Shown in pieces: positions 1-64,000 of a stretch of 64,000 nucleotides of DNA. The stretch is from Croceibacterium segetis (GTDB lineage: Bacteria > Pseudomonadota > Alphaproteobacteria > Sphingomonadales > Sphingomonadaceae). The stretch covers positions 124,001 through 188,000 of the forward strand of contig NZ_JAANOZ010000005.1 in the NCBI RefSeq assembly GCF_011320115.1, read 5' to 3'. Made by a program: the position numbers and the translations under genes. The notes under the pieces are model-generated. The model saw only the letters and a list, made by a program, of their open reading frames with translations, did no database searches and was not told the origin of the DNA. Numbering within the stretch: the first letter of the stretch is position 1; every line of letters begins with the position of its first letter.

Positions 1-450
1 GCTTCGGCCAGCGAGATCGTCGCCGGCGCGTTGCAGGACCAGCACCGCGCGCTGATCATGGGCGAGCGCAGCTTCGGCAAGGGCAGCGTTCAGTCGCTGC
101 TGCCGCTGACCAAGGACAGCGCGCTCAAGCTGACCACCGCGCGCTATTACACCCCGGCCGGGCGGTCTGTGCAGGAAGGCGGCATCAAGCCCGACATCCG
201 CGTGCCCCAGCTCAGCGATCCCGACGAGGCGCTGCGGCTGAAGTACGCCTATCGCGAAAGCGATCTCAAGCGACACCTGGTCAACGAGGCAGCGCTCAAG
301 GACGACGACCTCGAGAACGACGCCAAGCCCGATCCGCGCTTCACCGAGACCGCCGAGCAGTTGAAGAAGCAAGGCATCGACGACTTCCAGCTGCATTACG
401 CGCTGCAGACGTTGGCTCACACCGCCAACGTACGAACCGCGCAACGCTGA
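1..450 (+). CDS. ctpA: C-terminal part of S41 family carboxy-terminal processing peptidase (partial, runs in from the left edge)
   Basis: The reading frame is open from base 1, so this is the end of a longer gene. It begins at ASASEI, where the nucleophilic serine of S41 (Prc/CtpA) proteases lies, and continues to SFGKGSVQ (bases 73-96), which carries the general-base lysine. CtpA enzymes are periplasmic proteases that trim C-termini of exported proteins. The tail after about base 230 is charged and family-variable. The N-terminal signal, PDZ domain and first half of the catalytic domain lie outside the window. The stop at 448-450 is followed after 8 bases by dsbB, so the genes are probably co-transcribed. 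The family call is firm; the exact symbol rests on family resemblance. Confidence 0.9.
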
Positions 451-458
451 GCGCCAGG

Positions 459-929
459 GTGACGGCATCGGACAAGCTCGCCCAGCGGCTCGCGATCGGC
501 GTGCCGGCGCTGCTGCTCGGCGGCGCCTATCTGTCACAGTACGGCTTCGGGCTGTTCCCGTGCGAGATGTGCTGGTGGCAACGCTATGCCCATTTCGCCG
601 CGCTGGCGCTGGCGCTGGCTTCGACAATTGCCGCGCCCAAACGGCTCTGGATCGGTCTCGCAGGACTGGCGATCCTGGTCGCTGGATTGCTCGGGGCTTA
701 TCATGCCGGCGTCGAGTACAAGTGGTGGGAGGGGGTCACCACCTGCAGCAGCACCGCCGGGGGCAATTCGCTCGACGACATTCTCAACGCCCCGCTGATC
801 CGCTGCGATGAGCCGCAATGGACGCTGCTGGGCATTTCGCTCGCCGGCTTCAATTTCCTCTTCTCGACCGCCGCGGCGGTGATCATTTTCGTACTGCTCG
901 GCAGCCGTGCCCAGGAAACCCGGGCGTGA
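459..929 (+). CDS. dsbB: Disulfide bond formation protein B (DsbB family)
   Basis: 156-residue inner-membrane protein with four predicted hydrophobic spans. The family's two cysteine pairs are present: C35-E-M-C38 at the end of the first span, and C96 with C116 in the long periplasmic loop. DsbB reoxidises DsbA and passes electrons to quinone. The start is GTG at 459, eight bases after the ctpA stop. The gene ends in a GTGA overlap with coq7, so translation is probably coupled. The pairing with a ubiquinone-biosynthesis gene fits the quinone dependence of DsbB, but that link is inference. Confidence 0.93.
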   Translation: MTASDKLAQRLAIGVPALLLGGAYLSQYGFGLFPCEMCWWQRYAHFAALALALASTIAAPKRLWIGLAGLAILVAGLLGAYHAGVEYKWWEGVTTCSSTAGGNSLDDILNAPLIRCDEPQWTLLGISLAGFNFLFSTAAAVIIFVLLGSRAQETRA

Positions 930-1444
930 GCAAGGACCGTTCAGCGATGATCCGGGTCGACCAGGCCGGCGAATACGGGGCGACGCGGATCTATGCCGGG
1001 CAGCTGGCGGTGATGGGCGATCGCGGGCCGCATTCGCCCGACATCCGGGCGATGGCCGAGCAGGAAGCCGGCCACCTCGCTAAGTTCGACGCCCTTGTAG
1101 CCCGGCGCGGGACGCGGCCGACCGCGTTGCAGCCGTTCTGGTCGGTCGCCGGCTATGCGCTAGGCGCGGCCACTGCGCTGATCGGGCCCGAAGCGGCGAT
1201 GGCCTGCACCGCGGCGATCGAGGAAGAGATCGACCGCCACTATACCCGCCAGCTCGCCGAACTCGACGAAAGCGGCGAGGACCCCGAGCTGGCCCGGATG
1301 ATCGGTGAATTCCGCGAGGACGAGCGCGAGCATCGCGACCTGGCGATCGCTGCCGGGGCCGAACGAGCCCCGGGTTACGCGCTGCTGTCGACGGCGATCC
1401 GCCTCGGCTGCCGCGCGGCGATCCGCCTTTCCGAGAAGATTTGA
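926..1444 (+). CDS. coq7: Demethoxyubiquinone hydroxylase (Coq7 family di-iron protein)
   Basis: 172 residues from the GTG at 926, which overlaps the dsbB stop by four bases. An upstream ATG at 818 lies in frame but inside dsbB and would add non-conserved sequence, so I prefer 926. The di-iron ligands are visible: E16 in DQAGEYGA, E47xxH50 in EQEAGH, E99/E100 in IEEEID, and E133xxH136 in EDEREH. The enzyme carries out the penultimate hydroxylation of ubiquinone synthesis at the inner membrane. Length matches short bacterial Coq7 proteins. Confidence 0.93.
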   Translation: MSKDRSAMIRVDQAGEYGATRIYAGQLAVMGDRGPHSPDIRAMAEQEAGHLAKFDALVARRGTRPTALQPFWSVAGYALGAATALIGPEAAMACTAAIEEEIDRHYTRQLAELDESGEDPELARMIGEFREDEREHRDLAIAAGAERAPGYALLSTAIRLGCRAAIRLSEKI

Positions 1445-1547
1445 CGAGGAACAACGCGTGGGCGCAAAGCGCTTCACTAGGTGTTCACCTGATGGAGGCT
1501 TCATTCGCCGGCTGGCATACGCGGGGCCGCACCGAAGGACAAAGACG

Positions 1548-2120
1548 ATGAAACGCTTCGCTCTCCTCACGCTCGCAGCGCTCGCCGCGAGTCCCGCCGC
1601 GGCGCAAAACGGCTCGGCGCAAGGGCCGGCCGAGCCGAAGGTCAATCAGCTGATCGTCTACGGCGACGACCAGTGCCCGCCGTCGACCGGCGACGAGATC
1701 ACCGTTTGCGCCCGTCTCGACGAAAGCGAGCGCTACCGCATCCCCGAATCGCTGCGCCAGCTCGACGGGCCGCAAAACGAAGCCTGGACGAATAAGGTGA
1801 GGTCGTTCGAGACGGTCGGCGATTTTGGCCCGCTGTCGTGCACCCCGACGGGCGCCGGCGGCGAGCTCGGCTGTACCGCGAAGATGATCGAGGCCGCGTA
1901 CGCCGAGAAGCGCGAGATCGCGCGAACCAACGTCCACATGGCCGAGCTGGTCGCGCAGGCGCGCCAGCAACGCCTGTCGACCCTCGACGCTGACGCTGCG
2001 GCGACCCAGGCCCGCGTCGAGGCGCTCGAAAAGGAGCGCGCGCGGCTCGAAGCGCAAGGCGTTCCGCCGGCCGAAGCCGCCGCCCAGGCGGCCGACAACA
2101 TCGCCAAGACCCAACGGTGA
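1548..2120 (+). CDS. Secreted hypothetical protein with C-terminal coiled coil
   Basis: 190 residues from the ATG at 1548, chosen because it begins a clean signal peptide (MKRFALLTLAALAA, cleavage near AAAQ at residue 20). The same frame is open upstream to 1305 but that part overlaps coq7. The mature part has a short cysteine-containing segment (DQCPPSTGDEITVCARL) of a type I associate with sphingomonad secreted hypotheticals. The last 60 residues are alanine, glutamate and arginine rich and probably form a helix or coiled coil. I cannot assign a function. It may follow coq7 in the same transcript, though the 103-base gap allows its own promoter. Confidence 0.75.
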   Translation: MKRFALLTLAALAASPAAAQNGSAQGPAEPKVNQLIVYGDDQCPPSTGDEITVCARLDESERYRIPESLRQLDGPQNEAWTNKVRSFETVGDFGPLSCTPTGAGGELGCTAKMIEAAYAEKREIARTNVHMAELVAQARQQRLSTLDADAAATQARVEALEKERARLEAQGVPPAEAAAQAADNIAKTQR

Positions 2121-2163
2121 CAGCGTAAGTGCGCGATTAATAAAAATAATCTAGTGCGGCCGG

Positions 2164-3288
2164 ATGAGCGGTCGCAAGCGCATCCTGACGGTATTCGGCA
2201 CGCGGCCGGAAGCGATCAAGCTGTTCCCGCTGGTCCATGCCCTCGAAGCCGATCCGCGCTTCGAAAGCCGCGTGTGCGTTAGCGGACAGCACCGCTCGAT
2301 GCTCGACCAGGTGCTCGAAATCGCCAGCATCGCCCCCGACCACGACCTCGACCTGATGCGGCCCGACCAATCGCTCGATGCGCTCACCGCTGAGCTGCTC
2401 ACCGGGCTCGGCAAGATTTTCGACGCCGAGCGGCCCGATTGGGTGGTCGTCCAGGGCGACACCGCTACGGCAATGACCGCAGCGATCGCCGCGTATTATC
2501 GCAAGATCCCCGTCGCGCATGTCGAGGCGGGGCTGCGTAGCGGCAATATCCATCATCCCTGGCCCGAGGAGGTCAACCGCAAGATCATCGGCACGATCGC
2601 CGCACTTCATTGCGCTCCCACCGAGACTTCGGCGGCGGCCCTGCGGCGCGAAAACGTCGATCCGGCGGCGGTCCATGTTACCGGCAACACGGTGATCGAT
2701 GCGTTGCACTGGATCACCGCCAAGATCGCCGAGCGACCCGAGCTCGCCGACGGGCTCGCTCATCTCGAACGGCGCTTCGCCGGCAAGCGGATCGTCGGCG
2801 TGACCAGCCACCGGCGGGAGAATTTCGGCGAGGGAATGGCGGCGATCGCGGATGCAATCCGCCGCCTTGCCGGACGCAATGACCTGGCGATGATCTTCCC
2901 GGTCCATCTCAACCCCAATGTCCGCGCGGTAATGAACGAAAGGCTCGGCGGGCTAGACAACGTCGCGCTGATCGAGCCGCTCGATTACCCACATTTCGCG
3001 CGCCTGCTGGACCTTGCCACGCTGATGCTGACCGACAGTGGCGGCGTGCAGGAAGAAGCGCCTGCACTCGGCAAGCCGGTGCTGGTCATGCGCGAGACCA
3101 CTGAGCGGCCCGAAGGTGTCGAAGCGGGAACCGCGAAGCTCGTCGGTACCGATGCGGACCGGATCGTCGCCGAGGCCGAGCGCTTGCTGGATGACCCGGC
3201 GGCCTATGCCGCGATGGCCCGCGCCCACAATCCGTTCGGCGATGGGCGCAGCGCCGCGCGGATCGTCGGGCTGCTCGCAACTACCTGA
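2164..3288 (+). CDS. wecB: UDP-N-acetylglucosamine 2-epimerase, non-hydrolysing
   Basis: 374 residues, normal family length. Conserved features are GTRPEAIK (12-19), GQHRSML (41-47), QGDT (97-100), HVEAGLRSG (119-127), SHRREN (215-220) and DSGGVQEEAP near residue 292. It interconverts UDP-GlcNAc and UDP-ManNAc in the cytosol. The downstream gene encodes the matching dehydrogenase, so the pair should supply UDP-ManNAcA to the polysaccharide made by the following genes. It is the first gene of the surface-polysaccharide locus. Confidence 0.95.
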   Translation: MSGRKRILTVFGTRPEAIKLFPLVHALEADPRFESRVCVSGQHRSMLDQVLEIASIAPDHDLDLMRPDQSLDALTAELLTGLGKIFDAERPDWVVVQGDTATAMTAAIAAYYRKIPVAHVEAGLRSGNIHHPWPEEVNRKIIGTIAALHCAPTETSAAALRRENVDPAAVHVTGNTVIDALHWITAKIAERPELADGLAHLERRFAGKRIVGVTSHRRENFGEGMAAIADAIRRLAGRNDLAMIFPVHLNPNVRAVMNERLGGLDNVALIEPLDYPHFARLLDLATLMLTDSGGVQEEAPALGKPVLVMRETTERPEGVEAGTAKLVGTDADRIVAEAERLLDDPAAYAAMARAHNPFGDGRSAARIVGLLATT

Positions 3289-3349
3289 TCGTTACCGTAT
3301 TTTTCATCCCTTGCTGCCACACGGGCCCGGACGACAGCGAGGAATAAGC

Positions 3350-4726
3350 ATGCGCGGCGAGAACCTGCCCCAGGTCAGTGTCATCGGGCTCGGTTACATC
3401 GGCCTGCCGACAGCGGCGGTGATCGCCCGTGCCGGCATGCGCGTGCACGGGGTCGACGTCAGCCAGGCGGTGGTCGACACGATCAACCGCGGCGACATCC
3501 ATATCGAGGAGGTCGATCTCGATGGGCTTGTCCAGGCCGTCGTCCAGCGCGGCCTGCTGCGCGCCGGGACCGAGGTCGAGACGGCCGACGTATTCGTGAT
3601 CGCGGTGCCGACCCCGTTCCACAGGGACGGCCAGCATACCCCGGACCTGTCCTACGTTCTCGCTGCCGCGGAAAGCGTCGCCAAGGTGCTCAAGGCGGGC
3701 GACACGATCATTCTCGAATCGACCTCGCCCGTCGGGACGACCGAGCAGTTGCGCGATGCGATCGCGGCGGTGCGGTCCGACCTGGCGCTGCCCGGGCTTA
3801 CCGCCGGCACGCCCGATATCGCGATCGCCTATTGTCCGGAGCGCGTGCTGCCCGGCCGCATCCTCGAGGAACTCACCCACAACGACCGCTCGATCGGCGG
3901 TGTGACCCCGCGCTGCGCGAGAAAGGCACTCACGTTCTACAAGCGCTTCGTGCGCGGTACCTGCGTCACCACGGACGCGCGCTCGGCCGAGATGACCAAG
4001 CTGGTCGAGAACGCCTACCGCGACGTCAACATCGCCTTCGCCAACGAGCTGTCGGTCGTGGCCGATGCAATGGACCTCGACGTGTGGGAAGTGATCCGCC
4101 TGGCCAACCGCCATCCGCGGGTGAACATCCTCTCGCCCGGGCCGGGTGTGGGCGGGCATTGCATCGCGGTCGACCCGTGGTTCATCGTCCACGGCGCGCC
4201 GCAGGAGACCCCGCTGATCCGCACCGCGCGCGGCGTCAATGACAACAAGATCCACCACGTGATCGCGCGCGCGAGCGCGCTGGTAGAAACCAACCCCCAG
4301 GCGCGAGTGGCGTGCCTTGGGCTCGCTTTCAAAGCCAATATCGACGATTTTCGCGAAAGCCCCGCGCGCTTGGTCGCCGCGACGCTGGCGCGCCGCTTCG
4401 GGGAAAGGATCGCTATCGTCGAGCCTTTCGCCGCCGAGCTGCCGCCTGAATTTGAGGGTACCGGCGCGACCCAAATCGATATCGACACCGCCCTCGAGGA
4501 TTGTGGCGTTCTGATCGTCCTCGTCGATCACGATCTGTTCAAGTCGGTTCCACTTGCCGAGCGCGCCGGGAAGGTCGTTTATGACACTCGCGGTGCCTGG
4601 GCCGATCAACCAGGGGTTGGCGCCTTGTCTTGCGAAGTGTTGTCTCGCGAAGTGGGTGAGGCAGTGCCCGAAGCGGGCCGCTGGGCGCAGACGCGGACCA
4701 CCTCCCGTACGGCCTCTGGAACCTGA
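3350..4726 (+). CDS. wecC: UDP-N-acetyl-D-mannosamine dehydrogenase
   Basis: 458 residues from the ATG at 3350, preceded by GAGGAA. The frame is open upstream to 3038 but that overlaps wecB. It has an N-terminal NAD-binding GLGYIGLP (13-20), the catalytic cysteine C271 in GGHCI, and the C-terminal UDP-binding domain with LGLAFKANIDDFRESPA. It oxidises UDP-ManNAc to UDP-ManNAcA in two steps. The core domain finishes at about YDTRGAWADQ; the last 35 or so residues are low in conserved character and lie opposite the 3' end of the convergent membrane-protein gene, so they look like a read-through extension. Confidence 0.93.
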   Translation: MRGENLPQVSVIGLGYIGLPTAAVIARAGMRVHGVDVSQAVVDTINRGDIHIEEVDLDGLVQAVVQRGLLRAGTEVETADVFVIAVPTPFHRDGQHTPDLSYVLAAAESVAKVLKAGDTIILESTSPVGTTEQLRDAIAAVRSDLALPGLTAGTPDIAIAYCPERVLPGRILEELTHNDRSIGGVTPRCARKALTFYKRFVRGTCVTTDARSAEMTKLVENAYRDVNIAFANELSVVADAMDLDVWEVIRLANRHPRVNILSPGPGVGGHCIAVDPWFIVHGAPQETPLIRTARGVNDNKIHHVIARASALVETNPQARVACLGLAFKANIDDFRESPARLVAATLARRFGERIAIVEPFAAELPPEFEGTGATQIDIDTALEDCGVLIVLVDHDLFKSVPLAERAGKVVYDTRGAWADQPGVGALSCEVLSREVGEAVPEAGRWAQTRTTSRTASGT

Positions 4727-5043
4727 TCCCAGGCAGGGCCTTGCAGAACAACCTGGCCGGGTGTTGTTCTATCGATTGCCAATCCCGCCTGCGCGATGAG
4801 GCGCATGACGTTATCGCACCGCGAATCGTTCGCGACCGCGGCCGCGGGGGCGATGTCGGCTGTTGGCGTCAGCGATTGGCTCGAAAAGATGCCCGTTTGG
4901 TACAACCCAATCAGGAGGATGATAGCTGGGTAGATTATCCCTGCAGCCGCTCTCGCGCGTGGGATTGCCAGCGCTAACCCCATTGGCAGCAGCATGAGTG
5001 CGTAGAGCACCAGTGCACACAGGCTCGCGAGTGTTTGGGACAT
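4606..5043 (-). CDS. Small membrane-anchored hypothetical protein
   Basis: 145 residues. Two hydrophobic segments (about residues 5-25 and 33-50) are followed by a soluble tail with two cysteines (SRCDNVM and VRVCAQ). No family is recognised. The ATG at 5043 faces the promoter region of the polymerase gene. The last 121 bases overlap the extended 3' end of wecC on the other strand. The hydrophobic start makes a real gene more likely than a shadow, but this is a moderate call. Confidence 0.55.
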   Translation of the reverse strand: MSQTLASLCALVLYALMLLPMGLALAIPRARAAAGIIYPAIILLIGLYQTGIFSSQSLTPTADIAPAAAVANDSRCDNVMRLIAQAGLAIDRTTPGQVVLQGPAWDQVPEAVREVVRVCAQRPASGTASPTSRDNTSQDKAPTPG

Positions 5044-5115
5044 AATTCCTGACGCTGCTAGGCTGCTTTAAGCCACGGTGCAATGTGCCCCAAATTTTCG
5101 CAAGATGCGGGCAGC

Positions 5116-5142
5116 TTTACACCGGCGCGCGGACCCTATAGC
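5116..5142 (+). promoter_or_regulatory. Candidate promoter for the polymerase/export genes
   Basis: TTTACA (5116-5121) and TATAGC (5137-5142) are separated by 15 bases, in the divergent gap before the ATG at 5181. The spacer is shorter than ideal, so this is a visual suggestion only. Confidence 0.3.
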
Positions 5143-5180
5143 GCCCGAAGCGGGTACATCGATAATCGGAAATTGATCGC

Positions 5181-6578
5181 ATGCGGTTCACCCGCCGATT
5201 CGAAAATTCACGCTTGGCTGTCCTGCTCCTTCTGTTCGCCGCGTGTTTTGTCCTCGGAGGCGCCTCCCGGGTCGACGTTTTCAGCCTCATTCTTCTGCAG
5301 CCGCTCGCCGTGGTCTGCGCTGTGGGGTTGCTGCTCCTCCCCGGTCCGATCGAATGGAGCCGTATCCGCGTGCCTTTCTTACTGCTGGCGGCGCTTGCTG
5401 CAACGATAGCCGCGCAGCTCGTGCCGCTTCCTCCTGCCATTTGGACCAACCTGCCTGGGCACGCAGCTTTCGCTCAGACCGCAACGATAGCCGGGATCGA
5501 ACAACCCTGGCGGCCGATCAGCCTCACGCCAGATTTGACGCTTGCCAGTCTGGTGGGCCTGGTCGTCCCGTTGGCCGTCCTGATTGGGATCGGCTCGCTG
5601 GGCGTGGAACACAAGCGGTCCGTTCTCGCGGTGCTCATTCTGGGGACCATGCTCAGCGCCATGTTCGGCCTGGCCCAGATCGCCGGCGGCGAACGAAGCC
5701 CCTTTTATCTGTACCAGATCTCCAACTTCGGTTCGGCGGTCGGTCTGTTCTCAAACCGCAATCACCAAGCGGTGCTGATCGCCATGACGTGGCCGATGCT
5801 CGCCGTGTGGTCGGCGATGCCTCAGGACGACAAACGGCGGGGAGTTGTTAGGTTCTGGGTGGCGGTCAGCGTCGGCATATTCTTGATGCCGCTTATCCTT
5901 GTCACCGGCTCACGGGCTGGCATTCTTCTTGGTGCCTTTGGATTGGCTTGCGCATTTCAAATCGGGCGGACGCGACGAAACAAGACTTCCTTCGTACACG
6001 GCAAATGGAAGCGCCGGTCGCAGATCGTGGTGGCAATAAGCGGAGTTGCAGTCCTGCTGATCGCCGTGTTCCTTTCGCGCGACGAAGCCATTCGGCGGCT
6101 GGTGGACGGTGGGAGCGAAGAGACGCGTGTGGCGAATACGCCGACGTTGCTCCACATCGCGGCTGACTTTTTCCCGATCGGTTCTGGATTTGGAAGTTTC
6201 GATCCGGTCTTTCGTTTCTACGAACCACTGCGCCTGCTCAAACCCGAATATCTCAATCATGCGCATAACGACTTGCTCGAGCTGTTGATCACCGGCGGAT
6301 TGTTTGGCGCCATCATCTTGCTCGCATTCCTTGGATGGTACGTGGCTCGTGCTTTCAAGATTTGGCGCCGCCCGTCCCAAGCCGGAGACTTCGAGAAGCT
6401 GGGCTCGGTCATGATGCTCATCGTCCTGTTGAGCAGCCTTGTCGATTATCCGTTGCGAACACCGCTGATGTCGGCGGTTTTCGCGGTGGCTTGCTGCTGG
6501 CTTGTTGAGCAGAGCGCCGTTCGGCGCAGCGGTCGGCGGGGGAGGGGCGAAAGAGCTTTACCGCCATTGGCTTTGTAA
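5181..6578 (+). CDS. O-antigen ligase / Wzy-type polysaccharide polymerase
   Basis: 465 residues with about ten to twelve hydrophobic spans. Wzy_C-type signatures are FSNRNHQA in the middle, TGSRAG after a span, and the large periplasmic loop ending in NHAHNDLLELLITGG. Such proteins polymerise undecaprenyl-linked repeat units or ligate them to lipid A core at the periplasmic face. Its position directly before wza- and wzc-type genes favours a polymerase role for this capsule or exopolysaccharide. Ligase activity cannot be excluded from sequence. Confidence 0.85.
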   Translation: MRFTRRFENSRLAVLLLLFAACFVLGGASRVDVFSLILLQPLAVVCAVGLLLLPGPIEWSRIRVPFLLLAALAATIAAQLVPLPPAIWTNLPGHAAFAQTATIAGIEQPWRPISLTPDLTLASLVGLVVPLAVLIGIGSLGVEHKRSVLAVLILGTMLSAMFGLAQIAGGERSPFYLYQISNFGSAVGLFSNRNHQAVLIAMTWPMLAVWSAMPQDDKRRGVVRFWVAVSVGIFLMPLILVTGSRAGILLGAFGLACAFQIGRTRRNKTSFVHGKWKRRSQIVVAISGVAVLLIAVFLSRDEAIRRLVDGGSEETRVANTPTLLHIAADFFPIGSGFGSFDPVFRFYEPLRLLKPEYLNHAHNDLLELLITGGLFGAIILLAFLGWYVARAFKIWRRPSQAGDFEKLGSVMMLIVLLSSLVDYPLRTPLMSAVFAVACCWLVEQSAVRRSGRRGRGERALPPLAL

Positions 6579-6634
6579 CTAGAGCGCCTCCCGAGAGTGG
6601 CCCGAGCGGCGGCAACAAGCAGCTGAGATAACCG

Positions 6635-7363
6635 GTGAAACTAGTCAAAATATTGGCCCCATCGGGCGCGCTTATGTTAGCCCTGTTGTCGCTTGGCGCG
6701 TGTACCTCTCAGGCGATGGTCAATACCGGCCGGGTCGCTCTGGCAACGCCCGACACCCTCCCGCCTCCGAGCAAGACAGACGTCACAACGGGAGGCCGCC
6801 CACATTACGTGGGCCCCTTCGACCGCATTTCAGTGGACGTGCTGGGTCTGCCCGAGTTGAGCCGTGACGTACGCGTCGATGCCGCAGGTCATGTCGAACT
6901 TCCGATCGCTGGTTCGGTCGATGTTACCGGTCAGTCGCCTGAGGAATTGGCTCAAATCATAGAGGCGCGGCTGCGCGGCAGTTACGTACGCAATCCGCAG
7001 GTAACGGTATCGGTGCTGGAAACCGTTAGCCAATCTGTTACCGTCGATGGCGAAGTCAAGATGCCGGGAATTTATCCTGTCCTAGGGCAAATGACGCTCA
7101 TGCGCGCCGTTGCTACCGCTCAGGGAACCAGTGAATATGCGAAGACCAGTCACGTTGTCGTATTTCGCACTGTGAATGGGCGGCAAATGGCGGCTCTTTA
7201 TGACCTTCGCGCCATTCGGCTGGGTGCATATGAGGACCCCAAGATCTACACTAATGACGTAGTGGTGGTCGGTGAATCCGACGCACGGAGGCTGTTCCCG
7301 CAAATTCTTCAGGCGGCCGGTTTGCTCGTGACGCCGGTAATAGCTTACCTCAATAACCATTGA
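6635..7363 (+). CDS. Polysaccharide export outer-membrane lipoprotein (Wza/GumB type)
   Basis: 242 residues from a GTG at 6635. The N-terminus is a lipoprotein signal with lipobox LGAC at about residue 23. It is followed by a Poly_export domain (GPFDRISVDV to VSVLE) and a SLBB-type domain (VTVDGEVKMPGIYPV). Members form the outer-membrane channel for the polymer and dock on the Wzc-type co-polymerase, which is the next gene 14 bases downstream. The protein is shorter than E. coli Wza and closer in size to GumB-like exporters. Confidence 0.9.
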   Translation: MKLVKILAPSGALMLALLSLGACTSQAMVNTGRVALATPDTLPPPSKTDVTTGGRPHYVGPFDRISVDVLGLPELSRDVRVDAAGHVELPIAGSVDVTGQSPEELAQIIEARLRGSYVRNPQVTVSVLETVSQSVTVDGEVKMPGIYPVLGQMTLMRAVATAQGTSEYAKTSHVVVFRTVNGRQMAALYDLRAIRLGAYEDPKIYTNDVVVVGESDARRLFPQILQAAGLLVTPVIAYLNNH

Positions 7364-7377
7364 ACGGCGTCTAATGG

Positions 7378-9582
7378 ATGAACGACGTAGCTTTTAATCG
7401 AGGCCTTGTAGGCACCGATCGGCCGCCCGGAGTGGGCGATTCCGCGGATGCGGGAGGGCGCCAACAGGGCGTTCTTCTTGCCTTGCGCTATCTGCGGCTC
7501 GCCAAGCGCTGGAAGTGGCTTCTGATCGGATCAGTTGTGGTTGGTGCCGTTGTCGGCTTGCTGGTCACCTTGCTCATGACCACGAAATACACGGCGTCGG
7601 CTACTCTTGAGATCCAACGCGAAAGCTATCGCGTCGTGAACGTTCAGGGGGTCGAGCCGGAAAACAGTTCGGTCGATCTGGAATTCTACCAGACGCAATA
7701 CGGTCTTCTCAAGTCGGATACTCTTGCGCAACGGATTGTCACCGATTTGCGGCTTCAGGACGACCCCGTATTCTTCGACATGTTCGGAGCCTCCGAATGG
7801 GCGGACCGGTTGAGGTCCGGCTTGGCCGGCGGCAACGCCAGCACGCGAGACGAACGCGTCCGCGCGGCAACCAAGATCATCCTTAAAAACGAGAGTATTT
7901 CTCCTCAACGGCTTTCACGTCTGGTGGAGATCAGGTTCACAAGTCCGGATGCCAACTTTTCCGCGCGGATCGTGAATGCCTGGACTCGGCTTTTCATCGA
8001 CACGACCCTGGAGAGGCGCTTCGACGCAACGTCCTATGCGCGCAACTTCCTTGAGAACCGCTTGAAGCAGTTGCGTGAGCGCTTGCAGAATTCCGAACGA
8101 ACCCTGGTCGCCTACGCGGCGAAGGAGAAAATCGTAAGCGTGCCGTCGACATCGCCTGGAGGCGAGACGGTCGAGCACCCCCTCGTAGCCGAAGATCTCG
8201 AGGCGTCGAATCGTGAACTGAACGCCGCGATCGCAGCACGTGTCACCGCGCAAAGCCGTCTTCGGAGCGCCGGAGGTGCCACCTCGGAGGGACTCGCCAA
8301 TCAGGCCATCACCGACTTGCGCACTCGACGAGCGGGCTTGGCTGCCGATCGTGCAAAAATGCTCTCCCAGTTCACCCCAAGCTATCCCCCCGCGCAAGCA
8401 CTCCTCGACCAGATCGCCGAACTCGATCGGTCGATCGCGCGTGAGGAGAATCGAGTTCGCAGTTCACTGCAATCGACTTATGGGGCCGCCTCGTCACGGG
8501 AGGCGCTGTTGCGGAACCGGGTCAGTGGCCTCGAAGAGGACATGCTCGATCTGCGTCGCCGCACGATCCAATACAATATCTATCAGCGCGACGTGGATAC
8601 CAACAGGCAGCTCTACGACGCGCTGCTGCAGCGATATAAGGAAATCGGGGTCGCGGGGGGTATCGGCGTCAACAATATTTCCGTGGTCGACCCGGCTGAT
8701 CCACCGCAGATTCCCTCATCGCCGCATCTCGTATTGAATTTGCTGATTGCAATGATGGCCGGCGGATTGGTCGGGCTGGGCTTAGCGCTCTTGTTTGATC
8801 AGACTGATGAGGCAATTTCCGATCCGCGCGAGCTTGAGACCGATCTAGGGCTGCCGCTGCTTGGTACGATTCCCAAAGTTGTCACCGGCGACCCGGTCGA
8901 GGAGCTCGAGGATCCAAAGTCCCCGATCGTGGAAGCATATCTGTCGATGCGGACGACCTTGTCGTTCACGACCGACCACGGCGTGCCCCGCACGTTGATG
9001 GTGACGAGCACGCGTCCAAGCGAGGGCAAGTCGACCACGGCCTATGGTCTTGCGAGAACTCTGGCGCGAACGTCGCGCCACGTGATCGTTGTCGACGCGG
9101 ACATGCGGTCGCCCTCTCAGCATGAGATATTCAGCCTCAAGAACGCGGTCGGGCTGAGCAATTATCTTTCGGGTAGCGAGGATCTTCCCGCGCTCCTGCA
9201 AGCCAAGCCCGCGCTCAACCTGACCCTCCTGAGTGCCGGGCCGAAGCCTCCCAACGCAGCCGAGTTGTTGACCGGAGCCCGCTTCGTGCAATTGCTCGCT
9301 GAATTGTCATCCATGTTCGATCATGTCATCATCGACGCTCCTCCTGTGATGGGCCTAGCCGATACCCCACTGCTCGCGAGCAGGGTCGAAGGCTGCATTT
9401 TCGTTGTCGAATCGCACCAGACTCGCGCCACAATGGCAAAGGTGGCGCTCGACAGGTTGCGAGATGCGCGGGCGCGAGTCCTCGGCGGCCTTCTGACGAA
9501 GTTCGACGCGAAGAAGGCCGACTACGGCTACGGCTACGATTACGGCTATGGATATGGCGAGCGTGAACCGGACCCGTCCTGA
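7378..9582 (+). CDS. Polysaccharide co-polymerase / tyrosine autokinase (Wzc, ExoP type)
   Basis: 734 residues. It has a Wzz domain with a first membrane span near residues 42-65, a long periplasmic coiled coil, a second span near 455-480, then a cytoplasmic BY-kinase domain with Walker A PSEGKSTT (547-554), Walker A' VVDADMR (571-577) and Walker B VIIDAPPV (650-657). The C-terminus has six tyrosines alternating with glycine or aspartate (Y716-Y726), the usual autophosphorylation cluster. It controls chain length and export together with the Wza-type protein. No Wzb-type phosphatase gene is seen in the window. Confidence 0.93.
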   Translation: MNDVAFNRGLVGTDRPPGVGDSADAGGRQQGVLLALRYLRLAKRWKWLLIGSVVVGAVVGLLVTLLMTTKYTASATLEIQRESYRVVNVQGVEPENSSVDLEFYQTQYGLLKSDTLAQRIVTDLRLQDDPVFFDMFGASEWADRLRSGLAGGNASTRDERVRAATKIILKNESISPQRLSRLVEIRFTSPDANFSARIVNAWTRLFIDTTLERRFDATSYARNFLENRLKQLRERLQNSERTLVAYAAKEKIVSVPSTSPGGETVEHPLVAEDLEASNRELNAAIAARVTAQSRLRSAGGATSEGLANQAITDLRTRRAGLAADRAKMLSQFTPSYPPAQALLDQIAELDRSIAREENRVRSSLQSTYGAASSREALLRNRVSGLEEDMLDLRRRTIQYNIYQRDVDTNRQLYDALLQRYKEIGVAGGIGVNNISVVDPADPPQIPSSPHLVLNLLIAMMAGGLVGLGLALLFDQTDEAISDPRELETDLGLPLLGTIPKVVTGDPVEELEDPKSPIVEAYLSMRTTLSFTTDHGVPRTLMVTSTRPSEGKSTTAYGLARTLARTSRHVIVVDADMRSPSQHEIFSLKNAVGLSNYLSGSEDLPALLQAKPALNLTLLSAGPKPPNAAELLTGARFVQLLAELSSMFDHVIIDAPPVMGLADTPLLASRVEGCIFVVESHQTRATMAKVALDRLRDARARVLGGLLTKFDAKKADYGYGYDYGYGYGEREPDPS

Positions 9583-10828
9583 CGCCAGACCGAACGAGCG
9601 CGAGCCGCGTCCAAAGGGCTTTCCACACGGGATTCTCTACAATCTGCCTTGGATAGTGATGGGAATTACGGGCCTGGTGCTCGCGATTCAAACTTCGGTG
9701 GCCGGGGCGTTCGCGAGTAGCGGTCCAGCGATCGCCCTCAAGTTCGCACCGTTTAACGCCGGCGCGCGTGCCAAACTCGCGGAACAGATCGGTGGCTCCG
9801 AACAGGGGCAAAAAGTCGCGAATGAACTCGCGTCCGATGCCATCCGCCGTGATCCACTCCAACCGGTTGCCCTCCGGATCCTTGCACAGGGACTGGACTC
9901 CCAAACTCCCGCGTCCCAAGAGCGCGCCGCGGCACTGATGTCCGAGGCGCAACGCCTGTCTCGCCGGGACACCCTCACGCAGCTTTGGTTCATCCAGCGC
10001 AATGGCGCGCGCGGGAAAGGTGCGGCCATGATGCAGCACTTCGACATTGCGCTGCGGGCTTCGATCTCCGCTCGTCCCAACTTGTTCCCGTTCCTCGTCA
10101 CCGCATCGACAGACCCGACCGTACGGGTAGTGCTGATACGCACTCTTTCGGCGCGCCCGGGTTGGGAAAAGGCCTTTGCCACATATGCGGTTCGCGAGGG
10201 AAGGGACCTCGGACTGGCGGCTGAGCTCGCTCCGCGGCTGCTGGATGCCCGCCAACCGGACGACCGCGTCTTGTATCAGGATCTCCTTAATCGGCTCGTT
10301 CAGGCCGGGCGATACGATGTCGCATGGAACGTATATCAAGCGACAGGTGCGATGCCGAAGGATAGTCGCGCACCGTTGCGCGGCGGAAATTTCGAAGGCC
10401 CCGACGCATTTCCGCCGTTTGACTGGTGGTTCAGCGAAGAGCCGGATCTATTCGCGAGTCGGGAGCACGCCTCGGGAGGAGGACTGTTGTTGCGCGTCGC
10501 CGCGTCCGACGACCAGTCGGGTGAAGCGGCCCGGCAACTTGTCAGGCTCGCACCCGGCATCTATCAATTATCGGCAAGAATGGGGGATCTTCCGAATGAC
10601 CCGGCCGAATGGCCGACATTGCGGATTCGTTGCGCGCCGGACGACCAGCTTCGCCTCGTGAGTATTCGCCCGAGCGGCGCCGGAACGGCGGCTCGCCAGG
10701 TCAACGGTCGCTTCGAAGTCCCCGACAAATGCCATTTCCAGTGGCTCACGATCGACCTGGCGGGCGACGGTCCGCCTCAGGAGATCGCGGCGTGGGTCGA
10801 TGACATCGCCATTGTGAGGACGCATTGA
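9548..10828 (+). CDS. Membrane-anchored hypothetical protein of the polysaccharide locus
   Basis: 426 residues with one predicted span (about 33-54). A helical, repeat-like region rich in alanine and leucine follows (roughly 60-290), resembling TPR-type packing. The C-terminal domain (about 300-426) is beta-rich and starts with a GNFEGPDAFPPFDWWF segment, reminiscent of carbohydrate-binding jelly-roll folds. The ATG lies inside the tyrosine-cluster codons of the kinase gene, a 35-base overlap that suggests coupled expression. I infer a role in polymer assembly or regulation from position only. Confidence 0.7.
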   Translation: MDMASVNRTRPDARPNEREPRPKGFPHGILYNLPWIVMGITGLVLAIQTSVAGAFASSGPAIALKFAPFNAGARAKLAEQIGGSEQGQKVANELASDAIRRDPLQPVALRILAQGLDSQTPASQERAAALMSEAQRLSRRDTLTQLWFIQRNGARGKGAAMMQHFDIALRASISARPNLFPFLVTASTDPTVRVVLIRTLSARPGWEKAFATYAVREGRDLGLAAELAPRLLDARQPDDRVLYQDLLNRLVQAGRYDVAWNVYQATGAMPKDSRAPLRGGNFEGPDAFPPFDWWFSEEPDLFASREHASGGGLLLRVAASDDQSGEAARQLVRLAPGIYQLSARMGDLPNDPAEWPTLRIRCAPDDQLRLVSIRPSGAGTAARQVNGRFEVPDKCHFQWLTIDLAGDGPPQEIAAWVDDIAIVRTH

Positions 10829-10998
10829 AGGGCCGATGCGCCGGCGACGTGCAAACGGCGATCGGTTCCGCGCTGGTCAAATCAGAATTCTCCGGCCAAG
10901 ACGAGCACCATTCGGCTACCCGATCTCCTGGTTCCGGCGTCACGCGCCGTGAGGTCGTGAAGGGCGCTAAGAGATTGAGCGAACATCCGGTTTTCTAG

Positions 10999-12441
10999 AT
11001 GCGCGACATCACTATCTATGTGGCCGCACGGGCTTTCCCGGCGGCGCTTACCCTCGCCTCGTTGGCACTCCTCACGCGCTACCTGTCTCCCGCAGACTTT
11101 GGGCGCTATTCGCTCGCGATATCGTTGGCCGGCTTCGTCAATGTCGTGCTGATGTCGTGGAACCTGCAAGCGTTCTACCGCTTCCATCCGATCTACCGGG
11201 GCCGCCGTGCGGCGCTGCTCAGGAATGCCACCGTGGCTGGCTTTCTAATTTCGGCGGCGATCGGCGTTCTCGTCGTAATGCCTCTCATACCTCTCTTCGC
11301 CCGCGATTGGGGTTGGGGTTATGCATTGGCAACTGTGGCTCTTACGCCGGGGCTGGCGGGCTTGGAACTGATGAGCTATCGGCTGAACACTGCGGCGAAG
11401 CCTGTGGGGTACTTTGCGCTGCAACTCGCGCGCACCGTAGGGAACCTCGTTGCCGGCGGCCTGGTGGCCTACCTGACGAACTCGTTGGTGCTAGTGCTGC
11501 TCTCCATTGCGGGCTGGTGGTCGCTGACGGCCCTGTTCGCCGGTCTGGGCTCGTGGATCGCGCGCCTAGAGGTAGCCGCAGAGCATCGACGCATGATACG
11601 TCAGATGCTCGCATACGGTCTGCCGCTCACGGCTGCATCGGCGCTGATTTCCGCAGTCGGAACCCTCGATCGATTCATGCTTGAGGCCCTCACCAATTCG
11701 CGGACGGTTGGTGAGTTTGCGGCGGGAATGGACCTCGTTCAATTTTGCCTAGGTGCGATGGGAAGTGCGATTTCGCTGGCGGCTTATCCCGGTCTTATGG
11801 CGGCGTTTTCCCGCGACGGCGAAGAGTTGAAGCCGCGGCTCGAACGGTATTCGAGCGTTCAGATCGCAGTTATCCTCCCGCTGGCGGTTGGATTTGCTCT
11901 CGCAGCGGAGCCGCTGTCCAAGGTCTTTGTTGGGCAGGGACTGCAGCCTCAGGCGGCGGCAGTAATTCCCTGGGCGTCGGCCGCCATCTTCCTGGGCGTG
12001 CTCAAGGGGTTTTATCTCGATCTTTCGTTTCAACTGGCTCGCTGGACGGTCGGCTCCACTTTAGTGGCGGGCATCATGGTGGTTATCGTGGCCGTTCTGA
12101 ATTTCCTGCTCATTCCGCTTCGTGGCTCAGTCGGCACGGCGCAAGCCAGCTTAGGCGGCTTTGCCGTGGCGGCCGTGCTAAGTTACGTCCTGGGATCGCG
12201 CCACGCGGTGGTCATGCCGTTTTGCGTTCCAGATCTTGTAAAGTTGGCGATCGCCGGTGCAGCGATGGCGCTGGCAATGGCGTCGGTCACCGCATCCTCG
12301 CCCTTGCCCGCATTGCTCGTCAAGGGATTGGCAGGAGGAGTGGCCTACGTCGTCATCCTGATCGCCACCGACCCTTTCGAAGTGAGAAAGACTGCTCGAG
12401 TTATCTTTTCAAGGGCGGCTGCTGCAGGTCGAGATGCCTGA
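10999..12441 (+). CDS. Polysaccharide flippase (Wzx / MATE-like)
   Basis: 480 residues with about twelve to fourteen hydrophobic spans and the N-terminal pattern typical of lipopolysaccharide flippases (LLTRYLSPADFGRYSLA). It would flip the undecaprenyl-linked repeat unit across the inner membrane for periplasmic polymerisation. The 170-base gap before it shows no clear gene and may hold a promoter. Its 3' end overlaps the next gene by eight bases. Confidence 0.87.
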   Translation: MRDITIYVAARAFPAALTLASLALLTRYLSPADFGRYSLAISLAGFVNVVLMSWNLQAFYRFHPIYRGRRAALLRNATVAGFLISAAIGVLVVMPLIPLFARDWGWGYALATVALTPGLAGLELMSYRLNTAAKPVGYFALQLARTVGNLVAGGLVAYLTNSLVLVLLSIAGWWSLTALFAGLGSWIARLEVAAEHRRMIRQMLAYGLPLTAASALISAVGTLDRFMLEALTNSRTVGEFAAGMDLVQFCLGAMGSAISLAAYPGLMAAFSRDGEELKPRLERYSSVQIAVILPLAVGFALAAEPLSKVFVGQGLQPQAAAVIPWASAAIFLGVLKGFYLDLSFQLARWTVGSTLVAGIMVVIVAVLNFLLIPLRGSVGTAQASLGGFAVAAVLSYVLGSRHAVVMPFCVPDLVKLAIAGAAMALAMASVTASSPLPALLVKGLAGGVAYVVILIATDPFEVRKTARVIFSRAAAAGRDA

Positions 12442-14020
12442 CGCCCCGCTGTTCACGATATTCACGGCGACCTTCAATCGTCGCGACACACTCGCGCGGG
12501 CATTCCACAGCATCCAACGGCAGACGTTGCGCGATTTAGAATGGGTGATTGTCGACGACGGCTCCACAGACGGAACGGAAGAAGAGGTTCGCCGCTTCGC
12601 CGAGGCTGCGCCTTTCCCGATCAAGTTCCTGCGTCAGCCCAATTTAGGCAAGTACCGCGCATGGAACGCCGGCATTCGCGCTGCAACGGGTGCACTCGTC
12701 GCCAATCTCGACTCCGATGACGAATACCTCCCGGACGCGCTCGAGCGTCTCCATCTTGCGTGGCAAGATCTCCCATCGGGTGATCGGAATCGGTTTGTCG
12801 GCGTAACCGGCCTCTGCCTGGACGAACAAGGTAATGTTGTCGGCGATCGATTTCCTTCGTCACCATTCGATTCTGATTCCGCGACAGCTGGTCTCGGCCT
12901 CGATGTGCAGGGCGACAAAGCAGGCTTCCTGCGGCGGGATGTCGCTCTTGCGCACCCGTTTCCCGAGGATTTGCCGACTCGGTTTATACCTGAAGGAAGG
13001 ATCTGGCTGGAAATTGCCAGATTCTACAAGACGAGATTCATCAATGAGCCGGTTCTCCTTATCCATGACAGCGGTAACGGCCGCTTGAGCAGACTTGACC
13101 GTTTGGAACGCGCTCCGGGGGACCTTGAATACAACCGCTTCGCGCTGGCGCACTTCGGCACAAGGTTTCGCCGCAGGGGGTTGAAAGCGGCCATTCTCAT
13201 GTCCCGCGCTGCGCTGCTCCTGGGAATGACTCCGATCGAAATAGTGAAACTGCCAGCCACCGCATTCGGCAAGCTGGCAACAGTTGCAGGCTACCCGTTG
13301 GCGTCGTTCTTGTATCGACGCGATCTAATCCGAGCGTACGGACGCGTCGGGCTCCTCGCATCGGTGACGCGCGCGCTCCCACGATTCGTTGATAGTCGCC
13401 CGCTTCGCCACATCGCCTGCGCTCTCGTCGCTTCATCCCCAGATAGACGTCTCGAGGCCAACGTTCTCGATTTCAAGATGAGCCTCGATTTGAACGCTCC
13501 GCTCGATGTGGCGGCTCTGCTCTTTCCCCGATTTCTCGTATCTCGAGGCGTTCGATTTGTTCGCCACAAGTTGGCGCAAGGCGGCACCTTCATCGATGTT
13601 GGAGCGGGCGTGGGCTTCTGCTCACTGTATCTCTCGCGCAAACGCACCGACCGCGTATTCGTCGCCGTTGAAAGAGATGCTGACCAAAGAGCCTTGCTCG
13701 AGCGAAATCTCCAGCTTTCGTCAGTGGCGAATGTATCCGTGCATGGCGACTTGGCCTCGTTTTGCGACGCCGATCATTTCGTTGAATTGCCGCGTCCGGT
13801 GATTATCAGAATCGGCGCGGATGCTTGGCAGGGCGGTTCTGCGAACGTACTCTGGAGCGAGACGTTGGCCAAGGTTTCGCCGGATGTGGTGCTGGTGGAA
13901 GGCGCGTCGCCTGTAAGCGAATGGCTTGCCGCGAACAAATATCTCGAGCGTCATGCGGCGAAATCCGAGCGGATCTTTGTGCGAAACACGACAGATTCCG
14001 CGGAGGCAAATTCGAGATGA
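12434..14020 (+). CDS. Fusion of family 2 glycosyltransferase and FkbM-like methyltransferase domain
   Basis: 528 residues. Residues 1-230 are a GT-A glycosyltransferase with FTATFNRRDTLARA, the nucleotide-binding VDDGSTDGT and the metal-binding NLDSDDEYLP. After a linker of about 120 residues, residues 350-520 resemble an FkbM methyltransferase, with SAM-binding FIDVGAGVGFCSLYLS and VAVERDADQRALLERNL. The usual FkbM motif KIDVEG is replaced by RIGADAW. The protein probably transfers a sugar to the repeat unit; whether the second domain methylates is uncertain. It overlaps both neighbours by a few bases, so it is part of an operon. Confidence 0.85.
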   Translation: MPDAPLFTIFTATFNRRDTLARAFHSIQRQTLRDLEWVIVDDGSTDGTEEEVRRFAEAAPFPIKFLRQPNLGKYRAWNAGIRAATGALVANLDSDDEYLPDALERLHLAWQDLPSGDRNRFVGVTGLCLDEQGNVVGDRFPSSPFDSDSATAGLGLDVQGDKAGFLRRDVALAHPFPEDLPTRFIPEGRIWLEIARFYKTRFINEPVLLIHDSGNGRLSRLDRLERAPGDLEYNRFALAHFGTRFRRRGLKAAILMSRAALLLGMTPIEIVKLPATAFGKLATVAGYPLASFLYRRDLIRAYGRVGLLASVTRALPRFVDSRPLRHIACALVASSPDRRLEANVLDFKMSLDLNAPLDVAALLFPRFLVSRGVRFVRHKLAQGGTFIDVGAGVGFCSLYLSRKRTDRVFVAVERDADQRALLERNLQLSSVANVSVHGDLASFCDADHFVELPRPVIIRIGADAWQGGSANVLWSETLAKVSPDVVLVEGASPVSEWLAANKYLERHAAKSERIFVRNTTDSAEANSR

Positions 14021-15168
14021 GCGACATTCGCGCCGAATGGGGACTCGCTGACTCCTCTCCCCCCGATCGCATCGCGATTTTCCTGCCCGACCTCGGCGGC
14101 GGCGGTGCCGAGCGGGTAATGGTCACGCTTGCCAATGAATTTTTGGCGCGCGGGGTCGCGGTCGATCTCGTTCTGGTCGACAAATCGGGACCCTACCTCA
14201 GCCTCGTTGCCGATGGTGTAAGAATCATCGATCTGCGCGCCCGCCGCATGGCGAGAGCGCTGCCACCTCTGGTCAGGTACCTTCGAGCGGAACGACCGAA
14301 AACGCTGCTGTCGGCGCTCAGCCATAGCAATATCGTAGCTGTGCTTGCCGGTCGCCTCGCGCGCACGAGTGTCCGAGTGGTCCTGAGTGAGCGCGTTAGC
14401 TATCTTGCCTATGAACAGTTTGGCCACGGATTTTCAAATACCATAGTTCAGAAGCTGATGAAGTTGCTTTATCCTGCAGCAGACGCCGTGGTTACGGTGG
14501 CCGAGGCGATGATCGACGAGCTCGCGTCGAAGGTCGGCGTTCCCCGCGACCGATTGTTCGCGATTGCCAACCCGGTGGTCGATGATGAGCTTCGCATCCA
14601 GGCTTTAGCAGAACCGTCCTTCTGGCCGCCCCTCCCCGAGGGGCGCCGCGTTGTCTTGGGGGCAGGGCGACTTTCGCCACAAAAGGATTTCGCCACATTG
14701 ATCGACGCGTTCGACCGTGTGTGGCCTGAGGTCGACGCTGCGCTTGTGATCATCGGCGAAGGCCCCATGCGAGGCGAATTGGAAGCGCTTGTCGCCGCGC
14801 GCGACCTGCAGGATCGCGTGTTCCTGCCGGGATTCCTCAGCCCGCCCTTTCCGCTCATGCGTCGGGCCGATCTTTTCGTCCTCTCGTCCCGTTTCGAGGG
14901 GCTGCCCGGAACGCTTATCCAGGCGATGGCGTGCGGCACGCCTGTCGTGAGCACCGATTGCCCCACGGGCCCGTCACAAATTCTGGACGGCGGGAAATGG
15001 GGTGTCTTGGTGCCGGTCGGGGATGTCGAAGCACTGGCTAGTGCGATGACAAAGAGCCTGTTGGCAAGCGATCATCCGGACGTCGTCCGCCGCGCTGAGG
15101 TCTTCGGCGTCCGACAGACCACCGATGCCTATCTCGAGGTTCTGTTGCCGCGGCGGCGTTCAAGTTAG
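14017..15168 (+). CDS. GT4 family glycosyltransferase
   Basis: 383 residues from the ATG at 14017, which overlaps the previous stop by four bases; the upstream in-frame extension lies inside the fusion gene. It has a GT-B fold with GGGGAERVMVTLAN near the start, a nucleotide-sugar binding half with GAGRLSPQKDFATLI, and SSRFEGLPGTLIQAMACGTPVV, which holds the EX7E-type region. Such enzymes add single sugars to the lipid-linked repeat unit. Donor and acceptor cannot be told from sequence. Confidence 0.9.
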   Translation: MSDIRAEWGLADSSPPDRIAIFLPDLGGGGAERVMVTLANEFLARGVAVDLVLVDKSGPYLSLVADGVRIIDLRARRMARALPPLVRYLRAERPKTLLSALSHSNIVAVLAGRLARTSVRVVLSERVSYLAYEQFGHGFSNTIVQKLMKLLYPAADAVVTVAEAMIDELASKVGVPRDRLFAIANPVVDDELRIQALAEPSFWPPLPEGRRVVLGAGRLSPQKDFATLIDAFDRVWPEVDAALVIIGEGPMRGELEALVAARDLQDRVFLPGFLSPPFPLMRRADLFVLSSRFEGLPGTLIQAMACGTPVVSTDCPTGPSQILDGGKWGVLVPVGDVEALASAMTKSLLASDHPDVVRRAEVFGVRQTTDAYLEVLLPRRRSS

Positions 15169-16661
15169 AGCCGTCTCAGCGCCACCTGAAAGCCACGGAT
15201 TTGGTTCCCGCGCACTGTCGCCGAGGCGGGGGCCATGATGGCGGTCAATCCGCCATTCGCTTCGATGAAGTTGTCGACGATCAGCGACCTTTTGCCAGTC
15301 GTGTGAATGCAGCCCGATCGGCTATTGCCACGAGGGCTCGACAGTCGGTTTGAAACGATCGCAGCGTCGGCGGCCTCAACGTAGATGATCGCTCCATAGA
15401 AATTGGAGATCGCGTTCCCGGATATCGTGCATTCCGGACCATAAACCAGAATAGCTCCGTCGAAGTTGCCCAGGCTCGAGACGATCTGACTGCGTCTCAA
15501 TTCGCACTTGGGCGCCCAGAAAGCGACCACTGCGCCGCAATCGTCGACGTCAAGCCGATCGACCTTCACCAGCCCAGCGCTCTGCGCATGGACGTATACG
15601 AGGGGTTGCCCAGCTCCCGCGGCCGTCACTCGGCGGAATACCGGGCTCGCGATCGCGACGTTGCCCCCCGGACCGGCAGGCACGTCGATCGCGCCGCGCT
15701 GGGCAGACGCGGTGAACCCCTCGATAGTGGGTCGGATTATCTCGCCGCTCTCGGCGCCCCATGAAATGGCGCCGCGGTCATTGTCGACAAACACGCAATC
15801 GACCACGCGCACGGCGCGCGGCCGGGCGACGCCGGAAACCAGCAATCCAAAGCCGGCATTGCCCTCAAACCGAACCCCCTGAAGCAAGATGTCGTCGACG
15901 GAGTGCAAGGGAGAGTCTTGGTCGGCCTCGAGATCAATCCCTGCGGATGGGTCCGTGCCGTGCGTCTGCGCGTATACGCCGCCCAAAAACTGGCCGCGGC
16001 GGCCATGGACGACCGAGCAGCCTTGCCGCCAGTTTTGTCGCGCGACGCATTCGCGCATGACAAAATCGCTGCAGTGGGTTTCCGGTTTCGCCGGGGTTTC
16101 GGTGTAAAACATGAACCCGTCCACGACTGAGTTCAAGGACGTAAGCGTGGTGCACTGGAAATGCCTGCAGGTTTCAAAGATGAAGTTGTGGGCAGGCAGC
16201 TCGCGCGGCGCGCGAACTCTGCGATTTCCGTCAATGGAAAAACCTGAGAGCGTGAAGTCCGAACAGTTTGTCAACCGCAGACCGCCATGACCCCATGCGG
16301 CAGGGACGCCCGGTCTGACGGTGATGCGGCCGGGTCCACGCAGCGAGAATTCGCGCTTGTTCCTTATGCGCAACTCTGATGAAATCCAGTAATTTCCGTC
16401 GAGAAGGCCCTGCATGCCGTTTCCGAGCCGATCGAGGAAGGTTTGCAACGCTGCGGTGTCGTCTGCCCCCTGCCCGGCGCCGAATTGTTCCGGGCGCAAG
16501 GCGTTGGCAAGATTCGACGTCGGCGCACGTGCGCAACTTGCCGCTGCGGCGCCCGTGAAGGTGAGCGCCACGAGTCCAGCGAGGGCGTGTCTTCGGCATA
16601 GCGCCGCGGGCCAGGAGTCACTGGAACCAGAGAATGAACCAGACAGTCGCGAATACGGCAT
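15165..16661 (-). CDS. Secreted right-handed beta-helix protein (pectate lyase-like)
   Basis: 498 residues. The N-terminus has a hydrophobic export segment (about 24-42) after a long charged lead; a later start is possible. It then shows the NALRPEQFGAGQGADDTAALQ signature of Pectate_lyase_3/GH28-like proteins and many rung-like repeats with VSNRL, VRGNQI and similar turns. Proteins like this in polysaccharide loci are often lyases, hydrolases or epimerases acting on the polymer in the periplasm. It is convergent with the GT4 gene, overlapping its stop by four bases, and its own start overlaps the upstream EpsG-like gene. Confidence 0.8.
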   Translation of the reverse strand: MPYSRLSGSFSGSSDSWPAALCRRHALAGLVALTFTGAAAASCARAPTSNLANALRPEQFGAGQGADDTAALQTFLDRLGNGMQGLLDGNYWISSELRIRNKREFSLRGPGRITVRPGVPAAWGHGGLRLTNCSDFTLSGFSIDGNRRVRAPRELPAHNFIFETCRHFQCTTLTSLNSVVDGFMFYTETPAKPETHCSDFVMRECVARQNWRQGCSVVHGRRGQFLGGVYAQTHGTDPSAGIDLEADQDSPLHSVDDILLQGVRFEGNAGFGLLVSGVARPRAVRVVDCVFVDNDRGAISWGAESGEIIRPTIEGFTASAQRGAIDVPAGPGGNVAIASPVFRRVTAAGAGQPLVYVHAQSAGLVKVDRLDVDDCGAVVAFWAPKCELRRSQIVSSLGNFDGAILVYGPECTISGNAISNFYGAIIYVEAADAAIVSNRLSSPRGNSRSGCIHTTGKRSLIVDNFIEANGGLTAIMAPASATVRGNQIRGFQVALRRL

Positions 16662-17664
16662 AAGCTGCGATCGTTGGCCAGCGGATCAGCGGACTGGCTC
16701 GCGAGACGAGAACGGGAAACGTGGTAGCGGCAATAACAAAGAAACGGGCGCCGTAGACCCCTTGAATGGCCGAGATGAAGGCCAACGTCGAGCAGAACAG
16801 CAAGAGCAGCGCCTCAAACGCAAAGAGCGCGCCACGGACTTGAAGCGCGAACCAGGCGCCGAACAAGACCCATGCCAACGAGAGGAGAACCCCCGAATTA
16901 TATTCCTCGACGGTGAAGGCTCTCTCGTCGCCCAACGCCGAAAGCAGCACCGTTCTGAGCCAAGTGATCGCTGCTGCGGCGATGAGCACCGTCGCTCCAC
17001 CGACGAACGGACGCTGCATTATCGCCCGGTAAGACGGCAGGTTTCGAGCCAATCGGTAGAAGATCAGTACACCGCCGAATAGGAAGAAAGCCGTATGGAG
17101 TGACGCCGCGACGAGGGCCAACAGCACGCACCAAACGGGACTCCGCGCCCGAACAGCCAGGAGGAAGATTCCCGTCGCAAGCCCCGATCTGATCTGTTCC
17201 TCGACCAGATTTACGAAACCCGGATTGACCAATAGCGGCAGGTAAAGCGGCGAACGCGTTTCCGCGATCACATACCAGGCAATCAGCGCGACGGAGATGA
17301 AACTGACAATATCGAACGCCGAGTCGATATTACCGACGTATGAGGTGAGGGCGTCGAAGCCTCTAACCCACACTCCTTCTGAGACGAAGAAATCCAAAGG
17401 CGAGAGATTGAGGCTCTGGAACAGGAACCAATTACTGTCGAAACCAGTGCGATAGTTCTCAAGATCCGGAAAGGCGAAAGGATTGATCTCCTTCCATCCT
17501 ATCGACGTGAACGCCACTGCGAACGCCACCGCCAGCAGGAGCCGTCCAAGCAGACCAAACGAAAGGGGGGGTTTCAGAGTCGGCGGGGAGCCCGGAACAC
17601 CTGGGTAATCGGCGTGGGCTTCGAGACCGAGATGGGTGCCGCCGAATGACGGAGATCGGACCAT
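16618..17664 (-). CDS. EpsG-like polysaccharide polymerase
   Basis: 348 residues with about nine to ten hydrophobic spans. EpsG-family features include PDLENYRTGFDSN after the first span, the EEQIRSGLATGIFLLAV segment with a conserved arginine, and ASLHTAFFLFG. EpsG proteins are Wzy-like polymerases. It is the second polymerase-like gene in the locus, in an operon on the minus strand with the beta-helix protein and a methyltransferase. The start could be downstream of 17664. Confidence 0.75.
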   Translation of the reverse strand: MVRSPSFGGTHLGLEAHADYPGVPGSPPTLKPPLSFGLLGRLLLAVAFAVAFTSIGWKEINPFAFPDLENYRTGFDSNWFLFQSLNLSPLDFFVSEGVWVRGFDALTSYVGNIDSAFDIVSFISVALIAWYVIAETRSPLYLPLLVNPGFVNLVEEQIRSGLATGIFLLAVRARSPVWCVLLALVAASLHTAFFLFGGVLIFYRLARNLPSYRAIMQRPFVGGATVLIAAAAITWLRTVLLSALGDERAFTVEEYNSGVLLSLAWVLFGAWFALQVRGALFAFEALLLLFCSTLAFISAIQGVYGARFFVIAATTFPVLVSRASPLIRWPTIAAYAVFATVWFILWFQ

Positions 17665-17673
17665 TCCTGGAGC

Positions 17674-18522
17674 CTATGCCCTGATCCCGACCGCCACCCA
17701 AAACGGTTCACGATCGCTGAAGCGAATGTCACGAAGCCCCGCGTCCGTCATCATTCTTTCGATCTCCAGGCGTGTGAACCGGTGCTCAAGCCGCGTTCCA
17801 AACCTATCTAGGGCGTCGGTCTTCATCCAATAAAAGTCGAGATTGCGATAGAAACTTAGCGGTAACGGCGCGACGTCCACCCCTGCTCGCTCCAACACGG
17901 CCGCCGATCGGGCCATCGGCCAATACACAGCTGCAGCGATCGCCAACGCAACCGATTTTCTGGCTGAGAAGGGCAAACGGCTGATGGCGCGCCGGCTCAG
18001 ATCGCTGATCCGCCACAAACATCGGAACCACCATGGGCGGCTGTCGAATCGGTAATAAAGATAGATCAGGAAAGGAGCGCCATGTTTCAACTTGCGAACG
18101 CAATCCGCAAGCGCACGCTTAGTGTCCGGGATGTGATGCAGCACTCCGAGCGAATAGCCGAAATCCTGACTTTCGTCCCGCAGAGGAATGTTCCCGGCAT
18201 CGGCTTGATGAAATTCGGGGGATGGCTTGCCCGCCAGCCTTCGCCGCGCAACCGCGAGAGCCTTGGGCGCCGGGTCGATGCAATGCAGGCGACCCACCCT
18301 GTCAGCGATTCCTTCTGCCCAACGGCCCGATCCACAACCCAGATCAAATCCTTCCGCGTCGGATCGTAACGAAGCGAACGGGAAGATGTGAAAGTAGCGA
18401 TCGAACGTCCGCGCAAAGTCGTCTGGTGACAAATCATGTTGATCGTACGTGTCCCATTCGTCGCCAAACCCGGCCACTGTCGCGGAATCAACGTTTCCAA
18501 CGAATTTCGTGTTTTGGCTCAT
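17674..18522 (-). CDS. Class I SAM-dependent methyltransferase
   Basis: 282 residues from the ATG at 18522 (a GTG sits just upstream). The SAM-binding motif I is FDLGCGSGRWAE (59-70), followed by CIDPAPKAL and the later LGVLHHIPDTKRAL typical of Methyltransf_11 proteins. The C-terminal half has a hydrophobic patch and aromatic-rich segment. It probably methylates a sugar or lipid-linked intermediate of the polysaccharide; the substrate is unknown. It is first in the minus-strand operon and is divergent from the GT4 gene at 18668. Confidence 0.85.
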   Translation of the reverse strand: MSQNTKFVGNVDSATVAGFGDEWDTYDQHDLSPDDFARTFDRYFHIFPFASLRSDAEGFDLGCGSGRWAEGIADRVGRLHCIDPAPKALAVARRRLAGKPSPEFHQADAGNIPLRDESQDFGYSLGVLHHIPDTKRALADCVRKLKHGAPFLIYLYYRFDSRPWWFRCLWRISDLSRRAISRLPFSARKSVALAIAAAVYWPMARSAAVLERAGVDVAPLPLSFYRNLDFYWMKTDALDRFGTRLEHRFTRLEIERMMTDAGLRDIRFSDREPFWVAVGIRA

Positions 18523-18667
18523 CACGGGTCCTCAACCATGAGAATGCTTCGCGTGCAAGGCGGAAAGAAGTTCATAGGGGGTGACCCACTTGCCGTCGAA
18601 GTCTTGCGCGAAATCAGGGGCGCTCCTAGATCGCGAGCGATGGCGAGGCGATTTCCGATAGAGATAC

Positions 18668-19834
18668 GTGAGGCGGGGTCCCTTGCCAGCCGATGATGGC
18701 GCAGATGAGCGCAGGACAGTCGTTCATATAATCACCGGTTTGGCCACCGGCGGCGCCGAGCGGATGCTGCAGAGGCTGGTCACGGGTGAATCGACCTATC
18801 GCCACATTGTCGTTTCGCTTGGCGCAAAAGACTCCATCGGAATCGAGATAGAACGGGCGGGTGTCGAGGTTCTTGCCTTGCACATAGGCAGCGGCGTTGG
18901 ACTTGTGGCGGCTTTTCGCAGGCTTGTTGCCATCGTTGACGAGGCGCGACCGGTGGCAATCCAGGGGTGGATGACGCACGGCAATATTGCCGCAAGCCTG
19001 GTCAAGATCGTCGCTCGCAAGAAGCTTCCGGTTTTTTGGGGCGTTCGCCAATCGCTCAACTTCACCGGAGAGCGCACACGGACGCGGCTCCTGATTTATC
19101 TCGGCGCCATGATGGCGAGAACCGCCGACGTCATCGTCTATAATTCGCAAGCCGGCGCAATTCAACACGAAGCTATCGGCTACCCGCGATCGCGCCGGCT
19201 CGTTATTCCAAACGGATTCAGCCTCCACGAATACAGGCCGGCGCCCGATGTACGCAGGCAAATGCGCTCCTCTCTCGGCATAAGGGCCGATGAGATCGTT
19301 GTGGGGACGGTCGGGCGCCTCCACCCTGTGAAGAACCATGAGGGTTTTCTTGCCGCGGCTGCGATGATCGCGCGCGACCGTGGCGATGTTCGGTTCCTGC
19401 TGGCCGGCCAGGACGTCGACTTAGAACACGCACCGTTCAATCGGCTTGTCGAGCAGTCTGGCATCGCGATCGATCGCCTCCTCGCGCTTGGGGAAAGGAC
19501 CGATGTTGCGAGGGTGATGTGCATGTTGGACATCGCCGCGAATGTCTCCCATGCCGAAAGCTTCCCAAATGTCGTTGGAGAAGCGCTCGCATGTGGCGTC
19601 CCCTGTGTCGTAACGCCAGTCGGAGACTCCGCGTTCATCGTTGGCGATGCAGGCGTCGTCTGCGGCGACACGGCTCCGAATTCAATCGCCGACGGAATAC
19701 GCAAGTTGCTCGAAGTCGGGCCGGAGGGGCGTGCGCGAATGGCGCTGCGCGGTCTTGAGAGGATGCGGGAGTTGTTCTCGCTCCCGACCGTGAAAGCGCG
19801 CTTCGATGCCCTTTATCGATCTGCGGGCGTTTGA
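18668..19834 (+). CDS. GT4 family glycosyltransferase
   Basis: 388 residues from a GTG at 18668. GT-B fold: N-terminal HIITGLATGGAERML, central VPNG-like VIPNGFSLHEY, donor-binding GTVGRLHPVKNHEGFL and SHAESFPNVVGEALACGVP with the two glutamates of the EX7E motif. It probably adds a sugar to the repeat unit. The divergent gap of about 145 bases to the methyltransferase should hold promoters for both directions. Confidence 0.9.
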   Translation: MRRGPLPADDGADERRTVVHIITGLATGGAERMLQRLVTGESTYRHIVVSLGAKDSIGIEIERAGVEVLALHIGSGVGLVAAFRRLVAIVDEARPVAIQGWMTHGNIAASLVKIVARKKLPVFWGVRQSLNFTGERTRTRLLIYLGAMMARTADVIVYNSQAGAIQHEAIGYPRSRRLVIPNGFSLHEYRPAPDVRRQMRSSLGIRADEIVVGTVGRLHPVKNHEGFLAAAAMIARDRGDVRFLLAGQDVDLEHAPFNRLVEQSGIAIDRLLALGERTDVARVMCMLDIAANVSHAESFPNVVGEALACGVPCVVTPVGDSAFIVGDAGVVCGDTAPNSIADGIRKLLEVGPEGRARMALRGLERMRELFSLPTVKARFDALYRSAGV

Positions 19835-20027
19835 GGGCGCGACCGGCTGGAAGCTGCCCGTGCGATCGGGCAACTCGGCCAGGTTACCCAGGCGAACCGC
19901 CGTTGGTGCAATGGATTCATAGCTCAGACAACCTTTTGCTCCGCGTGGATAAAATGTCTACACGCCTGGCGAGGCTCCTCTCGTGGGCCGCGGCCTGGCG
20001 CTGGGGATCTTTGGAGAAATAGCGAAT

Positions 20028-22037
20028 ATGTGCGGTATTGTTGGATTCCTCGGTCCTACCGCTCGCGAAGAGGCTGGAATTTCGCTCGTTCGGCGCATGT
20101 CGGCAAAGATCGATCACCGGGGCCCGGATGACAGCGGTGCCTGGATCGATACGGAAGCAGGCGTGGCGCTGGGGCATTGTCGTCTGGCCATCATCGATCT
20201 CTCGCCTGCCGGACACCAGCCAATGACTTCGGCTTCGGGACGATATGTGATCGTCTACAATGGTGAGATCTACAATTTCCCCGACCTGCGCCAGACTCTG
20301 GAAGAGAGTGGAGCCGCAGGTCCATGGCGCGGTCACTCAGACACCGAGGTCCTACTTGCAGCTATTGAGCATTGGGGGGTTGAAGGCGCGCTCGCTCACC
20401 TCAACGGGATGTTCGCGTTCGCGCTTTGGGATCGGCGCGTGCGCAAGATGATCTTGGCGCGGGACCGGGTAGGCGAGAAACCGCTTTATTACGGCCGTTC
20501 CAAGGGAACCACCCTGTTTGGCTCCGAACTCAAAGCCCTTCAGGAGCATCCTGACTTCCGCGGGGAGCTTGACCGGCAAGCGCTTACATCGTTCTTTCGG
20601 TTCAATTACATCCCTGCCCCCAGAAGTATCTGGACCGGAATTGCGAAGCTGTTGCCCGGGCATTACGTGGAGATCGACGGCGCCAGCGGCGAGATAGGCG
20701 AGCCGCGCGCATACTGGAGCTTACGCGAGGTGGCGCTCGCTGGGGCTTCCGAGCCCTTCCCCAACACTCCCGATCTCGTGGATCGGCTCGAAGCGCTGTT
20801 GCTGGACGCTGTAGGCATTCGAATGACGGCCGACGTGCCCCTAGGCGCATTTCTCTCAGGAGGAGTCGATTCGGCCACCATCGTTGCCATGATGCAGGCG
20901 CAGTCCACCCGGCCAGTTCAAACCTTCACGATCGGTTTCGACGAAGCAAGATTCAACGAGGCAGAGCACGCCCGCGCCGTGGCGGAGCACTTAGGCACCG
21001 AGCACACCGAGCTTTACGTCCGGCCACGCGATGCGCTCGATCTCGTTCCAAGGATGCCGCGGATCTGGGACGAGCCGTTTTCGGATTCGTCTCAAATTCC
21101 GACCTTGCTTCTTTCGGAGCTGACGCGACGACATGTGACTGTCAGCCTTTCGGACGATGCCGGCGATGAACTGTTTGGCGGCTATAACCGGTACGTGCTG
21201 GGGGCGCGCATCTGGAACGCGCTCTCGCGGGTGCCTCGATCCGCCCGAGGTGCTCTGTCGGCGGTTCTTTCGGCTCACCTGACCGGCCGTGTCGCCAATT
21301 CGATCTCCAGCGTCGTGCCGCAGTTACGCAATCTTAATTTTGGTGACAGGCTTCCGAAGGTGGCCCAGATCTTGAAGGAATACACGCAGGAGGCGGTTTA
21401 CCGTCGCTTGGCATCGCACACCGACAAGCCGGCCGAGCTTGTCGTCGGCGGTCAGGAGCCCAAAGTGTGGGGTAGTCAAATCCCCGAGTTCGCAGACTTT
21501 CGCGAATGGATGATGTACCTCGACACATTGACCTACCTGCCTGACGACATCCTGGTGAAGGTTGATCGCGCCTCCATGGCCACCAGCCTCGAGAGCCGTG
21601 TTCCCTTCCTCGACCCGCGGCTCATCGAATTTGCTTGGAAAGTTCCGATGTCCGCGAAGATTCGCGGGTCGACCGGCAAGCATATCCTGCGCCAAGTCCT
21701 TGATCGGCATGTGCCTCGAAATCTAATCGACCGGCCGAAAATGGGGTTTGGGGTGCCGATCGAGGAATGGCTCCGGGGTCCGCTCCGGGATTGGGCGTCG
21801 GCCTTGCTGGATCCCAGCCGTCTACGACAGGAAGGGTATCTCAATCCCAGCCCGATCGAAAAAATGTGGTCGGAGCATTCGACCGGAGCGCGACGCTGGC
21901 ATTACCAGCTTTGGGACGTGCTGATGTTTCAGGCCTGGCTCGAGAACGCCACGACGAATGCATCAAGTTCATTCGGCGACCTCGACACGCCATCGTCCGG
22001 CGGCGAACTTCGGATCGAGCTGGCGGAGCAGGCGTGA
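20028..22037 (+). CDS. asnB: Asparagine synthase-type glutamine amidotransferase (AsnB family)
   Basis: 669 residues from the ATG at 20028, so that the catalytic Cys2 of the class II glutaminase (MCGIVGFLG) becomes N-terminal after Met removal. The synthetase half has the PP-loop LSGGVDSAT (S277-S282) and DDAGDELFGGYNRY. Family members make asparagine or, in O-antigen loci such as that containing WbpS in Pseudomonas, are assigned to amidation of uronic acids. Given its place among HexNAc-uronate genes, sugar amidation is the likelier role here, by inference. It overlaps the next gene by four bases. The 193 bases upstream show no gene. Confidence 0.9.
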   Translation: MCGIVGFLGPTAREEAGISLVRRMSAKIDHRGPDDSGAWIDTEAGVALGHCRLAIIDLSPAGHQPMTSASGRYVIVYNGEIYNFPDLRQTLEESGAAGPWRGHSDTEVLLAAIEHWGVEGALAHLNGMFAFALWDRRVRKMILARDRVGEKPLYYGRSKGTTLFGSELKALQEHPDFRGELDRQALTSFFRFNYIPAPRSIWTGIAKLLPGHYVEIDGASGEIGEPRAYWSLREVALAGASEPFPNTPDLVDRLEALLLDAVGIRMTADVPLGAFLSGGVDSATIVAMMQAQSTRPVQTFTIGFDEARFNEAEHARAVAEHLGTEHTELYVRPRDALDLVPRMPRIWDEPFSDSSQIPTLLLSELTRRHVTVSLSDDAGDELFGGYNRYVLGARIWNALSRVPRSARGALSAVLSAHLTGRVANSISSVVPQLRNLNFGDRLPKVAQILKEYTQEAVYRRLASHTDKPAELVVGGQEPKVWGSQIPEFADFREWMMYLDTLTYLPDDILVKVDRASMATSLESRVPFLDPRLIEFAWKVPMSAKIRGSTGKHILRQVLDRHVPRNLIDRPKMGFGVPIEEWLRGPLRDWASALLDPSRLRQEGYLNPSPIEKMWSEHSTGARRWHYQLWDVLMFQAWLENATTNASSSFGDLDTPSSGGELRIELAEQA

Positions 22038-22672
22038 CTCGAATCCCGATACAGGGCGAGGACGAGACAGCCGAACGAGCTTCCACTCTTCGTGCGGAAC
22101 GCGCGAAAAGAAGGTTCGACCTTGTCTGCGCACTATTGCTCGCACCTATTCTTCTCTTACCCGCCGCGGTCGTCGCCATGGCTATCCGTATTGACAGTCG
22201 CGGGCCGGCCGTTTTCAGACAGACGCGGGTGGGGCGCTACGGCGCCCCGTTCACGATCTACAAATTCAGGACCATGCGCCAAGGCAGCCGCGACATTCCG
22301 TCGCACCTCGCCTCGCGAGGCCAGCTTACACGCATTGGTTCCCTGCTCCGCCGTCTTAAACTCGACGAAATTCCGCAGCTCATCAATGTCATTCGCGGGG
22401 ACATGAGCTTCGTCGGCCCTCGCCCCTGCCTTCCAAGCCAAGCGGTGCTGATAGAGGCTCGGGCGCAAGCCGGTGTCATGCAGCTACGGCCGGGGATCAC
22501 CGGGCCGGCGCAGATCAGAGGCCTAGACATGTCTACGCCCGAGCGGCTCGCCGCGGCGGACGCGGAGTATCTCGTACGGTGGTCTCTTCGGCGCGACCTC
22601 GAACTGCTATGGCGGACAGGGACCGGCGCGGGCAACGGTGATGCAATCCGCTCACCCGCAGCTCACAATTAG
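22034..22672 (+). CDS. Undecaprenyl-phosphate phosphosugar transferase (PglC/WcaJ C-domain type)
   Basis: 212 residues from a GTG at 22034 overlapping the asnB stop. This is the small, single-hydrophobic-segment form: re-entrant helix at about 28-50, IYKFRTM (75-81), the catalytic Asp-Glu dyad D111-E112 in LDEIPQL, and SFVGPRP (125-131). These enzymes transfer a sugar-1-phosphate to undecaprenyl phosphate and start repeat-unit synthesis. With the adjacent reductase and 4,6-dehydratase, the likely substrate is a UDP-6-deoxy-HexNAc such as UDP-QuiNAc, UDP-FucNAc or a bacillosamine type. Confidence 0.9.
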   Translation: MTRIPIQGEDETAERASTLRAERAKRRFDLVCALLLAPILLLPAAVVAMAIRIDSRGPAVFRQTRVGRYGAPFTIYKFRTMRQGSRDIPSHLASRGQLTRIGSLLRRLKLDEIPQLINVIRGDMSFVGPRPCLPSQAVLIEARAQAGVMQLRPGITGPAQIRGLDMSTPERLAAADAEYLVRWSLRRDLELLWRTGTGAGNGDAIRSPAAHN

Positions 22673-22715
22673 ACCGAGACCCTCTTTAGTGCGCAGGCGG
22701 GCTACCTCTTTGTCT

Positions 22716-23579
22716 TCAACGCGACAAAGGCGCGTCGGCTCGCCACCCGGTAATCTGCTCGACTTCTTGGGGGTCTTGCGCGACGAGCGGTCGCGAAAGC
22801 GAGCGCATGTCGAAGCCCACCAATCTCCCGAGCGACCCAAGCTTCGTCGGCAAGGGAAACAAGCTTGCCTGGCGGCCATACTTTGCGGCGATCGTTCGGA
22901 CTAGATCCGCGGTCCCCATAGGTGGACCGTCGGACGGTTCGATGGGGCCGGCGGCTGCCACCCTATCCCAAGCGTCATTCGAGAGCGCCAGCAGATGAAG
23001 AATCAATCGGCTCAAGGCCTGCACGTCGAGATACGAGCGATGGGCCGTCATGTTTGAGAAGGGAAGCGGCAGCCCGCATCGGACTGCGCGCTCGAGCAGT
23101 GCATAACCTCCGCCCCCTCCCTCCCCGTAAACAGGCGGCAGACGCAAGATAATAGGGACCACAAAGCCGAAGCCGGCGAAAACGTCCTCGGCCCGTGACT
23201 TCGACTGGCCGTAGACCGATGCCGACCGCAATCCGGGGCGCGCGTAAATGCTGCTGGCGTAAATGATTCTGGAGGTGCCAGCCAACTGCATTGCGCTGAC
23301 GATTGCAGCCGCTCGATCTGCAGCAGTATGCGCCGACAGCCCCTTTCGATGACGCAAGGGGCTGTCGGCCAAATGCACGACACAACTGCAGCCTGCGAAG
23401 GCGGCGGCCAGCAGTTGCGCATCGCTGCAATCGCCGCCTGCGCGAGCGATCGCCGCGCCAGGTTCGGCGGAGGGCGTCCCGGTACGATTGATCGCCACAG
23501 GTACGTCGCCTTGGCCCAAGATTGCGCGAACGAGGTGAGAGCCGATGAACCCGTTGGCGCCGGTTATCGCAATTTGCAT
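22716..23579 (-). CDS. NAD(P)-dependent sugar reductase/epimerase (extended SDR, WbpV/WreQ-like)
   Basis: 287 residues from the ATG at 23579. The Rossmann motif is ITGANGFIGSHL, and the catalytic pair is in SVYGQSKSRAE (YxxxK) preceded by YASSIYARPG. The family includes 4-reductases that turn UDP-4-keto-6-deoxy-GlcNAc into UDP-QuiNAc or UDP-FucNAc. Placement between a PglC-type transferase and a WbpM-type dehydratase supports that role. It overlaps the start of the GT4 gene upstream by one base (23579), so the two are co-transcribed. Substrate is inferred, not shown. Confidence 0.82.
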   Translation of the reverse strand: MQIAITGANGFIGSHLVRAILGQGDVPVAINRTGTPSAEPGAAIARAGGDCSDAQLLAAAFAGCSCVVHLADSPLRHRKGLSAHTAADRAAAIVSAMQLAGTSRIIYASSIYARPGLRSASVYGQSKSRAEDVFAGFGFVVPIILRLPPVYGEGGGGGYALLERAVRCGLPLPFSNMTAHRSYLDVQALSRLILHLLALSNDAWDRVAAAGPIEPSDGPPMGTADLVRTIAAKYGRQASLFPLPTKLGSLGRLVGFDMRSLSRPLVAQDPQEVEQITGWRADAPLSR

Positions 23580-24703
23580 CACGACAGGGCTTGCCCGTAA
23601 ACGTCGAGGTGCTGGGCAACGATCGTTCGGATGTCGAAGCGCTGCTCGGCGAATGCGCGGCCCTTGCGCCCCATCTCAAGCCGCCGGACAGGGTCGTCGA
23701 GAAGCATCGCGATCTTCTCAGCCAGGTCTCGTGCGTCGGCCGCAGCGCACAGAAGTCCGGTTTGTTCGGGCAGGATAGCAGCCCTGCAACCTGGCAGATC
23801 CGTAGTCACGGTCGGCCGTCCCGCCGCTGCCGCGTCGATCAACGTCTTGGGCAAGCCCTCTCGATATGACGGCAGCACCACGATGTCGGCCAACTCGAGA
23901 AAGCCGGGAACGTTGTCCGAATGACCGTTCCAGCGAATTACTCCCGATCTATCCCAATCTCGTAACGTCTCTTCCGGTATGGTCGTGGGATTGCCGCCAT
24001 CCGGGCTTCCCTGGAGGCAGAAATCCGCTTCGTAGCCTTGCTCACGGAGCAAGCGCGCGGCCTCCACGAACTCGAACACGCCCTTGTCGCGCAACATTCG
24101 TGCCGGCAACACGACTCGCGGCCGGCGTTGTGGCGGAGGTTTTGGATCGAACAGGTCCAAATCCACGCCCGACCCGGGGATGAGAAGGTCTCGCCCCGGC
24201 CAGCATATATTTTGCTGCCGAAAGAACGATCGATCCGCGTCATTCTGGAATATCGCGTAAGCCTTGGGGCGGTGAAGCGCCGCCCGGTACCCGGCTAGAA
24301 GCACTCTCTTCAAACGTGGGACACGGTCTTCAGGCCCCGTGAACGCATAACCCATGCCGGAAATCGCGGCAACGACAGGGATTGCGGCGAGCCTGGCCGC
24401 GATCCCGCCGAACAGGATCGGTTTGGCGGTGATGAGATGGACGAGATCTGGCCTTTCACGCCTGAGCAGGCGCATGACAGCGAGCAAGGCTGCGAGTTCG
24501 CGGATCACGCCGGCGAGTCCGCGATAGCCGCGGATCGGCACGTGGCGAAGTCCGGCTCGCTCGATTCGCTCGGTTGCGGCGCTGTCGGGGCAAGCGACCA
24601 GCACGTCGTATCCCGCGTCCTTCGCGGCCCGCGCGATGGGCAATCGATGCGAGACAAAAAATGAACCTTCATTAACTAGATACAGCAATTTTGGTTTAGA
24701 CAT
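23579..24703 (-). CDS. GT4 family glycosyltransferase (PglA-like)
   Basis: 374 residues. GT-B fold with LVNEGSFFVSHRLPIARAAK at the start, HLITAKPILFGGIAAR, IPGSGVDLDLF, and VVLPSYREGLPKTLIDAAAAG containing the EX7E motif. This arrangement matches PglA/CapM-like enzymes that add the second sugar onto a di-N-acetyl or deoxy-amino sugar lipid. It sits in the minus-strand pair with the reductase and is divergent from the WbpM-type gene across 131 bases. Confidence 0.88.
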   Translation of the reverse strand: MSKPKLLYLVNEGSFFVSHRLPIARAAKDAGYDVLVACPDSAATERIERAGLRHVPIRGYRGLAGVIRELAALLAVMRLLRRERPDLVHLITAKPILFGGIAARLAAIPVVAAISGMGYAFTGPEDRVPRLKRVLLAGYRAALHRPKAYAIFQNDADRSFFRQQNICWPGRDLLIPGSGVDLDLFDPKPPPQRRPRVVLPARMLRDKGVFEFVEAARLLREQGYEADFCLQGSPDGGNPTTIPEETLRDWDRSGVIRWNGHSDNVPGFLELADIVVLPSYREGLPKTLIDAAAAGRPTVTTDLPGCRAAILPEQTGLLCAAADARDLAEKIAMLLDDPVRRLEMGRKGRAFAEQRFDIRTIVAQHLDVYGQALS

Positions 24704-24834
24704 GGATTATGGCTAATCGCATTGAGTTGTGATCGCGTGCAGCAGTCACTATCAGCAGCGCGCGAACACACTCTTGCCCCGGCGGTTGCACGGATGCAAG
24801 ATAGGGGCGCTTTGGTCGCGAATGAAAGCCCGAT

Positions 24835-26778
24835 ATGTCTGATCTTCTTTCGGTTCTTGTCAGCCTGCCAAGGCCTGCCAAGCGCGCGCTGCTGGTTGCC
24901 AACGACATCGCGGCAGCGGGCGTCAGTGTCGTCATTGCGTTCTATCTTCGACTTGGAACGCTTCCGGACCAGCCAATTCAATTCTTTTTTGCATTCGCGA
25001 TTAGCGTTGCAGCGCTTGTTCCAATATTTACGGCACTGGGACTTTACCATGCGCTCGTCCGATTTGCCGGTACGCACTCTTTCGAATCCGTTGCTCGGGC
25101 CATCGGCATATATTCGCTCGTATACGCACCCGCTTTCATCCTCCTGGTACCCCCCAACGTGCCGCGCACGATCAGCCTGATTCAGCCGGTCGTGCTGTTG
25201 GTTCTCACGGAATCGAGCCGGGCATTCTTCCGGCGTTGGGCCTTTGCCTCGTCAGGGCTCGCACGCGTGCGAAGGCCGCGACGAAGCGCGGTAATTTACG
25301 GCGCCGGCGCCGTCGGGCGGCAACTCGCTTCTGCCCTTCAGACAGGACAAGGAGTGAAGCTTATCGGGTTCGTCGATGACGACGAGAGCTTGGCGGGGCA
25401 TACGATGCAGGGGCTTCGCATCTACTCTCGCCATGATCTGCCTGAACTGGTCGTCACGCGAGGACTGGAGGAGGTCCTGCTCGCACTGCCGCGGACATCT
25501 CGCGAGCATCGAAACGCCATTGTGCAGGAATTGCAGAAGTTCGGGCTTTATGTTCGCACGCTTCCCGCACTTGACGATCTCAGCACAGGAAAGGTGACCG
25601 CCAACGATCTGCGGGAAATCGAAATCGAAGACTTGCTCGGACGTGAGACCGTCGACCCCGATGTTGATCTCCTGCGCAAGAAGATTGCAGACCGCGTGGT
25701 GCTGGTAACAGGTGCAGCGGGATCGATCGGCAGCGAGTTGTGCAGACAGATCATTGATCTGGGCCCCACGGCCCTGTTGCTGTACGATATCAGCGAGAGC
25801 GGCATATTCGCTCTGGAAAGACAGCTGCGCCGGCTGGCACTCAACACCCGCGGCGTTCCGCCTGAAATCGTTCCCCTGCTGGGTTGCGTGCGAGACCGCG
25901 ACCGCCTTGACGAGGTGTTCACCACATGGCGACCGCAAACGGTCTATCACGCGGCGGCTTACAAGCACGTTCCGCTCAGTGAGCAGAATCCGGCCGAGGC
26001 AATCCGGACCAATATCTTCGGAACGCGAAATGTGGCCGAGGTCTCATTGCTGCACGGTGTCGCCGATTTCGTGTTGATCAGCACTGACAAAGCCGTGCGA
26101 CCGACCAATGTCATGGGAGCCAGCAAGCGAGTTGCGGAGTTGGTCCTGCAGGCCATGCACCAGCGTAGCGAGAATACGACCTATTCCATGGTCCGTTTCG
26201 GCAACGTGCTCGGCTCAAGCGGTTCCGTGGTTCCGGTATTTCGGGAACAGATCAGGAGCGGCGGGCCGGTCACGTTAACCCACCCAGAGGTAACGCGATA
26301 TTTCATGACCATCCCAGAAGCCGCGCAGCTGGTCATCCAGGCGGGAGCGCTGGCCCGAGGGGGCGAAGTCTTTCTTTTGGAGATGGGCGAAGCGGTCAGG
26401 GTTTACGAATTGGCTCGCGCAATGATCGAGCTTAGCGGTCTCCTAGTCCGCGACGCGCAACGTCCGGACGGGGACATTGAGATCAACATCATCGGCCTGC
26501 GTCCTGGCGAGAAGCTCTACGAAGAACTGTTGATCGGGGAAAGCGCCGAAGCCACCAGCCACCCTCGTATCTTCAAGGCGCACGAAAACTGCCTCCCTTC
26601 CAGTGAACTGGACGAGCGGCTCCATGAGTTGCTCAGCACCTTGCGCGATCGCGACGTCGCGCGCCTTCTGGCGCACCTTCAGGCCCTCGTTCCCGAATTC
26701 AAGCCAAAGATCGGGGCCGCCGTAGTTCCTCCGGTTCCTCAAATCGGCGCCGGAGCGCCGCTTCGGGTAGTCAACTGA
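24835..26778 (+). CDS. UDP-HexNAc 4,6-dehydratase (WbpM/PglF/CapD family)
   Basis: 647 residues. About four N-terminal membrane spans (to residue 130), a CoA-binding-like domain (IYGAGAVGRQLASAL), then the catalytic SDR domain with GAAGSIGSEL (293-302) and STDKAVRPTN followed by M427-xxx-K431. The methionine in place of the usual tyrosine is characteristic of this membrane-bound subfamily. It makes UDP-4-keto-6-deoxy-HexNAc, the first step to QuiNAc, FucNAc or bacillosamine sugars. It is divergent from the PglA-like gene. Confidence 0.92.
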   Translation: MSDLLSVLVSLPRPAKRALLVANDIAAAGVSVVIAFYLRLGTLPDQPIQFFFAFAISVAALVPIFTALGLYHALVRFAGTHSFESVARAIGIYSLVYAPAFILLVPPNVPRTISLIQPVVLLVLTESSRAFFRRWAFASSGLARVRRPRRSAVIYGAGAVGRQLASALQTGQGVKLIGFVDDDESLAGHTMQGLRIYSRHDLPELVVTRGLEEVLLALPRTSREHRNAIVQELQKFGLYVRTLPALDDLSTGKVTANDLREIEIEDLLGRETVDPDVDLLRKKIADRVVLVTGAAGSIGSELCRQIIDLGPTALLLYDISESGIFALERQLRRLALNTRGVPPEIVPLLGCVRDRDRLDEVFTTWRPQTVYHAAAYKHVPLSEQNPAEAIRTNIFGTRNVAEVSLLHGVADFVLISTDKAVRPTNVMGASKRVAELVLQAMHQRSENTTYSMVRFGNVLGSSGSVVPVFREQIRSGGPVTLTHPEVTRYFMTIPEAAQLVIQAGALARGGEVFLLEMGEAVRVYELARAMIELSGLLVRDAQRPDGDIEINIIGLRPGEKLYEELLIGESAEATSHPRIFKAHENCLPSSELDERLHELLSTLRDRDVARLLAHLQALVPEFKPKIGAAVVPPVPQIGAGAPLRVVN

Positions 26779-26790
26779 CTTGCATCTCTT

Positions 26791-26814
26791 GCCGGCAGGC
26801 TTTGGCGTGCCGGC
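26791..26814. terminator. Candidate bidirectional terminator hairpin
   Basis: GCCGGCA (26791-26797) pairs with TGCCGGC (26808-26814) across a 10-base loop, in the short gap between two convergent genes. The T-tracts are poor (TTGG on the plus side), so function is a guess from position. Confidence 0.45.
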
Positions 26815-26820
26815 TTGGCC

Positions 26821-27819
26821 TCATAGACGGTGATAACGGCGGTACCAGTCGACAAACCGAGGTACGCCGACATCTATCGCCGTACCCGGCTGGAAGCCGA
26901 GATCCTGCTGGATTGCGCTGATATCCGCGAACGTTTCCGGCACATCGCCGGGCTGCATGGGCTGAAAGTCGAAATCAGCCTTGCAACCGCAAGACTGCTC
27001 CAGCAGCTCGATCATTCGCATCAAATCTTCCGATCGGTGATTGCCGATGTTGTACAACCGATGCGGCGCCAGGCTGCCACCGGCCTTGGGTGCACCGTCA
27101 TCGGTCGGCGGATTGTCGTGGCAAGCAACCACGCCAGTAACAATGTCATCAATATAGGTGAAATCGCGGCGCATTTGACCGTGATTGAACACCTGAATGG
27201 GCTGCCCGCTCAGGATCTTGCGAGTGAAAATCCACATGGCCATGTCGGGACGTCCCCATGGGCCATAGACGGTGAAGAAGCGCAGCCCGGTTAGCGGCAC
27301 GCGGTAGAGGTGAGCGTACGTCTCGCTCATCAGCTCGTCGGCCTTCTTCGTCGCTGCGTAGAGCGAAATGGGATGATCGACCCGATCCTCCACGCGAAAC
27401 GGCAGGGTCTTGTTATTTCCGTACACCGATGACGACGACGCGTAGACCATGTGGCTCGCTCTCTGATGCCGCGCCACTTCGAGAAGGTTCAAATGGCCCA
27501 CCAGGTTGGCTTGCACGTACGCGTGCGGGTTCTCGATCGAATAGCGCACCCCCGCCTGGGCCCCGAGGTGGATGATCCGATCGAATTCCAAACCCTCGAG
27601 CGCGCGCGTCAGCGCCTCGAGATCGGCGAAATCAACACGGACGAACCGAAATGATTCGCCAAACGCCGATTTAAGTTCCTGCAGACGATCACGCTTGAGC
27701 TGCGGGTCGTAATAGTCGTTGATTGAATCGATGCCGATGATTTCGTCGCCTCGCGCGAGCATCCGTTGCGCTACGTGAAAGCCGATGAAGCCGGCGGCGC
27801 CGGTGACCAAGGTGGGCAT
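26821..27819 (-). CDS. UDP-glucuronate 4-epimerase-type SDR
   Basis: 332 residues. It has VTGAAGFIGFHV at the N-terminus, the catalytic Y154xxxK158 in LYAATKKA with YASSSSVYG before it, and the long YGPWGRPDMAMW segment typical of UDP-GlcA 4-epimerases (LpsL/CapI type). The reaction gives UDP-galacturonate from UDP-glucuronate. Next to a UDP-HexNAc dehydrogenase of TviB type, it could alternatively act as a TviC-like epimerase on UDP-GlcNAcA; TviC and CapI are close relatives. Confidence 0.88.
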   Translation of the reverse strand: MPTLVTGAAGFIGFHVAQRMLARGDEIIGIDSINDYYDPQLKRDRLQELKSAFGESFRFVRVDFADLEALTRALEGLEFDRIIHLGAQAGVRYSIENPHAYVQANLVGHLNLLEVARHQRASHMVYASSSSVYGNNKTLPFRVEDRVDHPISLYAATKKADELMSETYAHLYRVPLTGLRFFTVYGPWGRPDMAMWIFTRKILSGQPIQVFNHGQMRRDFTYIDDIVTGVVACHDNPPTDDGAPKAGGSLAPHRLYNIGNHRSEDLMRMIELLEQSCGCKADFDFQPMQPGDVPETFADISAIQQDLGFQPGTAIDVGVPRFVDWYRRYHRL

Positions 27820-27831
27820 TTTCGTCTCCGC

Positions 27832-29112
27832 TCAGAGGTTCCAGCGCGTCGTCGACGCGCTCACTTCGGTATGCCGCCAAATGCCCTTCAGGTCCGCGAG
27901 CAAACCCCCATTTGCGAGTAGTCTGTCGAGCTCGGAGAGCCCCAGAGCCCGATATTCATCGTGGGCAACGGCCCCGAGTACCGCGTCATAACTTTGTTCC
28001 AGCGCATCCGCCGACAGGGCGATACCATATTCCGCCATGGTTTCGGTCGGGTCGGCCAAGGGATCGTGGACCGCAACGTCGTGGCCGCGCTCGCGCAGTG
28101 CGCGAACAATGTCGATGACTTTTGAATTGCGCACGTCGGGAACGTTTTCCTTGAAGGTGATGCCCAGCACCAGAATTCTCGACGGCTTGCCTCCCAGGCC
28201 GCCATCCATCTCTGCCGCGACCCAGCTTCCCATGCTGTCATTAGTCTCCCGTCCGGCAAGAATCACCTTTGGCTCGTGCCCGATCATTTGAGCAAGATGG
28301 CTCAGATAGTAGGGATCGACACCAATGCAGTGACCACCAACCAGCCCTGGTTCGAACTTGAGGAAGTTCCATTTCGTGCGCGCCGCCTCGAGAACGTCCC
28401 ACACCGACAGCCCGAGCTTGTGAAAGATCCGGGCGACTTCGTTCATGAAGGCGATGTTGATGTCACGCTGCGCGTTTTCGATAACCTTGGCCGCTTCCGC
28501 CGTCTTGATGGAGACAGCGCGAAACACCCCTGCCGAGGTTACTCGCGAATAGACTCGCGCCAGCTCCTCGGTGACGGTTTCATTTTCACCGGCTACGACC
28601 TTTACGATACGGTCCACTGTATGCTCGCGGTCGCCCGGGTTGATGCGCTCGGGACTGTAGCCGAGGAAAAAATTTTCGCCCCGGCGAAGACCGCCTTCGG
28701 CTTCGATTATTGGCCCGCACACCTCTTCGGTCACCCCAGGGTAGACCGTGCTTTCGTAGACGACGATGGCAAGCTTTTCGGGATCGATCATCCCGGCGAT
28801 AGTTCGGGACGCCGCCATCACGGGCCGCAGATCCGGCTTGTTGTCCGCATCTACCGGCGTCGGCACTGTGATGATGTAAATATTGGCCCCGTTGGCCGCG
28901 GCGACATCGGAGGTAAGTCGAAGAGACGATTGAAGAATCCTTTCGCTCGGCAGTTCGCAGGTCCGATCATGCCCGTTGGTGAGCTCTTCGATGCGGCTTG
29001 TGTCGATATCGAATCCGATGGTTGTGAAATGCTCTGCTAAAGCCACCGCCAGGGGCAGGCCGACGTAACCCAGCCCGACCACGACGATCACCGGGTTCTC
29101 TGCAAATCGCAT
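27832..29112 (-). CDS. UDP-N-acetylhexosamine 6-dehydrogenase (TviB/WbpA type)
   Basis: 426 residues from the ATG at 29112; the frame stays open to 29289 but the extra part is arginine-rich and non-conserved. NAD motif VVGLGYVGLP (11-20), catalytic C262 in VGGHCIGVDPYYL, and LGITFKENVPDVRNSKV. The TVPTP and KPDL pattern matches the WbpA/TviB branch, which oxidises UDP-GlcNAc or UDP-GalNAc to the uronic acid. It lies 12 bases upstream of the epimerase gene, so the two form an operon. Confidence 0.9.
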   Translation of the reverse strand: MRFAENPVIVVVGLGYVGLPLAVALAEHFTTIGFDIDTSRIEELTNGHDRTCELPSERILQSSLRLTSDVAAANGANIYIITVPTPVDADNKPDLRPVMAASRTIAGMIDPEKLAIVVYESTVYPGVTEEVCGPIIEAEGGLRRGENFFLGYSPERINPGDREHTVDRIVKVVAGENETVTEELARVYSRVTSAGVFRAVSIKTAEAAKVIENAQRDINIAFMNEVARIFHKLGLSVWDVLEAARTKWNFLKFEPGLVGGHCIGVDPYYLSHLAQMIGHEPKVILAGRETNDSMGSWVAAEMDGGLGGKPSRILVLGITFKENVPDVRNSKVIDIVRALRERGHDVAVHDPLADPTETMAEYGIALSADALEQSYDAVLGAVAHDEYRALGLSELDRLLANGGLLADLKGIWRHTEVSASTTRWNL

Positions 29113-29230
29113 TAATCCAGCTCCGATTGTAGATTGAAAACCTAGAGCGATATCGTCGCGGCAGCGGCTGCCACTGACATAGGATCTTGGGCGCCTGCTT
29201 TGCTCGCGGGTATGCTTTCGGGAGAGGCCG

Positions 29231-29644
29231 CTACCGCTTCTGAAGCATGCCGGCGGCCAATGGACAGTAGTTGCTGAGAGGAACGTCAATGCTCCAGCTA
29301 GCGCGACTCTGAGAATACGTACAAATCCGCGTATCGCTTCTGATTTCCGTGCGGGTCAGGCGAGCGGAAGGGGGCGGCGCCGAACCCGACCTGTTCGAGG
29401 CGACGTCTGATGCGAACGGAGGGCAGGGTTCTCCAAGCGGAAGCTGCAGGACCCTTTCCTCATTGCCGACGGTTCGTTGGTAGGTGCAAACTCGGTAATC
29501 TCCGGAAATCGCCTGCTCTACGATCCGCTGCGCGGCAGCCGGGCTCGCGACCGGCAAGGTGCCGGTCAGGACAGCGACGGCCGCTACTAAAACTCGAGTC
29601 CGAGGTGGAAGCCCAATCATCGCGATCGCCCTTAGGCCAAACAA
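29231..29644 (-). CDS. Secreted hypothetical protein
   Basis: 137 residues with a signal peptide (LVAAVAVLTGTLPVASPAAAQ, written as two parts: hydrophobic core at about 19-30 and AAAQ cleavage near 39). The mature part has two similar segments, GDYRVCTYQ and SDTRICTYS, each followed by a cysteine-proline motif, so it may be a small duplicated domain with two disulfides. No family is recognised. It is divergent from the FkbM gene, with 125 bases between the starts. Confidence 0.65.
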   Translation of the reverse strand: MFGLRAIAMIGLPPRTRVLVAAVAVLTGTLPVASPAAAQRIVEQAISGDYRVCTYQRTVGNEERVLQLPLGEPCPPFASDVASNRSGSAPPPSARLTRTEIRSDTRICTYSQSRASWSIDVPLSNYCPLAAGMLQKR

Positions 29645-29769
29645 CAGTCGATCCGCAAGGAGTTGGAACAGGCGTGTATGTCAATCCGATCCACCAAATC
29701 CTTGAAGCGCATTCTTTTGCAGTCAGCAAGACGCTGCTATGGCCACGCCCTTTCGCCTTGGAAAGAACG

Positions 29770-30537
29770 ATGGATACTGAATTGAAGCTGGTGTGCGCGG
29801 TGGGCCGCTCATTGCCGCCCCTGCCGCACGCAACCGCGCTCATAAATCGGGTGCTCAAGCCGATTTACCTGCGCAAGGCTCGTCCGACCGTCATTGCGAA
29901 CGTCTGGGGCATGAAGATGCGCCTTGATCCGAAAGAGGCAGTCGACGGAGGGCTGCTGTTCTATCCGCAGTTATACAATCGAACCGAGATGCGCTGGCTG
30001 GAAGAACACGTGCGGCCCAATGACGTTTTTGCTGATGTGGGGGCCTATATCGGAGCCTTCAGCTTGCGCGCGGCATGCCTGACCAAACAGGTCATCGCGA
30101 TTGAGGCCAATCCCGATGCGTTCGCGGTTCTCGAGGAGAACATTCGTTTGAATCGGCTATCGGTCAAAGCTTACAACATCGGAGTGTCCGATAAGCACGA
30201 AAAACTTAAACTATATATTCAGGACAGAAAGAACGCGGGCGGATCATCATTTGTCGTGCGGCATGCTGGGGCATTTAGGGAAGTCGACTGCAGGTCCCTC
30301 TCCGAAATCGCAGCCCATATCGATGTGATGAAAATCGACATCGAAGGCATGGAATACAAGGTTCTTGGACCGTATTTTCAGACATGCTGCCCCCGTATCA
30401 TAGTTCTCGAAGCTTGGGGGGAAACAGACGCGCTGCGCCTCTGCCTGGACCACGGTTACCAGATCGAGGATCGCAGTGAGGAGAATGTGCTGCTCAAACG
30501 CACTGACCGCGCGGTTTCGTTCGCCGGGCCGTCCTAA
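29770..30537 (+). CDS. FkbM family methyltransferase
   Basis: 255 residues from the ATG at 29770, which has GGAAAG just upstream. The frame is open further upstream but overlaps the divergent secreted protein. It has the SAM-binding motif FADVGAYIGAFSLRAA (88-102), E112 in IEANPDAF, and the canonical MKIDIEGMEYKVL (187-199). FkbM proteins O-methylate sugars or related acceptors. It closes the polysaccharide locus; decayed DNA begins right after its stop. Confidence 0.85.
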   Translation: MDTELKLVCAVGRSLPPLPHATALINRVLKPIYLRKARPTVIANVWGMKMRLDPKEAVDGGLLFYPQLYNRTEMRWLEEHVRPNDVFADVGAYIGAFSLRAACLTKQVIAIEANPDAFAVLEENIRLNRLSVKAYNIGVSDKHEKLKLYIQDRKNAGGSSFVVRHAGAFREVDCRSLSEIAAHIDVMKIDIEGMEYKVLGPYFQTCCPRIIVLEAWGETDALRLCLDHGYQIEDRSEENVLLKRTDRAVSFAGPS

Positions 30538-30539
30538 TG

Positions 30540-31205
30540 CGGTGCATCGTCCTGCTTCATGCTTATATTTGATCGCGGCATCCACGAAGTGCAGTCCCTC
30601 CTCACACCTGACGACAAAGCAGGCAGCCTCGCCGACGTCTCCGATGTTCACGTTGCGCCGCAGCGGCGAGTTCTGCTGGTTCTGCTTGAGGATGTAGCTG
30701 AAGTCACCGATCCCGCGCGCGGCCAGGGCACGGATCGGGCCGGCCGAGATCGCGTTCACGCGGATGTTTGCGGGCCGAAGGTCGTTGGCGAGATATTTCA
30801 CGCTGGTTTCGGCGGGTTTAGCGACGCCCATCACGTTGTAATGCGGGATCACCTTTCGGCGCCGTAGTAGGCCAGCGTGAGGATCGACCCGCCGTTTGCC
30901 ATCATCGCCCGCGCCCGCTGCGCCACCGCGACCAGCGGATAGGCCGAGACGTTCATCGTCAGTAGGAAGTTATCGAGCGTGGTGTCGCAGAACTTGCCGC
31001 GCAGCTGGCTCTTGTCGGAAAAGCCGATCGCGTGAGCCACGAAATGTATCCTATCCCAGCGCCGCTTGAGGGTGTCGAATGCGGCTATGTCAGACACGTC
31101 GCAATCGAAAGTGGAGTCAGAACCGAGCTCTTCAGCCAGCGGGATCACCCCCTTGGCGAGGGCCTCCGGGCGCTCGAGCGCGAGCATCACTTCGGCCTGC
31201 AGGAT
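30540..31205 (-). pseudogene. fabI: Decayed partial copy of fabI (enoyl-ACP reductase)
   Basis: This stretch reads in two frames as most of FabI and closely matches the intact gene at 37688-38491. Preserved blocks include LGSDSTFDCDVSD, IGFSDKSQLRGKF, NNFLLTMNVSA-like DNFLLTMNVSAY, YNVMGVAK, ANIRVNAISAGPI and NSPLRRNV. Compared with the intact copy there is a one-base deletion near 30853 (CCTTTCGGC against CCTTCTCGGC) that shifts frame after YYGAE, a one-codon loss in the AKAALETS region, and divergent ends. The N-terminal Rossmann part (about 35 residues) is missing. It cannot encode a working enzyme. Confidence 0.88.
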
Positions 31206-31399
31206 GCAGCGGCCCAACGATCTTGTTCGACGGCGCCCGTCGGAGCGGACACTTTTCAACCAACCCCCGTCTGCTCGGACGGGAGTCGCTTTTAATCAGG
31301 GTTTTACCTTGGAGCGTCTGAGAGGCTGATCCTTGCGCAACGAGTGGCTCAGCGCGTGCGCTGACTTGGTCTTGGAGGTGGTACTTTTGGTCGGTTCGT
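31206..31399. other. Junction sequence between two pseudogenes
   Basis: No gene is recognised here. A 6-bp stem (CCCGTC / GACGGG, near 31265-31283) is followed by CTTTT on the plus strand; it could be a relic terminator. Confidence 0.4.
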
Positions 31400-31955
31400 C
31401 CCACTAACCCCCTGACGATGATATGCCTGAAACCGTGCCGCTCGACCTCGTCCCGATAATAGAGGTTGCGCAAGTGAACCAGCAGCTTTTCGGCCAGGAC
31501 TTCGCCCATGCGAGCAAAATCGAGGGCGCGGAAAGCATCCCATTCGGTCACGATAACGGTCGCGCTGGCACCTTCCAGCGCGTCGTAAGCGTTCGTGCAA
31601 TAAGTCACGTCGTCGAGCAGCTTGACGGCCTGCCCCATGCCTTCGGGATCGTAGGCGCGCACGTTCATCCTCCGCGTCCTGCAGCGCGTGGACGATCGCC
31701 AGCGGCGGCGAATCCGGCATGTCGTCGGTGTTGGCCTTGAACGTCAGGCCCAGCACCCCCGCGGCCTTCCCATGGGTTTCGCCGCCGAGCGCCTGGACGA
31801 CTTTCCGGCCCATCGCACGCTTGCGGTTGTCGTTGGTCAGCACGACCGCCTCGACGACCCTGAGCGGCGCTTGGTAATCGTGACCGGTCTTGAGCAGGGC
31901 CAGGGTATCCTTGGGGAAGCACGAGCCGCCGTAGCCCGGGCCGGCCTCGATCCAA
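31400..31955 (-). pseudogene. ugd: 3' half of a UDP-glucose 6-dehydrogenase gene (ugd), frameshifted
   Basis: Reading the minus strand from 31955 gives IEAGPGYGGSCFPKD with the catalytic cysteine, then LALLKTGHDYQAPLRVVE, LTNDNRKRAMGRKVVQALGG and VLGLTFKANTDDM, all typical of Ugd. Near 31670 an extra base (GCGGAGGATGAAC where GCGGGGGTGAAC is expected) shifts the frame, after which VRAYDPEGMGQAVKLL and IVTEWDAFRALDF continue in another frame. The NAD-binding N-terminal half is absent beyond about 31955. It is a relic; an intact ugd is not in the window. Confidence 0.88.
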
Positions 31956-32028
31956 AAAGATCGGGTTCAATTGAACCGCCTCGTGGCCATCGCCGCACAA
32001 GAGTTCATCGTTCGTTATCGGATAAAAG

Positions 32029-33288
32029 ATGATTCATAAGCATTCCGCAACTCAGCTGCTGACTGAAGCGGAGTTCAAAAACCGCTCCTCCTTGGCCATT
32101 CGCCGAGGCCTCCCACTGTGGCTTTGGCATGACGTTGCCACCGAAGCTTGGCAAAGCGCGCTGGATTCGATCGAACGGATGATTCGGCAGATATTGGCTT
32201 CGGGACAAGCGCTCGGCCCCCTGAAAGGTGACGCAAACGCAATCGGGATTGCTGCCTACACTTCGGGTTTGGGCCCCCTGTTGGGATATTGGTGCTCACA
32301 GGGGCTGTTGAGTGCGTCCGAAACCACGAGCGACATTTTAGCGCGACACTTCCAGGAGAATTCTCTCCGGATGGAGACTCTCACGGCGCGGTGCATAGAG
32401 GTGCTCGCGCGCATGGATGAGAACGGCATAGACGTGACCGTGTTAAAGGGAATGCACACCGCATTCGAGTGTTTTCCGACTCCGGGTACCCGACCGATGT
32501 CGGATATCGATCTGCTTATCGCCCCTTCCGACAAGTTGGCCGCCCAGCGCGTCTTGAGGGGACTCGGGTACTCACCGGAACAGGAGACCAAGCTGCCGGA
32601 TGAGCAACTCTGGCGACACAGTTCATCCGCGCTCACCCCAAAGAGTCTGGCATTTGTTCATCGCGATGATCCTTGGGGAATCGATTTACACACCTCGACA
32701 AATCGACGGTACGCGCAGGGCGCGCCCATCATCCCACTAGATGAACTGATCAGCCAAAGCACAACACACTGCTGGCGCCCTGGTTGCCACGCCTCTGCGA
32801 TCGCTGCGGTCCCGACGGTACTTTTCTTGGCCTGTCACGCAGGCTGCCCCGTCGGAAACCTCCGGATGCTTAGGCTGGTCGAACTGGTCTTGTTCATCAG
32901 GAAGGCCCAACGATTGGAAGCCTTCGGCTGGGACGAATTCTTAGAGTTTGGCGAGCGGACTGCCACGCTGCCATATGCCTATGCTGCCCTGCATATCGCG
33001 TGCTCGCTGGCTCGCGACATCGTCCCGGAAGATGTCTTGCAACGATCGCGCCGAAATGTACCCCCGCTAGCGCTCAAGCTGATTGCTGACCTAACGCCTT
33101 CGACGGCGCACGCGATTACCCGATGCTCCGTCAAAGAGCGATTCATGTGGACGCCCACCCTAAGGGGCAAAATTCAGCAAATTGCGCACGACTGCGTGCC
33201 GACCGAGCTGCCTCGCGCCATGATCTTTCCAGCCATTAGACGCCGGATCTGGCGTCTGTTTCGTGGCACCTTCAGCTTAGGACTTTGA
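32029..33288 (+). CDS. Nucleotidyltransferase family protein (PF14907-like)
   Basis: 419 residues. The middle has VLKGMHTAFECFPTPGTRPM followed by SDIDLLI, with K140-G141 and the metal-binding pair D159/D161, matching the NTP_transf_5 family of nucleotidyltransferase-fold proteins often found beside polysaccharide or peptide-modifying genes. The rest is alpha-helical. The substrate is unknown. It stands between a pseudogene and the terminase cassette, in sequence of lower GC than the surrounding core genes, so it may be part of transferred DNA or a displaced member of the polysaccharide locus. Confidence 0.75.
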   Translation: MIHKHSATQLLTEAEFKNRSSLAIRRGLPLWLWHDVATEAWQSALDSIERMIRQILASGQALGPLKGDANAIGIAAYTSGLGPLLGYWCSQGLLSASETTSDILARHFQENSLRMETLTARCIEVLARMDENGIDVTVLKGMHTAFECFPTPGTRPMSDIDLLIAPSDKLAAQRVLRGLGYSPEQETKLPDEQLWRHSSSALTPKSLAFVHRDDPWGIDLHTSTNRRYAQGAPIIPLDELISQSTTHCWRPGCHASAIAAVPTVLFLACHAGCPVGNLRMLRLVELVLFIRKAQRLEAFGWDEFLEFGERTATLPYAYAALHIACSLARDIVPEDVLQRSRRNVPPLALKLIADLTPSTAHAITRCSVKERFMWTPTLRGKIQQIAHDCVPTELPRAMIFPAIRRRIWRLFRGTFSLGL

Positions 33289-33829
33289 GACGTCGGTCGT
33301 GATTTGAAAGCGACGATTTGTGTGGCGCCTGGCGTGGCTTGAGCTTCGAAGGGCGTTGATGGGGTTTTCTGCCGAGATATCAGAAACTGGTTCCCGCGTC
33401 GTCATGGCTCCCGCCCGAATACTACCCGATGGCGCGCGCCACCTTCCACGTTTTCCCTGCCAAGCGCATGTCGGCGAGTGGAACGTGAGGTGCTGAGATT
33501 TACCAAGAAGCTCGTAAGACGTCGCGCGCCGCGAATATTCGATGCCCTCGCGTTGAGAGGAAAACAGAGCTTTCGCCATTGGATCTCCAGATCCTCAGTG
33601 TCCGCTCGATGCCTAAGGGTTCATTGCGCAATCGACTTAAAGGGCATTCGTCAGCCCCAAGGTTGTGGAAATTGTCTTGATGCCGGCAGGCTTGCCTTGA
33701 ATGGGGCCTGAGAAGCCTAAGCCGATCAGCCTTCGCGAGCCATGGCTTCCGTCGTCACCAAGGCCTGGTATGGTGTCTCACCGCTTGGCGCGCTCGCCCA
33801 TCGGGCATGTATTCGGTGAGCACCCAGCG
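33289..33829. other. Non-coding stretch downstream of the terminase cassette
   Basis: 541 bases without a convincing gene. A 100-residue minus-strand frame (33277-33579) has no family signature or start context, and a 77-residue plus-strand frame is no better. The base composition is uneven. It forms the left flank of the phage-type cassette and may contain its boundary; I could not see a flanking direct repeat. Confidence 0.5.
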
Positions 33830-35215
33830 TCAGGTGGCAAGCTGGTACTTCACGAACTGACTGAAACTGTCGACCCGATCGTCATACTTGCCTTGCGGAA
33901 ACGCTCGCAACTCGTCGCGGAAGTCATGCAGCCACGGCGCCTCGCGCGGGAGCAGGAAATGCCCTGCCTCAACTTCACCGAGGCAGCCGTTGAACCGTTC
34001 TTCCTTGCTGACCTGCGACTTCACCATGATCGGCCACGGCTTTCCGGTCGAGCGAAGGTCTTGGTAGAGCGCGTATCCGCTCCCGGCTTCTTCCATGATT
34101 ATCCTGTCTGCCCGGTAGCGCTTGTGGAGCTCGAGAACCGCGCGTTTCAGATCAGGAAAATCAAGACGCTTGCGGAAAACGTCCAGCAGATACCACTTGC
34201 GGCAGGTGCGCTCGAATCCCCACGTGGTGCAGGCCGAGTAGTCGCTGGTGGGCGCCGACGTCATGCCCGTATCCCAGCTCTGCACCACCTTGAGGAACTC
34301 GCGACGCCCGGGCGCTTCGTCATAGGTGCCCAACCAGTCGAGGCGGATCATGTTGCCCTCGGCGGTGACCGGCTTCTGCTGGTACTGGGCCGAGAACACC
34401 ACGGGGCCGAGGTCCCGTCGGAGCTGGTCGAGCGTCGCGCGGTCTTCCCGCGCAGGATTAAGGAGATCGCCGACCTTGCGAACGTGCACCCGGCCGGTAC
34501 CGATGGCCACCTCCTCTTCCTTCTCCGCGATCGCCGGCAGGTTGAGATGGCGGTAGCCCTTCTCGAGCATGTACGCCGGCAAGTCGTCTTCATGCAGGCG
34601 CTGCTGGATCGAGATGATGCGACCCGTGGCCTTGTCGTTGAGGCGGCTAAGAAGCGTGTTATCGTACCAGTTACGCACCTCTTGGCGCTGGGTCGGGCTG
34701 CGTGCCTCGTCGGCCTTCATGCAGTCGTCGACGATGATGATGTCGGCACCAAATCCCGTGATTGAACCCCCGACCGAGACCGCCTTGCGCTCGCCACCAG
34801 CGGTGGTTTCCAGTTCGAGCGCCCGGTTGCCGCGGTCACTGATCCGCGTTTTCGGAAAGTCCCTCTTGTACCAGTCGCACTCCATCAGCATCCGGGTCTG
34901 GTTCGAGTGGTAGCGGGCCAGGTCCTGGCTGTAGCTGGCGACCATGATCTTGGTCCTGGGATCATGACCGAGGGTCCATGCAACCCATGCAACCGAGGTC
35001 GTCACGGACTTCAGATGCCTCGGCGGCATCGTGACCACCAGCCGACGTTCAGCGCCGGCATGGACCTGTTCGAGCGCATGGCAGAGGGCCTTCAGGTACC
35101 AACCGAGCTCGAGCGGAGGATCACCTGAGTGGAGTGTTTCGAAGGCCTTCACCAGAAACAGGGGAAAGAATTGCCGCCGCGCCGTTGAGAGGAGGGCGGG
35201 ATCATGACGGGTCAT
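33830..35215 (-). CDS. Phage terminase large subunit
   Basis: 461 residues with both domains of a TerL motor. The ATPase has the Walker A variant MPPRHLKS (63-70), Walker B IIIVDD (159-164) and coupling-type SQDLARYH. The RNase H-like nuclease has D315 in SWDTG, E375/E376 in IMEEAGSG and D446/D449 in YDDRVDSF. All expected catalytic residues are present, so it is not obviously decayed. TerL normally cuts and pumps phage DNA into a procapsid, but no packaging partners are encoded nearby. It begins inside the end of the DUF5681 gene (four-base overlap). Confidence 0.9.
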   Translation of the reverse strand: MTRHDPALLSTARRQFFPLFLVKAFETLHSGDPPLELGWYLKALCHALEQVHAGAERRLVVTMPPRHLKSVTTSVAWVAWTLGHDPRTKIMVASYSQDLARYHSNQTRMLMECDWYKRDFPKTRISDRGNRALELETTAGGERKAVSVGGSITGFGADIIIVDDCMKADEARSPTQRQEVRNWYDNTLLSRLNDKATGRIISIQQRLHEDDLPAYMLEKGYRHLNLPAIAEKEEEVAIGTGRVHVRKVGDLLNPAREDRATLDQLRRDLGPVVFSAQYQQKPVTAEGNMIRLDWLGTYDEAPGRREFLKVVQSWDTGMTSAPTSDYSACTTWGFERTCRKWYLLDVFRKRLDFPDLKRAVLELHKRYRADRIIMEEAGSGYALYQDLRSTGKPWPIMVKSQVSKEERFNGCLGEVEAGHFLLPREAPWLHDFRDELRAFPQGKYDDRVDSFSQFVKYQLAT

Positions 35216-35739
35216 TGCCCGTCTCCCGTGCCGGTCAACTCTTCGCGCAGCGCCTGCAGGATCGCGAGGTCGGCAGCGGTGAGATCCTCTTCGGGCGCGT
35301 TGGCCGCACCTTCGAGTTCGTTCGTCTCAGGGACAGCGTTCTTCCAGAGCTTGATCAGCTCCAACTGCGCACGCGGATTGCCCTTCATCGCCTGTTCGAG
35401 GGTTTTCTGCAGGACGGCTTCGATCCGGCTGATCCGCTTCGTGCCCTCACCGGTGCGGACAGCGATCTTGCCGCCAAGCGTCTCGCGGACTAGCGTGTTT
35501 AGGCCCTTGGCCTTCCTGGGCCGACCCTTCGAGTTGCCAGACTGGCCTGGCCTGAACCGGGTGTGTTTGGGCGGCTTCTTGTAGCCGACCTCGTAATCTC
35601 GCTGGTCGAGACGTGCCGGCTCATCAGCTTGTTGATCAACCGGCTCTGCTGCTGGGGCCGAACGGGTACGGACGCGCACGCGGGGCGGGGGAGGGTTGTG
35701 GTTGGACGATGGGTCTGGGGTGATGGGAACGATAGGCAT
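35212..35739 (-). CDS. DUF5681 domain protein (possible small terminase-like partner)
   Basis: 175 residues. After a proline- and arginine-rich lead comes YKKPPKHTRFRPGQSGNSKG (about 53-72), the DUF5681 hallmark, then a helical segment with KTLEQAMKGNPRAQLELIKL. DUF5681 proteins are regularly found just upstream of terminase genes, which suggests a DNA-recognition partner, but I know of no proven function. It is translationally coupled to the terminase. Confidence 0.85.
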   Translation of the reverse strand: MPIVPITPDPSSNHNPPPPRVRVRTRSAPAAEPVDQQADEPARLDQRDYEVGYKKPPKHTRFRPGQSGNSKGRPRKAKGLNTLVRETLGGKIAVRTGEGTKRISRIEAVLQKTLEQAMKGNPRAQLELIKLWKNAVPETNELEGAANAPEEDLTAADLAILQALREELTGTGDGQ

Positions 35740-35861
35740 CAGAAGTCTCCTGGAATCTGGATGTGAGGGGGAGGTCCCGCACGCCGATCTGACATGCCGA
35801 AGCCCTGTCCTCAGAGGTCGGTGGCGAGGGGCTCGATCGAAGCAGGCGTCTTGCCGCTTCC

Positions 35862-37229
35862 TTACGCTGCGGAGCGCTCGTCGGCGATTTCAGCAAACGT
35901 CTGGCCGGTCCTCTCGAGCACGGTCTGTTCGCCGCTCATGGCTTCCCATCGGCGGATCGCCACGTCGACGTATCCGGGCGCGATCTCGATCCCGAACCCG
36001 CGCCGCTTCGTTCGCTCTGCGGCAAGGATGGTCGTGCCGGATCCCATGAAAGCATCGAGCACGATCTCGCCGGGCCGCGTCACGTCGCGGATGGCGTCGG
36101 CCACCAGCGCGACCGGCTTGACTGTCGGGTGATCGGTCAGGTCAGCCATGCGGCTCTTCCCGAAGGTGTTCACACCGGCATAGTCCCAGACGTTCGTGCG
36201 GTAGCGACCGTGCTTGCCCAGCTCGACGTTGTTGGTGTGTGGCGCTTTGCCCGTCTTGGCGATGAAGACCAGTTCGTGCTTCGAGCGGTAGAGCGAACCC
36301 ATGCCTCCGTTGGTCCCGTTCCACACGCACAAGTTGAGCAGCGACAGGTCATTGACTTCGATCGCCGCCAAGAGCTCGCCCATGTGACGCCAGTCCATGC
36401 ACAGATCGAGCATGGCGCCATCCTTGAGATGCGGCAGCATCCTCGCGGTGAAATCAGTGAGAAAGCGCGTGAACTCATCCTTGGTCATCTTGTCCGAGGC
36501 CACCGCGAACTCGGCGTGGCTCGCCTTGCCTACGCCGCAGACGCGGTCAGACACTTGGACGTCGTAGCGGGGGTTGGAGAAGGCCATTGCGGCAATCTCG
36601 CCCGCCATAAGCGCGACCCACGCCGCGGCATCGAGGCTGGAGCCACAAAGCAACCGATGGTGTCCTAACACCCATAGGTCGCCCGCCCGGCTGACCGGCT
36701 CGGCCGGAAGTTCGAGTTGCTCGTCTGCCGGGTCGACCGAATTCCCGTCACAGCCCGCACCGCCGATGATCGGATCGATCTCGCCGGTTTCCCAGCCCAA
36801 GATTTCGATGGGAGTCTCATCGATGTCGATGATGGCAGCGAATTCAATCGCCAGCGCACCGGCATCCCACTTCGACAGCCCGGCGAGCCTGTTGTCGGCG
36901 AGCCGGTAGGCGCGCACCTGGGCGGAGCTCCAGTGGTGCGCCACGATCACCGGCACTTCGACAAGGCCAGCGCGTTTGGCTGCGGCAATTCGAGCCTCGC
37001 CGGCAATGATCGTGCTATCCTCGTCAACCAGCACCGGCATCGCGAACCCGAACTCCCTGATCGAGGCGGCGAGCTTCGCGAGCTGTTCGTCGGGATGCTT
37101 GCGCGGATTGTTCTTGTAGTCGCTCAGGGAACTGATCGGTCGGTATTCGATCGGACCGAGGCGCTGGTCGAGCGCGGTGAGTTCATTGGGAAGTGCAAGT
37201 GTCTTCCGGGCAGTCTGGGAGTAAGTCAT
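35862..37229 (-). CDS. DNA methyltransferase with N-terminal ParB/Srx domain, catalytic motif altered
   Basis: 455 residues. Residues 25-115 are a ParB-like nuclease/Srx domain (NNPRKHPDEQLAKLAASI, then AGEARIAAAKRAG at 76-88). Residues 185-430 are an N6/N4 amino-methyltransferase of the beta arrangement, with HPTVKP (367-372) and the SAM motif DAFMGSGTT (392-400). The catalytic motif expected as (D/N)PPY reads NPRY at 219-222; the arginine codon is CGC at 36567-36569 on the complement, one base from a proline codon. The enzyme may be impaired. It heads the orphan terminase cassette. Confidence 0.88.
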   Translation of the reverse strand: MTYSQTARKTLALPNELTALDQRLGPIEYRPISSLSDYKNNPRKHPDEQLAKLAASIREFGFAMPVLVDEDSTIIAGEARIAAAKRAGLVEVPVIVAHHWSSAQVRAYRLADNRLAGLSKWDAGALAIEFAAIIDIDETPIEILGWETGEIDPIIGGAGCDGNSVDPADEQLELPAEPVSRAGDLWVLGHHRLLCGSSLDAAAWVALMAGEIAAMAFSNPRYDVQVSDRVCGVGKASHAEFAVASDKMTKDEFTRFLTDFTARMLPHLKDGAMLDLCMDWRHMGELLAAIEVNDLSLLNLCVWNGTNGGMGSLYRSKHELVFIAKTGKAPHTNNVELGKHGRYRTNVWDYAGVNTFGKSRMADLTDHPTVKPVALVADAIRDVTRPGEIVLDAFMGSGTTILAAERTKRRGFGIEIAPGYVDVAIRRWEAMSGEQTVLERTGQTFAEIADERSAA

Positions 37230-37687
37230 TCCTGATATCCTTCTTGCTTCGTCAGCAAGGAGGGCGGGGCAGAGTTATGCAGCACACAAGCAGACAACTA
37301 CCATCCCGCCCGCAATTGCGTGGCGATTTGATAAAATTGCCCTGTCGCTGCTTGCTTTCGCGGGATTGCGCGGTGCACTCTGCCTTAGGACGATGCATAT
37401 CTTTGGCACACGTGGGCCGTTCGTCAAGTGGGAGGCCGGTGAGAATTGTCTTCGGTGCTACCGAGGGTTAGATTGCTTTGAGCGGAAAAATCCCTGCCGG
37501 TTTCCTGAATCTTCCTTGTTCCAATGCTAGGGAATTCGTTCGCAGGAACGACGGAATCCGGTAGTTCTCAGGCTCGCTCGAGACCGCGATAGCGTGCGAT
37601 TTGGCGATTTTTCCCTGTAACTTCCCGTGTATCAAGGAATTAGGCCGTGCTTCGATGGCAAGGCCGCGCGCCTGGTCGATTAGCCTC
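37230..37687. other. Non-coding stretch between methyltransferase and fabI
   Basis: 458 bases with no supported gene. It should carry the promoter of the cassette, near 37240-37330, and contains a pair of TTCCCTG-type repeat arms described separately. The plus frame through 37601 is a shadow of fabI. Confidence 0.6.
37491..37641. repeat. Two related TCCCTG...AGGAATT arms
   Basis: Arm one (37491-37536) starts TCCCTGCCGGTTTCCTG and ends CTAGGGAATT. Arm two (37611-37641) starts TTCCCTGTAACTTCCCGTG and ends CAAGGAATT. Both have two CCCTG-like blocks followed by an AGGGAATT-like block in the same order, about 75 bases apart. Confidence 0.4.
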
Positions 37688-38491
37688 TCACACCAGCGCG
37701 ATATCCGGCGCGTCTTCTTGCTTCATGCCGATGACGTTGTAGCCCCCGTCCACGAAGTGGACCTCGCCGGTAACCCCCGACGCAAGGTCCGAGAGCATGT
37801 ACAGCCCCGCGCCGCCGACGTCCTCGATGGTGACGTTGCGGCGCAGCGGCGAGTTCAGCTGGTTCCACTTAAGGATGTAGTTGAAATCGCCGATCCCGCG
37901 CGCCGCCAGCGTCTGGATCGGACCGGCCGAGATCGCGTTGACGCGGATGTTCTCCGGCCCGAGGTCGTTGGCGAGGTAGCGCACGCTGGTCTCGAGCGCC
38001 GCCTTGGCCACGCCCATCACGTTGTAGTGCGGCACGACCTTCTCGGCGCCGTAGTAGGTAAGCGTGAGGATCGACCCGCCGTTTGGCATCATCGCGCGGG
38101 CCCGCTGCGCGACCGCGACCAGCGAGTAGGCCGAGACGTTCATCGTCAGCAGGAAGTTGTCGAGCGTAGTGTCGTAGAACTTGCCGCGCAGCTGGCTCTT
38201 GTCGGAAAACCCGATCGCGTGAACCACGAAATCGAGCGTGTTCCAGCGCTGTTTCAGGGTTTCGAACGCGGCGTCGAGGGAGGCCATGTCGGAGACGTCG
38301 CAATCGAAGGTGAAGTCCGAGCCGAGTTCCGCGGCGAGTGGGACCACGCGTTTGGCGAGCGCTTCGCCCTGGTAGGAGAAGGCCATTTCCGCGCCGTGCT
38401 CGCGCAGCTTCTGGGCGATGCCCCAGGCGAGCGACTTGTCGTTGGCGAGGCCCATGATCAACCCGCGCTTGCCGTCCATCAGCCCGGTCAT
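37688..38491 (-). CDS. fabI: Enoyl-[acyl-carrier-protein] reductase (NADH)
   Basis: 267 residues, standard FabI length. The nucleotide site GLANDKSLAWGIAQKL (14-29), and the catalytic Y146, Y156 and K163 fall at the same positions as in the E. coli enzyme (YYGAEKVVPHYNVMGVAK). It reduces enoyl-ACP in each round of fatty-acid elongation. The start ATG overlaps the stop of the BrkB-type gene by four bases. A decayed partial copy lies about 7.1 kb to the left in the same orientation. Confidence 0.95.
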   Translation of the reverse strand: MTGLMDGKRGLIMGLANDKSLAWGIAQKLREHGAEMAFSYQGEALAKRVVPLAAELGSDFTFDCDVSDMASLDAAFETLKQRWNTLDFVVHAIGFSDKSQLRGKFYDTTLDNFLLTMNVSAYSLVAVAQRARAMMPNGGSILTLTYYGAEKVVPHYNVMGVAKAALETSVRYLANDLGPENIRVNAISAGPIQTLAARGIGDFNYILKWNQLNSPLRRNVTIEDVGGAGLYMLSDLASGVTGEVHFVDGGYNVIGMKQEDAPDIALV

Positions 38492-39528
38492 TCGGTACCT
38501 TCCTCCCGTTGCTTCTCGTCAACTTGCGCCGCGCGGACGCGATTGTCGGCCTGGCCGATCAGGTCCTGCTCTTCTTCGGGCGTCTCGGCCAGCGCCGCGT
38601 TGAGTTCGGCGCCCATAACCATCCCCAGGCCGACGAGCCAGAAAAAGAATAACGCGATCATGATCCCGGCGAGCGAGCCGTAAGTGAGGTTGTAGCTGAA
38701 CACGCTGCGCAGCAGCGGCGGCAGCGCCAGCGCGACGAGGATCCACCAGAGAGTGACCAGCAGCGCGCCGGGCCATTTGGGATAGCGCGGCCGGCGATAG
38801 GCGAACGGCGTCAGCGTATAGAACAGCAGGTAAAGCGAGCCGTACAGGCCGAACGCCGGCACCACGCGCGACAGCGCGAGCGAGCCGAGCAAGTCGCCGA
38901 GCTGCGGGAAGTAGGCATCGATTACTTCCTGCGCGGCGCCGATCACGACTTGCGCGATCAGGCTCAGCATCAGCATGACCACCGCGGCGATGATGATACC
39001 GGTGGAGAACAAGCGATACTTCCAGAACGCCGAGGTCGGCTCGGTGCCGTAGGCGCGGCGCAGAACGTCGCGGATCGTCTCGATCAGGCTGCCGACGGTC
39101 CACAGCCCGACCAGGCCGCCGATCCACAGCAGCCACCCGGTGCGCTGCTGGATCACCGTGCGCGCTACCGGGCCGATCACGTCGCCGACGACCGGCGGGA
39201 GCGCGTAGAGGATCGCGTTGATCGATGCCGCGCGTTGGCTCTGCTCGCCGATCACCGAGAAGATCGCCGCGCCGGTGATGAAGAACGGGAAGATCGCCAG
39301 CACCGCCATGTAGGCGAGGTTGCCGGCATGGATGAAGCCGTCGTTGTAGGTGCCGACGAGAACCCGCTTGACGACGCAGAACACGCGCGATCCGGGGCCG
39401 ACGGTCTCGCGCATCTGTTCCTGGAAGCCCGCCCGGTGGAGCAGGGCGGCCTTGCGGCGTCCCTCGGGCGACAGGTCCTCGACCGGCGGGCCGTGCTTGT
39501 CGATGTCGGGAAGGCCGTGGAGCTCCAT
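38488..39528 (-). CDS. YihY/BrkB family inner-membrane protein
   Basis: 346 residues with six or so hydrophobic spans. The family pattern includes NAGNLAYM-like IHAGNLAYMAVLAIFPF, the WILVALALPPLLR segment, and FSYNLTYGSLAGIMIALFFFW followed by GAELNA. The N- and C-terminal tails are charged and cytoplasmic. The biochemical role of YihY/BrkB proteins is not settled. Coupling with fabI by a four-base overlap suggests one transcript. Confidence 0.87.
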   Translation of the reverse strand: MELHGLPDIDKHGPPVEDLSPEGRRKAALLHRAGFQEQMRETVGPGSRVFCVVKRVLVGTYNDGFIHAGNLAYMAVLAIFPFFITGAAIFSVIGEQSQRAASINAILYALPPVVGDVIGPVARTVIQQRTGWLLWIGGLVGLWTVGSLIETIRDVLRRAYGTEPTSAFWKYRLFSTGIIIAAVVMLMLSLIAQVVIGAAQEVIDAYFPQLGDLLGSLALSRVVPAFGLYGSLYLLFYTLTPFAYRRPRYPKWPGALLVTLWWILVALALPPLLRSVFSYNLTYGSLAGIMIALFFFWLVGLGMVMGAELNAALAETPEEEQDLIGQADNRVRAAQVDEKQREEGTE

Positions 39529-39590
39529 CGTTCCGGCTTATGGACAGCAGGGCGCGGGCTGTCGAGTTGGGGTGCGGAGCGCCCGCCGGG

Positions 39591-40526
39591 TCAAACGCCG
39601 AGCTTCGCGCGCACGTTCCGGGTATCGCGCCAGCCGTCGAGCTTGCCGGCGAGCTCGGTCACGTCTTCAGGCAGCTCGATCTCGAGGGCGACGAGCTGGT
39701 CGCCGCGGCCGCCGCCCTTGCGGGTGAAGCCCTTGCCCTTGAGGCGCAAGACTTTGCCCGAGCCCGAGCCCGGCGCGACCGTGAGCATCACCGCGCCGTC
39801 GACCGTCGGGACCTTGACCTTGGCGCCCTGGACCGCCTCGTCGAGCGTGATCGGCAGCTCGAGCCGCACGTCGTCGCCGTCCCGGCGGAAGAAAGGATGC
39901 GGCTCGATCATGATCGTCACCAGCGCGTCACCGTTGCCGGCCGGGCCGGGCTCGCCTTTGCCGGAGAGGCGCATCTGCGTGCCGTCCTCGACTCCGGCGG
40001 GCAGCTTGAGGTCGAGCGTCTTGCCGTCGCCGAGCGTGATCCGCTGCGGCTTGAGCCCGGCGGCGTCGGCGAACGGCACGCGCAGCCGGTACTGGACGTT
40101 GGCGCCCTTGCGCGGCGGCGGGCGACGGCCGCCGCCCATTCCGCCCGGCGCGCCGGTGCGGCCGCCGAACAATCCTTCGAAGATGTCGCCGATATCGAGC
40201 CCCTCGGCGCCGCTGAAGCCCTCGAAGTCCTGCGCCGAGAAACCGCGCGCGCCGCCGGCGCCCGGGCGAAACCCGCCGCCGCCCATGCCGAAGGGCATCG
40301 CCGGGTTGCCGTCGGCGTCGATCTCGCCGCGGTCGAACTTCGCCCGCTTGTCGGCGTCGGACAGCAGGTCATAGGCCTTGGTGACGTCGGAGAAGCGCTC
40401 CGCCGCTTTGGGGTTGTCGGTGTTGCGGTCGGGGTGCAGCTCCTTGGCGAGCTTGCGGTAGGCGGACTTGATGTCCTTCTCGCTCGCACCGCGCGCCACG
40501 CCCAAGGTTGCATAAGGATCGGCCAT
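39591..40526 (-). CDS. DnaJ family co-chaperone without zinc finger (CbpA-like)
   Basis: 311 residues. N-terminal J domain with the HPD motif at 31-33 (KELHPDRN), a Gly/Phe-rich linker (about 80-135, GMGGGGFRPGAGG), and two C-terminal substrate-binding domains ending in a dimerisation region. The four CxxCxGxG repeats of DnaJ are absent, so this is the CbpA class. It stimulates DnaK. The divergent gap of 78 bases to pdxH should hold promoters for both. Confidence 0.92.
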   Translation of the reverse strand: MADPYATLGVARGASEKDIKSAYRKLAKELHPDRNTDNPKAAERFSDVTKAYDLLSDADKRAKFDRGEIDADGNPAMPFGMGGGGFRPGAGGARGFSAQDFEGFSGAEGLDIGDIFEGLFGGRTGAPGGMGGGRRPPPRKGANVQYRLRVPFADAAGLKPQRITLGDGKTLDLKLPAGVEDGTQMRLSGKGEPGPAGNGDALVTIMIEPHPFFRRDGDDVRLELPITLDEAVQGAKVKVPTVDGAVMLTVAPGSGSGKVLRLKGKGFTRKGGGRGDQLVALEIELPEDVTELAGKLDGWRDTRNVRAKLGV

Positions 40527-40604
40527 GGCGTGTTAGCTAAGTGTAACAGTGCGTCCGTGCAAGCAGCGCTTTCCTCGATCGTTCACCGAGTCTAGGGCTG
40601 CGGC

Positions 40605-41207
40605 ATGCAGGCTGAACAAGACGCCATCCCGCACGACGACCCGCTGGCGCTGTTCGAGGCGTGGTTCGCCGAGGCGCGGGGGAGCGAGCCGAACGACGCC
40701 AATGCGATGGCGCTCGCTACCGCGACGGCGGACGGCCGCCCCTCGGTGAGAATGGTGCTGCTCAAGGGGCACGGGCCCGACGGCTTCGTGTTCTACACCA
40801 ACGCGGAAAGCCGCAAGGGGCAGGAGATCGCCGAAAACCCGCACGCCGCGCTGCTGTTCCACTGGAAGAGCCTGCGCCGGCAGGTGCGGGTCGAGGGCTC
40901 GCTCAGCGAAGTGACCCCGGCAGAGGCCGACGCCTATTTCCACTCGCGCCCGCGGGTGTCCCAGCTCGGCTCCGCCGCCTCCGACCAGTCGCGCCCGCTC
41001 GATTCGCGGCAGACCTACCTCAACCGGGTCGAGCAGCTTGCCGTGGAATACGTCGACCAGGACATCCCGCGCCCGCCCCACTGGACCGGCTTCCGCCTTT
41101 CCCCCGCGACCATCGAGTTCTGGCTCGACCGTCCCAACCGCCTCCACGAACGCCGCCGCTTCGTCCGCGATGGCGAGCGCTGGAGCAGCGCGCTGCTTTA
41201 CCCATGA
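40605..41207 (+). CDS. pdxH: Pyridoxamine 5'-phosphate oxidase
   Basis: 200 residues, typical length. FMN-binding and active-site segments are RPSVRMVLLKG, FYTNAESRKGQEI and the C-terminal FWLDRPNRLHERRRF with conserved arginines and histidine. It makes pyridoxal 5'-phosphate in the last step of vitamin B6 synthesis and salvage. The stop overlaps the start of the next gene by four bases. Confidence 0.95.
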   Translation: MQAEQDAIPHDDPLALFEAWFAEARGSEPNDANAMALATATADGRPSVRMVLLKGHGPDGFVFYTNAESRKGQEIAENPHAALLFHWKSLRRQVRVEGSLSEVTPAEADAYFHSRPRVSQLGSAASDQSRPLDSRQTYLNRVEQLAVEYVDQDIPRPPHWTGFRLSPATIEFWLDRPNRLHERRRFVRDGERWSSALLYP

Positions 41208-42145
41208 CCGACGACCCGCAGGCACGCGCCCGGCTCACCCGCAGCGCCGCGCTGGCCTCGATCACGATGGCGCTGCTGCTCCTCGGCATGAAGGTGTGGG
41301 CCGTGCTGCAGACCGATTCGACCGCCATGCTCGGCAGTCTCGCCGACACCGCGCTCGACCTCGTCGCCAGCGTGGCCACGCTGATCGGCGTGTGGATCGC
41401 CGCTCAGCCGGCCGACCGCGAGCATCGTTTCGGCCACGGCAAGGCCGAGGCGCTGGCGGCGATGTTCCAGGTGGTGCTCATTTCCCTTTCCGCGTTCGGC
41501 CTCGCTTTTCGAGCGATCGAGCAGCTGCTCGGTGGGCACCGTGTGGCAGGTGCGAGCGAAGGCATTCTCGTGTCGCTGATCGCAATCGCCGGAACATTCG
41601 TGCTGCTCTGGTGGCAGCGGCAAGTGATCCGCCGGACCGGAAGCCTCGCGATCAAGACCGACAACGTGCATTACAAGTCGGACCTGTTCCTCAACCTCGG
41701 TGTCATCGCTGCGCTCGCGCTCGACCACTACTTGGGCATTGGCGGCGCCGACCCGCTGTTTGGCCTTGCCATTGCCCTGTGGCTCGCCTGGGGCGGTTGG
41801 CGTGCTTCCAGTGAGGCGCTCGATCACCTGATGGACAAGGAATGGCCGGCCGAAAAGCGCGAGCAATTTCTAGCGGTGCTGGCCAAGCATCCCGAACTCA
41901 AGGGTGTCCACGACTTGCGCACCCGGACGAGCGGCGCGCACGATTTCGTCCAGTTTCACGCGATGGTGAAGGGCGACATGACCGTCGCCGAAGCGCACCG
42001 AGTTATGGACGAGCTCGAGGAACGCATCGAGGGTGAGTTTCCGGGAGTGGAGGTGCTGATTCACCCCGACCCCGAAGGGCTCTTAAACGAGACCGGCGCC
42101 GCTGCCGAAGAGCTGCTTCCCGGTTTGGTTGAGGAGCCAAGGTGA
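41204..42145 (+). CDS. Cation diffusion facilitator (FieF/CzcD family)
   Basis: 313 residues from the ATG at 41204, chosen for the overlap with pdxH. Six membrane spans and a cytoplasmic C-terminal domain. The transport-site residues D48, D52, H156 and D160 are spaced exactly as in E. coli FieF (four residues within each pair, 108 between them). It should export zinc or iron in exchange for protons. It is followed by the phzF-like gene with a four-base overlap. Confidence 0.9.
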   Translation: MTDDPQARARLTRSAALASITMALLLLGMKVWAVLQTDSTAMLGSLADTALDLVASVATLIGVWIAAQPADREHRFGHGKAEALAAMFQVVLISLSAFGLAFRAIEQLLGGHRVAGASEGILVSLIAIAGTFVLLWWQRQVIRRTGSLAIKTDNVHYKSDLFLNLGVIAALALDHYLGIGGADPLFGLAIALWLAWGGWRASSEALDHLMDKEWPAEKREQFLAVLAKHPELKGVHDLRTRTSGAHDFVQFHAMVKGDMTVAEAHRVMDELEERIEGEFPGVEVLIHPDPEGLLNETGAAAEELLPGLVEEPR

Positions 42146-42939
42146 AGCTTCCTTACTGGCACGTCGACGCCTTCGCGGCGCGCGCCTTCGCCGGCAACCA
42201 GGCGGCTGTGATGCCGCTCGGTCACTGGCTGCAGGACGCGGTGCTGCAAGCGATCGCCGAGGAGAACATGTTCGCCGAAACCGCCTTCGTCGTGAAGGAC
42301 GAAACCGGCGCCGCCGACTGGGAACTGCGCTGGTTTACCCCGGCCTGTGAGATACGCCTGTGCGGCCACGCCACGCTGGCCGCGGGTCATGTCCTGCTCG
42401 AGCGGGACGGCGGCGAGCGGGTGACCTTCCGCACACGCAAGGCCGGCAATCTCGAGGTCCGCCGGGCCGCCGGCGGTGGTTACGAGCTCGCCCTGCCGAC
42501 GATCGCCACCGAACCCGGCGAGTGGCCCGAGGCGGTCGCACTGCTTGGCGCGAGACCGCAGGAAGTCTGGCGCAGCCGCGACCGCTACGGGATCTACCTG
42601 TTCGCCAGCGAAGCCGAGGTCCGCGCGCTGGCGCCCGACCTCAAGGGCCTCGCCGCGCTCGGCGACGACCAGTTCATCTGCACCGCGCCTGGCGACCGCA
42701 CCGACGTCGTCAGCCGGGTGTTCGTCCCCGGCGGCGGGGTCGACGAGGACAGCGTGACCGGCTCGGCGCACGCCGCGCTGACCCCGTTCTGGGCGGCTCG
42801 GCTCGGCCGGACGAGCTTCTCCGCGCACCAGGCCTCGCGCCGCGGCGGCGACCTGACCTGCCGGCTCAAGGGCGACCAAGCGTGGCTCAACGGCCACTGC
42901 GCGACGGTGGTCGAGGGTAGCTTCTATCTCGAGGGATAG
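42142..42939 (+). CDS. PhzF family isomerase
   Basis: 265 residues from a GTG at 42142. Typical features are FAGNQAAVM near residue 17, the catalytic glutamate E46 in MFAETAFV, the CGHATLAAGH block and DEDSVTGSAHAAL near residue 205. The family includes isomerases and epimerases related to diaminopimelate epimerase; most have no known substrate. Its end overlaps the convergent serine hydrolase gene by 16 bases. Confidence 0.88.
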   Translation: MKLPYWHVDAFAARAFAGNQAAVMPLGHWLQDAVLQAIAEENMFAETAFVVKDETGAADWELRWFTPACEIRLCGHATLAAGHVLLERDGGERVTFRTRKAGNLEVRRAAGGGYELALPTIATEPGEWPEAVALLGARPQEVWRSRDRYGIYLFASEAEVRALAPDLKGLAALGDDQFICTAPGDRTDVVSRVFVPGGGVDEDSVTGSAHAALTPFWAARLGRTSFSAHQASRRGGDLTCRLKGDQAWLNGHCATVVEGSFYLEG

Positions 42940-44051
42940 AGCGCGGCGATCTTCGCCAGCGAATCGATCAGCGCCGGCCGGTCCTTGCCGTCGGTCTTGC
43001 CGAGGCGGACGATGGTCAGCCCCTGCGAGGGCGAGACGATCACGTATTGCCCGAGATGACCGACCAGTGCGAAGGCGTCGTGCGGGCCCTGCTTGGCATA
43101 GAGTTCGTCACGTTTGCCGCCCGATGGCCGGTTGAGCCACGTCATCGCGCCGTAATCGGCCGAGCGCGGGCTCGGCGTGGTCATGAACTCGATCCACGCC
43201 CTCGGCACCAGCTGGGCGCCGTTCACCGACCCCTTGTGTCGCAGCATCTCGCCGAACTTGCCCCAGTCGCGCGCGGTGGCCCAGATCATGCTCCCGCCGA
43301 TCATCGTCCCGGCGGCATCGTATTCGGGCGTGAACGAAGGCGCACCGAGCGGGCCGGACACGCGCGATTCAAAAAACTCGGCGACTGCTTGCCGCCGCGC
43401 ATCGGGCTTGGCGCCGGTCGCGAGCACCCGCGCGGCGATGTCGGCCAGAATCACGCCCGTAGGCGTCGAATAAGTGAACACCTTGCCCGGCTCGTGCGTG
43501 AGCGGCTGCGCCTCGGCCCAAGCGGCCATGTCGTCGCGCCCGTCGCGGAACAGCATCCGCACTTCGCCCGATTCGTAGATCGGTTCGCTGTTCTCCTTGT
43601 GCCTGAGGCCCGAGCGCATTTGCAGCAGGTGGCGCAGGGTGATCTCGCCGCGCGGATCGCCGGGGCGCTGCCAGGCGGGGATCGGCGGCGGGTCGTCGAG
43701 CCGCAGCCGCCCTTCGGCGACCAGCGCGCCGATAATCACCCCGGTGACGGTCTTCGACATCGACCAGCCGAGGAACTTCGTGCGCGGACTGTAACCTTCG
43801 CCGTAACGCTCGGCCGCGACCACGCCGTCGTGGAGCACCAGCACCGCGCGGGTTTCGCCGATGCCGTCGCGGGTGAACAGCTCGTCAACCGCTCGGGCCA
43901 GCTTCTCGCGTGGGACGCCGGGGTTCTTTGCGACGGCCTCTAGCGCGGCCGGCGACAAGGCCGGCTGCGAAGGCGCGGGCTCGCCGCAACCCGCCAGCAA
44001 GAGGGCTGGCAGCAGGAGGGCGGCAAGGCTAGGAAAGGCGCGGCGCGGCAT
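42924..44051 (-). CDS. Serine hydrolase of the beta-lactamase/NylB type, lipoprotein
   Basis: 375 residues from the ATG at 44051, which gives a lipoprotein signal (LLLAGC, C22). The nucleophile motif is SMSK (97-100), and the tyrosine of the second motif is Y194 in TYSTPTG. LLQMRSGLR and the overall layout match the class C beta-lactamase-related family that includes 6-aminohexanoate-dimer hydrolase. The substrate is unknown; a role in beta-lactam resistance is not implied. It is divergent from a small membrane protein, 31 bases apart. Confidence 0.87.
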   Translation of the reverse strand: MPRRAFPSLAALLLPALLLAGCGEPAPSQPALSPAALEAVAKNPGVPREKLARAVDELFTRDGIGETRAVLVLHDGVVAAERYGEGYSPRTKFLGWSMSKTVTGVIIGALVAEGRLRLDDPPPIPAWQRPGDPRGEITLRHLLQMRSGLRHKENSEPIYESGEVRMLFRDGRDDMAAWAEAQPLTHEPGKVFTYSTPTGVILADIAARVLATGAKPDARRQAVAEFFESRVSGPLGAPSFTPEYDAAGTMIGGSMIWATARDWGKFGEMLRHKGSVNGAQLVPRAWIEFMTTPSPRSADYGAMTWLNRPSGGKRDELYAKQGPHDAFALVGHLGQYVIVSPSQGLTIVRLGKTDGKDRPALIDSLAKIAALYPSR

Positions 44052-44082
44052 CGGCGCGCATCCATCCCCCAGGCAGGAACGC

Positions 44083-44430
44083 ATGGCAACCGCAAAGACT
44101 GGAGGATCGCGCAGGCGGCCGACCTGGCTCAAGGTCGTGCTGGTCCTCGTGCTCGCGCTCGCCGCGCTCGGCTGGCTCTACCGCGCGCCGCTTTACGGCT
44201 TCGCCGAAACCGGCGCCGCCGTCGGCGCGCGCAACGCCTGCGCCTGCCGTTACGTCGCCGGACGCAGCCTGAAGGATTGCAAGAAGGATTTCGAGCCGCG
44301 AATGGAGGCGGTGTTCGTCAGCGACGATGAGGACGAGCGCAGCGTCACCGGCTACGTCCCGCTGATCGCCAGCGAGACCGCGCACTACCGCAAGGGCTTC
44401 GGCTGCGTGCTCGACCCGTGGGACGAATAG
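44083..44430 (+). CDS. Small membrane-anchored hypothetical protein
   Basis: 115 residues from the ATG at 44083. One span (about 17-32) is followed by a periplasmic domain with cysteines in [20 protein letters not shown] and KGFGCVLD, suggesting two disulfides. I do not recognise a named family. The upstream frame to 43861 is a shadow of the serine hydrolase. Its last 46 bases overlap mnmA on the other strand. Confidence 0.7.
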
Positions 44431-45584
44431 GGCTCGGTCGCTTCGATCCAGCCGCCGCCGATGACCCGGTCGCCTGAATAAAGCACGGCGGCCTGGCCCG
44501 GCGCGACGCCGAATTCGGGCTGGGTAAAGCGTATCGTCGCCGCCGCGCCGTCGCCAACGGGCCCTTCGAGCGCGACCGGCACCGGCTTGGCGAGCGAGCG
44601 CACCTTTGCCGTCAGCGGTCCGTCGGGCAGCGGGCCGATGCGGTTGGTCTCGATGAGGCGGGCGGCGCCGACGGCGAGCAGGCGCTTGGGCCCGACATGG
44701 ACCTCGGCCGCCTCGGCATCGAGCGCGATCACGTAGAGCGGTTCGGGCTGCCCGCCGATCTCAAGCCCGCGGCGCTGGCCGACGGTGAAATGGATCACGC
44801 CCGCGTGCTCGCCGAGCGTTTCGCCGGTTTCGGCATGGACGATCCGCCCCGGACGCGCGCCTGCGGGACGCAGCGACTTGACGATGCGGGCATAGTCCCC
44901 GTCGGGCACGAAGCAGATGTCCTGGCTGTCGGGCTTGGCGGCCACCGCAAGGCCGAACTCGCCGGCGATCCGGCGGACCTCGTCCTTCGGCAAGTCGCCG
45001 AGCGGGAAGCGCAGGTAATCGAGTTGCACTTCGGTCGTCGCGTAGAGGAAGTACGACTGGTCGCGGGCCGGATCTCGCGCGCGCCACAACTCGGGCCCGG
45101 CGATGCCCATGACCCGGCGAACGTAGTGCCCGGTGGCGAGGCAGTCGGCGCCGAGCTCCTTGGCCATCCGCAGCAAGTCGGTGAACTTGGGACCCATGTT
45201 GCAGCGGATGCATGGAATCGGCGTGCGCCCGGCGAGGTAATCGTCGGCGAAGCGCTCGACCACCTCCTCGCGGAAGGCGCTCTCGTGGTCGAACACGTAA
45301 TGCGCGAAACCGAGCCGGTCCGCGACCGTCCGGGCGTCGCGGATGTCGTCGCCGGCGCAGCACGCGCCCTTGCGCCCGGTGGCGGCGCCGTAATCGTAGA
45401 GCTGCAGCGTGATGCCGATCACCTCGGCCCCGCTCCTGGCCGCGAGCGCGGCGACCACGGAGCTGTCGACGCCGCCGGACATGGCGACGACGATCCGGCA
45501 CTGGGCCGCCGCGCGCGGCAGGTCGAACAGCGCCGCGGGGTCCTCGATCAGGCCGAGGGGGCCGAAAAAAGCAGGGGCGGTCAT
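44385..45584 (-). CDS. mnmA: tRNA-specific 2-thiouridylase
   Basis: 399 residues from the ATG at 45584 (an upstream ATG at 45617 would add 11 residues). PP-loop [10 protein letters not shown] with S36-S41, the catalytic C128 in [11 protein letters not shown] and the partner C224 in DICFVPDGD. It thiolates U34 of tRNAs for Lys, Glu and Gln. The C-terminal last 15 residues overlap the end of the convergent small gene. Confidence 0.94.
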
Positions 45585-45638
45585 CGCGCCGCGCCCATAC
45601 ACCGCCCGGTCGCTCACCGCAAAGACGGCGTCGCCGCG

Positions 45639-45653
45639 TTAACCCGGCCTAAC
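45639..45653 (+). promoter_or_regulatory. Candidate CtrA-type binding site
   Basis: TTAACC (45639-45644) followed by CTAAC (45649-45653) resembles the TTAA-N7-TTAAC box of the CtrA response regulator, but the spacing is one base short and one base differs. It lies about 60 bases upstream of the sciP operon. Confidence 0.35.
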
Positions 45654-45710
45654 GCAGAGTAAATCGCGGCTTTACCTGTTCTTGACGCTTGGCGGTCTAG
45701 ACCCCGTCGC

Positions 45711-46028
45711 ATGTTCGAAGGCAAGCTTCCTGGCGCCGCTGCCTCGCGGCCGCTCGACAAGGCTTCCGTGGGGCCGGGCCGTCTGCGCCCGGTGTCGTGG
45801 CAGGACCTCGTCGCGCGGTTCGACGCCGTGCGCGAGCTGAGGACCGAGCTCGGTATAGGGGAGACGGCCGGGGGGGCCAGCTTCGATCCGGATTCGGCCC
45901 GCCACATCGCCGAACTCGGCGACGGCAAACCGGACATTAACTTAGATGATTTAGCCAATGGCAAAGCTGCCGGCGGCATGGGTCGCCCCAACACGAACGG
46001 CGCCGCGAGCGACGACCCGAGGACCTAA
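45711..46028 (+). CDS. Hypothetical protein upstream of sciP
   Basis: 105 residues, hydrophilic. The N-terminal half has SWQDLVARFDAVRELRTEL, a likely amphipathic helix; the C-terminal half is glycine, aspartate and asparagine rich and probably disordered. No family is recognised. The stop overlaps the sciP start by one base, so it is co-transcribed with that cell-cycle regulator and may belong to the same function. Confidence 0.75.
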   Translation: MFEGKLPGAAASRPLDKASVGPGRLRPVSWQDLVARFDAVRELRTELGIGETAGGASFDPDSARHIAELGDGKPDINLDDLANGKAAGGMGRPNTNGAASDDPRT

Positions 46029-46327
46029 TGATCGAAAACCAGAAAATCCGTCCCGCGCAAGTGATCGGCCCCCTCGGGGAGCCGCTGACGATCGACGACT
46101 TACCTGCGCCCGAGACCAAGCGGTGGGTCGTGCGGCGCAAGGCGGAGGTCGTCGCGGCGGTCAACGGCGGCCTGCTGACGATCGACGAGGTGCTCGAGCG
46201 CTATAATCTGACGCTCGAGGAATTCGCCTCGTGGCAGCGCGCTGTCGACCGCTCGGGCATGCAGGGCCTGCGGGTCACCCGCATCCAGCATTACCGCGAT
46301 CTCTACGAGCGCCAGCTCAAGTACTGA
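46028..46327 (+). CDS. sciP: DUF1153 protein, SciP-type inhibitor of CtrA
   Basis: 99 residues. The DUF1153 signature is clear: GEPLTIDDLPAPETKRWVVR, then a helix-turn-helix-like segment with KAEVVAAVNGGLLTIDEVLE and YNLTLEEFASW. In Caulobacter SciP binds CtrA and DNA to block CtrA-dependent transcription after S-phase entry. Presence here suggests the CtrA network is conserved in this organism. Length matches the family. Confidence 0.9.
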   Translation: MIENQKIRPAQVIGPLGEPLTIDDLPAPETKRWVVRRKAEVVAAVNGGLLTIDEVLERYNLTLEEFASWQRAVDRSGMQGLRVTRIQHYRDLYERQLKY

Positions 46328-46393
46328 GGCTCCGGCTTAGGCAGATTCGTCCGCTCCCGTCCGGCCCAAGCTCAGCTCGGCCGGCGGAGGCGG

Positions 46394-46419
46394 GGAACGC
46401 ATTGCACGCCCTGTGGTTT
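46394..46419 (+). promoter_or_regulatory. Candidate sigma-EcfG (general stress) promoter
   Basis: GGAAC (46394-46398), a 17-base spacer, then GTTT (46416-46419), matching the GGAAC-N16/17-GTT consensus of alphaproteobacterial EcfG promoters. It ends 46 bases before the ATG of the GlsB/YeaQ-type gene, a family often under stress control. Confidence 0.6.
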
Positions 46420-46465
46420 ATCCGGGACAACGCGCGTGATGCGCGAAGAACAGGAGGACCGGAGT

Positions 46466-46732
46466 ATGGGCTGGATTGTCGCAATTATCGTCGGCGGCGT
46501 CGCCGGCTGGCTGGCGAGCATGGTAATGGCTCGCGATGGCTCGATGGGTATCTTTTGGAACATCGTCGTCGGCATCATCGGCGCGATCATCGGCAACGCC
46601 GTCATCGCCCCGCTGATCGGCATCGGTGGAAGCATCCAGACGTTCAATCTCGGCGGTTTCATCATCGCCATCATCGGCGCCATCGTCCTGCTCGCGATCG
46701 TTAACCTCGTCCAGCGTGGACGCGTGCGCTAA
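46466..46732 (+). CDS. GlsB/YeaQ/YmgE family stress-response membrane protein
   Basis: 88 residues from the ATG at 46466, which has AGGAGG about eight bases upstream; the earlier in-frame ATG at 46436 lacks such a site. Three glycine-rich hydrophobic spans with GGVAGWLASMVM and NIVVGIIGAIIGN are typical of transglycosylase-associated (YeaQ/YmgE) proteins. They are small inner-membrane proteins of unclear mechanism that respond to stress. The EcfG-type promoter and the downstream hairpin suggest a single-gene transcript. Confidence 0.9.
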   Translation: MGWIVAIIVGGVAGWLASMVMARDGSMGIFWNIVVGIIGAIIGNAVIAPLIGIGGSIQTFNLGGFIIAIIGAIVLLAIVNLVQRGRVR

Positions 46733-46756
46733 AGCGAACATTCGAAACAACGACGG

Positions 46757-46793
46757 GCGGGCTCGCGGTATCGCGGGCCCGCTCTTTCATTTT
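46757..46793 (+). terminator. Rho-independent terminator
   Basis: An 11-bp GC-rich stem (46757-46767 with 46772-46782, one G-T pair) with loop GTAT, followed by TCTTTCATTTT. It lies 25 bases after the stop of the GlsB/YeaQ-type gene. Confidence 0.8.
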
Positions 46794-46962
46794 ACGACAA
46801 TTTATTACTCGTCGGCTCCCAAGCGCTTTTGATAGAAGCGCGGATTGCATGGCCCGGGCGTGCGCTCTATGCGCCTTTCGGAAGCGCTGCCTTTGATATG
46901 CGGTGCGCGCTCAACTATGATATGGCCCCGCATCGCTGGGCCAGCGGGACTTACGACTTGCG

Positions 46963-48159
46963 ATGAACTACGAGACGACAATGGCAGATCTGAGCGGCGC
47001 GCCTGGCACGCTGGTCGAAGAGATCGAGGTCGACGGCAGGCGCGCGCGGCGCCGGCGGATCATCGTGGTCGTCGTCGTCGCAGCGGTGCTGCTGGCGCTT
47101 GCCGCGTGGATGATGTCGCGCGGCGCGGACGGCGACACCGCCCTCGAGCCCTCGACGCAGAACGCCGCTCCCACGGTGACCGTGGTGGAGCCCGGGCGGA
47201 CGACTGTGACCGGTCTGATCAACGCCACCGGCTCGCTCGCCGCGACCCATGAAGTCGCGGTCGGCGTGGTCGGCGAAGGCGGTCGGGTGATTTCGGTGCC
47301 GGTGCAGGTCGGCGACTGGGTTCGCCGCGGCCAGGTCCTCGCAGTGATCGACCGTTCGGTGCAGAACGAGCAGGCCGCGGGCTCGGCCGCGCAGATCGAG
47401 GTCGCCAAGGCCGACGCGTCGCTGGCACAGTCCAATCTCGACCGCGCGCTCAAGCTGGTCGACCGCGGGTTCATCTCGAAGGCCGACGTCGATCGCCTGA
47501 CCTCGACCCGCGACGCTGCCGTCGCCCGGGTCAAGGTGGCCCAGGCTTCCTATCGCGAGTTGCTCGCCCGCAACGCGCGGCTCAACATCGTCGCCCCGGT
47601 GGGCGGCCTGATCCTGGACCGTAACGTCGAGGTCGGCCAGGTGCTCGGCGCCGGCGGCCAGAACCCGCCGTTCACGATGGCCCAGGACGGCCAGATGGAA
47701 CTGCTCGCCAAAGTCGGCGAGGACGATCTGGGGTCGATTGCCGTCGGTTCGACGGCCCAGGTCACGCCCGTGGGATCCGACAGGGCTTTCACCGGGCAGA
47801 TCTGGAAGAAGGAACCGACGATCGACCCGACCGATCGACAGGGTGTGGTCCGGGTCGCCTTGCCGTACGATCCGGCGATCCATCCTGGCGGGTTCGCCTC
47901 GGCGGTGATCGACGGCGGGACCGTGGTCGCCCCGCGGCTGCCTGAAAGCGCGATCATGTCGGACACCAAAGGCAGCTACGTCTACGTCGTCGGCAAGGAC
48001 AACAAGATCGAACGCCGCGCCGTGAAGACCGGCACGGTCACCGACGAAGGCACGGCGATCGTCGCCGGCCTGTCGGGGACCGAGCACGTCGTCCTGCGCG
48101 CCGGCGGGTTCCTCAATCCGGGCGACAAGGTGCGGCCAGTCCTGCCGACCAAGCGGTAG
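46963..48159 (+). CDS. RND efflux periplasmic adaptor (membrane fusion protein)
   Basis: 398 residues. N-terminal anchor (about 33-50) after a charged lead, barrel-sandwich/lipoyl halves (VQVGDWVRRGQVLAVIDRS and RLNIVAPVGGLILDRNVEVG), a helical hairpin between them, and a beta-barrel with TAQVTPVGSDRAFTG. It links the inner-membrane RND pump to an outer-membrane channel. The pump gene follows after 15 bases. An outer-membrane factor gene is not seen in the window. Confidence 0.92.
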   Translation: MNYETTMADLSGAPGTLVEEIEVDGRRARRRRIIVVVVVAAVLLALAAWMMSRGADGDTALEPSTQNAAPTVTVVEPGRTTVTGLINATGSLAATHEVAVGVVGEGGRVISVPVQVGDWVRRGQVLAVIDRSVQNEQAAGSAAQIEVAKADASLAQSNLDRALKLVDRGFISKADVDRLTSTRDAAVARVKVAQASYRELLARNARLNIVAPVGGLILDRNVEVGQVLGAGGQNPPFTMAQDGQMELLAKVGEDDLGSIAVGSTAQVTPVGSDRAFTGQIWKKEPTIDPTDRQGVVRVALPYDPAIHPGGFASAVIDGGTVVAPRLPESAIMSDTKGSYVYVVGKDNKIERRAVKTGTVTDEGTAIVAGLSGTEHVVLRAGGFLNPGDKVRPVLPTKR

Positions 48160-48174
48160 GACGCCGGTCCAAGC

Positions 48175-51100
48175 ATGAACTTTCGCAACATATCCGCGTG
48201 GTCGATCCGCAACCCGATCGTCCCCATCGTCTTCTTCATTGGCCTGACGCTCGCCGGACTGGTGTCGTTCAGCCGCATGGACGTCAACAACTCGCCGGAC
48301 ATCGATTTTCCCGCGGTCAACGTCTCCATCAGTCAGCCCGGCGCCGCGCCGACCGAAATCGAGACGCAGATTACCCAGAAGGTCGAAGCGGCGGTCCGTT
48401 CGGTCAACGGGGTCGACGAAATCCAGTCGACCGCCAGCGAAGGCAACAGCAACACCACCGTCACTTTCGTCATCGGCACCGATTCCAATAACGCGGTCAA
48501 CGAAGTCAAAAACGCGCTCGACCAGGTGCGCGGCGACTTGCCTGACGGGATCCTCGAGCCGCGGGTGACCAAGATCGAAGCCGGCGGCAACGGCCCGATC
48601 GGCTATTTCGCGGTTAGCGCCGACGACATGACGATGGAACAGCTGAGCTGGTTCATCGACGACACAATCTCGCGCCGGCTGCTGTCGATCGAAGGCATGG
48701 CCACCGTCAGCCGCGCGGGCGGCGTTGACCGCGAGATCCGCGTGGTGCTCGACCCGGCGAAGATGCAATCCCTCGGTGTGACGGCCAGCGCGGTCAACCA
48801 AGCCCTGCGCCAGGTGAACACCGACGCGGCCGGCGGTGCAGCGCAGATCGCCGGCTCGCGTCAGTCGGTGCGCGTGCTTGGCAATGCCGGCAACGCGCTG
48901 GAACTGTCCAACACGCGGATCAATCTGGGTGGCGGCCGCACGATCCGGCTCGACCAGGTCGGCAAGGTCTACGACGGCTTCTCCGAGCAGAAATCGATCG
49001 CCAAGATGAAGGGCCGCCAGGTCGTCACTTTCGGTATCGAACGGGCCAAGGGCGCCTCCGACGTCACCGTGTACGACGCCGCGATCAAGGAGCTGAAGTC
49101 GATAGAGGCGGAGAATCCCGGCATCGACATCACCCAGCTCTATACCAGCGTCGACTACACCAAGCAGCAATACGAAACCTCGATGGAGGCGATGATCGAA
49201 GGCGCGATCCTCGCGGTCATCGTGGTTTTCCTGTTCCTGCGCGACTGGCGCGCGACGATGATTTCGGCGCTGGCGATCCCCCTCTCGGCGATCCCGACCT
49301 TCTGGTTCATGGACCTGCTCGGGTTCACGCTCAACGAGCTCTCGCTGCTCGCCTTGAGCCTGGTCGCCGGTGTGCTGGTCGACGACGCGATCGTCGAGAT
49401 CGAGAACATCGTGCGCCACATGCGCATGGGCAAGAGCGCCTACCAGGCGTCGATCGACGCCGCCGACGAGATCGGGCTGGCGGTGGTCGCGACCAGCCTG
49501 TCGATCGTCGCGGTGTTCCTCCCGGTCGGCCTGATGCCGGGCATTTCCGGACAGTTCTTCAAGAACTTCGGCCTGACGATCGTCGCCGCGGTGCTTACCA
49601 GCCTGGCCGTCGCGCGAATGATCACACCCATGGTCGCGGCCTATTTCCTCAAGGCCAAGGGGCACCAGTCGCACGGCGAGGGTCCGATGATGGATCGCTA
49701 CATGTCGATCCTCAAGTGGACGCTCAACACCGAGAAGGTGGAGGCCTATCGCGCTCGCACCCAGCCGGTCGCTTCGGAGGGTTGGTACGGCCCGGTCGAG
49801 TTCGGATTCTTCGTCCTCTATGTCCTTTGCGGCTACCTGTTCGTTCGCATTGGCGGGCAGTTCCTTCCCGGCGGAGTTCTCATCAAGTTCGGCTTGTTAC
49901 TCACCGGGCTCGTCGTCGTCCGCCTGCTGACCGGTCCGATCTCCAGTCTCTTCGGCCCGCGCTTTGCCGAATGGCACCAGTATTACCGGACGATCATCCG
50001 TTCGCGCTATCGCGACCATCGGGCGTGGATGTTCGTCGCCGGGGTGGTCGCGCTGACGATCACCGCCCTGCTGCTCACGAAGATGCCGCAGCAATTCCAG
50101 CCCATTACCGACAGCGACACCAGCCGCGTCAACATCGAGATGGTCCCCGGGACCACCATCGAGGCGACCGAGGCGGTGGCCGACCGCGCGACGGCGATCC
50201 TCGAAGCGCAGACCGACGAGGTCGACCGCGTCCTTGAGCGGATCAACGAGGGACAGGCGCGGCTGTTCGTCGTGCTCAAGGAAGACCGGCCGATGAAGAG
50301 CCCCGACTGGGAGCGCAAGGTCATGCCGCAACTGCAGAAGATCGCCGATGCGCGGGTCACCTTCGCCTCGCAGAACGGCGGCGGCACCGGACGCGACATC
50401 TCGGTGATGTTGACCGGCTCCGACCCGGTCGTGCTCAACCGCACCGCGCAGACCCTTGTCGAACAGATGGCCAGCGTGCCCGGTGCGGTCGCGCCGCGCA
50501 TCGCCGCCGACATGCAGCGCCCTGAGCTGGTGATCGAACCGCGGCTGGACCTGGCGGCCCAGCTCGGCGTGACCACCAGCGCGCTCAGCCAGGCGATCCG
50601 CATCGCGACGCTGGGCGAGATCGACCAGAACGCCGCCAAGTTCTCGCTGTCCGACCGGCAGATCCCGATCCGCGTCGTGCTTGCCAAGTCCTCGCGCGAG
50701 AGTATCGCCACGATCGAGAACATGCCGGTCCCGACCGCGGCGGGCGGCTCGGTACCGCTGAAGCGAGTGGCGGCAATCCGCTTCGGCGCGGGCCCGACGC
50801 AGATCCAGCGCTTCAACCAGGCCCGGCGCATCTTCGTCGGTGCCGACCTTGCGCCGGGGGCCGTCAGCGGCCCGGTGATGAACGCGATCAAAGCGCTGCC
50901 GGTCATGAAGAACTTGCCCGCCGGGGTGTCCAACAAGCCGGTCGGCAACGAGAAGTGGCAGGGCGAGCTGATCCAGAACTTCATCATCGCGGTGATCGCC
51001 GGCATCCTGATGGTCTTCGCGGTGCTGGTGCTGCTCTACCGCCGGTTCGTCTCCCCGCTGGTCAACATGACCTCGTTGCTGCTGGCGCCGCTCGGCGGGC

Positions 51101-51573
51101 TGCTGGCGCTGGCGATCACCGGCTACGTCACGCAAGGCTCGCCCAACCCGATCTCGATCTCGGTGTACATCGGCTTGCTGATGCTGCTCGGCATCGTCGC
51201 CAAGAATTCGATCCTGCTGATCGACTTCGCGATCGAGGAAATGGCCGCCGGCGTGCCCAAGCGCCAGGCGATCATCGACGCCGGGCACAAGCGCGCGCAG
51301 CCGATCTTGATGACCACCGTGGCGATGACTGCGGGAATGGTGCCGACGGCGATCTCGCTTTCGGGCGACGCCGCGTGGCGCGCGCCGATGGGCACCACCG
51401 TGATTGGCGGCCTGCTGCTCTCGACGATGCTCACGCTGCTGATCGTCCCGGCGGGGTTCAGCCTCGCCGACGGCCTCGAAAAGCGCCTCGGCCCGTGGCT
51501 GCGCCACCGGGTGCTGACCTACCGGCCCGAGCACAAGCAGGAAGGCTCGGCGGAGGGCTACCCGGCCGAGTGA
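48175..51573 (+). CDS. RND family efflux transporter permease
   Basis: 1132 residues, typical of HAE1/MdtBC-like pumps. Twelve spans and two large periplasmic loops. The proton-relay aspartates D403-D404 lie in LVDDAIVEIENI, close to D407/D408 of AcrB. An unusual insertion of roughly 60-70 residues follows the first set of spans (about residues 500-600), with extra hydrophobic segments. The long open frame antisense to it is a codon-bias artefact. Substrates cannot be told from sequence. Confidence 0.93.
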   Translation: MNFRNISAWSIRNPIVPIVFFIGLTLAGLVSFSRMDVNNSPDIDFPAVNVSISQPGAAPTEIETQITQKVEAAVRSVNGVDEIQSTASEGNSNTTVTFVIGTDSNNAVNEVKNALDQVRGDLPDGILEPRVTKIEAGGNGPIGYFAVSADDMTMEQLSWFIDDTISRRLLSIEGMATVSRAGGVDREIRVVLDPAKMQSLGVTASAVNQALRQVNTDAAGGAAQIAGSRQSVRVLGNAGNALELSNTRINLGGGRTIRLDQVGKVYDGFSEQKSIAKMKGRQVVTFGIERAKGASDVTVYDAAIKELKSIEAENPGIDITQLYTSVDYTKQQYETSMEAMIEGAILAVIVVFLFLRDWRATMISALAIPLSAIPTFWFMDLLGFTLNELSLLALSLVAGVLVDDAIVEIENIVRHMRMGKSAYQASIDAADEIGLAVVATSLSIVAVFLPVGLMPGISGQFFKNFGLTIVAAVLTSLAVARMITPMVAAYFLKAKGHQSHGEGPMMDRYMSILKWTLNTEKVEAYRARTQPVASEGWYGPVEFGFFVLYVLCGYLFVRIGGQFLPGGVLIKFGLLLTGLVVVRLLTGPISSLFGPRFAEWHQYYRTIIRSRYRDHRAWMFVAGVVALTITALLLTKMPQQFQPITDSDTSRVNIEMVPGTTIEATEAVADRATAILEAQTDEVDRVLERINEGQARLFVVLKEDRPMKSPDWERKVMPQLQKIADARVTFASQNGGGTGRDISVMLTGSDPVVLNRTAQTLVEQMASVPGAVAPRIAADMQRPELVIEPRLDLAAQLGVTTSALSQAIRIATLGEIDQNAAKFSLSDRQIPIRVVLAKSSRESIATIENMPVPTAAGGSVPLKRVAAIRFGAGPTQIQRFNQARRIFVGADLAPGAVSGPVMNAIKALPVMKNLPAGVSNKPVGNEKWQGELIQNFIIAVIAGILMVFAVLVLLYRRFVSPLVNMTSLLLAPLGGLLALAITGYVTQGSPNPISISVYIGLLMLLGIVAKNSILLIDFAIEEMAAGVPKRQAIIDAGHKRAQPILMTTVAMTAGMVPTAISLSGDAAWRAPMGTTVIGGLLLSTMLTLLIVPAGFSLADGLEKRLGPWLRHRVLTYRPEHKQEGSAEGYPAE

Positions 51574-51593
51574 CAAGGGGCTAGGTCTTCAGC

Positions 51594-52868
51594 GTGACCG
51601 GCCCGTCAACCGCTCCGGTGCCTTTCCGCACCCCCCTCCCGCCCGACCGCGCGCGGCGCATGCGGCGCGCGGCCACCGGCTTGCTGGTCGCGATGGCGGC
51701 CCTCTTCGCGCTCGCCCGCAGCCAGCAAGGCACGCATCCGCTCTGGGACTGGGTGCTCGCTTTCTCTGAAGCGGCGATGGTCGGCGGGCTCGCCGACTGG
51801 TTCGCGGTCACGGCGCTGTTCCGCCACCCGCTCGGCGTCCCGATCCCGCACACCGCGATTATCCCCGAGAACAAGGACCGGATCGCCGATTCGATGGCGC
51901 GGTTTCTGCAATCGAACTTCCTCATTCCGGTGGTCGTCGCCCGGCGCATGCGGGCGATGAACCTCGCCCAGGCGGCGGGCGATTTTCTCGCCAGTCCCGG
52001 GCGCGAGGGTGTTTCACGGATCCGCGGCGGGGCCGGCGAGCTGGTTGCCGAGATGCTCGATTCGCTCGATCCGGAGCGGCTCGGCGGGCAAGTGAAGGCG
52101 GGCCTGCTCCACCAGCTCGAACGGCTCGAGATCTCGCCGCTGCTCGGGCAGATGCTGACGGCGGCGATCGCCGACAAGCGTCATCTGCCGTTGCTCGAAT
52201 CGCTCATTCGCTGGGCCGGCCTGACGCTCGAGGACAACGAGGAGATGGTCCGCCAGATCATCCATCAGCAAGCCAACTCGGTGGTTCGCTGGACCGGCCT
52301 TGACGAGCGCCTGGCCAATTCGGTGCTCGACGGGCTCTATCGCCTGCTGGCGGCTGTGCTGGTCGATCCCGAGCATCCGCTCCGCCGCAAGGTCGAGGAA
52401 GGGTTGGAGCAACTGGCCCACGACTTGCAGCACGACGCCGATTTGCGCGCCAAGGTCGAGGGCATGAAGCAGGATCTCCTCGCCAACCCCGCGCTGGGCA
52501 CCTGGTGGACCGGCGTGTGGGAGCGCCTGCGGCTGTCGCTGATCTCATCGGCGCGCGATCCCAAGGGCGGGCTTTCCGGGCCCTTCTCGAGCATGCTCGG
52601 CGAGCTCGGCCAGGCGCTGCGCGAGGACCCTGCGCTGCAGCGGCAGGTCAACCGCTTCGCCCGCCGCACCGCGGTCGGGGTCGCAACTCGCTACGGCGGG
52701 CAGATCGTCCAGCTGGTCTCGGAAACGGTCAAGCGCTGGGATGTGCGCACGGTGACCGACCGGATCGAGAACGCGGTCGGGCGCGACCTCCAGTTCATCC
52801 GCGTCAACGGGACCCTGGTCGGGGGCCTTGTCGGAGTGGCCATCCATCTGCTTAACACAGTGCTGTGA
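51594..52868 (+). CDS. DUF445 family membrane protein
   Basis: 424 residues from a GTG at 51594. The N-terminal part has a span (about 28-42) and EAAMVGGLADWFAVTALFRH, the family hallmark, then GVPIPHTAIIPENKDRIADS. A long helical middle and a C-terminal NGTLVGGLVGVAIHLL span complete the pattern. The family's role is unknown; members span bacterial inner membranes. It overlaps the GNAT gene by four bases. Confidence 0.88.
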   Translation: MTGPSTAPVPFRTPLPPDRARRMRRAATGLLVAMAALFALARSQQGTHPLWDWVLAFSEAAMVGGLADWFAVTALFRHPLGVPIPHTAIIPENKDRIADSMARFLQSNFLIPVVVARRMRAMNLAQAAGDFLASPGREGVSRIRGGAGELVAEMLDSLDPERLGGQVKAGLLHQLERLEISPLLGQMLTAAIADKRHLPLLESLIRWAGLTLEDNEEMVRQIIHQQANSVVRWTGLDERLANSVLDGLYRLLAAVLVDPEHPLRRKVEEGLEQLAHDLQHDADLRAKVEGMKQDLLANPALGTWWTGVWERLRLSLISSARDPKGGLSGPFSSMLGELGQALREDPALQRQVNRFARRTAVGVATRYGGQIVQLVSETVKRWDVRTVTDRIENAVGRDLQFIRVNGTLVGGLVGVAIHLLNTVL

Positions 52869-53392
52869 CGGGCCAGCCTTTCCTGACCACCGAGCGCCTC
52901 GAGCTGTGGCAGCCGAGAGCGAGCGATCTCAAGGCGATGCACGCCATTGTCCTCCAGCCCTCGACCCGCCGCTTTCTCGGGACCTCGGCACCTCTTCACG
53001 AGCACGCGACCCGCTTCACGCGCGGCGCCGGCAGCTGGTTTCTCTACGGCTATGGCCCGCTGATGCTGCGGTTGCGGGGCAGCGAGACGCTGATCGGCAA
53101 TTGCGGCGTGTTCCACACCTTCCGCGGGCTGGGCGACGATTTCGACGATCATCCCGAAGCGGGCTGGATCGTCGCCGCCGACCATGTCGGGCAGGGGCTC
53201 GCCAGCGAGGCGATGCGCACCGTGCTCGACTGGTTCGACCGCGAGCATGGCGCGCGGCGGATCGTGTGCATGATTTCGGTGGGCAACGAGCCGTCGCTGA
53301 AACTTGCCGCGAAGCTCGGTTTCACGCCGCTGCGGCAAACCGAGCTACCTGACGGCGATGTGGTGCAGTTGCTCGAGCGCCTGCCCGCCTAG
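52865..53392 (+). CDS. GNAT family N-acetyltransferase (RimJ/RimL-like)
   Basis: 175 residues from a GTG at 52865. Starts with FLTTERLELWQPRASDL and has the acetyl-CoA binding region around DHVGQGLASEAMRTVLDWF and SVGNEPSLKLAAKLGF. Such enzymes acetylate protein N-termini or small amines; the substrate is unknown. It is coupled to the DUF445 gene and overlaps the convergent TonB-like gene by four bases at its stop. Confidence 0.9.
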   Translation: MTGQPFLTTERLELWQPRASDLKAMHAIVLQPSTRRFLGTSAPLHEHATRFTRGAGSWFLYGYGPLMLRLRGSETLIGNCGVFHTFRGLGDDFDDHPEAGWIVAADHVGQGLASEAMRTVLDWFDREHGARRIVCMISVGNEPSLKLAAKLGFTPLRQTELPDGDVVQLLERLPA

Positions 53393-54306
53393 CGCCTGCG
53401 GCTCGGGAACGGCGGCCCCATGAACAACGGATTGCCGATCCAGTAACCCGGCATCGGCTGCCCGCTGGCGTCCTTGGCCGGCGTGAACTTCGCGTTGGCC
53501 AGCGCCGCCTTGCAGATCTTGTCGTTGGTCGTGGCATCGAGCGTCGGCCAATGGACCGTGCACGAGGTGACCTTGCCAGTCGCGTCGACCATCAGGCGCA
53601 CCTGGTTCGACCCGCCGGCGAGCTTGCCGAAATCGCCGAAGCCGACCGTGCCTTGCGGCAGCCAGCCGACGCCGCCGCCTTCGGGGATGGCACCCGCGGT
53701 TTGGGACTGCAGCTTGGCCGGGTCGAGGCCCCAGCTCTTGGCGAGGTCGTCGGCGCAGGCCTGCAGCGCCCCGATCGGGGCCGACAGGTCGCCGGTTTCG
53801 ACTTCCACCGGCGTGTTGAGGCCGTTGTCGAGAACGAAGCCGGTCATCGCCTTGGCGGCGCCCTGTTCCTTGGCCCGATCGAACGGAGGCGGCGGGCCGG
53901 GCGGCCTGCCCGGCGCGGGCGGAGCGAACGGCGCCAGCATGAACGGGCCGAGGTTGTAATACTGCTTGCCGTCGGCCGTGGTCGAATGGGTATAGCGCGC
54001 CTTGCGCTCGGGATCGGCCGGGGTGAAATGCCAGCCGATCTCCTCGGCGCTGCGGAACGGCTTGATCGCGTCCGAAACGAGGATCAATCGCGCCATTGGG
54101 CCCGGTTCGATCCGCTCGACCGCGAGGGCCAGATCGTTCTTGCCGTCGCTGAATGTGCGCGCCAGCCGGCAGTAGTCGTCACCATAATCGAGCGCCCATT
54201 GCCCCGTCGGCTTGAACACCGCGGCCCCAGCCTGCGCCGCGGCGGGCTGCGGCGCGGCCAACAGGCCGGCCATCGCGACACAAGTGACGAACGTTGCAGT
54301 TTTCAT
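53389..54306 (-). CDS. Secreted protein with TonB C-terminal-like domain
   Basis: 305 residues with a signal peptide (cleavage near AAAQ, residue 25). The middle has a proline-rich tract (FAPPAPGRPPGPPPPFDR, about 125-145), and the C-terminus has NQVRLMVDATGKVTSCTV and KAALANAKFTPAKDASGQP, like the TonB C-terminal fold. A TonB transmembrane anchor is missing, so it is not a classic energy transducer. Function is unknown. Confidence 0.75.
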   Translation of the reverse strand: MKTATFVTCVAMAGLLAAPQPAAAQAGAAVFKPTGQWALDYGDDYCRLARTFSDGKNDLALAVERIEPGPMARLILVSDAIKPFRSAEEIGWHFTPADPERKARYTHSTTADGKQYYNLGPFMLAPFAPPAPGRPPGPPPPFDRAKEQGAAKAMTGFVLDNGLNTPVEVETGDLSAPIGALQACADDLAKSWGLDPAKLQSQTAGAIPEGGGVGWLPQGTVGFGDFGKLAGGSNQVRLMVDATGKVTSCTVHWPTLDATTNDKICKAALANAKFTPAKDASGQPMPGYWIGNPLFMGPPFPSRRR

Positions 54307-54398
54307 GAGCCTCTCCCTTGTCGAGACGAGACTATGCAGCTTTCGGAGGCGGTCAAGCAGGCACGCGTGGGTGCGACGAAGTGCGACAAATTCTCAAA

Positions 54399-54815
54399 TC
54401 AGCTTTGCTGCCAAAGGCCCAGTTCAAGCCATCGGGCGAAATTGCGGACGGTCCCCTCCCACTCCCGCGGCCACTGCGGCCAGTCCTTCCAATCAACTCC
54501 GTAAAGCGCGGCATACCTCGGCAGCCAATCCATCGCCGGATCGTCGCCGTGGATCGGCAGGTCTTTGGACAAGTGGTCGTCAGGGTGCGGCGTGAGCTGC
54601 CAACGCGGAAGATATTCGATGATCGCGAACCACACGAACTGGGCCGTTTCCGGGTTCACGTCGCGGCACAGCATCGCGACGAATTCGCTCTCCGTGGGAT
54701 TGCGCCGCCGCTGGCGGGTGCGGTCGACCATTAGCCGCGTGTTTCGATGCGCCTTTGCGAACAGGACGGCGATGAAACCTGCGGCAAGAAGTGACGGGAC
54801 CAGCCAGTCAGGCAA
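54399..54815 (-). CDS. Hypothetical protein, possibly DUF1493-like
   Basis: 138 residues. A hydrophobic N-terminus (residues 3-20) and then a helical domain with TPHPDDHLSKDLPIHGDDPA, which resembles the acidic turn of DUF1493/acyl-carrier-like proteins; no phosphopantetheine serine is evident. It ends with a tryptophan-rich segment. The stretch is adjacent to dxs on the same strand (six bases apart). Family call is tentative. Confidence 0.6.
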   Translation of the reverse strand: MPDWLVPSLLAAGFIAVLFAKAHRNTRLMVDRTRQRRRNPTESEFVAMLCRDVNPETAQFVWFAIIEYLPRWQLTPHPDDHLSKDLPIHGDDPAMDWLPRYAALYGVDWKDWPQWPREWEGTVRNFARWLELGLWQQS

Positions 54816-54821
54816 CGGTCG

Positions 54822-56744
54822 TCAGGCTCGCGCTTCCTCGACGCCGGCGCTGTTGTGGCGCAGCGCACTGAGCACCGTCGCGACGATGTGCGGGGCGTTG
54901 AGGTGGGCCTCGTTGTATTGCTTCTCGGGTGCGTCCTGGTCGAGGAAAAGGTCGGGCAGGCGCATCGTGCGGATTTTCAGACCGGCATCGGTCAGGCCTG
55001 CGTCGCTGGCGAGCGTGAGGACATGCGCGCCGAGCCCGCCGATGCTGCCTTCCTCGACCGTGACCACGACTTCGTGCGTGGTCATCAGCTTGCGGATCAG
55101 CTCGGAATCGAGCGGTTTGGCGAAGCGCAAGTCGGCTACGGTGGTCGACAGGCCCTTGGCCTCGAGCTGGTCGGCGGCCTTGAGCGATTCGGCCAGCCGC
55201 GTGCCCAGGCTGAGCAGCGCGATCTTGTTGCCCTGGCGCACGATCCGGCCCTTGCCGATGGAGAGCCGCTCAGGCGTCTCCGGCAAGGGCACGCCGACGC
55301 CGGAACCGCGCGGGTAGCGGAAGGCAATGGGACCTTCGTCGTGGCAAGCGGCGGTGTAGGTCATGTGGACCAGCTCGGCTTCATCGGCGGGGGCCATGAC
55401 GACGAAGTTCGGCAGCGTTGCGAGATAAGTCACGTCGAAGCTGCCGGCATGCGTCGCGCCGTCGGCGCCAACCAGCCCGGCGCGGTCGATGGCGAAGCGG
55501 ACCGGCAGGTTCTGGATCGCCACGTCGTGGACGACCTGGTCGTAGGCGCGCTGGAGAAAGGTCGAGTAGATCGCGCAGAACGGACGCATGCCTTGCGCCG
55601 CGAGGCCGGCGGCGAAAGTCACGGCGTGCTGCTCGGCGATGCCGACGTCGAATGCGCGCTCGGGATGCGTAGCGGCGAACTTGTCGATCCCCGTGCCGCT
55701 CGGCATCGCGGCGGTGATCGCGCAAATGCGCTCGTCGGTTTCGGCGAGCTTGGCGAGCGTTTCGCCGAACACGTTCTGGTAAGCCGGCGGCCCGCCGCTG
55801 GCCTTCTTCTGCTCGCCGGTGATGACGTCGAACTTTTGCACCCCGTGGTATTTGTCGGCGCTGTTCTCGGCCGGGGCATAGCCCTTGCCCTTCTTGGTCA
55901 CGACGTGGACCAGGATCGGACCTTCTTCCGCGTCGCGGACGTTCTCGAGCACCGGGATCAGGTGGTCGAGATTGTGACCGTCGATCGGGCCGACGTAGTA
56001 GAACCCGAGCTCTTCGAACAGCGTGCCGCCAGTGACCATGCCGCGGGTGAATTCCTCGGCCTTCTGCGCGGTGTCGTGCACGCGCTGCGAGATGCGCCGG
56101 ATCGCCTTCTTGGCGAAATGCCGCAAGTGGAGGTAGCTTGGCGAGGAGACCAGCCGGGCAAGATAGGCCGACAGGCCGCCGACCGGCGGGGCGATCGACA
56201 TGTCGTTGTCGTTGAGAATGACGATTAGGCGATTGCCGGCCGCTTCGGCGTTGTTCATCGCCTCGTAGGCCATGCCGGCGCTCATCGCTCCGTCGCCGAT
56301 CACCGCAATCCCCTTGCCGGGTTGGCCGTTCAGCTTGTTGGCGATGGCGAAGCCGAGCGCGGCGCTGATCGAGGTCGATGAATGGGCCGCGCCGAACGGG
56401 TCGTATTCGCTCTCGCTGCGCCTGGTGAAGCCCGACAGCCCGCCGGCCTGGCGCAAGGTGCGGATGCGGTCGCGCCGGCCGGTGACGATCTTGTGCGGAT
56501 AGGCCTGGTGGCCGACGTCCCACACCAGCCGGTCCCGCGGCGTGTCGAACACGTAATGCAGCGCGACCGTCAGCTCGACCACGCCGAGCCCTGAGCCGAG
56601 GTGCCCGCCGGTGCTGCCGACGGCGTCGATCATCTCGCTGCGCAGCTCGTCGGCGAGCTGGCGCAGCTGCCATTGTTCGAGTCTGCGAATGTCTGCCGGA
56701 ACTTGCACGGTATCGAGCAGCGGCGTTGCTGGACCTGACGTCAT
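54822..56744 (-). CDS. dxs: 1-deoxy-D-xylulose-5-phosphate synthase
   Basis: 640 residues, standard length. Thiamine-diphosphate site [13 protein letters not shown] (150-162) with N178 further on, the active-site block [10 protein letters not shown] (45-54), and the pyrimidine-binding [12 protein letters not shown] in the second domain. It joins pyruvate and glyceraldehyde 3-phosphate in the first step of the MEP isoprenoid pathway, feeding ubiquinone and undecaprenyl carriers. The following zur gene is on the same strand, upstream. Confidence 0.96.
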
Positions 56745-56816
56745 GTGCGGCGCTTACACGGGCAAATCACAAGTGTCGATGAACGGGGAGTGATGTTTGC
56801 CTGAGGAATTGCTGAG

Positions 56817-57278
56817 CTAGCTGGCGCAATCGTTGCACAGCCCGCGCAGCTCGACCACCGGGCGCACGTCGGCGAAGCCGTGCCGGCGCCCGGCCTCGCG
56901 CAAGGCATCGGTCAGCTTGTCGTCGTCGAGATGCAGCGCCTGCCCGCAATCGTCGCAGATCAGGTAGATGCAGTCGTGCCGGCACCCGGGATGGGTGTTG
57001 ACCAGGTAGGCGTTGGCGCTCTCGATGCGGTTGGCGAGGTTGGTGCGCACGAACAGGTCGAGGATGCGGTAGACGCTGTTCGCCGCCACCCGGCGCCCGC
57101 GTCGCTTGCCGAGCTCTTCGGCGACGTCGTAGGCCGAGGCCGGCCGCTCATGATCGGCGAGCGCCTCGAACACGTCGGCGCGCATCTGCGTCCACTGCTC
57201 GCCGGCGGCGGTGAGCACCTGTTCGGCTTCGGTGACGAGCTTGTCGCCCGAATGTTCGCGATGGGTGTGCCCGGCCAT
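56817..57278 (-). CDS. zur: Fur family transcriptional regulator (Zur-like)
   Basis: 153 residues. Winged-helix part (about 20-85) with SAYDVAEELGKRRG and ANSVYRILD, then a dimerisation domain. Structural zinc cysteines are C108xxC111 and C148xxC151; other ligand candidates lie in HPGCRHDC (96-103). The layout fits Zur, which represses zinc uptake when zinc is plentiful. Zur and Fur paralogs can be hard to tell apart, so the subfamily is probable, not certain. Confidence 0.85.
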   Translation of the reverse strand: MAGHTHREHSGDKLVTEAEQVLTAAGEQWTQMRADVFEALADHERPASAYDVAEELGKRRGRRVAANSVYRILDLFVRTNLANRIESANAYLVNTHPGCRHDCIYLICDDCGQALHLDDDKLTDALREAGRRHGFADVRPVVELRGLCNDCAS

Positions 57279-57313
57279 GCGCCCGATATAGGGCGCCGGG
57301 GCGCGCGCGGCAA

Positions 57314-57988
57314 TCAGCCGGTCTGGAACGTCGGGCTATAGAGCGAGGGGTAGAGCTTCTTGAGCGCCTCTACCTTGGGCAAGTCCCAGTACTTGATATA
57401 GGCGTGGTTCGGATTCCTGAGCGCGAAATCCTGGTGGTAGCCCTCGGCCGGGTAGAACGGCTTGGCGGGGGCGATCGCGGTGACGATCGGCGACTTCCAT
57501 TTCCCGCTCGCCTTCATCTGCGCGAGGTAGGCCGCCGCCACGGCGCTCTGTTCCTTGCTCAGCGGCACCAGCGCGGCGTTGTACTGCGTGCCTTCGTCGG
57601 GGCCCTGGCGATTGCGCAGCGTGGGATCGGCGACGACCGAGAAAAACACCTGCAGCAGTTGGTCGTAACGGACGACCTTGGGGTCGTAGACGACCTTGAC
57701 CGACTCGCGATGGCCGGTGGAACCGCTCGACACGGTCTCGTAATCGGCGTCGGCCTTGCTGCCTCCGTCGTAGCCCGAGACCGCGCTGTGCACGCCCTTG
57801 ATGTGGCTGAACACGGCCTCGACACCCCAGAAGCACCCGCCCGAAAAGATCGCCGTCTTGAGCCCGGGCGTCTCGTGCGCAACGCGCGTCGCCGCGGGCG
57901 CGGCGACGACGTTTTCGGCAGCGATTGCAGGGCCTTGGCAGGCGGTGGCGGCGAGTGCCGCAGCGGCGAGCAGGAGTTTGATTCGCAT
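57314..57988 (-). CDS. msrA: Peptide-methionine (S)-S-oxide reductase with export signal
   Basis: 224 residues from the ATG at 57988; the longer frame to 58159 is non-conserved. It has an N-terminal signal (AAAALAATAC near 8-17, possibly lipoprotein) and the catalytic C52 in SGGCFWGVEA. HRESVKVVYDP and GYHQDFALRNPNHAYI are conserved. It reduces methionine sulfoxide, here probably in the periplasm. The small frame just upstream would be co-transcribed. Confidence 0.92.
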   Translation of the reverse strand: MRIKLLLAAAALAATACQGPAIAAENVVAAPAATRVAHETPGLKTAIFSGGCFWGVEAVFSHIKGVHSAVSGYDGGSKADADYETVSSGSTGHRESVKVVYDPKVVRYDQLLQVFFSVVADPTLRNRQGPDEGTQYNAALVPLSKEQSAVAAAYLAQMKASGKWKSPIVTAIAPAKPFYPAEGYHQDFALRNPNHAYIKYWDLPKVEALKKLYPSLYSPTFQTG

Positions 57989-57995
57989 TCCGGCC

Positions 57996-58094
57996 TTATA
58001 CCAGCTGCGGAACGAATTGGGCAGCCATAAGCAGGGCCGTGATCCCGAAGCCGAGGAAGAAGGCGCGGTAAAGGTCGGGTTTGAACAGGCCCAT
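57996..58094 (-). CDS. Predicted 32-residue single-span membrane peptide
   Basis: A short frame from the ATG at 58094 reads MGLFKPDLYRAFFLGFGI and ends FVPQLV before TAA at 57996. Residues 11-28 form one hydrophobic span after a basic and aromatic start. It ends seven bases before the msrA start. The pattern looks like a real micro-protein rather than noise, but there is only a weak ribosome-binding site (GAAAG). Confidence 0.5.
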   Translation of the reverse strand: MGLFKPDLYRAFFLGFGITALLMAAQFVPQLV

Positions 58095-58240
58095 CGGGTG
58101 GTCTTTCGAGGTTTGCGTCTGAATTTGCCCTCCCGTCCTGCCGAAGGGAGGCTTGCCAAAGATTGAAGTCGTTGTTCATGTCACCGTCAGGCGCGACCAA
58201 GCGGTCGCGCAATGCGACGAACTGCCGAAAACCGGCGAGA

Positions 58241-59830
58241 TCAGTGCCGGAAGTGGCGCATTCCGGTGAAGACCATCGCCAGGCCGGCGGCGTCGGCGGC
58301 GGCGATCACCTCGTCGTCGCGCATCGATCCGCCCGGCTGGATCACCGCCGTCGCCCCCGCTTCGGCGGCGGCGAGGAGGCCGTCGGCAAAGGGGAAGAAG
58401 GCGTCGGAGGCGACCGCGCTGCCGACCGTCCTCGGTTCATGCCAACCATAGGTCTCGGCCGCCTCGCGTGCCTTGATGGCGGCGATCCGCGCGCTGTCGC
58501 GGCGGTTCATCTGCCCGGCGCCGATGCCGGCGGTCGCGCCGTCCTTGGCGTAAACGATGGCGTTGGACTTCACATGGCGGGCGACGGTCCAGGCAAACAG
58601 GCAGTCTTTAAGTTCCTGTTCGGTCGGTTCGCGCGCGGTTACGACCTTGAGGTCGGCGGCCGAGATCGCGCCGTTGTCGCGGCTCTGAACGAGAAGACCG
58701 CCGGCGATCGGCTTGACCAGCAGGCCGCCGCGCCGGGCATTGGGGAGCTCGTCGATCAGCAGCAAGCGCAGGTTCTTCTTTCGCGCGAAGGCCGCCTTTG
58801 CTGCGTCGTCGGCTCCAGGGGCTACGACGACTTCGGTGAAGATCTCGCAGATCGCCTCGGCCGTGCTGCCGTCGAGCGGTCGATTGACCGCGACGATCCC
58901 GCCGAACGCCGAGACGCTGTCGCACTGCAGGGCAGCGGTCCACGCCTGCAACAAAGTCGCTCCTTGTGCGACGCCGCACGGGTTGGCGTGCTTGACGATC
59001 ACCACTGCCGGGTCGCCGTCTTTGAATTCGGCGATCAGCTCGAGCGCGGCGTCGGCGTCATTGTAGTTGTTGTAGCTGAGCTCCTTGCCCTGGACCTGCT
59101 CCGCCTGGGGCAAGCCGGAGACATGCGGGCCGACCGGCGCGTAGACCGCCGCCGTTTGGTGAGGGTTCTCGCCGTAACGCAGCTCGGCGAGCTTGCGGCC
59201 GTTGAGGGCGATCATGTCCGGGAAGGTCTGCCGCTGGTCGGCGAACGCGAACCACTGGCTGATCATCGCATCGTAGGCCGCAGTGGCGGCAAAGGCCTTG
59301 GCTGCCATCGCCTTGCGAAACTCAAGTGTCGTCGCGCCGTCGTGCGCGGCAAGCTCATTGTAGAGCGCGTCGTAGTCGGCCGCGTCGGTAACGATGGTGA
59401 CGTAGCGGTGGTTCTTTGCCGCCGAGCGGACCATGCTCGGCCCGCCGATGTCGATGTTCTCGATCACCGTGTCGCGGTCGGCGCCGCGCATCACGGTTTC
59501 CTCGAAGGGATAGAGATTGACCACCACGAGGTCGATCGCGCCGATGTCGTGCGCCTCCATCGCCGCGGCATGCTCGGGATCGTCGCGCACCGCCAGCAGC
59601 CCGCCGTGGATCGCCGGGTGGAGGGTCTTCACGCGCCCGTCCATCATCTCGGGAAAGCCGGTGACGTCGGACACGTCGCGCACGTCGAGCCCGGCCTCGC
59701 GGAGCGCCCTCGCGGTGCCGCCTGTCGAGATCAGCTCGACCCCGGCCTTGGCGAGCTTGCTGCCCAGGTCGGCGAGGCCGCTCTTGTCGGACACGGACAG
59801 CAGCGCCCGCTTGATTGTCACGTCGGTCAT
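58241..59830 (-). CDS. purH: Bifunctional AICAR formyltransferase / IMP cyclohydrolase
   Basis: 529 residues, normal length. The N-terminal MGS-like cyclohydrolase domain begins with [13 protein letters not shown] and has [12 protein letters not shown]; the C-terminal transformylase has [11 protein letters not shown] and [20 protein letters not shown]. It catalyses the last two steps of IMP synthesis. The neighbouring heparinase-like gene starts nine bases away on the same strand, upstream. Confidence 0.96.
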
Positions 59831-59839
59831 TGCACTAAT

Positions 59840-61690
59840 TCAGCCCAGTCTCTTGAGCAGCCAGGAGAAGCTTCCCCCACCGCGCGATTCCATGCCCTCT
59901 ATCACCAGTTGCGCCACTGCGTGAGGGCGTCCGTCGCCATCGACCCACAGGCTTTCGTCGACCATGACTTCGCCCGAGATCGACAGGAACTGCCAATAAC
60001 TGCCGTCGGGAAGCGCGAGGTGCACGCCGCGCTTGCTGTCCGTCAGCGTTGCCTCGATGCCAGGGCCGAGATGGAAGCGGATCGCGTAAGGAATCTTGCC
60101 GCGCTTGGCCCGGCGCCCGGCGGGCACCAGCAAGTCCTCGCCGCGCAGCTCGGTGCCGTCGTCGCGCAGGATCAGGATGCGGCGATGGATGAGGCCGAAA
60201 CGTTGGGCATAGCCATCGTGGCTTGCCTCCAGCCGGGTTGCCGTCGCCTGGCCGCTTTCGACCAGCCGGCGGTCGACCTCGACTTCGCCGACGCCGCTGC
60301 CGAGCTTGCCATTGATCAGCACCGAAGTCGAATTGGCCTCGCCGAGCACCAGCGTCGAGTGCGCGGCGGTCCCGCGCAGGCCCTGCTCGATCCGCACCGG
60401 GACCATCCCGCCGGCAAACGCCGCGCCTCCGCAATTGACGATCAGCCGCTGCGTGCCGTGCGACAGCTCGAAGGCCAGGGTCGAGGCGCAACCAAACCGG
60501 GTGTGTCGTGCGAGCGGTGGCGGCGCGGCGTCGAACTGCAGCACGCTGCGCCCGGCGGCAATTCTTTGATAGCCCCACTGGCGCGCGTCGCGCAGGGGTC
60601 GGCTGCGCACGCCGCTCGCCTTGACGAGCGCGGCGATGCGCTCGGCGGGAGCCGCGCCGGCGCCTTGCCAGTTGCCCAGCCCGCCATCGGCATGGAGCAG
60701 CGTGAGCAGCGGCGGAACGAGCATCCGCTCCATCGTCTCGATCGCTTGCGGCGGGTCGCGGCGGGTCGCGCGGTAGCAGGCGCCGAGCTGGACCAGCAGG
60801 GCGATCGCTTCCATCTGGTCGAGCGGGCTGCGCGACAGCACGCCGCCGTCGGTACCGACGACTTCACCGAGCGCGCGGACCAGCCCGGCCTCGCCGAACA
60901 GCCGCCGCGGCTTGCCGTCGGGCAGCAGCAGCCCGGCGGCCACGATCGCGCACCACCCGGCGAGCTCGGCGAGGCGGTCCTCGGCCTTGCCGACATTGCG
61001 GTCGAGCCAGCGCGCGGTGTCCGCCAGCGCGGCGAGGGTGCGCCGCCGCAAGCGCTTGTCGCTCCCTGAAAGCAGCAGTGGGGCGTGGACCAGCCAGCCG
61101 AGCACGCGATGCCCCGTGTGGCCGACCTTCCAGGCCGTGCCCTTGGCCGGATGGGGATTGGCATCGAGCCAGGAGGTCAGGATACGCTCGGCGGTGGCGG
61201 TGCACTGCTGGCGCGGCGCGCAGGCATCGAGATCGGCAAGCCAAGAGAACCCGTGGATCGTGCGCTCGAACGGCGGCGTCAGCCGGGCCACCGAGGAGAA
61301 GTCCATTTGCCCGATCGGCACCTTGATTCCGTGGATCAGGAAGTGCCCGGCGCGAAGCGCCATTCCGCCGACCCGGTCGCCGGAGAGAGGGTTCTCGACC
61401 GTCGCCAGCAGGCGCGGTGCGGCGCGCTTGCGAAACGGCGCGACCAGGGTGGGACCGGGAACGCCGAGCCGGTAAGCGAAGCGGATCAGCCGCTCGCCGG
61501 GAGAGGTCTCGGGTGGGGCGAAGTCACCCAGCGCCAGCGCGCGCCCGGGTTCGATCGCATCCGGCACCGGCGGCGAGGCTTCCACCAGTGGCTCGGGCGG
61601 ATCGGGATCGAGCGGGATCGCCATCGATAATCCTTCCGCGGGGTCCTCGCGTTCCAGCGCCAGCCGCGGCTGGAGCAGGCTCTCGCTCAT
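59840..61690 (-). CDS. Heparinase II/III-like protein
   Basis: 616 residues from the ATG at 61690, which overlaps the end of rpe by four bases. The N-terminal alpha/alpha toroid region (about 150-370) has [13 protein letters not shown], and the C-terminal beta-sandwich has [20 protein letters not shown] and [13 protein letters not shown]. Proteins of this type flank purH in many alphaproteobacteria. They may be polysaccharide lyases, but no lyase substrate is known. A leading signal peptide is not seen, which is odd for a lyase. Confidence 0.82.
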
Positions 61691-62352
61691 GGCGCGGCGC
61701 TCTTGAGGGCGGCGATGTTGCCGGCATAGGCAGCCGGTCCGCCCTTGAACACGGCCGACCCGGCGACGAGCACGTCGGCCCCGGCTTCGATGCACTGCCG
61801 CGCGGTCTCGGGCGTTACCCCACCGTCGACCTCGAGCCGGACGTCGCGGCCGGCGCTGTCGATCATCTTGCGCACGGCGGCAATCTTCTTGAGCTGGCTG
61901 GCAATGAAGCTTTGCCCGCCGAAGCCCGGATTGACGCTCATCACCAGCACCAGGTCGACCTCCTCGATCAGGTAATCGAGCATCTTCGCCGGCGTTCCGG
62001 GATTGAGCGAAACCCCGGCCTTCTTGCCCAGAGCGCGGATGGCCTGGAGGGTGCGATGGATGTGCGGGCCCGCTTCGGGGTGGACCGTGATCACGTCTGC
62101 CCCCGCTTCGGCGAAGGCTTCAAGCCACTGGTCGACCGGGCTGACCATCAGGTGGACGTCGAACGGCTTGGCGCTGTGCGGCCGGAGGGCCTTCACTACC
62201 GCCGGGCCGATGGTCAGGTTGGGCACGTAATGCCCATCCATCACGTCGATGTGGATCCAGTCGGCCCCGGCTTCGTCGATCGCTCGCACTTCCTCCCCGA
62301 GCCGGGCGAAATCGGCCGACAGGATCGATGGGGAGATCAAGGTTGCGGGCAT
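61687..62352 (-). CDS. rpe: Ribulose-phosphate 3-epimerase
   Basis: 221 residues from the ATG at 62352, typical length. Conserved segments are [49 protein letters not shown] and [12 protein letters not shown], which contain the metal ligands and acid-base aspartates. It interconverts ribulose and xylulose 5-phosphate in the pentose phosphate and Calvin cycles. The frame is open upstream to 62610; a longer start at 62481 is conceivable but adds non-conserved residues. Confidence 0.95.
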
Positions 62353-62504
62353 GGCTCCCTTTGAGGCCTTAACACTGCCCACAGACGCAACAAGCGCGGC
62401 AAGGTCCTTTTCCACACGCTTCAAGGTGCGCCAAGCTATCGGCTTGTGAGTCTCCACGCGAAACGCGTAAGTGCTCGGCATGGCCGGGCAGGACAGAGAC
62501 ACGC

Positions 62505-63145
62505 ATGGTTTGCGCAAGCCTTTACGCGCCGGGGGGCGGTCTCCGCTTTTTCGAGCTTTTCCGTCGCAACGGCAGTCTGTTCCCGTGGGTTGTCCTGCTG
62601 GGATTCGCATCCTCGCTCTGCGAAGGGCTTGGCGCGGGCCTACTGATCCCGCTTCTGTCGCTCCTGCTGAGCCAGAACCTTCCGTCGGCCACTCCGGCGG
62701 CGATCCGCGACATTGCCGATGTTACCGCGGGCTGGACAATCGCCTCGCGCGCGACGGTGCTTGGCGGCGCAGTCGTCGCCCTGTTCGTCGCAAAAGCGCT
62801 GGTTCAGGTCCTGAATACCGCCCTCCAGACCAAGCTCGTGGAGCAATTGGCCCACGCGATACGCTGCGCCGTGGCGGGAAAGCTGCTCAAGGTCGATTAT
62901 CCCTTCCTGCTGCGGCAGGACGGCGCGCGCTTGCTGAACGTGTTCTATTCCGACGCCTGGCACCTTACCGTGTGGATTCGCTCGCTGCTTTCGCTGGTAT
63001 CGTCGGGAATTGCGGTGGGGGTCATCGCGCTGATCCTGTTTTGGCTCGACGTGCGGTTGAGCCTGATAGTCACGGGATGCTTCGTCCTTGCGCTGGTGGC
63101 GTTTCCTTTCGTCGAGCGCCGGCTGCGAGCGCTAACCGCTGCCCC
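62505..63145 (+). pseudogene. Truncated ABC exporter (membrane domain only)
   Basis: The first 213 residues look like the start of an MsbA/PglK-type ABC exporter: [20 protein letters not shown], a span-loop-span layout, and the coupling-helix type segment VDYPFLLRQDGARLLNVFYSD. A full protein would be about 580-600 residues with an ATP-binding domain; here the similarity stops near 63140, in the third pair of spans, and unrelated sequence follows. No Walker A or signature motif is present downstream. It is probably a dead remnant, perhaps of a polysaccharide or lipid exporter. Confidence 0.75.
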
Positions 63146-63301
63146 GATCTCACGATCGCGCGAAAGGTACTTCCCGGATGGACCTGCCATGTTCCCTACG
63201 AGGAGGGGGTCCGTCTCACGTTCGAATGGATGAGGGAAGAGCTCGCGGCTTCAGGCCAGGCGGCGGTGCTCGAGCCAAACGCCCGAGCAACCGCAGGCTG
63301 A
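63146..63301 (+). pseudogene. 3' tail of a lost NAD-dependent sugar epimerase/dehydratase gene
   Basis: In the second frame, 63146-63301 reads CPDLTIARKVLPGW, then VPYEEGVRLTFEWMREELA and a stop. The DLT-AR---GW--------EEG---T-EW pattern is the C-terminus of extended SDR sugar epimerases. Only this last 50 residues remain, joined to the ABC fragment in a different frame. Confidence 0.65.
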
Positions 63302-63454
63302 ACGTCCCCTTCGCGACGGATTAAGACGTTGTTCAGTGCGAGGTGGCCAAAAAAGCCCCTATCCCAGGCATCAAGCGTCTTGTGGTCCAGGTGGAATTGA
63401 CCTGGGATTCTCCCATGATGCGTGGCGCAAGAAACGGATTTTCGGAGTAGTATC

Positions 63455-63943
63455 GTGAAACGATTCCTCGGCAAAGCAACGGCCGCTCTTGTTCTTGCGG
63501 TGGTCGCGATCGCCGCCCCTGCGGCCGCCCAGTTCCGCAACAAGATCGCCGATGAACCGGCGAACTGCCGCGCGGGCGGGCCGGCGGTGAACGTCCGCAT
63601 AAGCGGGATAACCCCGGCGAAGGGCATTCTGCGGGTGCAGCTCTATCGCGGCACCGAAGCGGACTGGCTGAAGACCGGCCGCTGGCTCAACCGCATCGAA
63701 GTCCCGGTCCACGGCACTTCGGAAACGGTTTGCATGCCGGTGCCGGGCAAGGGCACTTATGCCATCGCCGTACGCCACGACGTCAACGGCAACGGCAAGA
63801 CCGATCTTCGTGCAGACGGCGGCGGGATGTCGAACAATCCGTCGATCAGCATCCTCAATCTCGGCAAGCCGAGCTACAAGCAGACGGCTTTCGCGGTCGC
63901 CGACGGCGTAAAGTCAATTTCGATCCAGATGCGTTATTTCTGA
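63455..63943 (+). CDS. Secreted DUF2141 domain protein
   Basis: 162 residues from a GTG at 63455 that starts a signal peptide (MKRFLGKATAALVLAVVA, cleavage near AAAQ at residue 26). The mature part has VRISGITPAKGILRVQLYR, the conserved VPGKGTYAIAVRHDVNGNGK and SIQMRY end of DUF2141 proteins. The DxNxNGK-type loop resembles a calcium-binding turn. Function is unknown. Its last bases overlap the end of the convergent partial gene. Confidence 0.82.
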   Translation: MKRFLGKATAALVLAVVAIAAPAAAQFRNKIADEPANCRAGGPAVNVRISGITPAKGILRVQLYRGTEADWLKTGRWLNRIEVPVHGTSETVCMPVPGKGTYAIAVRHDVNGNGKTDLRADGGGMSNNPSISILNLGKPSYKQTAFAVADGVKSISIQMRYF

Positions 63944-64000
63944 CGGAATTCGGCTATCCGTCGGACTAGCGCGAGGTCCTCGGGCTTGTCGACGTCGATC
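63934..64000 (-). CDS. C-terminal end of a probable nucleotidyltransferase (partial)
   Basis: The complement reads IDVDKPEDLALVRRIAEFRQK then TAA at 63936-63934, written here as IDVDKPEDLALV plus RRIAEFRQK. The ID-D-PEDL-LA pattern is the usual end of cytidylyltransferase and MobA-like NTP-transferase proteins, some of which activate sugars. Only 21 codons are inside the window, so this is a hint rather than a call. Confidence 0.5.
   Translation of the reverse strand, partial: IDVDKPEDLALVRRIAEFRQK

Follow-up and report, generated by a model that had tools for sequence, protein, structure and literature searches.

We consider it rather probable that three genes found together in the window (the whole 64-kb stretch of DNA analysed here), which encode a large terminase (TerL), a DUF5681 protein and a ParB-methyltransferase fusion (MT), represent the conserved end of islands that integrate at tRNA genes, and that TerL and DUF5681 package the DNA of these islands into the capsids of a helper. 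In a complete unit, MT-DUF5681-TerL occupies one end or its vicinity, and a large serine recombinase (LSR), in many cases accompanied by DUF2924/DUF3489 genes, lies at the opposite end or adjacent to the trio. The window copy is the stranded end of such an island beside fabI, in which the motor gene is intact.

The isolated minus-strand block of TerL, DUF5681 and ParB-methyltransferase genes announced by the original prediction at 33830-37229 was confirmed by the open reading frames, Pfam and PHROGs (Table 1). The Pfam domains of the trio are Terminase_6C/6N, DUF5681 and ParB_N with N6_N4_Mtase, respectively, and the PHROGs assignments are concordant (phrog_38, TerL, 2e-108; phrog_26239; phrog_498). 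The block is flanked by fabI and by an exopolysaccharide-type gene region, most of the flank gene names being a reading of the translations. No tRNA was found within the 64-kb window and no LSR on the 266-kb contig of this copy, and comparison with relatives indicates that the outer part of the conserved terminus at the trio end, present in them, is absent here. Having neither a recombinase module nor a full terminus, and with a methylase that is probably inactive, the window copy is incomplete; it is probably an immobile remnant. Fragments of fabI were ruled out as attachment-site duplications, the segment 30630-31166 being an 82%-identical fabI copy in a pseudogene state. The sequence after fabI in two congeners was read by eye as the end of a sugar dehydrogenase gene.

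Table 1. Features of the trio locus in the window
Feature	Position	Strand	Description and basis
TerL	33830..35215	-	Large terminase, ATPase and RNase H-like nuclease, intact; Pfam, PHROGs, alignment, selection
DUF5681 protein	35212..35739	-	4-nt overlap with TerL; candidate small terminase, from gene position
ParB_N and N6/N4 DNA methyltransferase fusion (MT)	35862..37229	-	Pfam, PHROGs
MT motif IV SNPRY, residues 218-222	36564..36578	-	Replaces (T)DPPY; hand-counted from the translation
Trio-end terminus remnant AATTCC..ACGGGAAGTTACAGGGAAAA	37609..37641	-	46 nt from the fabI stop; hand-converted coordinates

TerL had been expected to retain its ATPase and nuclease residues and to be under selection rather than decaying, and both expectations hold. 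The residues P65, R66, K69, S70, D163, D164, D315, E375 and D449, and also D446, are invariant in an alignment of 14 TerL sequences (39-79% identity to the window TerL), and the dN/dS values of 0.035-0.144, obtained with saturated dS in the pairs involving the window, indicate purifying selection with no sign of relaxation. The statement that every expected residue is kept is valid for TerL and fails for the methylase, whose motif IV is broken: it reads S-N-P-R-Y in the window MT versus T-D-P/A-P-Y in the seven relatives compared. Among the 81 motifs found by regular expression in MT homologues (25 further homologues gave no match to the expression), D-x-P-Y is absent only from the window. Judging from this motif, the window MT is probably catalytically dead. 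Two points go beyond the original prediction, namely this broken motif and the fact that the block recurs as the end of a mobile element of larger size.

The composition of the family was established on 126 loci, using ORFs from a simple home-made caller. ORF clusters contained TerL in 118 loci, MT in 110 and DUF5681 in 89; the last two are minimum counts, as these genes were at times displaced by antisense ORFs. Besides the trio itself, only LSR (42 loci), DUF3489 (24), DUF2924 (22) and small XRE regulators (20) recurred frequently, every other cluster occurring in 12 loci at most. Duplicates or near-copies (L099, L101, L111, L134, L143 and L156) are included in these numbers and were left out of the LSR-tRNA and head-gene counts given below.

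The association of the LSR with tRNA genes is oriented. In a set of 54 LSR copies, some of which may not belong to trio elements, 50 had sufficient room, and in 25 of these the LSR stop is faced by the 3' end of a tRNA at 160-394 nt; the opposite orientation, used as a control, gave a tRNA facing the LSR in 0 of 50. Among the loci, four from Ruegeria occupy a single site and do not count as independent. Against the island model, no complete tRNA was found within 500 nt of the LSR in the other 25 copies. In 9 of 12 genomes, TerL is followed 12-60 kb downstream by an LSR on the same strand, with bacterial-type cargo in between, and in eight of these nine a facing tRNA lies beyond the LSR. Three genomes (G000, G002 and G051) have no co-linear LSR, that of G002 being on another contig, and in some loci a tRNA-Ser adjoins the MT end instead of the LSR end; both observations count against the model. 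At the level of the family, half of the LSR copies with room show an encoded integrase beside a tRNA end; the window copy has neither. The trio and LSR modules may be nearly contiguous, giving a unit of about 6.6 kb, or be separated by tens of kb, and some islands reach 32-66 kb. Cargo was listed as 130 ORFs of at least 170 aa, each within one fetched stretch, from eight of the nine islands (G077 left out); 117 of the 130 were scanned, with results taken for the 25 most frequent families out of 107, 69 and 74. No relaxase was present among the 25 commonest of the 107 Pfam families in these 117 ORFs.

Early comparisons pointed to a unit ending just after TerL. Two species share, between unrelated flanks, a 6,038-bp block at 98.8% identity, a point in favour of the island model. 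However, given the LSR further downstream in 9 of the 12 genomes, what look like right ends in these genomes more probably mark where variable cargo begins, and this block was not taken as the whole element; on the same ground, we ruled out that the trio forms a discrete transposon of 4 kb bounded by terminal inverted repeats. Direct repeats of the tRNA 3' end were found at the trio end of seven islands, as TGGCGGAG in two tRNA-Ser islands and TGGTGC in five tRNA-Thr/Leu islands; they measure 6-8 bp and, in three of the five Thr/Leu islands, chance repeats in these stretches are at least as long. Four congeners of L053 offered no clean empty site at tRNA-Ser: homology stops at the tRNA CCA, in one of them two bases further, and the right flanks are unrelated. 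No empty site was found in Ruegeria, where the only full-length match was the genome of L163 itself, and neither a circular form nor terminal direct repeats were seen in 20 contigs. An Rfam scan of seven loci returned one tRNA and nothing else.

Head-gene profiles used to look for virion genes matched none of the 119 element loci, none of the 9 islands and none of the 40 DUF5681 loci; the phage-like L084 was excluded from the 119 and served instead as a control locus. The same profiles matched 48 of 62 phage contigs, from which they were largely built, and an independent query, the CRP-901 connector, alone matched 43 of the 62. As the profiles derive from the nearest phages and a few single proteins, unrelated head families could be missed. 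Among 105 ORFs scanned of the 115 listed downstream of TerL, one matches GTA_TIM and one a tail-protein family, and contigs of the trio element are present in virus collections. The check suggested with the original prediction supports it: the trio recurs across Alphaproteobacteria with no virion genes detected, L084 being the phage-like outlier.

A virus-style packaging motor with no detected shell genes suggests that the island may travel inside the shells of other viruses. In the mechanism we propose, the LSR would integrate and excise the island at the tRNA; DUF5681, acting as small terminase, would recognise island DNA with TerL, and both would package it into the procapsids of a phage sharing the host, or of a gene transfer agent (GTA), while the ParB-methylase may mark or protect DNA. 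More tentatively, and with some doubt on our part, these elements could form an undescribed island class with a motor but no shell, in which the trio marks the island and perhaps adjoining chromosomal DNA, drives both into the capsids of co-resident phages or GTAs and moves bacterial genes in stretches of up to about 66 kb across Alphaproteobacteria, with an iterated sequence of ACAGGGAA type at the trio end serving as a packaging site or a DUF5681/ParB recognition site. An island of about 66 kb is too large for many phage heads, which speaks against packaging. This awkward size, the conservation of both ATPase and nuclease residues and the lack of detected portal or head genes would all suit a TerL that cuts or translocates DNA for the excision, replication, transfer or integration of the island, without any virion. 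We nevertheless find this unlikely: integration is already explained by the LSR, other terminases are known to work on procapsids, and an LSR-bearing MT-DUF5681 element of the window genome (C4) has no TerL.

Within the packaging model, DUF5681 is the candidate small terminase, on account of its position. In Leptospira phage LE3, a DUF5681 homologue overlaps TerL and the portal gene follows shortly after, as for a small terminase. A fold search gave no match at E <= 0.001 against solved structures and two against BFVD, the better being a DUF5681 protein of Leptospira phage LE4 and the other carrying no name. In Salmonella phage STGO-35-1, a DUF5681-annotated protein is reported in virions, encoded near the end of a genome that is written starting at TerL (PMC8954984). 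DUF5681 may be more than a small terminase, since many DUF5681-MT pairs have no TerL nearby. The window genome carries three MT copies besides that of the window itself; of its four cassettes, two (C4 and C18) are MT-DUF5681 without TerL, and ORF clusters in 40 loci sampled through DUF5681 comprised 34 DUF5681, 30 MT and only 13 TerL ORFs (40 stretches fetched for the 69 matches listed; two repeat L141 and L159, and in seven the script found no DUF5681 ORF). These loci would fit MT and DUF5681 as a ParB-like pair for DNA marking or maintenance of the island, with TerL as an optional passenger. We judge this quite improbable, as TerL is strongly constrained and, where present, directly follows DUF5681, often overlapping it, across a wide evolutionary distance.

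That the loci are recombinase- and terminase-containing leftovers of decayed phages appears very unlikely. Phage homologues exist for all three genes, and the window copy, with no recombinase and a damaged methylase, could be read in this way; but the same gene order occurs in most of the 126 loci without detected virion genes, and TerL forms one main lineage. In the TerL tree (FastTree, midpoint root), one clade holds 134 of 136 element TerLs and 5 unlabelled rows, and another 45 of 50 phage TerLs and 15 unlabelled rows, so that the TerL of element loci is not nested among phage TerLs. The element label, assigned from the genes in each locus and by hand for the window, changes three times on this tree, or eight times if unlabelled rows are taken as non-element; a set of seven, similar to the duplicate or near-copy loci, was dropped. 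Furthermore, a search of 50,697 phage records with the window DUF5681 gave just three matches at E <= 0.01, including one element fragment; more distant phage DUF5681 proteins, such as that of PMC8954984, would escape this search. Even less credible is an anti-phage or helper-interference module, with terminase and methylase targeting either the DNA of incoming phages or packaging: some cargo does include restriction/methylation genes, but the LSR and tRNA architecture points to mobility, and, in PADLOC core proteins, TerL and DUF5681 match no family and MT matches 53, of which the 25 listed are all methyltransferases. Of the roles originally offered, a DNA-mobilising or satellite-like unit is thus favoured and a defence module is not.

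The elements likely belong with integrative islands and phage satellites. With satellites (PICI and related), they have in common site-specific integration, a packaging-type gene or genes, no complete virion and a likely dependence on a helper; they differ from PICI-type satellites in having their own TerL with no detected capsid or portal gene, in using an LSR instead of a tyrosine integrase, and in reaching, for some, 32-66 kb with bacterial-type cargo. Capsid-forming satellites (cf-PICIs) also encode their own packaging enzymes, together with capsid genes, none of which was detected in the islands. The tycheposons of Prochlorococcus are likewise tRNA-targeted with variable cargo, and are linked to transfer in phage capsids, but their hosts and recombinase class differ. 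Gene transfer agents share an alphaproteobacterial setting and phage-derived packaging, and encode capsid and tail genes, which were not detected here. SCCmec (ccr) is also a mobile LSR island with cargo, whereas the tRNA target, the terminase module and DUF2924/DUF3489 are found on the side of our islands; the best NCBIfam score of the L114 LSR was to CcrB, at 131.7 of 900 bits, far below the cut-off. In phage WO of Wolbachia, a recombinase is reported immediately downstream of a DUF2924 gene, an association common to both, and terminase, portal and baseplate genes are described (PMC10299305), while virion genes were not detected in the islands.

Within the window's family, TerL relatives were found in 53 of 298 genomes and in 36 of 96 genera, a count that takes in fragments and at least one phage-like case; DUF5681 was found in 43 of 398 genomes of the phylum. 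No account of this gene combination turned up in the open-access literature searched, and the island type is apparently both widespread and undescribed. A TerL without virion genes is easily mistaken for phage debris, and the role of a packaging motor without a capsid has now become a testable question. If these loci truly form one widespread tRNA-targeted island family, gene transfer in Alphaproteobacteria would include a substantial route that has so far been misfiled.

Relatives of the large terminase (TerL) encoded in the window were found in 53 of the 298 genomes of its family. A set of 126 loci was assembled from stretches of at most 20 kb surrounding 40 such matches, 4 more from the window's own genome, 80 loci from a genome scan (nearly all Alphaproteobacteria, judging by record titles) and 2 annotated records. 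Clustering of their ORFs, with cluster names assigned from domain searches and by sequence, placed TerL in 118 loci, a fusion of ParB_N and N6_N4 methyltransferase domains (MT) in 110, a DUF5681 protein in 89 and a large serine recombinase (LSR) in 42, followed by DUF3489 (24), DUF2924 (22) and small XRE regulators (20); each remaining cluster occurred in at most 12 loci. We propose that the MT-DUF5681-TerL trio lies at or near one end of a tRNA-targeted island, the LSR being at the other end or adjoining. No description of this gene combination was found in the open-access literature, and the closest known kinds are phage satellites, for which packaging by a helper is a defining feature, and tRNA-targeted islands.

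Capsid genes define both capsid-forming satellites and gene transfer agents; in the element they were sought by profile search and not found. Profiles derived from the nearest phage contigs for the portal and further head genes, supplemented by individual portal, connector, protease and capsid proteins, matched none of 119 element loci, 9 large islands and 40 loci drawn by DUF5681. The same set matches 48 of 62 phage contigs, a partly circular control as the profiles were built largely from these contigs, but the CRP-901 connector by itself matches 43. One outlier, L084, is phage-like (TerL 31% identical; one ORF matching a minor head protein). Among the best 19 IMG/VR contigs, 18 carry MT, DUF5681, DUF2924 or LSR (LSR itself on 14), the exception being L213, which has a portal-type gene. 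The window DUF5681 protein has matches in 3 of 50,697 phage records; more distant DUF5681 proteins do occur in phages.

The original prediction suggested that the terminase is under selection rather than decaying. Indeed, element TerLs form a single main lineage that is constrained. A tree of 208 sequences (FastTree, midpoint root) groups 134 of 136 element TerLs with 5 unlabelled rows in one clade and places 45 of 50 phage TerLs in another that also has 15 unlabelled rows; the element and phage labels change 3 times, or 8 times if unlabelled rows are counted as non-element. Pairwise TerL dN/dS is 0.035-0.144, and 0.058-0.116 for window pairs, with one pair beyond saturation and synonymous sites saturated or nearly so for all of them. 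The branch dN of the window TerL (~0.074, by hand) is not longer than that of Croceibacterium salegens (~0.081), and its catalytic residues are kept; they do not vary in an alignment of 14 sequences that are 39-79% identical to the window copy. For MT the dN/dS values are ~0.07-0.19 and for DUF5681 0.11-0.53.

Resolvase and Recombinase domains were identified in the LSR, whose module partners are DUF2924 and DUF3489. The usual Rhodobacterales-type order is tRNA-Ser, LSR-DUF2924-DUF3489 leftwards and MT-DUF5681-TerL rightwards; L286 as well as L281 and L282, which come from two genomes outside the class, have the trio followed co-directionally by LSR and tRNA-Ser. We surveyed 54 LSR copies of at least 450 aa, 50 of which are followed by 500 nt or more of sequence after the stop: a complete tRNA faces the LSR stop with its 3' end at 160-394 nt in 25 of the 50, and in the opposite orientation in none. 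At the left flank of L053, homology in four congeners ends at the tRNA CCA (in one, 2 bases further), and two Ruegeria elements diverge ~143 nt past TerL, giving a unit of ~6.6 kb counted from the tRNA. Position supports LSR integration at tRNA 3' ends; no clean empty integration site was found for the element to back it.

In L053, L059, L077, L078, L103, L104, L108 and L144 it is the MT end that adjoins a tRNA-Ser, left of MT, instead of the LSR end, an arrangement which the simple island scheme does not explain. In L110, L112, L114, L125, L126, L130, L135 and L138 a tRNA-Met-like 3' half, beginning near the anticodon loop, lies at most ~60 nt after TerL and looks like an attachment-site remnant; the tRNA at the opposite end, where visible, is tRNA-Ser and not tRNA-Met (complete in L130, partial in L114).

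Twelve genomes were searched with an LSR of the window's own genome. In nine, TerL and an LSR share a strand, the LSR following 12-60 kb further downstream (in G049 it contains an in-frame stop); no such co-linear LSR was seen in G000, C. salegens (G002) and G051. Beyond the LSR, 8 of the 9 islands have a facing tRNA (Ser, Thr, Leu), more than 2 kb off in two, and the trio end lies ~32-40 kb from the tRNA in five, ~66 kb in two and <20 kb in one (by hand). The commonest cargo families are ordinary and include curli, cytochrome bd oxidase, sulphate permease, glycosyl hydrolases, methylases and restriction genes. The trio end has a conserved terminus whose outermost bases repeat the 3' end of the target tRNA: TGGCGGAG for tRNA-Ser (2 islands) and TGGTGC for tRNA-Thr or -Leu (5 islands), informative only past TGG because all tRNAs end in CCA; 3 islands also have equally long chance repeats. 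Two species with different flanks share a trio-end block of 6,038 bp at 98.8% identity, and a search of the 44 other genomes of the genus did not find the left flank of one carrier. Just inside the terminus of many loci, iterated TTCCCTG, CAGGGAA and ACAGGGAA sequences are a candidate binding or packaging site.

Features of the window and of two comparison loci
Feature	Position	Strand	Basis or remark
TerL	33830-35215	minus	ORF calling, Pfam/PHROGs profiles
DUF5681 protein	35212-35739	minus	ORF calling, Pfam
MT (ParB_N/N6_N4 methyltransferase fusion)	35862-37229	minus	ORF calling, Pfam/PHROGs
Trio-end terminus with iterated sequences, inner part only	37609-37641		comparison with relatives' termini
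fabI, intact, neighbour of trio	37688-38491
fabI pseudogene fragment	30630-31166		82% identical to intact fabI
Terminus with iterated sequences, L051	6923-6955		element orientation
311-aa protein in TerL's position after MT-DUF5681, L015 (contig C18)	10348-11283		no Pfam match

We read the window copy as a stranded island end with the TerL gene still intact. Its other neighbour is an exopolysaccharide-type gene region (names mostly by reading translations); the fabI fragment adjoins a C-terminal fragment of UDP-glucose dehydrogenase. No tRNA gene was found across the window and no LSR of the element type on its 266-kb contig; strong LSR matches lie elsewhere in the genome, on contigs C42, C4, C40 and C15. 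The window MT motif is SNPRY in place of the TDPPY of the relatives compared, and D-x-P-Y is missing from this MT alone among 81 motifs read. The genome encodes 5 DUF5681 genes and 4 MT-DUF5681 cassettes (contigs C38, C42, C18, C4), 2 of them with TerL. On C4 (L016, ~36900-42000), an MT-DUF5681-DUF5681 element lies at a tRNA-Ser, with a repeat array directly beyond and Cas2-, Cas1- and Cas9-like ORFs (named from reading translations).

TerL is the procapsid motor in well-known cases. In the proposed scheme, the LSR would integrate the island at a tRNA 3' end, TerL and DUF5681 would package its DNA and, as no shell genes were seen, a helper would be needed to supply the shell. In Leptospira phage LE3 a DUF5681 gene lies upstream of and overlaps TerL, shortly before a portal gene. 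For Salmonella phage STGO-35-1, a DUF5681-annotated protein is reported from virions (PMC8954984); the genome is written with TerL at its start, and the gene for this protein lies close to its end. Packaging by TerL and DUF5681 is an inference, and against it stand the MT-DUF5681 pairs that occur without TerL, a DUF5681 fold search that gave no match among solved structures, how large the biggest islands are, and the loci whose MT end adjoins the tRNA.

Finally, LSR, DUF2924, MT, DUF5681 and TerL all lie on a 'Bacteriophage sp.' record of 5.4 kb from human faeces. As GenBank MT839917.1 (L097), a 'Bacteriophage sp.' scaffold of low GC from human faeces, represents a piece of a trio/LSR element, the family may reach beyond Proteobacteria.
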